From the IMG/VR virus record IMGVR_UViG_3300046360_000144, positions 1-35,846 of that record: 35,846 nucleotides of DNA; one strand, written 5' to 3'. The DNA is from a virus. Within the stretch, counting starts at the first letter, position 1. Every line of letters begins with the position of its first letter. Below the pieces are notes generated by a model that was given only the letters and a program-made list of their open reading frames with translations, was not told the origin of the DNA and did not search any database. A program made the translations under genes and the position numbers. Positions 1-35,846 of the stretch are shown here, piece by piece.

Positions 1-563
1 CTGGTAATGGTGCTACTGGTGGATCTGGTGGTGCTGGTGGGTATAGTAAGTCACTATTTACAGCTGCTCAGATTGGTGCATCGCAAGTTTATGTAATTGG
101 AGCTGGTGGTACTGCTGGGGCTGCTGCTTATGGTGCGCCGGGTGATGGATCAAGTGGTGGAAATACTACGTTTGGCACTATTGTTCTTATGATTGCTGGC
201 GGTGGGATTCGTGGAATTGGTGCTCTTTCTGCGGGTCAGATGCCCACAGAAGGATCAGCTGGTGGATCGGCGAGTGGTGGTGAGATAAATATTGCTGGTC
301 AATATGGCAATACTGGAAGTTGGAATACAGGGGGAAGTCCTGAGGGTTATATATCTGCTGCTGGTGGTAGTGGCATGTATGGCTCTGGTGGCTATGGTGT
401 TCATAGTGCGGGAGGTAGTGGAGGTGTCCCTGGTAAGCCTGGTACTGGATATGGATCTGGTGGATCTGGTGCTGCTGCTTTTGATCCAGTAGGACCTACG
501 GCTGGAGCTATTGGTGGTGTTGGTGCTGGTGGTGTTATTATAATTACGGAATATTTATCATAA
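1..563 (+). CDS. Glycine-rich tail fibre/tip protein, C-terminal part (gene continues from the window end)
   Basis: The frame is open from the first base (full codons from position 3) to a TAA at 561-563, so the 5' end is missing here. The 186 visible residues are dominated by Gly, Ala and Ser, with runs such as GAGGTAGAA and GGSGGAGGY, and end in the hydrophobic stretch VIIITEYLS. Glycine-rich domains of this kind are found at the distal ends of phage tail fibres and bind host receptors; that role is inferred. The frame joins exactly with the incomplete gene at 35507-35846: one base left over there plus two here make an Ala codon. The join reads VECV-A-GNGATGG, which fits this protein class. 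The whole gene would encode 300 residues. An in-frame start at 189 exists, but the open frame upstream has the same composition, so I treat the gene as one. Confidence 0.75.
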   Translation, partial: GNGATGGSGGAGGYSKSLFTAAQIGASQVYVIGAGGTAGAAAYGAPGDGSSGGNTTFGTIVLMIAGGGIRGIGALSAGQMPTEGSAGGSASGGEINIAGQYGNTGSWNTGGSPEGYISAAGGSGMYGSGGYGVHSAGGSGGVPGKPGTGYGSGGSGAAAFDPVGPTAGAIGGVGAGGVIIITEYLS

Positions 564-594
564 AATAATTACCACTCGTGGTATTGGAGATAAC

Positions 595-696
595 ATGTTA
601 CACATTCAGAAGTCTTATTTGGCGATATCAATCGTAATAGCATTGATTGTGACATTGATATTAACAAGAGTTGTTATGATTCATTTCATGCAGTAA
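595..696 (+). CDS. Very small membrane protein (33 aa)
   Basis: This is a 33-residue frame starting with ATG eight bases after a GGAG ribosome-binding site (586-589). Residues 9-28 form one hydrophobic segment (YLAISIVIALIVTLILTRVV), so a single-pass membrane protein is likely. It lies 31 bases after the fibre gene and 20 bases before another small membrane protein. Position after the fibre genes and before the transcription stop would suit a holin or other lysis accessory, but no family is recognised and the function is unknown. Confidence 0.5.
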   Translation: MLHIQKSYLAISIVIALIVTLILTRVVMIHFMQ

Positions 697-716
697 ATAA
701 TGTAATAGGATATAGT

Positions 717-902
717 ATGGCATCAATATTGGGATTAATATTATCAGCGGCATTAGCGATATGTGTTGTCACTGGTAGTTATTTATTGAAATTGAAGAAT
801 GATCATTTTATTGAGCAGATAACTGAGTCTATTATTGAAGATCAAACGGGTATTGATATTGATTTGAGCCCAGAAGATTCAAAAAATACTGAGAAAATAT
901 AA
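717..902 (+). CDS. Small membrane protein (61 aa)
   Basis: The protein starts at the ATG of 717, preceded by an AGGA at about 706-709. Residues 4-23 are a hydrophobic membrane segment (ILGLILSAALAICVVTGSYL). It is followed by a charged, acidic tail (KLKNDHF, then IDIDLSPEDSK). That suggests one membrane helix with a soluble acidic end. It is the last plus-strand gene before an inverted repeat that probably ends transcription. Together with the 33-residue membrane protein just upstream it could be part of a lysis or membrane-modifying module, but this rests only on position and topology. I do not recognise the family. Confidence 0.6.
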   Translation: MASILGLILSAALAICVVTGSYLLKLKNDHFIEQITESIIEDQTGIDIDLSPEDSKNTEKI

Positions 903-903
903 A

Positions 904-936
904 ACCATGTAAAGCAGGGGGCCCACCTTACATGGT
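904..936. terminator. Inverted repeat between converging gene sets
   Basis: A perfect 9-bp stem (ACCATGTAA at 904-912, TTACATGGT at 928-936) encloses a 15-base loop. It lies between the plus-strand genes ending at 902 and the minus-strand operon ending at 999, where a bidirectional terminator is expected. No long T-run follows on either strand, so efficiency is uncertain. Confidence 0.5.
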
Positions 937-998
937 CAACAAACACTTACTTTAAGGGAGTAAGCGAAACATTTATGTTACAACATGTATGTTAAATC

Positions 999-1169
999 TT
1001 ATAAAACATATGCACCAATATAATACCATTTGGTTTCATCTTTTCCAACTTGTACGTATATTTCGTATTCAATTTCGTTTATAGCGACCTTGCACAAGGT
1101 TCCAGTTGGCGCTTCATTAAGAATTGTTGGTGCGCTATATCGATGAATAATTTCATGTATTGGATTCAT
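999..1169 (-). CDS. Hypothetical protein, 56 aa, last gene of the minus-strand operon
   Basis: The minus strand has an ATG at 1169 preceded by CGGAGAG, a good ribosome-binding site, and an open frame of 56 codons ending in TAA at 999-1001. The protein begins MNPIHEIIHRYSAPTILNEA and ends WYYIGAYVL; aromatic and beta-strand-forming residues dominate the second half, which suggests a small beta fold. No membrane segment or Cys cluster is present. It follows the ERF gene by 41 bases and is probably co-transcribed with it. I recognise no family; a small phage accessory protein is the most that can be said. Confidence 0.55.
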   Translation of the reverse strand: MNPIHEIIHRYSAPTILNEAPTGTLCKVAINEIEYEIYVQVGKDETKWYYIGAYVL

Positions 1170-1210
1170 ATACTCTCCGTGTGGCTATGCCACTTCTTTA
1201 TGGTTAATTA

Positions 1211-1897
1211 TTAATCCAGGAGCCCATATTCTTTTCTTTTTATGTCGTCGATACGATCGATAATATAATCGAATTTATCAGCTGGTAAATCGCTGATATC
1301 TGTTACGTTATATCCATTTTTCATTCGTACTGCGATATCAGTGTATTCGCCAATCTTTTTGGTTATGATTGCGAGTTGTGTTGCATTAATCTTTGATGAA
1401 GCAGCTGATCTATATCCGTTGTTTTGTGCAGATGAAGCAGCATTGCCGTCATCATCATCATCACCAGTTAGTACACCAACAAGAGAGCTGTAGCACATAC
1501 GTTTAAGATATGTGTTATATGAGCTGAGTGATTGCACATCATTTTTTACAGGTGAATGTTTAGCTTTTGATTTAATCCATTGACCAGAAGAGTGTATTAA
1601 AAGAGTAACAAGATATGAGTGTCCATCGTTCATGTTCATAACACTTTGAATGACTGATAACCCATTTTTCACCAGTGCAGGGCGTGATGCATTAACGACT
1701 GCTGTAAGATCTGCATACTTACTTTTAAAGAATGGATTTGCTGATGCTTTGCCAGCAATTTCAAATTCACTCTGTGCTTTAGCCAAGGCGCACGCAAGTT
1801 CATTGATTTGAGGTGACATCATAGAATCACCGCCAAAAGATAAATCGTTTGTTGCGGGTTGATTTTGCTGGTTTGTAATTAAATTACTATTTTCCAT
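1211..1897 (-). CDS. erf: ERF-family single-strand annealing recombinase
   Basis: The 228-residue product matches the essential recombination function family. The hallmark block is at residues 54-73 (NPFFKSKYADLTAVVNASRP), followed by the block LVKNGLSVIQ and a beta-rich core (HSYLVTLLIHSSGQWI). Such proteins coat single-stranded DNA and anneal complementary strands, helping a phage to circularise, repair or recombine its genome. A run of five Asp (about residue 145) separates the core from a lower-complexity C-terminal region, which is normal for the family. The start overlaps the end of the HU-like gene by 11 bases, implying translational coupling. The gene sits in a minus-strand operon with an HU-like protein and a zinc-knuckle protein, a typical early recombination/replication module. 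Confidence 0.88.
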   Translation of the reverse strand: MENSNLITNQQNQPATNDLSFGGDSMMSPQINELACALAKAQSEFEIAGKASANPFFKSKYADLTAVVNASRPALVKNGLSVIQSVMNMNDGHSYLVTLLIHSSGQWIKSKAKHSPVKNDVQSLSSYNTYLKRMCYSSLVGVLTGDDDDDGNAASSAQNNGYRSAASSKINATQLAIITKKIGEYTDIAVRMKNGYNVTDISDLPADKFDYIIDRIDDIKRKEYGLLD

Positions 1898-2171
1898 TGT
1901 TCTCTATTATCTGTTTAAGGTTTTTTGCTGCTATAAATACTAATTGTTTACGTGCTTTGATTTTCATTGGTTGTTGAGTTGATGGATTGATGCCATCTCT
2001 TTCTTTTTTAGTGACTACTTTAAAAGTTCCGGTACCAAGAAATACAATCTTTTCATTGTTATCGAAGCATTCTTTAAGAACTTCTTGGAATGCATTGATA
2101 ATTTTATAGGTATCTTTTGGGTTTATTCCCAATTTGATTGCAATTGTTTTAGCTAATTGTGCTTTGTTCAT
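1887..2171 (-). CDS. HU/IHF-family DNA-binding protein
   Basis: The 94-residue protein has the full length and layout of the HU/IHF family: an N-terminal helical pair (MNKAQLAKTIAIKLGI), a second helix (INAFQEVLKECF), the conserved core IVFLGTGTFKV, then the beta-arm with basic residues and the Pro of the INPSTQQPMKIKARK segment. This class bends DNA and stabilises nucleoprotein complexes. In a phage it may assist replication, recombination or packaging-site architecture. The start is at 2171 with AAAGGGAACATA upstream. It ends 11 bases inside the ERF gene and follows the zinc-knuckle gene by 10 bases, so all three share a transcript from the promoter at 2381-2409. Confidence 0.92.
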   Translation of the reverse strand: MNKAQLAKTIAIKLGINPKDTYKIINAFQEVLKECFDNNEKIVFLGTGTFKVVTKKERDGINPSTQQPMKIKARKQLVFIAAKNLKQIIENNGK

Positions 2172-2181
2172 TATGTTCCCT

Positions 2182-2340
2182 TTAATATTTGAGTTGTTTT
2201 ATTTTCTTAGCCTTTGAAGAATATTCTTTTCTTTTTTGTATATCTTCTTGAAGACACACAGCTGAGCAGAATAACATTTGATATTCCATTGGTGACGAGC
2301 ACCGTAAGCAATAATATGTTTTTGTAAATTGTTTTTCCAT
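2182..2340 (-). CDS. Small zinc-knuckle protein (52 aa), first gene of the early operon
   Basis: I chose the ATG at 2340 because it follows a strong ribosome-binding site (AAGGGAAG) and lies about 35 bases from the predicted transcription start. Longer overlapping frames in this region lack such a site. The product has two cysteine pairs, CLRC at residues 11-14 and CSAVC at residues 25-29, then a basic tail (KRKEYSSKAKKIKQ). Four Cys in this spacing suggest a zinc ribbon or knuckle that could bind nucleic acid or a host protein. Being first in the early operon is typical of phage regulators or host-takeover factors, but the role is unknown. Confidence 0.65.
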   Translation of the reverse strand: MEKQFTKTYYCLRCSSPMEYQMLFCSAVCLQEDIQKRKEYSSKAKKIKQLKY

Positions 2341-2380
2341 ATACTTCCCTTAAAAGTAATTGGTTTATTGATATACTTAT

Positions 2381-2409
2381 AATATAGCACAACGCCGATA
2401 CAGAGTCAA
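2381..2409 (-). promoter_or_regulatory. Sigma70-type promoter of the minus-strand early operon
   Basis: On the minus strand TTGACT (2409-2404) and TATATT (2386-2381) are separated by exactly 17 bases. Both boxes match the consensus at five or more of six positions. The predicted start near 2374 gives a leader of about 35 bases before the ATG at 2340. Confidence 0.75.
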
Positions 2410-2447
2410 TAGTCATTTTTATAATTTACTTAATAGCATAATAAAAA

Positions 2448-2474
2448 ACACCCCATGACTTTTTGGTAAGGTGT
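2448..2474. terminator. Short hairpin upstream of the early promoter
   Basis: A 5-bp stem ACACC (2448-2452)/GGTGT (2470-2474) surrounds a 17-base loop. On the minus strand the downstream arm is followed by a T-rich run. It could insulate the two divergent transcription units. It is short, so confidence is low. Confidence 0.3.
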
Positions 2475-2479
2475 ACGAT

Positions 2480-2599
2480 CGACAATTTGTCGAGACTTAA
2501 AGTTAACAAAAAATATTAAACAAAATAATACGATAAGACTGGGCTTAAGTAGCTCTGATAGATGAAAATGGATAGATTGGGGTTGATTTATCGAATCAA
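2480..2599. promoter_or_regulatory. Two operator-like dyads in the divergent control region
   Basis: CGACAATTTGTCG (2480-2492) is a 13-base palindrome. TTGATT-TATCG-AATCAA (2583-2599) is a second dyad with 6-bp arms. Both lie between the minus-strand early promoter and the plus-strand HTH gene, where repressor or replication-initiator sites are expected. A weak plus-strand promoter (TTAACA, 17 bases, TAATAC) may lie at about 2511-2540. Binding by the HTH protein encoded at 2707 is a guess. Confidence 0.35.
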
Positions 2600-2641
2600 G
2601 AAGAGTAGGGTATAAGCATTGAAAAATAGATAGAAAATAAA

Positions 2642-2693
2642 AAACTCTTGTTTAGTTATCAGCGTTCAAAACAGATAATCCTAACAAGAGTTT
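2642..2693. promoter_or_regulatory. Strong hairpin in the leader of the HTH gene (attenuator or terminator)
   Basis: AAACTCTTGTT (2642-2652) and AACAAGAGTTT (2683-2693) form a perfect 11-bp stem. GTTATC and GATAAT inside the loop can extend it. The structure ends 13 bases before the ATG at 2707. On the minus strand the stem is followed by a T-rich run, so it could terminate minus-strand readthrough. On the plus strand it could act as an attenuator for the HTH gene. Confidence 0.5.
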
Positions 2694-2706
2694 TAGTCCA
2701 TACAAC

Positions 2707-3474
2707 ATGAAGAGTAAGTTCATGAGTACGTTAAAAAGAATACCAAATAAAAAAAGAGTTGCAAGTAGAAATGATTTTTTCTTCTTGGCAAAGCAATTTA
2801 AATCTTTAATTCTGCAAAAATCAAACATATTATATATCCCCAAGTCAACTGTCTCAGCTCTCAATGTACTTATCGATTATAGTTCTGTTTATGATGAAAT
2901 ATATCCATCTCAGACTACGATTGCTGAAAGAATTGGAGTTTGTCGTCAAACAGTTAGCCAATCTTTTAGTGTTTTAACCGTTCATAAAATTATCGAAGAG
3001 AAAAAGCAGCGTGGCAAAAATGAAACATGTCTCTATAAACTTAGCCCGTTACTGTATAGATATAAATCACACTTAATAGATATACTTCCCGCTTTAAAGA
3101 AATGTCTAGGGCTTACTGACTTAACTGATCCATTCGCTGCTTATAAATCCACGACACTAAGTATGAATAATACAGAGGACGTTAATAAAGTTACTATATT
3201 TCAGCACAGTGCGTGGTATCAACCTGACGAATATTCTGACCATGTTCCAGAAAAAACAATCATTTCTCAAGAAGTCAGTGATATTTTTGGTGGAGAGCCA
3301 CCATCAACACTTCTTGAAGTGTCTTCCTCTTCACATGGTTTATATATAAACCCTTCCAGTGCAGTTCAACACGACAATGCACGAACAAAAGATCCTGTAC
3401 TTTGGGAGATGACTGTGAAACATTTTACAAAAATATTAAACGAGTATGAAAACGATTGGATAACCAATGGATGA
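2707..3474 (+). CDS. Helix-turn-helix protein, candidate replication initiator or regulator
   Basis: The 255-residue protein carries a winged-helix/HTH domain at about residues 48-115. The segment YPSQTTIAERIGVCRQTVSQ shows the helix-turn-helix pattern, followed by a wing-like basic loop (EEKKQRGKNETC). This arrangement is common in phage and plasmid replication initiators and in some repressors. The N-terminus is strongly basic (KSKFMSTLKRIPNKKRVASR); the C-terminal half is hydrophilic and unrecognised. Two ATGs compete, 2707 and 2722; the second has GAGTAAG just upstream, the first has no clear ribosome-binding site. It heads the plus-strand operon, next to the divergent control region, where an initiator gene and origin would be expected. 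No helicase or polymerase gene is present, so replication would rely on host enzymes. Confidence 0.6.
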   Translation: MKSKFMSTLKRIPNKKRVASRNDFFFLAKQFKSLILQKSNILYIPKSTVSALNVLIDYSSVYDEIYPSQTTIAERIGVCRQTVSQSFSVLTVHKIIEEKKQRGKNETCLYKLSPLLYRYKSHLIDILPALKKCLGLTDLTDPFAAYKSTTLSMNNTEDVNKVTIFQHSAWYQPDEYSDHVPEKTIISQEVSDIFGGEPPSTLLEVSSSSHGLYINPSSAVQHDNARTKDPVLWEMTVKHFTKILNEYENDWITNG

Positions 3475-3814
3475 TTTAAGATACAAGAAACCTTTTAAGA
3501 AAACAGAAGAACCATCAAATAGAAAACAGCAACAACAACACAAAGAAGCATATAAGCTCAAGTGTATACAAAGATCTCTTGAGTATATGCAACAACCAGG
3601 TAATAAACAGAAAGCTACTGAATTCAGCAAGTATGGCTTCTCTGCTGCCACAAAACAAGTAGAACAAGTTAAGCCCGATTATCAAGCCATTTTTGACTGC
3701 CTTTCTGACATGGATGATTCTCAATTTGAGCCAACAGTCGTAACATTCGATGAAAATAGATCGTCAAATGATCCAAAAATTGCTACATTATTACGACAGA
3801 CTGGTTTGTTTTAA
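3467..3814 (+). CDS. Hypothetical basic/Gln-rich early protein (115 aa)
   Basis: The start codon overlaps the end of the HTH gene by 8 bases, so the two are probably translationally coupled. The first 35 residues are very basic and Gln-rich (KKPFKKTEEPSNRKQQQQHK), the rest is acidic and ends VVTFDENRSSNDPKIATLLR. There are no membrane segments or Cys motifs. Position between a possible initiator and the resolvase suggests a replication accessory role, possibly a loader or partner of the HTH protein. No family is recognised. Confidence 0.6.
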   Translation: MDDLRYKKPFKKTEEPSNRKQQQQHKEAYKLKCIQRSLEYMQQPGNKQKATEFSKYGFSAATKQVEQVKPDYQAIFDCLSDMDDSQFEPTVVTFDENRSSNDPKIATLLRQTGLF

Positions 3815-3824
3815 TGTATAAGAT

Positions 3825-3846
3825 CAGTTCGTGACAAAATGTCACG
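3825..3846. repeat. GTGACA-AAA-TGTCAC palindrome, copy 1
   Basis: A 7-bp stem CGTGACA/TGTCACG with an AAA loop spans 3830-3846. The 22 bases 3825-3846 are identical to 31805-31826, almost 28 kb away. Copies also occur at 31857-31873 and, with a one-base spacer, at 14936-14948. All lie just upstream of gene starts. Confidence 0.7.
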
Positions 3847-3866
3847 GGCCAAGTACGGAGGTAATC

Positions 3867-4263
3867 ATGGTTTATGTAATACCCAGGCAATCCAATACCA
3901 CTCGCTCGACCAAGATTCTCAAAAAGTAAAACACACATATTTGACTGCCAAAAGAATCAAAAACTATTCGATGGTATAACACTTCAATCCCAACATGATC
4001 ATAACCTACTGCTCGATGGACCACTTCATCTCGATATTATATTTTTTATGACAATCCCAAGAACCGCATCAAAACGAAGACAAATTGAATTAGACGGAAT
4101 GCATCACATCATAAAACCTGATATTGATAACATGATCAAATATTATCTCGATATTTGTACAAATGTCGTATTTAAAGATGATTGTATTATTGCACAAGTT
4201 ACTGCCCGTAAAGTATATGACCAAAATCCACGCACACAATTCACACTATTGGAATTAAAATGA
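3867..4263 (+). CDS. rusA: RusA-family Holliday junction resolvase, split by an apparent +1 frameshift
   Basis: RusA resolvases cut four-way DNA junctions during phage recombination and before packaging. The C-terminal part in frame from 3901 shows the family signatures: LARPRFSKSK near the start and KPDIDNMIKYYLD with the two catalytic Asp, then FKDDCI with the third acidic site and NPRTQF. The natural start is the ATG at 3867, preceded by ACGGAGG. However, that frame reads MVYVIP and then goes out of register at CCC AGG (3882-3887). Removing one C restores the family N-terminus VIPGNPIPLARPRF. Read with that shift the product is 131 residues, normal for RusA. The ATG at 4048 alone would lack the N-terminal third. 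Either this is a programmed +1 slip at CCC-AGG, a real mutation, or a sequencing error. The stop overlaps the terS start (ATGA). Confidence 0.78.
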
Positions 4264-4775
4264 AGACGGAACTGAAAAAAGTAGCTAAAACAGCTAAACA
4301 TAACACCGTTTTAAAGAAAGAAACAAAAAATGACCGTGATCCCATACGTGCAAAATCACCATGGATGGAGGATTATCAAGATTTCTTTACCCATAAATGT
4401 CACCCCGTTAGTCAGGCATTTTTAGACCGTCTTTCATGTGAACTTATTGAATACGTAGAAAATACTAAAACTATATTTAGACATGAATGGTTTTTCACAC
4501 AGAAGAGAATATATCCTAAGACTGCACGAAGATGGGCAGAACAGAATGAACAGTTTGGAAGGGTATATGAAGTATCAAAGTTTATTCTGGGGATGAGAAG
4601 AGAAGATAAGGGACTGAGAAAAGAGTTTGATTCTGGATTAATCTCAACATCTATGCCTCTTTATGATGAAGAATGGAGAAACTTGCTTGAATGGAAATCG
4701 AAGATAGCAGAAAAGAATACTGCACCATCAACAGTTATTGTTCAAATGGAGCCATTTCTCCCGATCGGGGAATAA
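4260..4775 (+). CDS. terS: Probable terminase small subunit
   Basis: The 171-residue protein has the layout of podovirus small terminases. There is a basic N-terminus, a helical DNA-recognition region around residues 78-100 (TQKRIYPKTARRWAEQNEQF), then helices ending in MPLYDEEWRNLLEWKSKI, a motif common to this group. Small terminase oligomers recognise phage DNA and hand it to the large subunit for cutting and packaging. The start overlaps the rusA stop by four bases (ATGA), implying coupled translation. The large subunit lies 1.8 kb downstream on the same strand, separated by small genes. The assignment rests on pattern and context. Confidence 0.65.
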   Translation: MKTELKKVAKTAKHNTVLKKETKNDRDPIRAKSPWMEDYQDFFTHKCHPVSQAFLDRLSCELIEYVENTKTIFRHEWFFTQKRIYPKTARRWAEQNEQFGRVYEVSKFILGMRREDKGLRKEFDSGLISTSMPLYDEEWRNLLEWKSKIAEKNTAPSTVIVQMEPFLPIGE

Positions 4776-4870
4776 AGATGTGAGCGGTAATGTATGGTTA
4801 CAATATATGAAAAAGAAACGACGACGATATAAATATTATTTTAAGTTCAACCAGTTCTCCAGGATGATTT

Positions 4871-5173
4871 GTGAAGAAGAGTTTTTTAGTAAAGAGTCTA
4901 ATTATTTTATTCGTGGGTACGCTATACACTGATGATTGTTCAGAGCCCATGTATCCATTTGATGGAATTGTTATTGACGGTGAAGCAATATTTTTGGAAA
5001 AGCCGGAGATACGTGCGAATGGATACCTTGTTCGATGTGAGTGTGGAGAAGCGCCATCGATTGTAACTGTTAAATTCGGCTTTGTTAATGCATATTGTTC
5101 AGAGCATGCACCACTTCCAGTACGCAGTAGAATGTTTGGGCCTAGAGATTTTCCATGGAGTAAAGATGAGTAA
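4871..5173 (+). CDS. Small exported CxC protein A (100 aa)
   Basis: Translation most likely starts at GTG 4871, six bases after AGGA (4861-4864). The N-terminus is a typical export signal (KKSFLVKSLIILFVGTLYT). The mature part contains a Cys pair CEC and later YCSEHAPLP. The pattern KP-x8-V-R-C-E-C-G, then C-S-E-H-x-P, recurs in the protein at 5844-6185, so the two are paralogues. The four Cys/His residues could bind zinc or form disulfides outside the cytoplasm. The stop lies inside the next gene's start (8-base overlap). Function is unknown; an envelope-acting factor, such as one against superinfection or for lysis, is conceivable. Confidence 0.6.
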   Translation: MKKSFLVKSLIILFVGTLYTDDCSEPMYPFDGIVIDGEAIFLEKPEIRANGYLVRCECGEAPSIVTVKFGFVNAYCSEHAPLPVRSRMFGPRDFPWSKDE

Positions 5174-5540
5174 AAAATATACAATGAAAGAAACGCGCCA
5201 GATATTACGAGATGTTCTTTGTGGCGCGTTTGAACATATGGAAGCAATAAAAACAGAGATACGAAAGCTTGGACCCGAAGAAGAACTGCATAAAGATGCA
5301 GATAAGATGGCAAGAGCTCGTGTCATGACATTAACATTGACCTGTATTAACGATATTATTCATCCAGCGCATCAGATATGTTTACAGTTATTTAAAGATC
5401 ATAAAGAGATGCTTGATATTTACATGAGAAATCAGAAGATAGCGGTGGAAAGAAAGATGGTCCCTGAATGCTATTGCACCAGTTGTATGGATATGAAGCA
5501 AAAAGAACAGTCATTGACTGAATCATCAAATAGCAAATAA
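5166..5540 (+). CDS. Hypothetical helical protein (124 aa)
   Basis: I place the start at ATG 5166, which has GGAGTAAAG just upstream and overlaps the previous gene's end; an upstream in-frame extension would lie wholly inside that gene. The product looks all-helical and charged (ETRQILRDVLCGAFEHMEAI, then DADKMARARVMTLTLTCI). It ends with a Cys-rich patch ECYCTSCMDMK that could bind a metal. It has no signal peptide although both flanking small genes have one. No family is recognised. It is the last gene before a strong promoter and hairpin at 5547-5655. Confidence 0.6.
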   Translation: MSKKYTMKETRQILRDVLCGAFEHMEAIKTEIRKLGPEEELHKDADKMARARVMTLTLTCINDIIHPAHQICLQLFKDHKEMLDIYMRNQKIAVERKMVPECYCTSCMDMKQKEQSLTESSNSK

Positions 5541-5546
5541 TACATA

Positions 5547-5575
5547 TTTACATTTAAACTTAATTGAATTATAAT
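5547..5575 (+). promoter_or_regulatory. Sigma70-type promoter inside the early/middle plus-strand operon
   Basis: TTTACA (5547-5552) and a perfect TATAAT (5570-5575) are exactly 17 bases apart. The transcript would start near 5582 and meet a strong hairpin at 5623-5655 before the next gene at 5681. Confidence 0.7.
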
Positions 5576-5581
5576 ATTTGC

Positions 5582-5662
5582 AATATTGAGCGTGTAATGT
5601 TTGTTATTGCACACTCGCTTGTAAGTGGGATGTATCCTAAAAATGCATTCCACTTATTTTTA
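5582..5662 (+). ncRNA. Candidate short RNA or attenuated leader
   Basis: A strong promoter lies directly upstream and a terminator-like hairpin lies at the end, with no credible protein between them. The expected transcript is about 80 nt. The stretch before the hairpin can also fold (GTGTAAT near 5591 with ATTGCACAC near 5608). Either this is a small RNA, or it is the leader of the ribbon-helix-helix gene at 5681 with termination controlling its expression. Confidence 0.35.
5623..5655 (+). terminator. Intrinsic terminator/attenuator
   Basis: Arms 5623-5635 and 5643-5655 pair over 13 positions (two are G-U) around a 7-base loop, followed by ATTTTTATG. It is 25 bases upstream of the start at 5681. 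Confidence 0.65.
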
Positions 5663-5680
5663 TGTTTAATAAGGAGAGCT

Positions 5681-5851
5681 ATGGATTTTAAGAGAAAAGA
5701 ATCATGTATGAGATTTACGTTTGATATTCCTACAGGTGATCATACAAAGTTAAAGATGTTATCAGCGCGAATACAGAAGTCTATGAAAGATATTATACTT
5801 TGTGAGATATCAAAGCTTGTTAAAGATATTACTATGGATGACAATGATTAA
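5681..5851 (+). CDS. Ribbon-helix-helix-like protein (56 aa)
   Basis: The ATG at 5681 follows an excellent ribosome-binding site (AAGGAG). The sequence MRFTFDIPTGDHTKLKMLSA (residues 10-29) plus the following helix RIQKSMKDIILCEISKLV fits the ribbon-helix-helix fold: a short strand, then two helices with the turn at KS. Such dimers bind operators, often as antitoxins or autoregulators. An upstream hairpin and promoter suggest regulated expression. The gene overlaps the exported protein at 5844 by 8 bases. No toxin is recognisable beside it, so a transcriptional regulator is the cautious call. Confidence 0.6.
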   Translation: MDFKRKESCMRFTFDIPTGDHTKLKMLSARIQKSMKDIILCEISKLVKDITMDDND

Positions 5852-6185
5852 GTTATTATTTTGTACGACTTTATGGTTGGTGATGCCAGATTTGACCGCA
5901 TCAGTACACAAAGTATCAATACAATACGATCTTAAGTTGACCGATGAAGTTGTAGTATTTGGTAAGCCAACATTATGCTTGAATACTGTACCGGTCAAAT
6001 GTAAATGCGGAAGACCTGGTGAGTATTTGGCCTTTAAGAGAGCGCAGATAATACCATGTTGTGCAGATCATGAACCAAAAAAGAAACCAAAGCCAAATCA
6101 GATTGTTGCTCAAGGTAAAGTTCTTAATGCAAGTAACATAAAACCTTTTGATTTGAGCAAAGAACTAAAGAATAAAAGGAAGTAA
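5844..6185 (+). CDS. Small exported CxC protein B (113 aa), paralogue of protein A
   Basis: The start ATG 5844 overlaps the preceding gene's stop. Residues 1-19 form a signal peptide (MIKLLFCTTLWLVMPDLTAS). The mature part repeats the pattern of the protein at 4871-5173: KPTLCLNTVPVKCKCG, then PCCADHEP. The C-terminal third is basic (KKKPKPNQ, KELKNKRK) and absent from the paralogue. A secreted or periplasmic metal-binding or disulfide-bonded protein is likely. The gene is followed after 2 bases by the possible lipoprotein gene. Function is unknown. Confidence 0.6.
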   Translation: MIKLLFCTTLWLVMPDLTASVHKVSIQYDLKLTDEVVVFGKPTLCLNTVPVKCKCGRPGEYLAFKRAQIIPCCADHEPKKKPKPNQIVAQGKVLNASNIKPFDLSKELKNKRK

Positions 6186-6187
6186 TT

Positions 6188-6463
6188 ATGGATACAGGGA
6201 GCATGAAAAATGCTATTACTTTATTGGTGCTTTTGCCAATAATGACATGTTGCTCAGATAAACAAGATATAGAGATCATTAAAGTTACTCGTATAACTCC
6301 AGAAATGGTGCCAGCGCTTCTAGCATCGATACGGGTATCGTCGATACGGCGACAACCTAGGATTGCAAGAGAAAACAACTTCTCGTTTGAACCGGGCATG
6401 GGTAGTGATGCGTTTGTTACAGCTTTAAGTGCTTCCCGTGACTGGTTGGATGAACATAAGTAA
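6188..6463 (+). CDS. Small exported protein, possible lipoprotein (91 aa)
   Basis: The ATG at 6188 has AAGGAAG upstream. A hydrophobic stretch (NAITLLVLLPIMTCCSD) ends in two Cys, resembling a lipoprotein signal, although the residues before Cys (I-M-T) are not an ideal lipobox. The mature part is basic in the middle (RVSSIRRQPRIAREN). Phage outer-membrane spanins are small lipoproteins of this size, but no inner-membrane partner is visible, so spanin is only a possibility. It is the last gene before a strong terminator at 6489-6529. Confidence 0.55.
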   Translation: MDTGSMKNAITLLVLLPIMTCCSDKQDIEIIKVTRITPEMVPALLASIRVSSIRRQPRIARENNFSFEPGMGSDAFVTALSASRDWLDEHK

Positions 6464-6488
6464 AATATGGAATCATATTCCATACATT

Positions 6489-6529
6489 AAGAAGGGCACC
6501 GCGATAGTCTAATTCTCAGTGCCCTTCTT
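6489..6529 (+). terminator. Intrinsic terminator ahead of the terminase gene
   Basis: An 11-bp perfect stem (AAGAAGGGCAC 6489-6499, GTGCCCTTCTT 6519-6529) is followed by TTCT. A smaller 7-bp hairpin (ATGGAAT/ATTCCAT, 6467-6483) precedes it. Together they close the small-gene operon, so terL needs its own promoter; TATGAT at 6556-6561 is a possible -10 but no good -35 is present. Confidence 0.75.
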
Positions 6530-6584
6530 TTCTAGAATAAATTCATGAATATTGTTATGATACTCTCACTAGAAAAGGAGAATC

Positions 6585-9500
6585 ATGAATTTAGATATCG
6601 AGACAAAAATACAACTTAATAAATTTGTTCCGCGTCCATATCAACGTCCAATTTGTGATGCTTTTGAGAATAAACATTTTAAGAAGTTAATATGCGTGAT
6701 GCCAAGACGGTGTATATCTGGCAATACTCATATAACGATGTCTGATGGATCTTGGAAATTTCTTAAAGACGTTGTTCCTGGGGATAAGGTATTATCTTGG
6801 GATGGTAATAAGTTAGTGACAGATATTGTTAAAGATGTTTGGTCGACAGGAATTAAGAAAACTAAATCTGTTAGGTCTGGTTCATATCTTCCTGTTGTTA
6901 CATCTGATAATCATGTATTTGCTAGTACGACATCTATCTCTTCATGTGTAAGTTGGTTAGAGATATCGAAAACAAATAAGCATAGAAGTCTTCTACAGTA
7001 TGCAGGAATTAAGAGTGGTTTGTTACATGATTTGCGGGTAGCTGAATTTCTTGGGTTTATGTTATCTGATGGTTATTGTTCTGGTGATCAGCAGGCAAAA
7101 TTTACCAACATTAATACTGATATTCTTGATCGAGTTGAATGTTTAACCAAAGAATTATTTGATATTAAAGTAAGGCGTATACCTAATGGTAATGCATTTG
7201 ATTTAAGGTTTTCAAATGGTACTACGGGTGGTGGTGCTTTTAAGAATCCAGTTAAAGAATTTTTTAAGTTACATGATATTAATATGCAAAAGTCTGTTAG
7301 AAGGCTACCTGCTATAATCTGGAGCTTTGATGAGCAGTCAATTCTTTGTTTCTTTTCTGCTTTAATTTCTGGTGATGGAAATATATTTGCTCACGCTGAA
7401 GGGTTTACGGCAAAAGATACTGGTCATGAAATTAATCCTAGCGTTGAGATTACTCTTAATTGTGGTCAGAGTTATTTATATGGTTGGGATATATATTGGC
7501 TTCTTAGGAAGATTGGTATTGTTTCACAAGTTCCATATCTTGAGAAGCAATCAAACTGGAAAATAAAAATAGCAAAAGGTCTTGGTGTTAGAAAGTTATT
7601 ATCAGCAACAACGATTTGTGGAAAAGTAGATGCTCAAAAAAAAGCATTAGATGCAACTCAATTCATTACAAAGTCTACAAAAATCATTAAGGGTTGTTTT
7701 AGATCTCGATTTAAGATTCATGATTTAGATGAAGAAGAACTTTATGACCTTGAAACAGAAACGCATCATAACTTTATAGCTAATGGATATCTTGTACATA
7801 ATAGTGGGAAAGATATTGTTGCCTGGAACTTAATGATTCGAGCGGCAATAAGACGTGTCGGTTTATATGTGTATGCTCTTCCTTCGGCTGTTCAAGCTCG
7901 AAGAGTATTATTTGATGGTATTACCTTATCAGGTCAGAAGTTTTTAGATTTTATCCCGCATGAGTTAATTCAAAGTATTAATATTCAGCAGATGAAAGTC
8001 ACGCTCATCAATAATAGCACGATTATATTTACTGGTAGTGAGAATTATGATGCACTTCGTGGTACAAACCCTCTAGGTGTTGTTATCAGTGAAGCTGCAT
8101 ACACACACCCTCAGTTTTATCCAACGATTAGACCAGCGCTTCTTGCAAGTGATGGTTTTGTTATTTTGATCAGTACACCTTTTGGTGAGAATCACTTTTA
8201 TACGTTGTATCAAATTGCTAAAGATAATCCAGATGATTGGTATTCATGTTTTATGACGATCAATGATACAAATCACGTATCAGCTGAAGAGATTGAGCGA
8301 GAAATTGAATCTGGTGAGATTAGTCCAGATATGGCGGAACAAGAATATCGCTGCTTTCCTGCGGGTCAATCAGTCTTGATGAGTGATGGTGTAAAAAATA
8401 TTGAAGATGTAAAGCCTGATGATTTATGTATTTCTCATTCTGGTCGTATTCGTAAAGTTTTGGGTGTTATCTCTAGCCATTATGATGGCGATTTAATTGA
8501 AATTAGTTCTTATGGATCATCGGAAGTTATTAAATGTACTCCTAATCATCCTATAAGAATTCTTGATGCAACCACTCAGACGTATTCATGGAAAAATGCT
8601 GGAAGTATTACAGAGAAAGACTTGCTCGTGTTTCCAAAAATGATAATCAAAAATAACTTTAGCTTGGTTTCATATGAGCTTTGCATGCTTATAGCGTGGT
8701 ATATAACAGAAGGTAGTTCTTTCCAGAATGGTCTTGCGTATAGTGTTGGAAAAGAAGAAGAAGTTGAAAGAGTTACTTTATTGTTAAGTAAATTAAATAC
8801 TGAGTACTCTTTAATGTCGGTTGAAAATTCGAAATGTGTTAATATTGTTGTGTATAATACTCAGCTGGTTGATTTTTTTAAGTCGTTTTGTGGCACACAA
8901 TCAAACAATAAATATATACCATTTTCTCTTATTTCTGGATTTGAAGAAGAGTTTTTCTTTGAATTAATGAAAGGTGATGGGTGTTATTCTGAATCTGGAT
9001 ATAGTAAAAAATATAGTTATACAACAGTTAGTAAATCTCTTGCTTATCAAGTTCAGATACTAGCTAATTCATTGCCTATGGGGTTTGCTGCGGGCATTAC
9101 TGAGCGTGCTCCATACATTGGTAATATTGAAGGAAGATTTGTTAATTGCCAAAGATCATATTCAGTTCAAATAACAATTCCTCCTGTTGGAAGAAAAGTT
9201 AAACATAATTGGCTAAGGAGAGCTAAGAATGGAATTGGCGCTAAGATTAAGTCTATAGGAAAGTCTCATTATTCTGGTACGGTATATAATTTTCAGGTTC
9301 AGTATGATGAATCTTATGTTATTGCTGGAAGGGCTGTTCATAATTGTTCGTTTGGAATTGGTGCAATTGGTGCGTATTATGCTACCTATTTGAATCGTAT
9401 GGAGCTTAATAACCAAGTAGGTCTTGTTGACTGGGAACCAAATTACCCAGTTCATAGTGCATGGGATATTGGAGTTCGTGATTCAACTGCTATTTTAATG

Positions 9501-10853
9501 TTTCAAGTTATTGGTCGTCAAGTAAATATTATTGATATGTATCAGAAGTCGGATGTGGGACTCGAGCATTATATTAATGTTTTACAAAATAAGCCGTATA
9601 CCTGGGGAAAACACATTGCTCCTCATGATATTGCGGTGCGTGAGTTTACATCTGGTGGATTATCTCGATTTGAGAAAGCAGCACAACTTGGTATTAAATT
9701 TATCATTGCACCAAATATTTCTATTATGGATGGTATTGAATCGGTGCGTACAACACTTCCTCGGGTGTATGTAGATAATAATAGATGTAAGACGCTTGTT
9801 GCTGCGCTTCGTAACTATAGAAAGCAATATGATGCAGCAACAAAAACATATAAGCCACAACCGCTTCATGATGAGAATTCACATATATGTTTTACTTCTG
9901 ATACATTGGTATTGACGCATACCGGTATGCGTCAGATAATAGATCTTGATGATGGTGATAAAGTTTTAACATTGCGAGGTTGGTCTAAATGCACGAAAGC
10001 AATCAAAACCAAAGAAAATGTGAGCATTGTGGAAGTTTTGTTCAAAGATGGTACACGAGTGAAATGTACGCCGGATCATTTATTTCTGACGGAGAGCGGG
10101 TGGAAATCCGCAGAATCCCTAATGAAGGGTTCCTTGATCCAATCTACCTTGACGGAATCACTCAATATTTTAACGGAATTTTGTATAAAAAATGGCCTCG
10201 AGAGAGATATTATTCAAGAGGTGGGGATAGATTGCATCGAGACGTTTGGAGATCAGCTTTTGGAGAAATCCCTAAAAATACGCATATTCATCACCGGGAT
10301 AATAACATTAATAACAACTCGCTTTCAAATCTTGAATGTATCGATTCTTTTGAGCATCTTAAATTACCTCGACCTAATAGTAAAGGATTTAGTGGAAAAG
10401 CACGGTATGCGGCTGCTGAATGGCATAGATCTGAAGATGGTAGATTGTGGCATAGAAGACATGCTCAAAAATATGCAGTGTGGGAAAAATTTAAACGAGA
10501 GCCTAGAAACTGTTTGTATTGCTCTAAAGAGTTTGACTGCCTTATTAGAAAAATCAATTTCCAAAAGTTTTGTCACCCAAATTGCAAAGCCTCTTATTAT
10601 AGAAAGCGTAAGCTTGCTTCAAAATAAAGAGGATGTTTGGGATATATCAGTTCCTGATTTTCATCATTTTTCTCTTTCTAATGGAGCTATTGTGCATAAT
10701 TGTGATGCTTTACGATATTTATGCTTAACGCTTCCAAAGGTTCAAAATCAATCAAATCCAGAAGCGCTTGAGCGTCGATTCAATGAGGCTGTCTATGGAA
10801 ATCCAGATATATCTAAAAGTAATTTCTTTAATGATCCAGTTGATCGATATTAA
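6585..10853 (+). CDS. terL: Terminase large subunit precursor with three inteins
   Basis: The 1422-residue frame encodes a terminase of 456 residues after removal of three inteins (6711-7802, 8352-9344, 9888-10700). The extein shows the Walker A site split as MPRR/SGKDIVAWN. The Walker B-like strand reads GVVISEAAY, with Ser in place of the usual Asp before the catalytic Glu. The coupling motif is FVILISTPFG. The RuvC-like nuclease has Asp in SAWDIGVRD (near 9465), in IAPHDIAV and in CDALRY (10704). The protein is the ATP motor that packages DNA and cuts it at headful ends. Start: ATG 6585 after AAAAGGAG. Inteins sit at the ATP site, at the linker between ATPase and nuclease, and directly before the last nuclease Asp, the kind of conserved sites inteins favour. 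Without splicing, both active sites are interrupted. Confidence 0.93.
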   Translation: MNLDIETKIQLNKFVPRPYQRPICDAFENKHFKKLICVMPRRCISGNTHITMSDGSWKFLKDVVPGDKVLSWDGNKLVTDIVKDVWSTGIKKTKSVRSGSYLPVVTSDNHVFASTTSISSCVSWLEISKTNKHRSLLQYAGIKSGLLHDLRVAEFLGFMLSDGYCSGDQQAKFTNINTDILDRVECLTKELFDIKVRRIPNGNAFDLRFSNGTTGGGAFKNPVKEFFKLHDINMQKSVRRLPAIIWSFDEQSILCFFSALISGDGNIFAHAEGFTAKDTGHEINPSVEITLNCGQSYLYGWDIYWLLRKIGIVSQVPYLEKQSNWKIKIAKGLGVRKLLSATTICGKVDAQKKALDATQFITKSTKIIKGCFRSRFKIHDLDEEELYDLETETHHNFIANGYLVHNSGKDIVAWNLMIRAAIRRVGLYVYALPSAVQARRVLFDGITLSGQKFLDFIPHELIQSINIQQMKVTLINNSTIIFTGSENYDALRGTNPLGVVISEAAYTHPQFYPTIRPALLASDGFVILISTPFGENHFYTLYQIAKDNPDDWYSCFMTINDTNHVSAEEIEREIESGEISPDMAEQEYRCFPAGQSVLMSDGVKNIEDVKPDDLCISHSGRIRKVLGVISSHYDGDLIEISSYGSSEVIKCTPNHPIRILDATTQTYSWKNAGSITEKDLLVFPKMIIKNNFSLVSYELCMLIAWYITEGSSFQNGLAYSVGKEEEVERVTLLLSKLNTEYSLMSVENSKCVNIVVYNTQLVDFFKSFCGTQSNNKYIPFSLISGFEEEFFFELMKGDGCYSESGYSKKYSYTTVSKSLAYQVQILANSLPMGFAAGITERAPYIGNIEGRFVNCQRSYSVQITIPPVGRKVKHNWLRRAKNGIGAKIKSIGKSHYSGTVYNFQVQYDESYVIAGRAVHNCSFGIGAIGAYYATYLNRMELNNQVGLVDWEPNYPVHSAWDIGVRDSTAILMFQVIGRQVNIIDMYQKSDVGLEHYINVLQNKPYTWGKHIAPHDIAVREFTSGGLSRFEKAAQLGIKFIIAPNISIMDGIESVRTTLPRVYVDNNRCKTLVAALRNYRKQYDAATKTYKPQPLHDENSHICFTSDTLVLTHTGMRQIIDLDDGDKVLTLRGWSKCTKAIKTKENVSIVEVLFKDGTRVKCTPDHLFLTESGWKSAESLMKGSLIQSTLTESLNILTEFCIKNGLERDIIQEVGIDCIETFGDQLLEKSLKIRIFITGIITLITTRFQILNVSILLSILNYLDLIVKDLVEKHGMRLLNGIDLKMVDCGIEDMLKNMQCGKNLNESLETVCIALKSLTALLEKSISKSFVTQIAKPLIIESVSLLQNKEDVWDISVPDFHHFSLSNGAIVHNCDALRYLCLTLPKVQNQSNPEALERRFNEAVYGNPDISKSNFFNDPVDRY
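6711..7802 (+). other. Intein 1 of terminase (364 aa, LAGLIDADG type), in the Walker A site
   Basis: The intein begins at Cys (CISGNTHITM, block A) and ends LVHN, followed by Ser as the first extein residue. Block B has VTSDNH, with the TxxH pattern. The central part has two LAGLIDADG-like helices, EFLGFMLSDGYCSGD and FFSALISGDGNIF, so a homing endonuclease is included. Block F reads HNFIANGYLVHN with the penultimate His and terminal Asn needed for splicing. All catalytic positions appear intact. Confidence 0.9.
8352..9344 (+). other. Intein 2 of terminase (331 aa, LAGLIDADG type)
   Basis: It begins CFPAGQSVLM and ends GRAVHN before extein Cys. Block B is KCTPNHPIRI. The endonuclease helices are MLIAWYITEGSS and FFELMKGDGCYSE; the acidic residue of the first is Glu. 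Block F is YNFQVQYDESYVIAGRAVHN. The spliced junction gives EYR-CSFGIG. Splicing residues are complete. Confidence 0.9.
9888..10700 (+). other. Intein 3 of terminase (271 aa) with an out-of-frame HNH gene in its middle
   Basis: Block A is CFTSDTLVLTHTG; block B is KCTPDHLFLTESG; the C-terminal block is DISVPDFHHFSLSNGAIVHN, then extein Cys. The splicing blocks are complete, but the 160 or so residues between them match no endonuclease. That stretch is the terminase-frame reading of an HNH gene coded in another frame (9989-10627). The spliced junction gives SHI-CDALRY, directly at the last nuclease Asp. Confidence 0.88.
9989..10627 (+). CDS. HNH homing endonuclease nested out of frame inside intein 3
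   Basis: The 212-residue protein is read two bases out of register with the terminase frame. The HNH core is RLHRDVWRSAFGEIPKNTHI followed by HHRDNNINNNSLSNLECI and FEHLKL: the two His and the Asn of the motif are present. Downstream are AAEWHRSEDGRLWHRRHAQ, usual in this family, and a C-terminal zinc finger (CLYCSKEF, FCHPNCKASYYRKRK). The N-terminus also has CEHCG. The ATG at 9989 follows GAGG (9976-9979) with a 9-base spacing, so independent translation is plausible. The stop at 10627 lies right before the intein's C-terminal block. It probably makes the intein mobile by cutting intein-less terminase genes. The first 50 codons overlap intein block B, which is also conserved, so this stretch is truly dual coding. 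Confidence 0.85.
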   Translation: MHESNQNQRKCEHCGSFVQRWYTSEMYAGSFISDGERVEIRRIPNEGFLDPIYLDGITQYFNGILYKKWPRERYYSRGGDRLHRDVWRSAFGEIPKNTHIHHRDNNINNNSLSNLECIDSFEHLKLPRPNSKGFSGKARYAAAEWHRSEDGRLWHRRHAQKYAVWEKFKREPRNCLYCSKEFDCLIRKINFQKFCHPNCKASYYRKRKLASK

Positions 10854-10855
10854 TC

Positions 10856-10884
10856 ATTGTTTAACAAGCTTATAGCTTAACAAT
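10856..10884 (+). terminator. Hairpin after terminase
   Basis: ATTGTT/AACAAT and AAGCT/AGCTT pair as one bulged stem with a TAT loop, followed by CTCATTATTT. It could weaken transcription between terL and the next gene, whose start is 20 bases downstream. A weak terminator at most. Confidence 0.4.
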
Positions 10885-10904
10885 CTCATTATTTAGGAGT
10901 AATC

Positions 10905-11408
10905 ATGGTTCAAAAAGATTTTAACTGCCTTGATAAGAACATTAAGAGGGTATCACATTCTTTGCAGGAATTATTTACATGTATTGATGATATTTTATCT
11001 CGAGATAATAAAGCCTTTGATATTAATTTTTTGGATAAAGAGTATGTGTTTCATCCGCCGTCTACTTGTGTTGAGCGTAATCGTATGCAGATTAAGCGTA
11101 AAGAATTAATTCATAAAATATTAAAAAAATGCTCAAGAGATCTGATATCAAAGTTGCAGACTTCTTTAAGTAAATCACTCAAAGATGATGATATTGTGAA
11201 ATGCTGGGAAATGGTATTTGCATTTTCAATGGGAGAAGACCCTCGTAATCATCAGTTTAAGAAAGATTCTATTAAAGGCAAAGATATTAAAGATGTTGTA
11301 GCTAACCATGAAGTCGGTACTCTTGGTGTTCAAACTATACCGCTTGATCAAGAGAGTGCTCACATTAAACATCAAAATCCGAATTTATATATAGATAGTG
11401 CAGAGTAG
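10905..11408 (+). CDS. Hypothetical protein (167 aa) between terminase and portal
   Basis: The ATG at 10905 follows TTAGGAG. The product is charged and mostly helical (KRVSHSLQELFTCIDDILSR, then KELIHKILKKCSRDLISKLQ). It has a basic middle and a less ordered C-terminal third ending NPNLYIDSAE. There is no membrane segment. The location between terL and portal suggests a packaging or head-assembly accessory. No family is recognised. Confidence 0.65.
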   Translation: MVQKDFNCLDKNIKRVSHSLQELFTCIDDILSRDNKAFDINFLDKEYVFHPPSTCVERNRMQIKRKELIHKILKKCSRDLISKLQTSLSKSLKDDDIVKCWEMVFAFSMGEDPRNHQFKKDSIKGKDIKDVVANHEVGTLGVQTIPLDQESAHIKHQNPNLYIDSAE

Positions 11409-11412
11409 TAAT

Positions 11413-11763
11413 ATGTTTAAAAAGATTAAAAATTGGCTCCATACTTTTAAGTTACTCCATATAGATTCAGGTGTTGAGGCAATCTCAAAGGCATCGGTGA
11501 CTCAAGAAGATCCTACTGCTATTGCTGCAGTTAAGCGTGTTCGTAATATCTTTAAAGAAAATATAAATGATATAAATACAAAAGCTTTAAAACCTCATGA
11601 TGCAAAGTGCAAAGATCCATTAATGTGTGCCAAGAATAAATGCTTTAAATGGTCTGCTGATAAGATTGCATCAAAAGAATATGTTGTTGAAGATGAAAAA
11701 GCGGTTACAGTTAGAACAAAAAGAAATATGCGTATAGTAAGGAGTATGAATAAAGATAAGTAG
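11413..11763 (+). CDS. Hypothetical basic protein with Cys cluster (116 aa)
   Basis: I prefer ATG 11413, 4 bases after the previous stop, although an in-frame GTG lies at 11398. The N-terminus MFKKIKNWLHTFKLLHI could form an amphipathic helix. Residues around 67-80 hold CKDPLMCAKNKCFKW, three Cys with spacing that could bind metal. The C-terminus is basic (RTKRNMRIVRSMNKDK). It is probably coupled to the preceding gene and followed by hairpins in front of the portal gene. Function unknown. Confidence 0.6.
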   Translation: MFKKIKNWLHTFKLLHIDSGVEAISKASVTQEDPTAIAAVKRVRNIFKENINDINTKALKPHDAKCKDPLMCAKNKCFKWSADKIASKEYVVEDEKAVTVRTKRNMRIVRSMNKDK

Positions 11764-11841
11764 CTACTTGCAAGCAATGCTTGTAAGAAATGCTTGCGTA
11801 GCAATACTTGCTTTAATGTTACTCCAATTCTAGAATTGGAG
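11763..11841 (+). promoter_or_regulatory. Tandem dyads in the portal leader
   Basis: The first structure pairs GCTAC-GCAAGCA (11763-11776) with TGCTTGC-GTAGC (11791-11802). The second is a perfect 20-base palindrome, CTCCAATTCTAGAATTGGAG (11822-11841). They lie between the Cys-cluster gene and the portal start at 11885. Functions could be termination, RNA processing or protein binding; the palindrome lacks a T-run. Confidence 0.45.
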
Positions 11842-11884
11842 CATATGTGACATATTGGTCAATTCAAATAATTGGAGATTATCT

Positions 11885-13936
11885 ATGCCTTTATTCCCAC
11901 AGTTGGCCCCGAACGTATATTATGATGAAAAGCATCAGGGTATTCTAAGTAGGATGGAGAGTTTCTATGCCGAGGCTATAACAATTAATCAATCATTTTG
12001 GGGTGAAGCGGATACAGATACCCGATTTGAAGTAGGTGATCAGACTTTATGGACTGATTTGTATGGTAATTTGCCAGCAAATAGACGTAAACAATTTAAC
12101 TTTAATAGAATTCGACGCGTCATTAATATGATATCAGGACATCAACGCAAGAATCGTAAATCAACGATTGTTGTGCCGGTTGAAAATGGTGACGCGGAGA
12201 CCGCTGATCAGTTCACTAAGATAATGCTATGGGTTAATAACCAAGAGAATGTTTTAGAGACTATTTCAGAATCATTTCATGGAGCTCTTGTTACAGGCAT
12301 GAACTTTTTGCATGTATGGGTCGATTATAGAAGCGATCCAGTATCTGGTAATATCAAAGTTGATAATTGCAGTTACAATGCATTTCTTGTTGATCCGTAT
12401 TTTAGAAAAGCTGATTTGTCTGATTGTAATGCTATATGGAAGCGATCATTCTTGACAAAAAGAGAATGCATATCGCTTCTTCCTGATCAATCAGATGAGA
12501 TACTTGGTCTTACGGGTAATGATTCAGGTACTGGTCGTGATGGTAAATTTCAATTTATGCCAGAGTCATATAATTATGGGTATAAGAATTTATTAACATA
12601 TGATGAATTTTATTATCGTGATTATCGTTCTCAAAAGATGCTTGTTGATTCACAGAGCGGTGAAACGTTTGAGTGGACAACTAATAATGATGAAGGTTTA
12701 AAAGCGTTTCTTGATCAGTATCCTCAGATTACAGTTATTGAAAGTGAAGTTCCAACCGTACGACTTGCTATCGTTGTTCAAGGCAAGGTTCTGTATGATG
12801 GGCCAAATCCAATTGGAATTGATCAATATCCATTTGTTCCGGTTCTTGCGTATTATAATCCACAAATGCCCTATTTCCCGAATCGTATTCAAGGTGTAGT
12901 TCGTGGTTTAAGAGATGCTCAGTATCTTTATAATCGTCGTCGTATTATTGAACTTGAGATTTTAGAATCTCAGATTAATTCTGGATGGATATATAAAGAG
13001 AACGCTCTTGTTAATCCAAAGGATGTATTTTTATCAGGTCAAGGTCGTGGTCTTGCTCTTAAAGATGAAGCGAATATGACTGATGTTCAACAAATTCAGC
13101 CGCCGCAAGTACCTGCGTCAATGATACAATTGTCTGAACTTTTAGCTCGTGAAGTTATGGAGATATCTGGTGTTAATGAAGAACTTCTAGGTTCTGCTAT
13201 AGATGATAAAGCTGGTGTGTTATCGATGCTTCGTCAGGGCGCTGGTCTTACGACATTACAGGTCTTATTTGATCAACTTGATCGTTCACAAAGACAACTT
13301 GGCAAGATTATCATTGATATTGTGCAAGCAAATTTTACTCCTGGAAAAATTAAAAAGATATTAGGGGATCAGGAGGAGCTGTCTCCGCAGTTTTATAATA
13401 AAGCGTTTGGTAAATATAATTCAGCAATTGAAGATGGTCTTAATACGACAACTCAGCAGCAAATGCAATTTGCTCAGATGTTACAACTTCGTGATGCTGG
13501 AGTTCCAATTACCACTGCTGATTTATTGGAATCTGCAACAATTCAAGGCAAGAAGAAGATTATTGAAAATGCAGTTAAGCAAGAGCAACAACAAGCTCAA
13601 ATGCAACAAATTCAAATGCAAACAACAATGCAAGAACAACAAGCTCGTATTGATTTGACTAAGGCTCGTGCTATTGCAGATGAAGGTCTTGGTGCTGAGC
13701 GTTATAGCAGAATTGAAGAAAATAAGGCTCTTGCGGTTGAGCGTATAGCAGAGGCTAGTAAAGATAAAGAAGCGGCTCTACTTAATTTTGTTAAGGCTCT
13801 TAAAGAGATGGAAAGTCTTGATATTGATCATCTTACGCGTCTTTTAGCATTACAGAAAGTAGTTGAAGAAAAAAATAAACCAATGAATAATGAATCGTCA
13901 GTAGAAAATCTACAAATGACTCCTCAATCTATTTGA
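11885..13936 (+). CDS. Portal protein (P22 gp1-like)
   Basis: The ATG at 11885 follows TTGGAG and is preferred over an in-frame TTG at 11855. The 683-residue product matches portals of P22-like podoviruses: an N-terminal region with NFNRIRRVINMISGHQRKNR, the core FHGALVTGMNFLHVWVDY, and SYNAFLVDPYF, then YPFVPVLAYYNPQMPYFPNR and RGLRDAQYLYNRRR. Around residue 410 is VMEISGVNEELLG, typical of the clip/stem region. The last 150 residues are Gln- and Glu-rich helices (KQEQQQAQMQQIQMQTTMQ), like the barrel helices of P22. A dodecameric ring of it would form the DNA channel at one head vertex and dock the terminase. Confidence 0.9.
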   Translation: MPLFPQLAPNVYYDEKHQGILSRMESFYAEAITINQSFWGEADTDTRFEVGDQTLWTDLYGNLPANRRKQFNFNRIRRVINMISGHQRKNRKSTIVVPVENGDAETADQFTKIMLWVNNQENVLETISESFHGALVTGMNFLHVWVDYRSDPVSGNIKVDNCSYNAFLVDPYFRKADLSDCNAIWKRSFLTKRECISLLPDQSDEILGLTGNDSGTGRDGKFQFMPESYNYGYKNLLTYDEFYYRDYRSQKMLVDSQSGETFEWTTNNDEGLKAFLDQYPQITVIESEVPTVRLAIVVQGKVLYDGPNPIGIDQYPFVPVLAYYNPQMPYFPNRIQGVVRGLRDAQYLYNRRRIIELEILESQINSGWIYKENALVNPKDVFLSGQGRGLALKDEANMTDVQQIQPPQVPASMIQLSELLAREVMEISGVNEELLGSAIDDKAGVLSMLRQGAGLTTLQVLFDQLDRSQRQLGKIIIDIVQANFTPGKIKKILGDQEELSPQFYNKAFGKYNSAIEDGLNTTTQQQMQFAQMLQLRDAGVPITTADLLESATIQGKKKIIENAVKQEQQQAQMQQIQMQTTMQEQQARIDLTKARAIADEGLGAERYSRIEENKALAVERIAEASKDKEAALLNFVKALKEMESLDIDHLTRLLALQKVVEEKNKPMNNESSVENLQMTPQSI

Positions 13937-13991
13937 TAGAGGTACTTTTATAACCTTGACGGGTTACCGTCATTATCAAAAAGGGTCCACT

Positions 13992-14267
13992 ATGGCAAAA
14001 AAAAGACACTATTCATCACATCTTGGTGAAGGCAGCTACGAAGGTCCATTAAACAAAGCTCGTAAAGAAGAGCGCAAAGACTTTATGATGCTTTCAGAAG
14101 ATCATTCAGCTCCTGCAAATCTTCCACAAGATGTAAAATATCATGCATGGCCAAAAGTTGGTCATTATGCTAATTTTGAGTCTGATGACACTATTCGTGG
14201 CATTGATGATCAAATGAATGCAGATGGTGCTCAAATGGCTCGTCGTAAAGCCGGCAATAAGTGGTAA
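13992..14267 (+). CDS. Small conserved-looking head-region protein (91 aa)
   Basis: The start ATG 13992 has AAGGG upstream. A short hairpin (TGACGG-GTTA-CCGTCA, 13957-13972) lies in the leader. The protein is hydrophilic, begins AKKRHYSSHLGEGSYEGP and ends MARRKAGNKW. It is aromatic- and Gly-containing rather than low-complexity, which argues for a conserved structured protein. It sits between portal and scaffold, so a minor virion or assembly factor is likely. I cannot name the family. Confidence 0.6.
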   Translation: MAKKRHYSSHLGEGSYEGPLNKARKEERKDFMMLSEDHSAPANLPQDVKYHAWPKVGHYANFESDDTIRGIDDQMNADGAQMARRKAGNKW

Positions 14268-14312
14268 GACCACCCGTTATAATTGTTCTAGTATAATCGT
14301 AGGGAAGTTATA

Positions 14313-14462
14313 ATGGCGACAATGATACGGCCTGCTGGAAAAGCTAAAAAAATTGCTTATTCTATCTTGGGTGTTCCTGGAGCAATTCAAGAAAAGAAGA
14401 CAGCAAAACAAAAAGAAATTGATCGTCGATTACTTTTTGAAAATACAGCTCGAGTTCGGTAA
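14313..14462 (+). CDS. Small basic protein (49 aa)
   Basis: The ATG at 14313 is preceded by AGGGAAG, one of the better ribosome-binding sites in the window. The 49-residue product (MATMIRPAGKAKKIAYSILG, then IQEKKTAKQKEIDRRLLFEN) is basic and helical. It ends 5 bases before a very strong hairpin. It is probably a minor head or DNA-binding protein; no family is recognised. Confidence 0.6.
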   Translation: MATMIRPAGKAKKIAYSILGVPGAIQEKKTAKQKEIDRRLLFENTARVR

Positions 14463-14467
14463 TAAGC

Positions 14468-14501
14468 AAAGCAAGGGTATGAATCATCATACCCTTGCTT
14501 T
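14468..14501 (+). terminator. Very strong hairpin
   Basis: A perfect 15-bp stem (AAAGCAAGGGTATGA/TCATACCCTTGCTTT) surrounds a 4-base loop (ATCA). Only a short T-run follows, so termination may be partial; it could also stabilise the upstream mRNA. The next gene starts at 14524. Confidence 0.75.
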
Positions 14502-14523
14502 ACGTCATACTAATAGGAAGATA

Positions 14524-14820
14524 ATGAAATCTAAAAAAGTAATTAAACACCTTAAGGGCGATATTGAAACCTTTAAGCATGAAGCTGCAGAAGATCGTAA
14601 GCTTATAAAAGATATTAAGGGTAAAAAAAAGACCGTTAAGAAATCTGCTAAGAAAAAAACTGGCAAAGCTAAGGTTAAAAAAGTTATGCATGAGTTTGGT
14701 GCAGGAAAACTTCATTCTGGATCAAAAAAGGGTCCAGTTGTGACTAATCCAAAGAAAGCTATTGCAATAGCTATGTCTGAGGCTGGTAAATCGAAGAAAA
14801 AAAAATCTAATAAAAAATAA
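14524..14820 (+). CDS. Small Lys-rich protein with DUF6496-like motif (98 aa)
   Basis: I set the start at ATG 14524 after AATAGGAAG; the frame is open further upstream but runs through the previous gene and hairpin. The N-terminal half is highly basic (KGKKKTVKKSAKKKTGKAK). The C-terminal half holds VMHEFGAGKLHSGSKKGPVV followed by TNPKKAIAIAMSEAGKS, matching the DUF6496 signature seen in small phage and bacterial proteins. Histone-like basic character suggests DNA association inside the head or during packaging, which is inference. A strong terminator follows at 14874-14902. Confidence 0.75.
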   Translation: MKSKKVIKHLKGDIETFKHEAAEDRKLIKDIKGKKKTVKKSAKKKTGKAKVKKVMHEFGAGKLHSGSKKGPVVTNPKKAIAIAMSEAGKSKKKKSNKK

Positions 14821-14873
14821 ATATGTGCTAGTATTTATTGCTCTATTGCTTCATACATTGTGGTCCATCCATT

Positions 14874-14902
14874 GGGATCGTGTAACCTCCTTACATGATC
14901 CC
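14874..14902 (+). terminator. Intrinsic terminator
   Basis: GGGATCGTGTAA (14874-14885) pairs with TTACATGATCCC (14891-14902) over 12 bp with one G-U, loop CCTCC, followed by TTTATTGATTTTTT. This divides the portal and scaffold transcripts. Confidence 0.8.
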
Positions 14903-14935
14903 TTTATTGATTTTTTCCCATAAAAAATGCATCTT

Positions 14936-14983
14936 GTGACAATGTCACTTACCTGTAAGTTAATGATAAAAGATACAAGTATC
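14936..14983. repeat. Two small palindromes in the leader of the 14997 gene
   Basis: GTGACAATGTCAC (14936-14948) belongs to the GTGACA/TGTCAC family also found at 3830, 31811 and 31858. GATACAAGTATC (14972-14983) resembles the ACACAAGTGT family found at 20778, 22796, 26901 and 26916. CTTACCTGTAAG lies between them. They stand 15 to 60 bases before the start codon. Confidence 0.6.
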
Positions 14984-14996
14984 AAAGGAGATAATC

Positions 14997-15539
14997 ATGG
15001 AAAATAAACAGACGGTTGGTGAAATTGCTTCTAAGTTACAGCAATCCGGATCTGGATCAATCGATGCTAGAGAGATTCAACGTGCATCAGAACAAGAATA
15101 TTTAGATAATCTTGTATGGTGTGTTAATCATGCTAAGAAAAAGATAAATTGTCTTACGATTGAAGGTCATGATTTCTGCAAAGAAAGGTTACCGTTTGAG
15201 GGTAGTTTTTTTGTTGCTGCGCTGGTTAAAAAAGAAAAGCTGCTCGAGAATGTTTTGCGGAACTATTTTGTTCCGACTATATCATGCCCAACACCTCACT
15301 TTGATCAAACGGTATATCGATATAATCATGAAAAAGATGATATTGAATATGTATGGACAGTTCCCGATCAAGAGACATGTGAAATCTTTAAAGATAATAA
15401 GAATATAATTGTTCCTGAGGAGCAAGGTCTTCTTTCTATGGTTCTTTCTTATTATGATGGTTCATTATTTCGATTATGTCGTAAGCTTAATGGTGAAACG
15501 GTAGATACTCCAAGTATCATATTAGAGCGATTAGATTAA
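14997..15539 (+). CDS. Hypothetical head-region protein (180 aa)
   Basis: The ATG at 14997 follows AAAGGAG. The protein begins with a short disordered segment (SKLQQSGSGSIDAREIQ) and continues as a mixed alpha/beta domain (DNLVWCVNHAKKKINCLTIE, then DIEYVWTVPDQETCEIFKDN and PEEQGLLSMVLSYYDGSLFR). It lies directly upstream of the scaffold gene (17-base gap). Its length and position suit a conserved assembly or packaging factor of podoviruses. I cannot assign a known family. Confidence 0.65.
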   Translation: MENKQTVGEIASKLQQSGSGSIDAREIQRASEQEYLDNLVWCVNHAKKKINCLTIEGHDFCKERLPFEGSFFVAALVKKEKLLENVLRNYFVPTISCPTPHFDQTVYRYNHEKDDIEYVWTVPDQETCEIFKDNKNIIVPEEQGLLSMVLSYYDGSLFRLCRKLNGETVDTPSIILERLD

Positions 15540-15556
15540 TTAAGGACAGGAGATTC

Positions 15557-16510
15557 ATGTCAAATTCAAGAGCTATTAATAAAAGTTATTATGGTGCAAT
15601 GGAAACTGGTGGTAAACGAGATATAGAAATGCCACCTTTAGAGGAAACACCTCCGGTTCAATCTGCACAAAATCCATGGGACAAAGGCACAAACGTCCAG
15701 GCTCAACAAAATACACCTTTTCCAGTTCCTGAGTCACTTCCTGAAGATGTAGAGCAAGCATTAAGTAGCAGTTCAGATCAACAAATAGAAGAAGTTCAAG
15801 AAGATGAAAACATTTCAGATAGAAATGAATCTGATCAAGATGGTTCTGCTGAAGAGCCTATTAAAGAAGTTAAATCCGACTCTTTGAGTCCTGCAAAAGA
15901 AAGTTTTAAATCAATTCGAGAAGCTAAGGAAAAGGCTGAGCGTGAACGTGATTCGTATATGCGTCATGCTTTAGAATTAGAGATGAAGTATAAGCAGCAA
16001 GAAGAGCAACAAAGAAAACAAGTTGCTATTGCTGCAGAAGAACCAGAGGTTGATTTCAATATTGATGAAGATGCTTTAGTTGATGGTAAACATTTAAGGG
16101 CTGTCGCATCAAAAATAAAGAAGCTTGAATCACAACTTGAGCAACGATCTATCGAAGATCGGATTAGAAATCAGTTTCCTGATTTTGAGAAAGTTGTATC
16201 AGCTGAGAATGTTAAGAAGTTAAATGAGCAGTTTCCTGAGATTGCTCAAATGCTAAGAGATACAGGAGATATTATGAGTAAAGCATCTGCTGCATATTCA
16301 GTTATTAAGAAGTTTGGAATACATAAAGACGTTTACGAAGCTGATAAACAAAAAGCAATTGCAAATGCATCAAAACCAAGACCTCTTGCATCTGTTAATC
16401 CACAACAAGGTGATAGCCCATTATCAAAAGCTAATGCGTTTGCAAATGGTTTAACCCCAGAGCTTCAAGAACAATTACGTCGTGAGATGTTTGAATCTCG
16501 GAGAAATTGA
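15557..16510 (+). CDS. Capsid scaffolding protein
   Basis: The 317-residue protein has the expected composition of a scaffold: a long acidic, disordered N-terminal half (EEVQEDENISDRNESDQDGS), then coiled-coil regions (EAKEKAERERDSYMRHALEL with KYKQQEEQQRKQVAIAAEE), and a helical C-terminus. The motif IEDRIRNQFPDFEKVVSAEN with NEQFPEIAQML resembles scaffolds of N4-gp56/P22-like capsids. It would guide capsid assembly and leave the head before or during packaging. Start: ATG 15557 after GGACAGGAG. The capsid gene lies downstream with only the peptidase gene between. Confidence 0.8.
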   Translation: MSNSRAINKSYYGAMETGGKRDIEMPPLEETPPVQSAQNPWDKGTNVQAQQNTPFPVPESLPEDVEQALSSSSDQQIEEVQEDENISDRNESDQDGSAEEPIKEVKSDSLSPAKESFKSIREAKEKAERERDSYMRHALELEMKYKQQEEQQRKQVAIAAEEPEVDFNIDEDALVDGKHLRAVASKIKKLESQLEQRSIEDRIRNQFPDFEKVVSAENVKKLNEQFPEIAQMLRDTGDIMSKASAAYSVIKKFGIHKDVYEADKQKAIANASKPRPLASVNPQQGDSPLSKANAFANGLTPELQEQLRREMFESRRN

Positions 16511-16535
16511 AAGTCGTCAAAAGTAGAGGTTTATT

Positions 16536-16877
16536 ATGACGCTTCGTGAAAAACAATCACTGTTTACACAAAATGTTGTTCATTTAATTAATTATATCTA
16601 TAGTGGTGGTTGCTCATGTACTTTTGGCGAAACTTGGAGAACTCCTGAGCAAGCACAGATATACGCCAATCAAGGTAAAGGCATAAAGAACAGCCTTCAT
16701 TGCAAAAGACTTGCTGTAGATCTCAACCTTTTTGATTCAAATGGAAAATATCTGACTAATAAATCAGATTATGAACCATTTGGAATTTACTGGGAATCAT
16801 TACATCCTGCAAATAGGTGGGGTGGTTTTTTCCCTAAGCTTGTTGATTCAGTTCATTTCGAAATGCAAGACTTATAA
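16536..16877 (+). CDS. M15-family peptidoglycan peptidase, probable endolysin
   Basis: The 113-residue protein has the zinc ligands of M15 peptidases: LHCKRLAVDLNLF gives H-x6-D, and DSVHFEMQ supplies the last His. The stretch RWGGFFPKLVDSVHF is typical of phage L-alanyl-D-glutamate or D-Ala-D-Ala peptidases. It would cut peptide cross-links of the cell wall for lysis. There is no signal peptide, so a holin is needed; candidates are the membrane proteins at 595 and 717. The location between scaffold and capsid genes is odd for a lysin; a virion-associated or assembly role cannot be excluded. A strong terminator follows. The start ATG 16536 has AGAGG upstream. Confidence 0.82.
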   Translation: MTLREKQSLFTQNVVHLINYIYSGGCSCTFGETWRTPEQAQIYANQGKGIKNSLHCKRLAVDLNLFDSNGKYLTNKSDYEPFGIYWESLHPANRWGGFFPKLVDSVHFEMQDL

Positions 16878-16900
16878 GCGTCTTCTCTCCTCCTTTTTTA

Positions 16901-16940
16901 ACCGGATGTGTTTGTTTGTTCCATTTCAGACACATCCGGT
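16901..16940 (+). terminator. Intrinsic terminator after the peptidase gene
   Basis: ACCGGATGTGT (16901-16911) and ACACATCCGGT (16930-16940) form a perfect 11-bp stem with an 18-base loop. The region to 17130 holds no gene; it is the capsid leader. Confidence 0.7.
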
Positions 16941-17012
16941 ATTAATTTGCGCTACTTTAAATAAGTTAATATTTCTTGCTATAGAATTAAAAATGTCTAA
17001 TAATGGTTTTTA

Positions 17013-17119
17013 GACGCAAAAGCAATTGTAAGGATCTCGTCTATCTTACTAAACCGGACGCAAAAGCCTTGTTAAGAACTCGTCCATCTTAAGGATAGTT
17101 AACAATCGTTAATCTCCTA
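17013..17119 (+). repeat. Direct repeats and hairpin in the capsid leader
   Basis: Two related units of about 35 bases start with GACGCAAAAGC (17013-17048 and 17057-17091), 44 bases apart, and share CTCGTC and ATCTTA segments. Each has GACG and CGTC arms that can pair. A hairpin with TTAAC/GTTAA and AGGA/TCCT follows at about 17094-17119, just before the ribosome-binding site TAAGGAA. The structure may stabilise or regulate the capsid mRNA. Confidence 0.55.
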
Positions 17120-17130
17120 TAAGGAAATAT

Positions 17131-19740
17131 ATGTCAATAACAACAACATCTAGTTTGCCGGCTCCAGTTCAGCAATCTTTTAGCTATAAATTGCTGAGCG
17201 TGCCCGTTCCAAACATGATCCATTAATATTAAGTGGATGTTAAATCTTTGGTAATTGACTTGGAAACCCGACGGGGTGACAAGGGGCAAGTTTAAATACA
17301 GCCTGAACGACTAAGCCCAGAGACGCTGAAAAGCGATGCGATAGTCTAAACACGGAATATATATGAAATCCGTGAGGTGATGTCGAAGAACTCACCCGCT
17401 ACGAAAGTAGTCAGTAAGCTAAGCGCTTCTAGCTGAAAGTAATAGATTGAAAATTCCAGCATTATTGAAGCAGATGCCTCGTAATGGTGGTACTACTCTA
17501 CGTATGCGTAGATATAATCCATTAAGCACAGCTATGGTTCCACTAGGAAATACTGGCGTCACTCCCCCTGCGCAGAATCTAACTGCTGTAGATATTGACG
17601 CTAAGATTTCTTTCTACGGAACATATGTAATCCTTAAAATTGTTGAGGATTTAAAATCTTGGGTAATTGACTTGGAAGCCCGATGGGGTAACAAGGCGCA
17701 AGCTATTATAGCAGCGTGAACGACTAAACCCTGAGACCCAGTAATGGGATGCGATAGTCTAAGCACAACGTATAAAATGAAGGTTGTGAGGGAGATTCGA
17801 AGAAGTTTCCCCGCCGTGGTAGCAGGTCATAAAAGTAATAGATGGAATGAACAAGTAACGCTACAGAACCAAGACCCTAAATATATAAACTAACGGTTCT
17901 CTGAGATCTTTGAAATTAACTAAGCTGTACCATTCATCTGACATATGTTATAATATAGATATATGTAACTTATTAGGATGGATGATGGATGACAGAAAAT
18001 TATTGATGGCATATCTCGCTGGAGTTATGGATGGAGATGGTAGTTTTTCTTTGTTAAGGCTAAAAAAAGGAAGTAAGAATTATCTTTATGCTCCTATGCT
18101 TCAATGTGCTTCTTGGAGGCTTGAATTTATTCATTTGCTGAAAGAAACTTTTGGTGGAAATTTAGTAAAAGGAAAGATGCATATCAATAAAAAAGGTGAA
18201 GAAACTCACGCTTTAACTTATTGGAAACTTAGAAGTAATAGGAATTGTCTAGGCGCGTTGCTGGAATTAAAGCCTTATTTAAGGATAAAAAAGAATCGAG
18301 CAAGTAATTTATTGGCCTTTATAAAGTTTTCTAAGTTTGTTCGAGGTAAGCAATTGGGCGAGGATGTTCTAATCATAAGGGAAAGCCAATATGATGAATC
18401 TATAAGAGAAAATTCTTGGGAGTTTGCTTGTAGGAAAATATTTAAGCCTGATATTAATGATAGTGAAGAGGTTTCATGGTCTTATATTGCTGGTATATGG
18501 GATACTGATGGTTCTTTCTCTATAAAGAAACAGGTATCAAATAAAGGAACTCATGTGATTAATCCTAGGTATTTACCAGTAATATCACTGGGAATGACTG
18601 ACACAAGGGCTATAAATTATGTAATGGCAATTTTCCCAGAAGGTAAATTATATAATCCTAAAAATGCATATACAAAATATAAAACCCATTATCAATTTGG
18701 AATTTATACCAAGAATGAATGTGTTTCATTCCTAACAAAAATAATACCGTATTTGAGATCTAAGAAGCAAAACGCTTTAGAGCTTTTGAAGTTCTGTAAA
18801 GAATCAAGAAATACTGGATATTGCAAGGCTGGTATTCCTAAAGAAGAACTACAATTCCGAGAAGAATGCTATCAAAATTTATGTCATTTAAATAAATATG
18901 GGGTCTATAAACCCTCTCTGATTGACTTGGAAACCCGACGGGGTGACAGGGCGGAAGCTGAATAAGCACCGTGAACGACTAAGTGAGAGGGCATCTTTTT
19001 AAAGATGATGCGATAGTCTAAACACGAACTATAAATGAAATTCGTGAGGTGAATCCGAAGCGGTTTGCCCGCCACATAAGTGGTCACAAAAGTAATAGAA
19101 ATTGGTATTGAATGAATGTGCTGCTCGTTTAGGTGTATCGTTGCGTCAAACTGAAGATCAGTTGACTCGTGATATGCTTGCTTCAACAGCTGCATTTATT
19201 AACTGTACAGCTGGTACAAATGGTGATAGCCCTACGCAAATCACTCGTTCTGATATTGATGACGTGGTAAGAGCCCTGTTGGGTAATAATGCTTACACTG
19301 TTCTTGATAATATCGAAGGTGAAGATAAATTTGGTACAGCTCCTGTTCGTGATGCATACTTTGCATTATGTCATACAGATTTGACCAAAGATCTTGATTC
19401 TGTTGATGGTTTTATCCAAAAGAACCAGTATCCATCTCCGATGAACGCACTTCGTTCAGAGTGGGGTGCTGCAGGTAACTTGAGATTCCTTGTTTCAAGT
19501 ATTGGTTCAACTACTACTGGTGCATCGAACCTTGGTAATACTGTATATAATATTTTCTGTGTTGGTATGGAAGCGTATGCTTGCGTTCAACAAGATGGAT
19601 ATTCTGCTCAGTTTATCTATAGACCACCAATATATGATGGACCTTTAGCTCTTAATGCGTCAGTCGGTTACAAGTTTGCAGAAGTTCCACGTATTCTCAA
19701 TGATCTTTGGATCTTGAATTTACGTTGTACATTAGCGTAA
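17131..19740 (+). CDS. Major capsid protein (N4-gp56/P22-like), interrupted by three group I introns
   Basis: Four exons are deduced: 17131-17223 (31 codons), 17450-17635 (62), 17846-17878 (11) and 19105-19740 (212 with stop), giving a 315-residue protein. Each 5' exon ends in U and pairs with a guide sequence in the intron (AUCCAU/GUGGAU, AAUCCUU/GAGGAUU, AGACCCU/GGGGUCU), each with a terminal U-G. Each intron ends in G. The spliced joins read PNMIH-KIPALLK, GTYVIL-NEQVTLQNQDP and QDP-VLNECAARLG, which restores a normal N4-gp56-type capsid N-terminus, including MRRYNPLSTAMVPLGNTG. The C-terminal part has RDAYFALCHTDLTKDL, typical of the family. Start ATG 17131 with TAAGGAA. It forms the icosahedral shell. 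No exon is a complete gene by itself. Confidence 0.88.
17224..17449 (+). ncRNA. Group I intron 1 of the capsid gene (226 nt)
   Basis: It starts after AUCCAU and the guide GUGGAU (17233-17238) pairs with it. The core has GACTTGGAAACCCGACGGGG, AACGACTAAGC and GATAGTCTAA (P7 arms GACTA/TAGTC), and the end AAAGTAATAGATTG. These segments recur in introns 2 and 3. No protein is encoded. Confidence 0.85.
17636..17845 (+). ncRNA. Group I intron 2 of the capsid gene (210 nt)
   Basis: The 5' site follows AAUCCUU; guide GAGGAUU begins nine bases into the intron. The core GACTTGGAAGCCCGATGGGG, GAACGACTAAACC and GATAGTCTAAGCAC matches intron 1, and the end is AAAAGTAATAGATGG. Of the two Gs at the end, only the second gives an in-frame join (CTT-AAT). 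No protein is encoded. Confidence 0.85.
17879..19104 (+). ncRNA. Group I intron 3 of the capsid gene (1226 nt) with endonuclease gene in the P1 loop
   Basis: The 5' site follows AGACCCU (ending 17878), but its guide GGGGUCU lies about 1 kb away at 18900-18906. The endonuclease gene fills the gap, so it is inserted in the P1 loop. The catalytic core (18921-19104) matches introns 1 and 2: GACTTGGAAACCCGACGGGG, GAACGACTAAG, GATAGTCTAAACACGA, and the end AAAGTAATAGAAATTG. Confidence 0.85.
17985..18965 (+). CDS. LAGLIDADG homing endonuclease of intron 3
   Basis: The 326-residue protein has two LAGLIDADG motifs, LMAYLAGVMDGDGSF near the N-terminus and WSYIAGIWDTDGSF in the middle, each with an active-site Asp, so it should work as a monomer. 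Such enzymes cut intron-less copies of the capsid gene, causing intron spread. ATG 17985 lies 6 bases after AGGA (17975-17978); an ATG at 17982 and a TTG at 17910 are less likely. The last 20 residues (YKPSLIDLETRRGDRAEAE) are encoded by the guide sequence and the catalytic core of the ribozyme itself, so RNA and protein function share bases. Translation through the core could compete with folding, a possible regulatory conflict. Confidence 0.9.
   Translation: MDDRKLLMAYLAGVMDGDGSFSLLRLKKGSKNYLYAPMLQCASWRLEFIHLLKETFGGNLVKGKMHINKKGEETHALTYWKLRSNRNCLGALLELKPYLRIKKNRASNLLAFIKFSKFVRGKQLGEDVLIIRESQYDESIRENSWEFACRKIFKPDINDSEEVSWSYIAGIWDTDGSFSIKKQVSNKGTHVINPRYLPVISLGMTDTRAINYVMAIFPEGKLYNPKNAYTKYKTHYQFGIYTKNECVSFLTKIIPYLRSKKQNALELLKFCKESRNTGYCKAGIPKEELQFREECYQNLCHLNKYGVYKPSLIDLETRRGDRAEAE
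19105..19740 (+). CDS. Major capsid protein, exon 4 (C-terminal two thirds)
   Basis: This is the largest exon and contains most of the capsid fold, ending LNDLWILNLRCTLA. It begins VLNECAARLGVSLRQTEDQL right after the intron's terminal G (19104). An in-frame TTG at 19102 lies in the intron and has no ribosome-binding site, so it should not be read as an independent gene start. Confidence 0.85.
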   Translation, partial: VLNECAARLGVSLRQTEDQLTRDMLASTAAFINCTAGTNGDSPTQITRSDIDDVVRALLGNNAYTVLDNIEGEDKFGTAPVRDAYFALCHTDLTKDLDSVDGFIQKNQYPSPMNALRSEWGAAGNLRFLVSSIGSTTTGASNLGNTVYNIFCVGMEAYACVQQDGYSAQFIYRPPIYDGPLALNASVGYKFAEVPRILNDLWILNLRCTLA

Positions 19741-19755
19741 TCGAAAGGAATTATT

Positions 19756-20763
19756 ATGGATAATACAATAATTCAACAAGGTAGATTTACATCTACTGGT
19801 GTCGATGTTACTTTGCCGCTCCGGTCAGATGTTGATTGGATGATGGTTTATAACATTAGTCAGGCTGATGCTGCTCAAACAACAGCTCTTGGTGTAAAAT
19901 ATTACTGGCAACGTGGATTTCCAGCTAGCTCTCAATGGGTTACTTATAAGTCAAATGCTGCAAACGCTGCAAACTTAGAAGAGTACATGGAAGGCGCTGG
20001 TGGTTTTACATTAATTGATTCATCAACGCAAACTCCTGGTGCATTAACAGCAACAATTACTGCTATTTCAAACGCAGCTATTCCAGTGGTATCAAACTCT
20101 GGTACTAACGGTCTTTCTGCTGGTGATGTCGTTAGACTTGTTGATGTAACTAGTGCTCAACAAGTTGGTGGAATGGATTTCACTGTTGGTTATAATACAT
20201 TAACAACAGGTACTTTCAGCCTTGATTATATGGCTCAAATAGTTGCTGGAACAACAGGTTCTTGGAGAAAGATTAACTTTAGTCCTATCTTTTATCCGCG
20301 TAATCGTTATATCACAAAAATTACAAGAGCTGCAAGCGCAGTGGTAACTTTGTCTGTAACTCATGGTTATAAGGTTGGACAATCAATTCGTATGGTGGTT
20401 CCTGCTGCTTATGGAATGATTGAAATGAATGGTCTTCTTGGTACTATTACCGCAATTAATACAACAACAACAAGTGGTAATACTATTACATTGGATATTG
20501 ATTCAAGTGCGTTTACAGCATTTACATTCCCTCTATCGGCAGCTGTTCCGTTCTCGTTTGCACAAACAGTTCCGGTTGGTGAAGATACAGCGTCTGCATT
20601 ATCTGCTGGTGTTGATATTCTTTCTGATGCTACTTTAAATGGTAGTGTTATTGGAATGAAACTTGATGGTGGCGCAAGCCTTCCTGCTGGTGCTAATACT
20701 GATATTATTTACTGGGTTGCTGGTAAATCATTTAGCGCTAACTCCATAGTACCTCTTTCATAA
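19756..20763 (+). CDS. Virion structural protein with two FCCH-like beta domains (335 aa)
   Basis: The ATG at 19756 follows GAAAGGAA 15 bases after the capsid stop. The N-terminal 80 residues are a separate module (TLPLRSDVDWMMVYNI). Two related beta-rich units follow, at about 97-165 (ITAISNAAIPVVSNSGTNG, then SAGDVVRLVDV) and 184-285 (YITKITRAASAVVTLSVTHG, then VGQSIRM, GMIEMNGLLGTIT, VPVGEDTAS). These resemble the small barrel often annotated in phages as a ubiquitin-activating E1 FCCH domain. The second unit is closely related to the whole protein at 21338. It could be a head decoration or tail-attachment protein. A double hairpin lies downstream. Confidence 0.7.
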   Translation: MDNTIIQQGRFTSTGVDVTLPLRSDVDWMMVYNISQADAAQTTALGVKYYWQRGFPASSQWVTYKSNAANAANLEEYMEGAGGFTLIDSSTQTPGALTATITAISNAAIPVVSNSGTNGLSAGDVVRLVDVTSAQQVGGMDFTVGYNTLTTGTFSLDYMAQIVAGTTGSWRKINFSPIFYPRNRYITKITRAASAVVTLSVTHGYKVGQSIRMVVPAAYGMIEMNGLLGTITAINTTTTSGNTITLDIDSSAFTAFTFPLSAAVPFSFAQTVPVGEDTASALSAGVDILSDATLNGSVIGMKLDGGASLPAGANTDIIYWVAGKSFSANSIVPLS

Positions 20764-20777
20764 GACGCAAGTTTCAT

Positions 20778-20787
20778 ACACAAGTGT
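20778..20787. repeat. ACACAAGTGT palindrome, intergenic copy
   Basis: The 10-base palindrome lies 14 bases after the gene ending at 20763. Related copies occur at 14972, 22796, 26901 and 26916, all between genes. As RNA it could fold with a CAAG loop. Confidence 0.6.
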
Positions 20788-20834
20788 CAATGGAAGTTAC
20801 TCGTTAAACATGGTATTGTTTTAACGGCTTACTT

Positions 20835-20876
20835 ATATCCGGTATCTTGTTGATGCATCAATGGGATGCCGGATAT
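20835..20876 (+). terminator. Intrinsic terminator-like hairpin
   Basis: ATATCCGGTATC (20835-20846) pairs with GATGCCGGATAT (20865-20876) over 12 bp with one G-U. A weaker hairpin (CGTTAAA/TTTAACG) precedes it at about 20802-20826. There is no strong T-run, so efficiency is unclear. Confidence 0.55.
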
Positions 20877-20918
20877 TAATTAACATAAATTTCATACTTT
20901 CTATTAAAAAGGAAAATC

Positions 20919-21323
20919 ATGAGTGACTTAAATTTGAATTCATCAAAAAGTAAATCAATTACTCCTGTTCCAAAGATGTCTCAAGAGCTTCATAATGCGA
21001 GAGAAAAAGATAGAGAAATGGTTCGGGGCAAATTTATCTTCCATGAGGTACCGGGTGGAAGCATGTCATTTAACTTCAAAAAATATAAAGGTGATCCTTT
21101 AGAAAAGTTTGAATTGGTTGACGGTCAAATCTATACAATACCACTTGGTGTTGCAAAGCATCTTAATAGTAACTGCTCTTATCCTTCATATACATATAAA
21201 ACAGATGAAGCTGGTAGGCCAGTTATGAGCATTGGTGAAAAGATTCGCCGTTGTAGTTTCCAAAGTTTGGAGTTTTTTGATATGGATAGTTCGGCATCAA
21301 AATCTATATTACCTAAATTGTAG
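20919..21323 (+). CDS. Hypothetical virion protein (134 aa)
   Basis: The ATG at 20919 follows AAAAAGGAAAA. The first 35 residues are disordered and charged; the rest forms a small domain (KFIFHEVPGGSMSFNFKKYK, then FELVDGQIYTIPLGVAKHLN and CSYPSYTYK). The sequence MVRGKFIFHEVPGGSM with VDGQIYTIPLGVA suggests a head-tail or decoration protein, as seen beside capsid genes in podoviruses. I cannot name a family. It lies between two genes that share a duplicated beta domain. Confidence 0.65.
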   Translation: MSDLNLNSSKSKSITPVPKMSQELHNAREKDREMVRGKFIFHEVPGGSMSFNFKKYKGDPLEKFELVDGQIYTIPLGVAKHLNSNCSYPSYTYKTDEAGRPVMSIGEKIRRCSFQSLEFFDMDSSASKSILPKL

Positions 21324-21337
21324 AAAGGGTATGTAAA

Positions 21338-21697
21338 ATGGCTATACTTGCTACTGCGTATCCAGTTTTTCAGCCAGCAATGCGCATTATAACCGCTATA
21401 ACGAATGCAAGCCCGGCTTCTGTTACAACTTCATTTGATCATCAATATCGTACGGGTACTGTAGTTCGATTAAATATTCCTACAGGATTTGGAATGGTGC
21501 AGGCTAATCAATTAACTGGCACTATTACAGTAACAAGTGATACGTCTTTTACGATTCCTATAGATACAACATACTTTGATGTATTTGCTGCATCTGTTAC
21601 ATTTCCATACAGCTACCAATCGGCAACTGTAGTACCAATTGGTGAAGATAGTGCAACACTACTTGCTGCTACTGTTAACGTTTTACCTTATTCATAA
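21338..21697 (+). CDS. Small FCCH-like beta-domain protein (119 aa)
   Basis: Starting at ATG 21338 (AGAAAGGG upstream), this protein is one beta-barrel unit: MRIITAITNASPASVTTSFD, YRTGTVVRLNIPTGFGMVQA, NQLTGTITVTSDTSFTIPID and VVPIGEDSATLLAATVNVLP. It aligns along its whole length with residues 184-290 of the protein at 19756, so it is a domain duplicate that became a separate gene. It probably binds the same surface of the virion as its larger paralogue. Confidence 0.7.
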   Translation: MAILATAYPVFQPAMRIITAITNASPASVTTSFDHQYRTGTVVRLNIPTGFGMVQANQLTGTITVTSDTSFTIPIDTTYFDVFAASVTFPYSYQSATVVPIGEDSATLLAATVNVLPYS

Positions 21698-21712
21698 ATT
21701 TAGGAGTTTAGT

Positions 21713-22792
21713 ATGCCAGATAATACATTATCTACGCTGCAGCAAATACAGACAAAAGTTCGTAGGCTTACTCGTAGTATGTCTGAGTCTCAATTATCAA
21801 CCAGTGATCTTAATGATTATATTAATACCGCTGTATTGTATGATTTTCCTGAGCATTTAAGACTTTTTAATCAACATCAAACATTCACTTTTTATACGCA
21901 GCCATATGTTGATACGTATACAAGCAGTGATACTGTTGGAGATGTTTTATACAACTTTAAAAACAAATACATTTCAGTAAATCCTCCTGTTTTTGTTGCT
22001 GGGTTTCAGGCAATGTATAGCCAATCAAGAGATCAGTTTTTTGGGATATACCCATTTTTAAATAGTATTGCTTCAATTGGTGTTACTGGTGATGGTATTA
22101 CAAATACGTTTACTGGGGTTGTTAATACTCAGCAGGCACAGGTTCCTATCAATGCAACTCAAAATATTGTGTTATTAAAAAATAATGTTTTATTTAGTTC
22201 TATTGATGTAAATGATTTTGGTCTTACCCTTATTGATCTTCCATTAACTACTGATAATGCGCTTGGTAATCTATATGTTCCTGGTGCTATTGTATTACCA
22301 TCTGACACTGTTCAAGATGTGACTAACTATATTAACTACTTAACAGGTGAATTTGTTATTACATTTTCTGCTGCTCCGGGTGTTGGTGCTACTATTGATA
22401 GTCAAACAGTACAAGTACAACCATCAAGACCACAAGCAATGTTATATTATAATGATACATTTACTCTGCGCCCTGTTCCTGATCAGGCATATGCTGTAAA
22501 TATGGAAGTGTATGTTCGTCCTGATGAACTGCTTGCAAATAATCAATCACTAGAGCTTGCACAGTGGTGGCAATATATTTCATATCTTGCATCTAAAAAG
22601 ATATTTGAAGATCGTATGGATCTTGAAAGTGTGCAACAAATACTTCCTGAGCTTAAAAAGCAAGAATTGTTGGTACTAAGAAGAACGATTGTTCAGCATA
22701 CTAACCAAAGAACGGCAACAGTGTATAGTGAACAAACAGGTGCTGCTGGTGCATATGGACCTGGTTTATTTAGTGGTGGCGGTAATTTCTAG
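21713..22792 (+). CDS. Head-tail adaptor-like protein (359 aa)
   Basis: The N-terminal 55 residues (STLQQIQTKVRRLTRSMSES, then LSTSDLNDYINTAVLYDFPE) match the helical start of podovirus adaptors and tubular tail A-type proteins (P22 gp4, T7 gp11). The C-terminal part reads FTLRPVPDQAYAVNMEVYVR and LAQWWQYISYLASKKIFEDR, also usual for them. A beta-rich insertion of about 150 residues between these parts (GVTGDGITNTFTGVV) makes it longer than the T7 protein. It would form the ring under the portal. ATG 21713 follows TTTAGGAG. The very Gly-rich end (GLFSGGGNF) is odd. Confidence 0.7.
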   Translation: MPDNTLSTLQQIQTKVRRLTRSMSESQLSTSDLNDYINTAVLYDFPEHLRLFNQHQTFTFYTQPYVDTYTSSDTVGDVLYNFKNKYISVNPPVFVAGFQAMYSQSRDQFFGIYPFLNSIASIGVTGDGITNTFTGVVNTQQAQVPINATQNIVLLKNNVLFSSIDVNDFGLTLIDLPLTTDNALGNLYVPGAIVLPSDTVQDVTNYINYLTGEFVITFSAAPGVGATIDSQTVQVQPSRPQAMLYYNDTFTLRPVPDQAYAVNMEVYVRPDELLANNQSLELAQWWQYISYLASKKIFEDRMDLESVQQILPELKKQELLVLRRTIVQHTNQRTATVYSEQTGAAGAYGPGLFSGGGNF

Positions 22793-22795
22793 AAT

Positions 22796-22809
22796 AGACA
22801 CAAGTGTCT
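22796..22809. repeat. AGACACAAGTGTCT palindrome, intergenic copy
   Basis: The perfect 14-base palindrome is followed by TATATTTTTT and lies 4 bases after the adaptor gene stop. It could be a compact terminator with a CAAG loop, or a protein-binding site of the ACACAAGTGT family. Confidence 0.6.
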
Positions 22810-22833
22810 TATATTTTTTGAAAAGGTATTGTA

Positions 22834-23391
22834 ATGGCGTATCAATCTTCGATTCCAAATGCTACAGATCGTATAAGTGTTTCTCAGGGTGATATTAAAG
22901 GAAACTTTCAAGCGCTTGCATCATGGGGTAATGGATATGGTAATTTTACCAATCAATCAGGTGCACAAGCAGCAGCTGGTAATGACATTACGATGTATAA
23001 TCTAACATCATCTATTACTGGTCTTCCTGCTTTGTTTTTAAATAATGCTGCGGGCCAGATTTCTGAATTTACATCAACTCAAACTGGTGTATTTGCTTTA
23101 GCGAGCCAATCATGGACCCAGCTTCCATCTGGAGTCATTGTTAAATGGGGTAATATTAGTTCAACGGCTCTTGGTACTAACACGATAACATTTAATCCTG
23201 CATATCCTGCATTCACCAGTTCATATCAAGTTATTGTAAGCCCTCAGCGTGGTGGTGCTGCTACTGATCCAAATCAAGCATTATATGCAAGTGTTACCGG
23301 ACTAGGGACATTTAATGTGTATTGTTATCTTCGTACGGGTACTGGAACTATTACTAACGTTCCATTCTCTTGGATTGCGATAGGTGTATAA
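22834..23391 (+). CDS. Tail tip/fibre-like protein with gp53-like C-terminal domain (185 aa)
   Basis: The N-terminal 40 residues (YQSSIPNATDRISVSQGDIK) resemble attachment segments of small fibre proteins. The C-terminal domain, about residues 97-185, reads LPSGVIVKWGNISSTA, then FNPAYPAFTSSYQVIVSPQR and ends VPFSWIAIGV. This is the pattern of receptor-binding gp53-like domains found at fibre ends. Start ATG 22834 after AAAAGG. It overlaps the start region of the next, large tail protein by none or a few bases. The protein is probably a small host-contact or tail-tip component. Confidence 0.65.
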   Translation: MAYQSSIPNATDRISVSQGDIKGNFQALASWGNGYGNFTNQSGAQAAAGNDITMYNLTSSITGLPALFLNNAAGQISEFTSTQTGVFALASQSWTQLPSGVIVKWGNISSTALGTNTITFNPAYPAFTSSYQVIVSPQRGGAATDPNQALYASVTGLGTFNVYCYLRTGTGTITNVPFSWIAIGV

Positions 23392-23393
23392 AT

Positions 23394-25616
23394 ATGGCAC
23401 GCATTGATCGTTTTTATATTGGTCAAGTAGATGGATCTGGGTTGCAGACAGATCTTAGGCCATATGCTATTCCTGATACTGCGTTCGCTCAACTTGATAA
23501 TGCGTATGTGTTTCGTGGTCGAGTGCGTAAACGATTTGGTGCACGTCTTACGCAAACTCCTGGAGCCTATGAAATTGGATATGAAACATTAAACTCTCGA
23601 CTAAGAATTAATCTTGGAACTACTAATGGAGCTGGTAATCTTGGCGGTACGGTGCCAGGAAATATATTTCAAGTTGGTCAAATGTTTTCTATTGGTGCGC
23701 AAGTATATACGGTAAATGTTACAGGTCTTCCTGCTCCTCTTTTAAATACTGGCGCTGGAACTGGATTTTATAATACAGCAACAGGTGTATATGCATTTTT
23801 TGGAGCAGCGGCGTTAACAGATGTTTATTTTTATCCTGCTCAACCAGTTATGGGGTTTGCCAATTTTGGTACAGGCGCTGTTTCGCAGCAGTTAACATTT
23901 GCGTTTGATACGCAATTTGCATATCAATTTTTAACAAGTGGATGGCAACGACTCGGAGCAAGTCCTATTGGCGTTTGGACTGGTGACAACGCTGATTTCT
24001 TTTGGAGTTCTACGTGGCGTGGTACAAGTGCAGCAGAGCAATTTCTATTTGTATCGAATTATAATGTAACAACCGCTTTAGCAACTACTGATCCAATAAA
24101 ATATTGGGATGGAACATTGCTTGCATGGTCTGATTTCACTCCTGGGTTTTCAGCTTCTGATCCAGCAAAGGTTATTGTTACAGCTAGAATTATTCTTCCA
24201 TTTAAAGGTCGTCTTATTCTTTTAAATGTTGTAGAAAATGAAGGTGGTAATAATATTGTTTATGTGAATAGGTGTAGGTTTTCATACATTGGTAATCCTA
24301 CTGCCGCAGATGCATTTTATGTAAATGGCAATAATGCTAATTACCAAGATGCTCCAACAAAAGAAGCTATTGTTACTGCTCAGTTCTTAAAAGATCGTCT
24401 TATTGTTTATTTTGAGGCGAGTACGTGGGAATTGGTTTATACAAACAATGAAATAGAGCCATTTATTTGGCAGAAGATTAATACTGAGCTTGGCGCTGAA
24501 TCAACATTCTCTCAGGTTCCATTTGATAAAGTTGTCTTTGGTGTAGGTAATGTTGGTATTCATGCTTGTAACGGTTCTAACGTTGATCGAATCGATCAAA
24601 ATATTCCAACAGCTGTTTTTGAAATACATAATGAAAATAATGGTGTTGAAAGAGTGTTTGGTATTCGTGACTTTTATGTAGAGATGGTTTATTGGAGTTT
24701 TCCTGGGGTTAATCAAGATTCTGATTTCCCGTTCAATAATCGTGTATTAACATACAATTATAAATCTCAGACTTGGGGTTTTAATGACGACTCTATTACT
24801 GCGTTTGGTTATATACAGGCAGCAGCGCAGGAAGGTAGTACGTGGCAATCAATTGTGCAAACATGGGAAGAGTATGAGCTTGCATGGAATAATGGTGTAA
24901 CTCAAGCTCAATTTAAAGCTGTTCTTGCTGGTAACCAAGAGGGTTTTGTATTTATTGTAAGTCCTGACATTTCAACTAATTGCCCAGCGCTTCAAATTAC
25001 GGATATGGATACATTAGGATCAATTACTGCTATTAATCATAATCTGTCTCCTGGTGATTTTGTTAAAATTGATAGTGCTCAGGGGATTACTGATTATAAT
25101 GATTTGATTTTCAAGGTTGATAGCATTACGAGCAACTCTGTTTTTGTTGTTGATCTTAATGGTGTTATTCCGGTTGGGGTATATATAGGAGCTGGAACAA
25201 TAACCCGCGTATCAAATATTGATATACGAACAAAGCAGTATAACTTTTATTATACACAAGGTAGAAATGCCTTCGTGTCTAAGGTTGATTTCTTGGTTGA
25301 TAAAACAACCTCTGGCGCTATATCGGTTGATTATTTTGTTTCAGCATCAACTGAATCAATGATTGAAGAGGGGACTAATACGGCCGCACTTCTAGGAACA
25401 AGTGTTCTTGAAACAAGTCCATATGCTTTGGTTCCATTAGAGCAAACACAGAGCCGTTTATGGCATCCAGTTTATTTGCAGGCAGATGGTGAATGTATTC
25501 AATTGAGGTTATATCTCACTGATGAACAAATGCTTGATGCGTCTATTTCTCAATCAGATTTTGAGCTTCATGGAATGTTGATTTTTGCTACGCCTACGAG
25601 TTCCAGGCTTCAATGA
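23394..25616 (+). CDS. Large tail nozzle/hub-like structural protein (740 aa)
   Basis: I start at ATG 23394, two bases after the previous stop; a longer frame begins inside that gene. The first 50 residues (RPYAIPDTAFAQLDNAYVFR with GRVRKRFGARL) are characteristic of tail nozzle proteins such as P22 gp10 or T7 gp12, which carry a beta-propeller. Repeated motifs such as DRLIVYFEASTWELVYTNNE and NNRVLTYNYKSQTWGFNDDS are propeller-like. At about residues 535-605 there is one more FCCH-like barrel (ITAINHNLSPGDFVKIDSA). It would form the lower tail tube and DNA exit. Its gene follows the adaptor, as in T7-like tails. Confidence 0.75.
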   Translation: MARIDRFYIGQVDGSGLQTDLRPYAIPDTAFAQLDNAYVFRGRVRKRFGARLTQTPGAYEIGYETLNSRLRINLGTTNGAGNLGGTVPGNIFQVGQMFSIGAQVYTVNVTGLPAPLLNTGAGTGFYNTATGVYAFFGAAALTDVYFYPAQPVMGFANFGTGAVSQQLTFAFDTQFAYQFLTSGWQRLGASPIGVWTGDNADFFWSSTWRGTSAAEQFLFVSNYNVTTALATTDPIKYWDGTLLAWSDFTPGFSASDPAKVIVTARIILPFKGRLILLNVVENEGGNNIVYVNRCRFSYIGNPTAADAFYVNGNNANYQDAPTKEAIVTAQFLKDRLIVYFEASTWELVYTNNEIEPFIWQKINTELGAESTFSQVPFDKVVFGVGNVGIHACNGSNVDRIDQNIPTAVFEIHNENNGVERVFGIRDFYVEMVYWSFPGVNQDSDFPFNNRVLTYNYKSQTWGFNDDSITAFGYIQAAAQEGSTWQSIVQTWEEYELAWNNGVTQAQFKAVLAGNQEGFVFIVSPDISTNCPALQITDMDTLGSITAINHNLSPGDFVKIDSAQGITDYNDLIFKVDSITSNSVFVVDLNGVIPVGVYIGAGTITRVSNIDIRTKQYNFYYTQGRNAFVSKVDFLVDKTTSGAISVDYFVSASTESMIEEGTNTAALLGTSVLETSPYALVPLEQTQSRLWHPVYLQADGECIQLRLYLTDEQMLDASISQSDFELHGMLIFATPTSSRLQ

Positions 25617-25643
25617 TCATCTAGTTGCTATTGCGTATCACTT

Positions 25644-25677
25644 ATGGCATGTTATTTTTTAGGAGGTAACATGCCAT
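25644..25677 (+). promoter_or_regulatory. Hairpin displaying a Shine-Dalgarno sequence in its loop
   Basis: ATGGCATGTTA (25644-25654) pairs perfectly with TAACATGCCAT (25667-25677). The 12-base loop is TTTTTT followed by AGGAGG, the best ribosome-binding site in the window, and the stem covers the start codon ATG 25671. Folding would hide the start while exposing the ribosome site; a protein binding the loop could switch translation. Confidence 0.6.
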
Positions 25678-25748
25678 TGCCAGTAAAGGATAATCATGGT
25701 TTTATTATTGATCGGTATTATTTTTTCTATAAATATTGTATCAAGTGA
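25671..25748 (+). CDS. Possible 25-residue leader peptide
   Basis: ATG 25671 follows AGGAGG. The frame encodes 25 residues (MPLPVKDNHGFIIDRYYFFY and five more) and overlaps the next gene's start by 53 bases. It could couple translation to the membrane protein at 25696. Its small size leaves doubt that it is a functional protein. Confidence 0.35.
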   Translation: MPLPVKDNHGFIIDRYYFFYKYCIK

Positions 25749-26250
25749 TAAAAATGATGATGAGAGTTTTTCTGGTGGCCATTCAATGGTTAGGGTAGTA
25801 ACTCCGAGAGTAAGAACTCCGATCGCTCCTCATTTATTAACATCATCAATAGCCGCAGCAGTATCACATGTGCAAGTAGATGTTGGTTCTGATGATTCAT
25901 TGTGTGACATAGTTGTTAAATCATCGGTTATTTCTCAATCTAGGCATGTTCAATACATTCGTCCATTTGTTGTAGAAGTTATCAGGGAATCATCTTCATC
26001 TCCCGTGTCTCATAACGTTCATCGTGTAAAATCAATAGAAAGACTGAGATCAGGAGATAGTTCTCCGGACAGAGAAGATTCGGCTAATATTAATGAAATT
26101 GTTATTGAGGCGCTTCAAAAAGCTATGGATAAACAACAAGAAGATATAGATGATCGATGGTCAAAGTCATCAGTTGCTATCAGTAGCACTATTAGTTCTA
26201 TTGTTGTCGGAGTAATTGTTGGATTGTCGCAGTATTTTTCTACTAAATAG
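25696..26250 (+). CDS. Membrane-anchored hypothetical protein (184 aa)
   Basis: The start at ATG 25696 has AAAGGAT upstream. The N-terminus is hydrophobic (MVLLLIGIIFSINIVSS), a signal or anchor. The middle is Ser/Val/Arg-rich and probably extended. The C-terminus has an acidic helix (QKAMDKQQEDIDDRWSK) followed by a membrane-like segment (SSTISSIVVGVIVGLSQYFS). Two hydrophobic ends with a hydrophilic middle could fit an i-spanin-like or virion channel protein, but no family is recognised. It may be translationally linked to the leader peptide at 25671. A bidirectional terminator follows. Confidence 0.6.
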   Translation: MVLLLIGIIFSINIVSSDKNDDESFSGGHSMVRVVTPRVRTPIAPHLLTSSIAAAVSHVQVDVGSDDSLCDIVVKSSVISQSRHVQYIRPFVVEVIRESSSSPVSHNVHRVKSIERLRSGDSSPDREDSANINEIVIEALQKAMDKQQEDIDDRWSKSSVAISSTISSIVVGVIVGLSQYFSTK

Positions 26251-26265
26251 ATTTTGATTAAATAA

Positions 26266-26297
26266 TTTTCCCCAGAAGAGTGACCCGCTGGGGAAAA
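26266..26297. terminator. Bidirectional terminator
   Basis: TTTTCCCCAG (26266-26275) and CTGGGGAAAA (26288-26297) form a 10-bp stem flanked by A- and T-runs on both sides. It separates converging genes ending at 26250 (+) and 26334 (-). Confidence 0.85.
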
Positions 26298-26333
26298 AAG
26301 AAACAGTGGTCTATATACATTAAAACTATATCA

Positions 26334-26873
26334 TTACTGTGTGAGGTATTCAAGAACCACATAACAGATGGTATATGCAGTTTGATCTATTGCTGTTGTG
26401 ATTATTACATTTGTTGCATCAACTTCTAATTTTATAATTTGATTCAATGTGGGGCTTGCAAATGGGATTGGTATAAAGCTTGTTGATGGATTTGTAGCAG
26501 TTCCATATATACGAGTAAAACTCCAATCAGCTGTTACGGTAAGTCCATGCGCTACTGATTTAGATGCTGCATTTGGTAATGCTCCAAAGTTAATTACCTT
26601 TCTTGTTACTGGTCTATATACTGGCGTTTGGCTGCTTGATGATGTTAATGCAGGATTTGGAAAATACTTTTGACCATTTACGAATTGTTGTTGGTCATAA
26701 TATCCAGTATCTTTTAAGTTAATTGCCAGCGATATGTTGTTTATGTTCTGATATAGACGAACTAATAACTCTTTTAGATCGGGTGATAATCCTGCTGCAT
26801 TATTAATTGGTGAAACATCCCACACGTTCGTTGTAGGTATAAAAAGTCCTGATGGTCTTTGTTCTGAAGCCAT
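26334..26873 (-). CDS. Tail-fibre-like structural protein on the minus strand (179 aa)
   Basis: The minus-strand ATG at 26873 follows GGGGAAAGGAAA. The N-terminal half is helical (LSPDLKELLVRLYQNINNIS). The C-terminal half is a beta domain (VINFGALPNAASKSVAHGLT, then WSFTRIYGTATNP and FIPIPFASPTLN) of the kind found in phage fibre or tail-tip proteins. It is the only structural-type gene on this strand, with a divergent start region to the ejection-protein gene at 26999. It may be expressed separately from the late operon. Exact role unknown. Confidence 0.7.
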   Translation of the reverse strand: MASEQRPSGLFIPTTNVWDVSPINNAAGLSPDLKELLVRLYQNINNISLAINLKDTGYYDQQQFVNGQKYFPNPALTSSSSQTPVYRPVTRKVINFGALPNAASKSVAHGLTVTADWSFTRIYGTATNPSTSFIPIPFASPTLNQIIKLEVDATNVIITTAIDQTAYTICYVVLEYLTQ

Positions 26874-26887
26874 TTTATTTCCTTTCC

Positions 26888-26971
26888 CCTCGCAGGGGTT
26901 GACACAAGTGTTTAAGATACAAGTGTCTTGAGTTGTTATTTTTCAGCACTATCTTAGTATGGTACTATAAT
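26888..26971. promoter_or_regulatory. Divergent control region with tandem palindromes
   Basis: Two related palindromic sites, GACACAAGTGTT (26901-26912) and GATACAAGTGTC (26916-26927), are spaced 15 bases centre to centre. TATAAT at 26966-26971 may be the -10 of the plus-strand gene at 26999; its -35 is weak. A CCCC/GGGG hairpin lies at about 26887-26898. The arrangement resembles an operator controlling both directions. Confidence 0.5.
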
Positions 26972-26998
26972 TGAAATTAATAACTTTGGGAGACTTTT

Positions 26999-27730
26999 AT
27001 GGCAGGTATGTTTGATGCGTTAAAGAGTGGTCTTGCTGGTGGCGCTGCTGGCGCTGCTGGTGGTGCTTTGGGTGGATCTTTTGTTCCAGGTCTTGGAACA
27101 GCACTTGGTGCTGGTGTTGGTGGCCTTGCTGGACTTTTAAGGGGTTTATATTCAGGTACTGCTCATCAGAGTATTGGTGGTGGTATAGAAGGTGGTCTTG
27201 GTCAAGTTGGCAATACGATTTCTGGAACTCCAGCATCTATAGAACAGTACAGCAACTTGAATCCTCAACAACAAGAAGCTCAGATGATGGCACTGTATCA
27301 GGCTCTTCAGGGTCTTGGATTAAATCCTTCTGATTTTGGTGCAATTGAAAACAAGGCTCGTCAAGATTTTTCAAGGTACACCATCCCAAGTATAGCTTCA
27401 AGGCTTTCTGGGGGAAGAGATTCTGGAGCATATAATGAGCTTATGAAGCAAGGCGGCGTTGATCTTGAAACGAATTTAGCAGCTCTTAGATCAAGCCATG
27501 GTATGCAGCAACAACAACTACTTCAAAATTTACTTGGAATTGGTTTAAACCCGAGCATTGAAACGGTAAGAAATGCTCCACAGCAAGGATTAGCGCAAGC
27601 AGGTCTTACTGGAGTAGCTCAAAATCTTCCAATGTTTGCTCTTATGAAATATTTACAAAATCAGAAAAATAATCCATCGCTTGGTATACAGGGTCAATCT
27701 CAGCTTCCTGGTCTTCCTGGTCAACAATAA
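26999..27730 (+). CDS. Probable DNA ejection/internal virion protein (243 aa)
   Basis: The first 60 residues are Gly/Ala-rich with membrane-inserting character (GLAGGAAGAAGGALGGSFVP, then GLGTALGAGVGG). The rest is helical and Gln-rich (NPQQQEAQMMALYQALQGLG). Such a layout is seen in podovirus ejection proteins (like P22 gp7/gp20) that leave the head and form a channel through the envelope. ATG 26999 follows GGGAG. The next gene, ending in a similar Gly-rich membrane segment, is probably its partner. Family assignment is by composition and place only. Confidence 0.6.
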   Translation: MAGMFDALKSGLAGGAAGAAGGALGGSFVPGLGTALGAGVGGLAGLLRGLYSGTAHQSIGGGIEGGLGQVGNTISGTPASIEQYSNLNPQQQEAQMMALYQALQGLGLNPSDFGAIENKARQDFSRYTIPSIASRLSGGRDSGAYNELMKQGGVDLETNLAALRSSHGMQQQQLLQNLLGIGLNPSIETVRNAPQQGLAQAGLTGVAQNLPMFALMKYLQNQKNNPSLGIQGQSQLPGLPGQQ

Positions 27731-27744
27731 GTAAAGGTAAAAAT

Positions 27745-29094
27745 ATGGCACTTCATTTTGTTAATGAACCAACTGCTGGTGCGTCTATTGGTCAGGCATT
27801 TGGTTCTGGTATTGGTAATGCGTTAAATCTTCTTGCGCAACATAAGATGCAAGAAATTATGGATCAAAAACAGATTCATAATAATGAAAAGTTTATTAAG
27901 GCGTGGAATCCTGGTCTTTCAAATGAGCAAGTTGCTGCATTTGCTCGGTCTCCTGAGTTTGCTCAAAAAGCTATGTTTGAGCGTGGAGTTTCTGCTCCAG
28001 AATCAAATCAACAACAAGTTGCGCAAGAGCAACAACAGCAATATCAACCACAACAAGATATGCAACAATTTGCACCACAGCAACAAGAGCAGCAACAAGC
28101 AAAGCCAGCTTTGTCTGATGTATTAAAGATGTTGTATGGCGCTGAAGGAAAAGCTCCAGGCCAGGTACAAGTTCCTACGATAGAACCAAATATTAAATCT
28201 CCAATGAGACAACAAGCTCTTAAGGCTGCTGCAAAGCAAGAAGTAATGCCTGCTCAATCGGTTGCTCAACAGTCTCCTATAACTGGTACGCAAGCTATTG
28301 CTAAGCAAGCTGGATTTGCATTGGGACCAACTCCTGAAGATAGACGACACCAAGAAAAACTTGCAGTTCAAAGAGAAGATACAGCTAAAAAAGATATTGC
28401 AAGTAAGTATAAAGAAACTAAAGAACTTCGGCATACTATCGTTCAAGCAGGAAAAACTGCTCGGCAGGATTTAAAAGATCTTGATCGTTTAGAAGAATTA
28501 AGTCATAAGGGCGACCTTTCAACCCCAGGATATGTCGAGATGCTTCATCGTGTTGGGTTAGATATTCCTGCATTAATGACTCCTGATAGTGAAGAATTTC
28601 AGAAGATTCAAGCAAACTTTCTTCGTAATGCAAAACAGTATTTTGGTGGAAGAATCAGTAATTATGAAGTTGAACAGTTTTTGAAAACTATCCCTTCTCT
28701 TAGCCAAAGTCCTGAAGGAAGAAGCCGCGTTATAGCAAATCTTAAATACGTAGCAAGAGCATCTTTGGAGCATAATAATGCACTTAAGGAAGTAGTTGCT
28801 GAAAATGGCGGCGTTCCTCCGTATGATCTTGAAGAACGTATTGATGATAAAGTTGAAAAGCGTATGGATACATTAGCTGAAAAACTAAAAAAAGATTTAG
28901 CTAAGCCTGTTCCAAAGGGGCAAAATAAGTATATTACTGCTTTAATGGCAGGTATTGGAAGCTCTGTTAAGCCCGTAGCTAAAGCCGCTCTTGGAGCTGC
29001 TGGTGGAGCTATTGCTGGATCTAAGTTTGGACCAGTTGGTGCTACGCTTGGAGCACTTGGCGGAGGATTTGCTGGATTAAAAGATTTAGTTTAA
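27745..29094 (+). CDS. Probable ejection/internal virion protein (449 aa)
   Basis: The protein starts with a short Gly-rich helix (ASIGQAFGSGIGNALNLLAQ), then a Gln-rich low-complexity linker (about residues 88-120). A charged helical domain follows (residues 190-390, e.g. DTAKKDIASKYKETKELRHT). It ends with a Gly/Ala membrane-like segment (AALGAAGGAIAGSKFGPVGA). This matches the general build of phage proteins ejected with the DNA. ATG 27745 follows GTAAAGGTAA, 14 bases after the preceding candidate ejection gene, implying one operon. Confidence 0.6.
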   Translation: MALHFVNEPTAGASIGQAFGSGIGNALNLLAQHKMQEIMDQKQIHNNEKFIKAWNPGLSNEQVAAFARSPEFAQKAMFERGVSAPESNQQQVAQEQQQQYQPQQDMQQFAPQQQEQQQAKPALSDVLKMLYGAEGKAPGQVQVPTIEPNIKSPMRQQALKAAAKQEVMPAQSVAQQSPITGTQAIAKQAGFALGPTPEDRRHQEKLAVQREDTAKKDIASKYKETKELRHTIVQAGKTARQDLKDLDRLEELSHKGDLSTPGYVEMLHRVGLDIPALMTPDSEEFQKIQANFLRNAKQYFGGRISNYEVEQFLKTIPSLSQSPEGRSRVIANLKYVARASLEHNNALKEVVAENGGVPPYDLEERIDDKVEKRMDTLAEKLKKDLAKPVPKGQNKYITALMAGIGSSVKPVAKAALGAAGGAIAGSKFGPVGATLGALGGGFAGLKDLV

Positions 29095-29202
29095 ATGATC
29101 TCTTTTAAAGAAAATGTAATAGATAAAATACGGAGGAAAATGCATGCAATAAAACCAAAAGAGAAATCTAAGTTTTTTCATGTATTTTTACTTTGTATTT
29201 AA
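29095..29202 (+). CDS. Possible small basic peptide (35 aa)
   Basis: A short frame starts at ATG 29095 right after the previous stop. An internal ATG at 29140, after CGGAGGAAA, has a much better ribosome-binding site and would give 20 residues. The 3' end overlaps the tail of the minus-strand gene at 29188. The product is basic then hydrophobic (KSKFFHVFLLCI). Doubtful as a functional gene. Confidence 0.3.
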   Translation: MISFKENVIDKIRRKMHAIKPKEKSKFFHVFLLCI

Positions 29203-29535
29203 TGAAAAGTACTTCATAGCTATTAATGCTATTCCGAGTAATGGGCATATTATAAATAATATAATACTCAAAAGTGTATGTGTTGTTTGTTTACATGCCC
29301 ATTTACACTCTGGAAATATGCAAAAAGAAATTTCAGTTGTTTCGTATTTTGTTTGGTCTATAAATAAGATATAGAAACAGTGAAAGAATAAAAATAGTAT
29401 AGCTGCTCCAATAGTTACAGGCATAGCTGTAACTATCATCTCGGGTGAATCGGCAATATATAAGGTTGTTACGATTGAAGCTACTGATAACCAATAGATT
29501 GTCTTTAAGTGTTTCTTTATGAAAGACGTAACCAT
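29188..29535 (-). CDS. Small integral membrane protein (115 aa)
   Basis: The minus-strand ATG at 29535 follows GGGGGGA. Hydrophobicity suggests three membrane segments: IYWLSVASIVTTLYIA, IVTAMPVTIGAAILFLFFHC and TLLSIILFIICPLLGIALIA. It begins 22 bases after the ribbon-helix-helix gene, so the two form an operon from the promoter at 29750-29778. This position invites a toxin, superinfection-exclusion or holin role, none proven. It is outside the late transcript and could be expressed in other phases of infection. Confidence 0.65.
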   Translation of the reverse strand: MVTSFIKKHLKTIYWLSVASIVTTLYIADSPEMIVTAMPVTIGAAILFLFFHCFYILFIDQTKYETTEISFCIFPECKWACKQTTHTLLSIILFIICPLLGIALIAMKYFSLNTK

Positions 29536-29557
29536 AAATCCCCCCGGATTATTATTT

Positions 29558-29728
29558 TTAATTTTCTAACTGTAACTTTGCATCAATAGCGCGTTGTACA
29601 TATTTTGTAATTGTCATATATCGTTCATCAGCTGCTTTTTTTAGTGAGTCAAACATTTCTTGATTTAGATCAAGTGATAATCGATGTCTTCCAGATCTTT
29701 TGTGTGATTTTTTTATTTCTTTTTCCAT
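29558..29728 (-). CDS. Ribbon-helix-helix DNA-binding protein (56 aa)
   Basis: The minus-strand ATG at 29728 follows AAGGAG. The protein has a basic N-terminal arm (KEIKKSHKRSGRH), a beta strand RLSLDLN, then helices FDSLKKAADERY and ITKYVQRAIDAKLQ, the classical ribbon-helix-helix order of CopG/Arc/ParD repressors. It very likely dimerises on DNA. The promoter just upstream contains a palindrome (ACACGTGT, 29768-29775) between its -35 and -10, a probable autoregulatory operator. A membrane protein gene follows, so a toxin-antitoxin-like or exclusion cassette is possible. Confidence 0.75.
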   Translation of the reverse strand: MEKEIKKSHKRSGRHRLSLDLNQEMFDSLKKAADERYMTITKYVQRAIDAKLQLEN

Positions 29729-29749
29729 CAATGCTCCTTGTGTATAGAT

Positions 29750-29778
29750 ATTCTATCACATCTGTGCACACGTGTCAA
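29750..29778 (-). promoter_or_regulatory. Sigma70-type promoter of the ribbon-helix-helix cassette
   Basis: On the minus strand a perfect TTGACA (29778-29773) and TAGAAT (29755-29750) are exactly 17 bases apart. The spacer overlaps ACACGTGT (29768-29775) and TGTGCACA, likely operator half-sites for the ribbon-helix-helix protein. Confidence 0.8.
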
Positions 29779-29871
29779 CACAGTTCTTGTTAAATTGTTT
29801 GTTTAATTTATGGGATGGGTGTTAGTCTTTGTTTGAGATATAAATTACTTTAACTTTTTTAGGAAAAACGC

Positions 29872-31737
29872 ATGGGAACAAGAAATACGTTTAGAAGGCC
29901 TGTCTATGGTTTGCATAATGCAACCCAGGCGTTAGCGCCTGCTCCAATTCTTGCAAAAAGAGATCCTGGTGTAACTGATGTTGCGCAACTATCATGTTTA
30001 TGGGTTAACGTTTTGACTGACGAATACTGGATTCTGACATCTATTGGTGCTAGTGGAAGTATTTGGACTGCTCAGTCTACTGGTTCAGCAACTCAAGCAT
30101 CGCTTACCATTACTGGTGGTGCTGGAACAGTTTTAACTGTAGATGCTGCTGGTGATACAGATCTTGGTGGTGATTTGGCGGTTGCTGGTGCTACAGTAAT
30201 GGCAGGTGATTTAACGGTTAATGGTGATCTTATAGCTAATGGTGATTTCGATATTACTTCAGCTGCGGCTATTTCGTTTACATCAACTGCAAACCTTGCT
30301 CCATCAATTTTATTTGAAACTAATGGTGGAACAACTGAGACTCTTGAGATCTATTCAAATCAGGGTACTTCATTGACTTCTATTGATATTCACTCTGATG
30401 CTGGTGGTATTGCCCTTGAAGCTGCAAACAAGGCTGATGTTAAAGCAATCAATTTAATAGCGGGTGCTGGTGGTATTACTCTTGATGCAGTTCTTACATC
30501 TCAGTTCAATGTTGTTGGCGCTGGTGCTGATATTCAGCTTAATGCAACTGGTGGTTCTGTTGCTATTACTGCAACAGAAGCTACTGCGGGCGCTATTACT
30601 TTAAGTGCATCTGATGCTGCAGGTACAATCTTACTTTCAGGTGTTGGCGGTATTACTGCACAAACAACAAATTCTACTATGTCTGTTCAGACTGGCACAG
30701 GTGCTTTAAACATCAATACTTCGGCTGCTGCAAACGTTTCTACTATTGGTAATAGTACGGGTGCTAGCCAGGTAGTTATTGCAGCGGGTACGGCTGGTAT
30801 TAACGTTGGTTCAAATGCTATTGCGCATCCTGTAAATATTGGTAATAATACTGGTGCTACAGCTATAGCTATTAATGGTGGTACTGGTGCTGCTGGTTCT
30901 ATTTCAATTGGAACAACTGCTCACGATGTTCCGGTGACTATTGGTTCTTCGACTGCTGCTAGTGCAATTGTTATTGCTGGTGGTACTTCTGGTGTTTCAA
31001 TTGGTGCAAATGCTGTTGCGCATCCAGTTACCATTGGGAACATAACCGGGGCAACTGCGGTAACTGTAAATACAGGTACTGGTGGGTTTGCTGTAAACAC
31101 AACGGGCGCTGGTGATGTGATAGTTACTTCTGCGGATACTGTACTTGTTGATGCTGCTGGTGTTCTTGAACTTAACTCGTCTGCGGGCATTATCGGTATT
31201 GGTAATGATGCTGTTGCTCAAAACATAAACGTAGGAACGGGTGCTGCTGCACGTGTTATCACTATCGGAAACGTTTCTGGTGCGAGTGGGGTAGTACTTA
31301 ATTCTGGTACAGCTGGTGTTGCTATTAATACAACGGGTGCTGGTGATTTTGTTGTAACTTCGGCTGATACAGCGCTTATTGATTGTGCTGGTGTTCTTGA
31401 ATTAAATTCATCTGCTGGTGTAATAAATATCGGTAATGATGCTGTTGCTGCTGCGATTAACATCGGAACGGGTGCTTCAGATCGAGATATTACTATTGGA
31501 AACGTAACTGCATCAACAACAATTACACTAAATACTCCAACTGGGACACTTGTATCTGTACCTAAGGGTATTAATATTGGTGTAAGCTTTATTTCTGGAG
31601 CTGGATCTCCTGATACGGTGGTAACTGCGGCTAAGGGATCTTTGTACTTGCGTACAGATGGAAGTTCAAGCTCTACTAGATTATATTCTAACAGCGACGG
31701 TGCGACCGCTTGGGTAGCTGTGACTACGGCAAGCTAA
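29872..31737 (+). CDS. Repetitive tail fibre/spike protein (621 aa)
   Basis: After a distinct N-terminal domain (about residues 1-75, probably the attachment end, LSCLWVNVLTDEYWILTSIG), the protein is a long array of Gly/Thr/Asn/Ala-rich repeats such as NIGNNTGATAIAINGGTGAA and VVTSADTALIDCAGVLELNS. The latter block is present twice, about 240 bases apart (31120 and 31360). The pattern is that of a beta-helical fibre shaft. It ends in a small domain (KGSLYLRTDGSSSSTRLYSN) typical of fibre tips of this group. ATG 29872 follows TTTAGGAAAAA. It likely binds host surface structures together with the fibres encoded downstream. Confidence 0.8.
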   Translation: MGTRNTFRRPVYGLHNATQALAPAPILAKRDPGVTDVAQLSCLWVNVLTDEYWILTSIGASGSIWTAQSTGSATQASLTITGGAGTVLTVDAAGDTDLGGDLAVAGATVMAGDLTVNGDLIANGDFDITSAAAISFTSTANLAPSILFETNGGTTETLEIYSNQGTSLTSIDIHSDAGGIALEAANKADVKAINLIAGAGGITLDAVLTSQFNVVGAGADIQLNATGGSVAITATEATAGAITLSASDAAGTILLSGVGGITAQTTNSTMSVQTGTGALNINTSAAANVSTIGNSTGASQVVIAAGTAGINVGSNAIAHPVNIGNNTGATAIAINGGTGAAGSISIGTTAHDVPVTIGSSTAASAIVIAGGTSGVSIGANAVAHPVTIGNITGATAVTVNTGTGGFAVNTTGAGDVIVTSADTVLVDAAGVLELNSSAGIIGIGNDAVAQNINVGTGAAARVITIGNVSGASGVVLNSGTAGVAINTTGAGDFVVTSADTALIDCAGVLELNSSAGVINIGNDAVAAAINIGTGASDRDITIGNVTASTTITLNTPTGTLVSVPKGINIGVSFISGAGSPDTVVTAAKGSLYLRTDGSSSSTRLYSNSDGATAWVAVTTAS

Positions 31738-31803
31738 TTATAATCAATATATATTAGAGTAGCATTATGGCTCGTGGTTCTCGCTGCGGGCCATTTAAAT
31801 AAA

Positions 31804-31873
31804 GCAGTTCGTGACAAAATGTCACGAACTGCGAGATTGAAGTGAATAAAGTAACCCGTGACAAAATGTCACG
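31804..31873. repeat. GTGACA-AAA-TGTCAC palindromes, copies 2 and 3
   Basis: Copy 2 is a perfect 13-bp hairpin, GCAGTTCGTGACA (31804-31816), AAA, TGTCACGAACTGC (31820-31832). Copy 3 (31857-31873) has the 7-bp core. They precede the start at 31888. Twenty-two bases of copy 2 are identical with 3825-3846. Confidence 0.75.
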
Positions 31874-31887
31874 ACTTGGAGATTAAT

Positions 31888-32226
31888 ATGCCGATTACTA
31901 CAAACGGAATAGTTCGAGCTAAGTTTGAAGTTGCCCGTGAAACAGCCTTTGGAGGTATAACTGGGTCATTTACTAAAATAGGCTCTACATTTGCAGACAC
32001 GTTTAGTGTTTTATATGTTCAAAACTTTACTGATGTTAACATAGACTTTTCTGTTAGCTTTGCGGGAAATGATGTTACTTTTACGCTTGCGCCTGGAGGT
32101 ATTATATCCAGTGATATGGATACTAATCAGGTTCAAATATCTGCTGGTGAATCAGCATGGTGTAAACATAGAGGCGTTGCTCCTACATCAGGATTTGTAC
32201 AGGTTTCTGCTATAACTGCCGTTTAG
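31888..32226 (+). CDS. Small beta-rich virion protein (112 aa)
   Basis: ATG 31888 follows TTGGAG; an earlier in-frame start at 31858 lies within a palindrome and is not used here. The product appears all-beta (GIVRAKFEVARETAFGGITG, then FSVLYVQNFTDVNIDFSVSF, VTFTLAPGG) and ends VQVSAITAV. It lies among fibre genes, 8 bases before the next one. A fibre connector, chaperone or decoration protein is possible; no family is recognised. Confidence 0.65.
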   Translation: MPITTNGIVRAKFEVARETAFGGITGSFTKIGSTFADTFSVLYVQNFTDVNIDFSVSFAGNDVTFTLAPGGIISSDMDTNQVQISAGESAWCKHRGVAPTSGFVQVSAITAV

Positions 32227-32234
32227 GGGAAAAT

Positions 32235-33506
32235 ATGTCATTTATATTAAATAGAGTGAGCTCTGTTATTCCTATTGGTGGTATTGCTACACTTACCGGA
32301 AATGCTGGTGGTGCAGTTGGTCCTACTGTTGGAAACATAGATATCGTTGGTTCTGGTGGTGTAACGGTAACTGGTAACCCAGGTACAAGTACATTAACTA
32401 TTACGGGTGACGGTCTTGGTGTCACTACTATTACTGGTGATACTGGTGGAGCTCTTACTGGTTCAAACATTACTTTTACTGGTGGTACGAGTGGCGCTGT
32501 ATTTTCTGGTGCTGTAACCACTGAAACATTAAGCTTTGATTATCTTTCTCTTCCCACTACTACTGCTACAGATGGTCAAATTTTGATCAATGGCGGCACT
32601 GTATTTCATACCTTTGGTGGTACTAATACGTTTGTAGGTGCAGGATCTGGAAATCTTACCTTGACTGGTTTTAGCTCAGTTGGTGTTGGATCTAGCAGTT
32701 TGGGTAGTGTAACGTCTGGTGCATTTAACGTAGCTCTAGGATTTCTAGCAAGTAATGGTATTACTACTGGTAGTAATAATATTTCAATGGGTTCCGGTTC
32801 TTTAATGGCCGTGACTACTACTGGAAACAATACAGCGCTTGGAAATCAAAGCTTACAAAATATTGTTACTGGTGCTGATAATATCGCTATAGGTCATCTT
32901 TCTGGTGATGCACTTACTACAAATGATAGTGATAATATCTTAATTGGTAGTGTCGGTGTTGTTGGTGATAATGGCACTATTAGAATTGGTACTAATGCTA
33001 CTCATACATCTGTATTTGTTGCTGGTATTGAAGGTGTTGACGTTGGTAACGTAGCTGAAGTAGTTACGATAGACAATAATGAGCTTGGTAGTGCAGTAAT
33101 AACTGCAGGTGCTGGTATATCTGTTACTCCAACTGCTAATGTGATTACTATTGCTGCTACTGGTATGGGAGCTTTTGCTTGGTCTGTTATAACGATCGAT
33201 CAAACAGCTGTTGTTAATAATGGATACATCTGTAATAAAGCAGGCACTCTGGTGCTGGGGCTTCCAGCAACTGCTGCTATTGGTGATATTATTAGAGTTA
33301 CTGGTATTAATACAGCGCTTGGATGGCAGATTACACAAGCAGCAAACCAACAGATATTCTTCGGAGCATCTTCAACAACACTGGGTGCTGCTGGAACCAT
33401 AACTTCATCTGCAACACGTGACTCACTTGAAATTGTGTGTGTTGTTGCTGGTGCAAGTACTGTATGGAATGTTATATCATCTATTGGAAATCCAACCCTT
33501 GCGTAA
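32235..33506 (+). CDS. Tail fibre with YadA-head-like repeats (423 aa)
   Basis: The N-terminal 100 residues are Gly/Thr beta repeats (TLTGNAGGAVGPTVGNIDIV). The middle, about residues 125-250, carries repeated units like NNTALGNQSLQNIVTGADNI and GAFNVALGFLASNGITTGSN, similar to the left-handed beta-roll of trimeric adhesins. The C-terminal 130 residues form a separate beta domain (GTLVLGLPATAAIGDIIRVT). A trimeric receptor-binding fibre is likely. It starts at ATG 32235 (GGGGAAA upstream) and is followed by another fibre gene sharing the adhesin-like repeats. Confidence 0.75.
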   Translation: MSFILNRVSSVIPIGGIATLTGNAGGAVGPTVGNIDIVGSGGVTVTGNPGTSTLTITGDGLGVTTITGDTGGALTGSNITFTGGTSGAVFSGAVTTETLSFDYLSLPTTTATDGQILINGGTVFHTFGGTNTFVGAGSGNLTLTGFSSVGVGSSSLGSVTSGAFNVALGFLASNGITTGSNNISMGSGSLMAVTTTGNNTALGNQSLQNIVTGADNIAIGHLSGDALTTNDSDNILIGSVGVVGDNGTIRIGTNATHTSVFVAGIEGVDVGNVAEVVTIDNNELGSAVITAGAGISVTPTANVITIAATGMGAFAWSVITIDQTAVVNNGYICNKAGTLVLGLPATAAIGDIIRVTGINTALGWQITQAANQQIFFGASSTTLGAAGTITSSATRDSLEIVCVVAGASTVWNVISSIGNPTLA

Positions 33507-33517
33507 TAGGAAACAAT

Positions 33518-35452
33518 ATGGCTAATAATAATTCAATTAATAATACATGCTTAGGTGGCATAACTGTTTCTGGTGGAACTGTTGCAATTAACTCTGGTAC
33601 AAGTGCTTGTGGTATATCTACTGATGCATCAGCAACTACGATTTCTATAGCTACTGGTGGAGCTGTTAAAGGTGTCACGTTAGGAAGCACCAATTCAACA
33701 TCTGCTACTACTGTGCAATCTGGTAGTGGCGCATTAAATGTAACTGCTACTGGCGGTGCATTAACTATGAATTCGGGTGTTGGTGCATTATCAATAAGTA
33801 GTGATGCATCAGCAACTACGGTCAACATAGCTACAGGTGGCGCAGTTAAAACAACTACTCTTGGATCTACTAATTCAACATCAGCAACTACTGTAAGGTC
33901 TGGATCTGGAGCGTTAAATGTTACGTCTACCGGAGGAGCTCTTACTATTAATAGTGGGGTTGGAGCTTTAGCTATTAGTAGTGATGCAAGTGCTACAACT
34001 TTAACTATTGGTACTGGTGGTGCTGTTAAGGGCGTCACATTAGGAAGTACAAACTCGACATCTGCGACTACTGTGCAATCAGGCTCTGGGTCATTAAATA
34101 TTACTTCTACCGGAGGAGCTCAGACTCATAATTCTGGTACTGGTGCTATGGGTATTTCTACTGATGCTTCTGCTACTACGGTGAACGTAGGAACGGGTGG
34201 TGCAGTTAAAACGTGTACGTTTGGAAGCACCAATTCAACATCAGCAACTACTTTAAGGTCTGGGTCTGGTGCATTGAACGTTACGTCTACCGGAGGAGCT
34301 CTTACTATTAATAGTGGGGTTGGTACGATTGGTATCTCTACTGATGTGGCAGATTGCGCTATTAATATCGGAACAAATGCTTCGAGTAGTAAAGTGATTA
34401 CGATTGGTGAGATTATTGGTAACACTGGAGTAACAATAAAAAGCGGTAATGGAGGAATGCTTCTTTCTAATACTGGTACTGGGCAAGCTATTACATTGAC
34501 CCCTGGTACTGGTGGTGTTAGTGTTACTACTTTTTTGGGTCTTCCAACGACTACTTCAACAGCAGGTCAGATTAAGATAAACGGACAAGCTTGTTTACAT
34601 AATGGTGGCACTAACCATAATTTTTTCCTTGGCGGTGGAGCTGGTAATTTTACCAATTCAGGCGACTTGACAACAGCATGCGGTTGGTCATCTCTGACTG
34701 CTTTAACGACTGGTACATTTAATACTTCATTTGGTTCTCAGTCGATGCAAAATATGACTGTAGGAGATTATAATTGTGCATTTGGTCCAGGGGCTCTTTT
34801 TACCGAAACTGGTGGTGATAGGAATTGCGCATTTGGAACAAGTGCTCTTTACGCTGCAAGTGGGGCGGCGGGTAATGTTTGTATGGGTTATGGTTCTTTA
34901 ATTGCTATTACGAGCGGTTCATATAACGTTGCTTTTGGTGATAATAGTGGTAATGGCCTTACAACAACAAATTCACATAATATTTTGCTTAATAATGTTG
35001 GTACTTCTGGTGATGGAAATACGCTTCGTATTGGTTCAGGAGCTGGAACAGGTACCCAGCAACTTAATAAATCATTTATTCATGGTATCCGTGGTATAAC
35101 AACAGCAAATGCTGATGCTATTGCAGTGCTTGTTGATAGTGCTGGACAATTAGGCACGGTATCATCATCAATTCGCTATAAGGAGAACGTTGTTGATATG
35201 GGTGATTCGTCATCATCACTATTTGATTTACGTCCAGTAACGTTTGATTTTATTGGTAAACCATCACACAAGAAGCAATATGGACTTATTGCAGAAGAAG
35301 TGAAAGAAATTATGCCAGATTTGGTAGTTCATAATATTGATGGTGAAGTTGAATCGGTTAAGTATCATGAGTTGCCGGTACTTTTACTCAATGAGCTTCA
35401 AAAAATGATTAAAAGAGTTGAGATACTTGAAGCGAAGCTAGCAGATAAATAA
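33518..35452 (+). CDS. Tail fibre with tandem repeats and C-terminal S74 chaperone domain (644 aa)
   Basis: ATG 33518 follows TAGGAAA; a longer open frame overlaps the previous gene. Residues about 15-290 are five tandem 60-residue repeats (180-base period, 33557-34380) with units like GAVKGVTLGSTNSTSATTVQ. Then come adhesin-like units (GTFNTSFGSQSMQNMTVGDY). Residues about 549-644 are an S74 peptidase domain: SSSIRYKENV with candidate catalytic Ser and Lys, then FDLRPVTFDFIGK, KQYGLIAEEVKEIMP and a coiled coil (LLNELQKMIKRVEILEAKL). In known members this domain helps three chains fold and is then cut off by self-cleavage. So the mature fibre would end near residue 549. Confidence 0.85.
   Translation: MANNNSINNTCLGGITVSGGTVAINSGTSACGISTDASATTISIATGGAVKGVTLGSTNSTSATTVQSGSGALNVTATGGALTMNSGVGALSISSDASATTVNIATGGAVKTTTLGSTNSTSATTVRSGSGALNVTSTGGALTINSGVGALAISSDASATTLTIGTGGAVKGVTLGSTNSTSATTVQSGSGSLNITSTGGAQTHNSGTGAMGISTDASATTVNVGTGGAVKTCTFGSTNSTSATTLRSGSGALNVTSTGGALTINSGVGTIGISTDVADCAINIGTNASSSKVITIGEIIGNTGVTIKSGNGGMLLSNTGTGQAITLTPGTGGVSVTTFLGLPTTTSTAGQIKINGQACLHNGGTNHNFFLGGGAGNFTNSGDLTTACGWSSLTALTTGTFNTSFGSQSMQNMTVGDYNCAFGPGALFTETGGDRNCAFGTSALYAASGAAGNVCMGYGSLIAITSGSYNVAFGDNSGNGLTTTNSHNILLNNVGTSGDGNTLRIGSGAGTGTQQLNKSFIHGIRGITTANADAIAVLVDSAGQLGTVSSSIRYKENVVDMGDSSSSLFDLRPVTFDFIGKPSHKKQYGLIAEEVKEIMPDLVVHNIDGEVESVKYHELPVLLLNELQKMIKRVEILEAKLADK
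33557..34380 (+). repeat. Five tandem 180-base repeats within the fibre gene
   Basis: Corresponding segments recur at 33601, 33781, 33961, 34141 and 34321 with an exact 180-base period. Forty or so bases around 33924 and 34284 are identical, which suggests recent duplication or conversion. The copy number could change by slippage or recombination, adjusting fibre length. Confidence 0.8.
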
Positions 35453-35457
35453 ATATG

Positions 35458-35473
35458 GGGGCGATAAGCCCCC
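35458..35473 (+). terminator. Intrinsic terminator
   Basis: GGGGC/GCCCC with a GATAA loop is followed by CTTTTATATT. It closes the S74 fibre gene transcript 6 bases after its stop. Confidence 0.75.
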
Positions 35474-35506
35474 TTTTATATTGGACAACTTTATTGGGAG
35501 AATATT

Positions 35507-35846
35507 ATGGGTTATAGATTAGATGGATCTGGTTCATTATCATACCAAGGTGTTAAGCCAACAACTCCGCCACAGATGATGATCATGGATCGTAGACCAA
35601 CAACAAGAGATTATATTGATATTAACATCGGCACTTTATGGACAATTCCAGACAAATCAACCAACGTCTATGGTGGTGAGATGTGGCTTTTGGTTCTTAA
35701 GGAACAAAACGTTGGAACTTGGGTCAAGGTAAATGGAAGTGCTGGTGTAGCTGGTATTGCACAGATTAACGTATTACCTCCAATTACTACGTCTGGAACC
35801 TATACGCCATCTGCTGATCTTTTATTTGCTCAAGTTGAGTGTGTTG
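35507..35846 (+). CDS. Glycine-rich fibre protein, N-terminal part (gene continues at window start)
   Basis: ATG 35507 follows TTGGGAG. The 113 visible codons include an N-terminal domain (GYRLDGSGSLSYQGVKPTTP, then TRDYIDINIGTLWTIPD and GGEMWLLVLKEQNVGTWVKV) similar in place to the N-terminus of the protein at 29872. It ends in TTSGTYTPSADLLFAQVECV, which in related phage proteins comes immediately before the glycine-rich tip. The frame continues into 1-563 with no shift, giving a 300-residue protein. The N-terminus likely attaches to the tail; the glycine-rich part is probably the host contact. Confidence 0.75.
   Translation, partial: MGYRLDGSGSLSYQGVKPTTPPQMMIMDRRPTTRDYIDINIGTLWTIPDKSTNVYGGEMWLLVLKEQNVGTWVKVNGSAGVAGIAQINVLPPITTSGTYTPSADLLFAQVECV

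What the first reader, a model, noticed from the sequence alone, without database searches (positions are those of the whole stretch)
9888..10700. A complete HNH endonuclease gene nested out of frame inside an intein, with the host frame kept open
Intein 3 has intact splicing blocks but no in-frame endonuclease. A 212-residue HNH protein with convincing HNH core and zinc finger is coded two bases out of register at 9989-10627, ending right before the intein's last block. The terminase frame crosses all 639 bases without a stop, although an unconstrained frame in such A+T-rich DNA would be expected to contain many. Block B of the intein and the N-terminus of the HNH protein share the same 50 codons. 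This implies selection on two frames at once, and an internal start (GAGG, ATG 9989). It is an economical way to make a mobile intein without fusing the endonuclease to it.
Basis: partly seen in the sequence, partly recalled or inferred. Interest (0 to 1): 0.9.

Follow-up and report, generated by a model that had tools for sequence, protein, structure and literature searches.

The report
Endonuclease gene hidden within an intein
A self-splicing insert in a phage packaging gene carries its DNA-cutting, probably spreading enzyme as a second gene written in another reading frame of the same DNA, apparently with its own promoter, and well over 100 relatives in very different phages keep the same arrangement.

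Summary
Intein 3 of the TerL gene (9888-10700) has intact splicing blocks. A complete HNH endonuclease (9989-10627) lies inside it in the +2 frame, and the TerL frame runs through without a stop. Intein blocks flanked the HNH gene in 131 test loci (stops masked); 127 keep an unbroken host frame, and the other four are split-intein TerL genes. Unrelated free-standing relatives show the expected number of stops.

In the window's own clade (86 loci, 61 after dereplication, GC 31-65%) three layers overlap: the intein, the HNH gene, and a conserved TTGACR-N17-KATAAT promoter-like element inside block A. Synonymous sites are frozen only where these layers overlap. They follow genome codon usage elsewhere in the same inteins, which argues against recent transfer. 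The HNH N-terminus that overlaps block B is real: its CxxC is kept in all 86 loci.

TerL genes 84-95% identical around the site lack the intein, so it is probably mobile. The HNH is most likely a homing endonuclease expressed independently of TerL. Closest known: the 'hidden HNH' ShiLan insertion (no intein). I found no open-access description of the intein version; one related preprint could not be read.

The parts
6585..10853 (+). Terminase large subunit (TerL) precursor ORF, 1422 aa, with three inteins
   Evidence: PF14890 three matches; phrog_2 terminase 4e-20
9888..10700 (+). Intein 3 (271 aa) in the TerL frame; C1, block B, HN, +1 Cys; inserted just before the conserved D-A-L-R-Y motif of TerL
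   Evidence: AF2 model: residues 1-90 and 233-271 mostly pLDDT 80-97; Hint/intein fold Z 19.5 against 6riz and 1mi8
9912..9940 (+). Sigma-70 promoter-like element inside intein block A: TTGACG (9912-9917), 17 nt, GATAAT (9935-9940)
   Evidence: same position and 17-nt spacing as the best match in 55 of 61 clade members (57 counting two shifted by 3 nt)
9913..9934 (+). Perfect 22-nt palindrome TGACGCATACCGGTATGCGTCA between the two hexamers; operator role only a guess
   Evidence: partly palindromic in relatives (mean 7 of 11 pairs) but no covariation
9976..9979 (+). Shine-Dalgarno-like GAGG for the HNH start
9989..10627 (+). HNH endonuclease gene, 212 aa, in the +2 frame of TerL; an in-frame TAA lies immediately before the ATG
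10019..10030 (+). N-terminal C-x2-C of the HNH protein, encoded across intein codons N/D/S/R/A-A/V-x-L/I/V
   Evidence: present in all 86 clade loci
10047..10091 (+). Intein block B (DGTRVKCTPDHLFLT), overlapping HNH residues 20-35
10229..10342 (+). HNH_3 catalytic core (HNH residues 81-118)
10511..10585 (+). C-terminal zinc ribbon CLYC...CHPNC of the HNH protein
   Evidence: all four Cys invariant
10155..10583 (+). TerL-frame filler: intein residues 90-232, open but predicted disordered, opposite the HNH core
   Evidence: mostly pLDDT 25-55
10629..10700 (+). Intein C-terminal blocks (EDVWDISVPDFHHFSLSNGAIVHN), starting directly after the HNH stop

Best explanation
Intein 3 is a mobile intein whose homing endonuclease is not a fused domain but a separate overlapping gene in another frame. 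Shown computationally: (1) the TerL frame encodes a complete Hint/intein domain at both ends, joined by a long disordered filler kept free of stops; (2) the same DNA in the +2 frame encodes a conserved HNH protein with two Cys pairs and a zinc ribbon; (3) in this clade the two frames share the block-B codons and both are under selection; (4) a promoter-like element, an SD-like site and an ATG lie inside intein block A and just after it; (5) near-identical TerL genes without the intein exist. Inferred: host RNA polymerase makes a short mRNA from the internal promoter, the HNH protein is translated from ATG 9989 independently of TerL, it cuts intein-free terL at the DA(F/L)RY site, and repair copies the whole intein in. 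TerL precursor meanwhile splices the intein out and stays active.
For: HNH identity and catalytic motif. Intein blocks, C1, last N and +1 C/S/T in essentially all of 76 nested loci, at a conserved TerL motif. Zero host-frame stops in nested loci against about 4 expected (15-20 in the four loci of the other register), while unrelated free-standing relatives have the expected stops; blind criterion 127 of 131. Synonymous codon identity over expectation: 1.10 and 1.07 in non-overlapped intein ends, 2.76 in the promoter element, about 2.0-2.25 in the block-B overlap; third-base GC follows the genome only in non-overlapped parts. Cys pair fixed in all 86 clade loci, with third base T even where the residue is N, D, S, R or A. 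Leu TTG 47 of 53 and Ile ATA 49 of 54, including 14 of 20 and 17 of 20 in genomes above 55% GC. Start and SD. Structures. Element and TerL histories differ: 44 pairs with HNH identity of at least 60% but extein identity of at most 30%. Empty alleles with 84-95% identical flanks.
Against: No experiment: splicing, transcription, cleavage and homing are all inferred. Free-standing relatives sit beside terminase genes, so a packaging role is possible. The promoter element is specific to the window's clade; other nested clades show no general enrichment. Loci were found through HNH searches, so decayed copies are under-sampled. P values across relatives are not independent. The HNH fold match to I-HmuI is modest (Z 6.4 over 82 residues).
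Confidence: 0.87

Rival explanations
1. Decayed or chance overlap: the HNH frame is a relic (or the TerL frame is open by luck) after a frameshift in a normal in-frame HNH intein.
For: In one genome the open TerL frame has P=0.005 under synonymous recoding, which is not extreme.
Against: Same arrangement in well over 100 loci, invariant HNH residues, zero host-frame stops, and synonymous freezing in the overlaps.
Confidence: 0.02
2. The HNH protein is made by -1 ribosomal frameshifting as a fusion to the N-terminal half of the intein, not from its own start.
For: 72 of 76 first-scan nested loci share the register that a -1 shift would give.
Against: Four loci use the other register; an HNH-frame stop lies within 20 codons upstream of Cys1 in 21 of 61 clade members, in the window directly before the ATG; ATG, SD-like site and promoter-like element are conserved. 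The common register is also the one where stops are cheapest to avoid (expected about 4 against 15-20).
Confidence: 0.06
3. The HNH protein is chiefly a packaging or terminase accessory nuclease, retained because it helps TerL, not a homing enzyme.
For: Free-standing relatives lie next to terL or portal genes; PMC10448857 cites HK97, whose HNH acts with the terminase at cos.
Against: TerL genes 84-95% identical around the site lack the element; element and TerL histories are decoupled; precise insertion at a conserved TerL motif is typical of inteins.
Confidence: 0.15
4. The conserved TTGACR-N17-KATAAT segment is not a promoter but a binding or cleavage site of the HNH enzyme or another DNA-level signal.
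For: The spacer is also conserved (CGTNACGGA), which a promoter alone does not require; it resembles extein DNA coding DA(F)RY (best diagonal, 8.65 of 15 matches).
Against: Hexamers and 17-nt spacing fit sigma-70 exactly and lie properly upstream of SD and ATG. The resemblance to the extein is about what the amino-acid motif alone gives (8.58 after recoding) and is near chance for one pair of consensus sequences.
Confidence: 0.25

Closest known systems
ShiLan domain: 'hidden' out-of-frame HNH endonuclease in actinobacteriophage DNA methylase genes (PMC11855218)
   Same: HNH gene inserted out of frame in a host gene whose frame stays open; disjunct distribution suggesting homing; zinc fingers flanking the HNH core
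   Different: No intein or other splicing element, so the insert stays in the methylase; GTG start with no detectable RBS; non-essential host gene; no promoter or overlap with functional host-frame blocks reported
Classical HNH or LAGLIDADG inteins (for example the HNH_3 intein in the dCTP deaminase of cyanophage CL131, PMC6293099)
   Same: Hint domain with C1, block B, HN and +1 Cys; associated nuclease
   Different: There the endonuclease is an in-frame domain released by splicing; here it is a separate overlapping gene and the intein itself carries only disordered filler
[quoted passage not shown]
   Same: Endonuclease gene inside a splicing element with its own promoter, RBS and start, uncoupled from host gene expression
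   Different: Carried by RNA introns, so most of the gene needs no dual coding; GIY-YIG or HNH of other families; autorepression was tested there, not here
Fractured genes with split inteins and a free-standing endonuclease between the halves (Dassa et al. 2009, from memory)
   Same: Separate endonuclease gene between intein N and C parts; four TerL loci of this HNH family have exactly that layout (L015, L054, L068, L091)
   Different: In the nested class the host frame is unbroken, so splicing would be in cis from one polypeptide
I-HmuI, HNH homing endonuclease of phage SPO1 (PDB 1u3e)
   Same: Best structural match to the HNH model, Z 6.4, rmsd 3.8, 82 residues aligned
   Different: 16% identity; intron-encoded

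Membership tests
Intein (Hint splicing domain) | Nucleophile at position 1, block B TxxH, C-terminal HN, +1 C/S/T | tested here: met
   Window C1, CTPDH, HN, +1 C; relatives C1 75 of 76, last N 75, +1 C/S/T 76
Intein (Hint splicing domain) | Hint fold | tested here: met
   AF2 model of residues 1-90 plus 233-271; Z 19.5 to gp41-1 and DnaB inteins
Intein (Hint splicing domain) | Protein splicing activity | not testable with these tools
   needs expression of the precursor
HNH endonuclease (Pfam HNH_3) | Sequence match above the curated cut-off with catalytic His/Asn | tested here: met
   40.8 bits against cut-off 24.8; HNH residues near-invariant in 48 sequences
Homing endonuclease | Cuts intein-free allele and drives copying of the element | not testable with these tools
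   only indirect: empty alleles with 84-95% identical flanks, decoupled histories
ShiLan-type hidden HNH insertion | Out-of-frame HNH with open host frame | tested here: met
ShiLan-type hidden HNH insertion | Host-frame insert shows no intein splicing blocks | tested here: not met
   intein blocks present; therefore not filed as a ShiLan domain
Classical bifunctional intein | Endonuclease fused in frame with the Hint domain | tested here: not met
   HNH in the +2 frame
Split intein / fractured gene | Host gene broken into two ORFs | tested here: not met
   single TerL ORF 6585-10853; met only in L015, L054, L068, L091

The most novel reading that the evidence does not exclude
A widespread class of inteins carries its homing endonuclease as an autonomous overlapping gene. 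In one large clade the intein's block A codons also form a sigma-70 promoter and an operator that mimics the terL homing site, so the nuclease is transcribed apart from terL and represses itself once made. Block B codons encode an essential zinc-binding part of the nuclease.
Probability: 0.25. Interest if true: 0.95.

Novelty: new variant of a known kind. Interest (0 to 1): 0.9.

Why it matters
Inteins are taught as bifunctional proteins in which splicing domain and endonuclease share one polypeptide. Here the two are encoded on top of each other in different frames, so the nuclease can be regulated, and can evolve, apart from the late structural gene that houses it. Several functional layers (intein, nuclease, promoter-like element, ribosome site) fit into one stretch, with an internal control that separates true dual coding from recent transfer. 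It gives a natural system for studying overlapping genes, a plausible link between split inteins with free-standing nucleases and continuous inteins, and a warning that apparent mini-inteins may hide an endonuclease in another frame.

Tried and rejected
Close DNA relatives of the window intein: none found. Palindrome as operator: no covariation. Operator resembling the homing site: best diagonal but explained at amino-acid level and near chance for a single consensus pair; kept only as a lead. General promoter in all nested clades: not supported, median p 0.44, though L034, L051 and L067 share a promoter-like element at one position. First impression that HNH residues 1-48 were a chance extension (free-standing homologues start at residue 49) was rejected by the clade data. 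Genome-contig scan with the broad alignment failed. RNA families in the window: none. Literature: 10 searches; only PMC11855218 and the announcement PMC12613952 mention out-of-frame HNH, neither inside an intein. The preprint 10.1101/2025.01.02.630785 ('... Non-Canonical Architecture') is not held and could anticipate part of this.

Full report
WHAT WAS CHECKED. The TerL ORF 6585-10853 holds three inteins. The third, 9888-10700, begins with Cys, has block B (VKCTPDH) and ends HN followed by Cys; Pfam PF14890 matches at 5e-13 and NCBI's intein N- and C-terminal models also match. In the +2 frame, 9989-10627 encodes 212 residues that match HNH_3 (1.6e-10) and phrog_15471, HNH endonuclease (3.5e-23). 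The TerL frame has no stop over this stretch. Recoding the HNH protein synonymously with the phage's own codon usage leaves 4.3 stops on average and none in 0.5% of trials; base composition alone predicts 15.7. One genome is thus suggestive, not decisive.

RELATIVES. tblastn against phage records found the same HNH family both free-standing beside terminase or portal genes and, in Tetrasphaera phage TJE1, Rhodobacteraceae phage LS06-2018-MD07 and Acinetobacter phage Highwayman, nested in a TerL intein in the same +2 register. A scan of viral contigs gave 80 loci. Together with the phage records, 76 (window included) lie in an open host frame, 72 in the window's register and 4 in the other, and none has a host-frame stop; expected means are 4.0 and 15-20. 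Eighteen other relatives carry stops as expected. These nested loci were classed by openness, so I repeated the test with intein N and C blocks detected after masking stops, training on half of the first set: of 131 loci with both blocks, 127 have an unbroken host frame; of 16 with neither block, none has. The four exceptions, L015 (Lactobacillus phage CL2), L054, L068 and L091, are TerL genes broken at the HNH: N-terminal intein half, stop, HNH gene, C-terminal intein half in another frame. Of the 76, 67 match PF14890, and the extein parts match terminase families. The intein sits at, or a few residues before, the D-A-x-R-Y motif of TerL in the window's clade and mostly at the same region elsewhere. 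The arrangement also occurs in bacterial genome contigs and a Halobacterium plasmid.

THE WINDOW'S CLADE. A second scan found 305 relatives, of which 80 were kept. With the window this gave 86 loci, 61 below 90% HNH identity, with GC 31-65%. All have an unbroken TerL frame. Free-standing homologues begin at residue 49 of the window protein, so the first 48 residues, which overlap block B, first looked accidental. They are not: the clade conserves them, with a C-x2-C at a fixed 40-nt distance from block B in all but one of the 80 loci where both were located (the single outlier is a mis-detected motif). This requires T at the third position of two intein codons whose residues vary (N, D, S, R or A; L, I or V).

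SYNONYMOUS-SITE TEST. For 61 sequences, codon identity over expectation from each contig's codon usage is 1.10 in the first eight intein codons and 1.07 in the last 25, but 2.25 at CxxC, 1.97-2.09 across the block-B overlap, and 2.76 in a ten-codon stretch of block A upstream of the HNH start. Third-base GC follows genome GC normally in the non-overlapped ends (slopes 1.54 and 1.73 against 1.59 and 1.70 expected) and weakly in the overlaps (0.55 in block A). The inteins have therefore adapted to their genomes everywhere except where a second function sits.

PROMOTER-LIKE ELEMENT. The frozen block-A stretch reads TTGACR, 17 nt, KATAAT: the best sigma-70-like site is at the same place in 55 of 61 (57 with a 3-nt shift), with Leu TTG in 47 of 53 and Ile ATA in 49 of 54. 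In the window it is 9912-9940, 48 nt upstream of ATG 9989, with GAGG at 9976-9979. An SD-like 4-mer precedes the start in 44 of 61 against 12% background; 60 of 61 starts are ATG. Other nested clades lack a shared promoter. The spacer is conserved too, which is unexplained; palindrome and homing-site-mimic ideas were tested and remain weak.

STRUCTURE. The TerL-frame intein model is confident at residues 1-90 and 233-271 and near-random at 90-232, opposite the HNH core; it matches intein structures at Z 19.5. The HNH model has mean pLDDT 86, with an ordered beta hairpin at residues 26-42, the part that overlaps block B; best match I-HmuI, Z 6.4.

MOBILITY. Seventy-four of 80 relatives of the L177 TerL have uninterrupted sites; flanks of intein-bearing genes match empty ones at 84-95% over 240 nt, with precise junctions. 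HNH identity exceeds extein identity by more than 0.15 in 72% of pairs.

CONCLUSION. The anatomy and dual coding are shown by sequence analysis. Independent expression is strongly suggested in this clade. Splicing, cleavage and homing are inferred from family knowledge. Compared with what is known, this works like T4 intron endonucleases but in an intein, and resembles the ShiLan hidden HNH but inside a splicing element. I found no open-access report of it; one preprint could not be read.

Noticed in passing
L015 (Lactobacillus phage CL2), L054, L068, L091: TerL is split at the HNH gene: TerL-N plus intein N half, stop, free HNH gene, then intein C half plus TerL C-terminus in another frame; in CL2 the last piece is unannotated. 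Likely trans-splicing terminases.
   Followed up: partly
window 6711-7802 and 8352-9344: Two further inteins in the same TerL gene; the second has an in-frame LAGLIDADG domain, so classical and nested-type inteins coexist in one gene.
   Followed up: partly
window 17910-18965: Free LAGLIDADG_1 endonuclease ORF lying between two ORFs that look like pieces of one capsid gene; no Rfam intron match.
   Followed up: partly
L028, L035, L038, L065: HNH nested in TerL inteins in the other register, where 15-20 stops are expected and none is seen; perhaps a separate origin of dual coding.
   Followed up: partly
L034, L051, L067: A promoter-like TTGATA/TTGACT-17-[CG]ATAAT at the same offset (220 nt from intein C1) upstream of the HNH start in another clade.
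   Followed up: no
window 9913-9934 and L016-L186: The sequence between the two promoter hexamers (CGTNACGGA) is also conserved, and the window copy is a perfect palindrome; no explanation tested successfully.
   Followed up: partly
L210: A relative of the L177 TerL carries a different intein about three codons downstream of the usual site.
   Followed up: no
L096 (Halobacterium plasmid pGSL19_54.9): The nested TerL intein-HNH arrangement also occurs on an archaeal plasmid or provirus next to a portal gene.
   Followed up: partly
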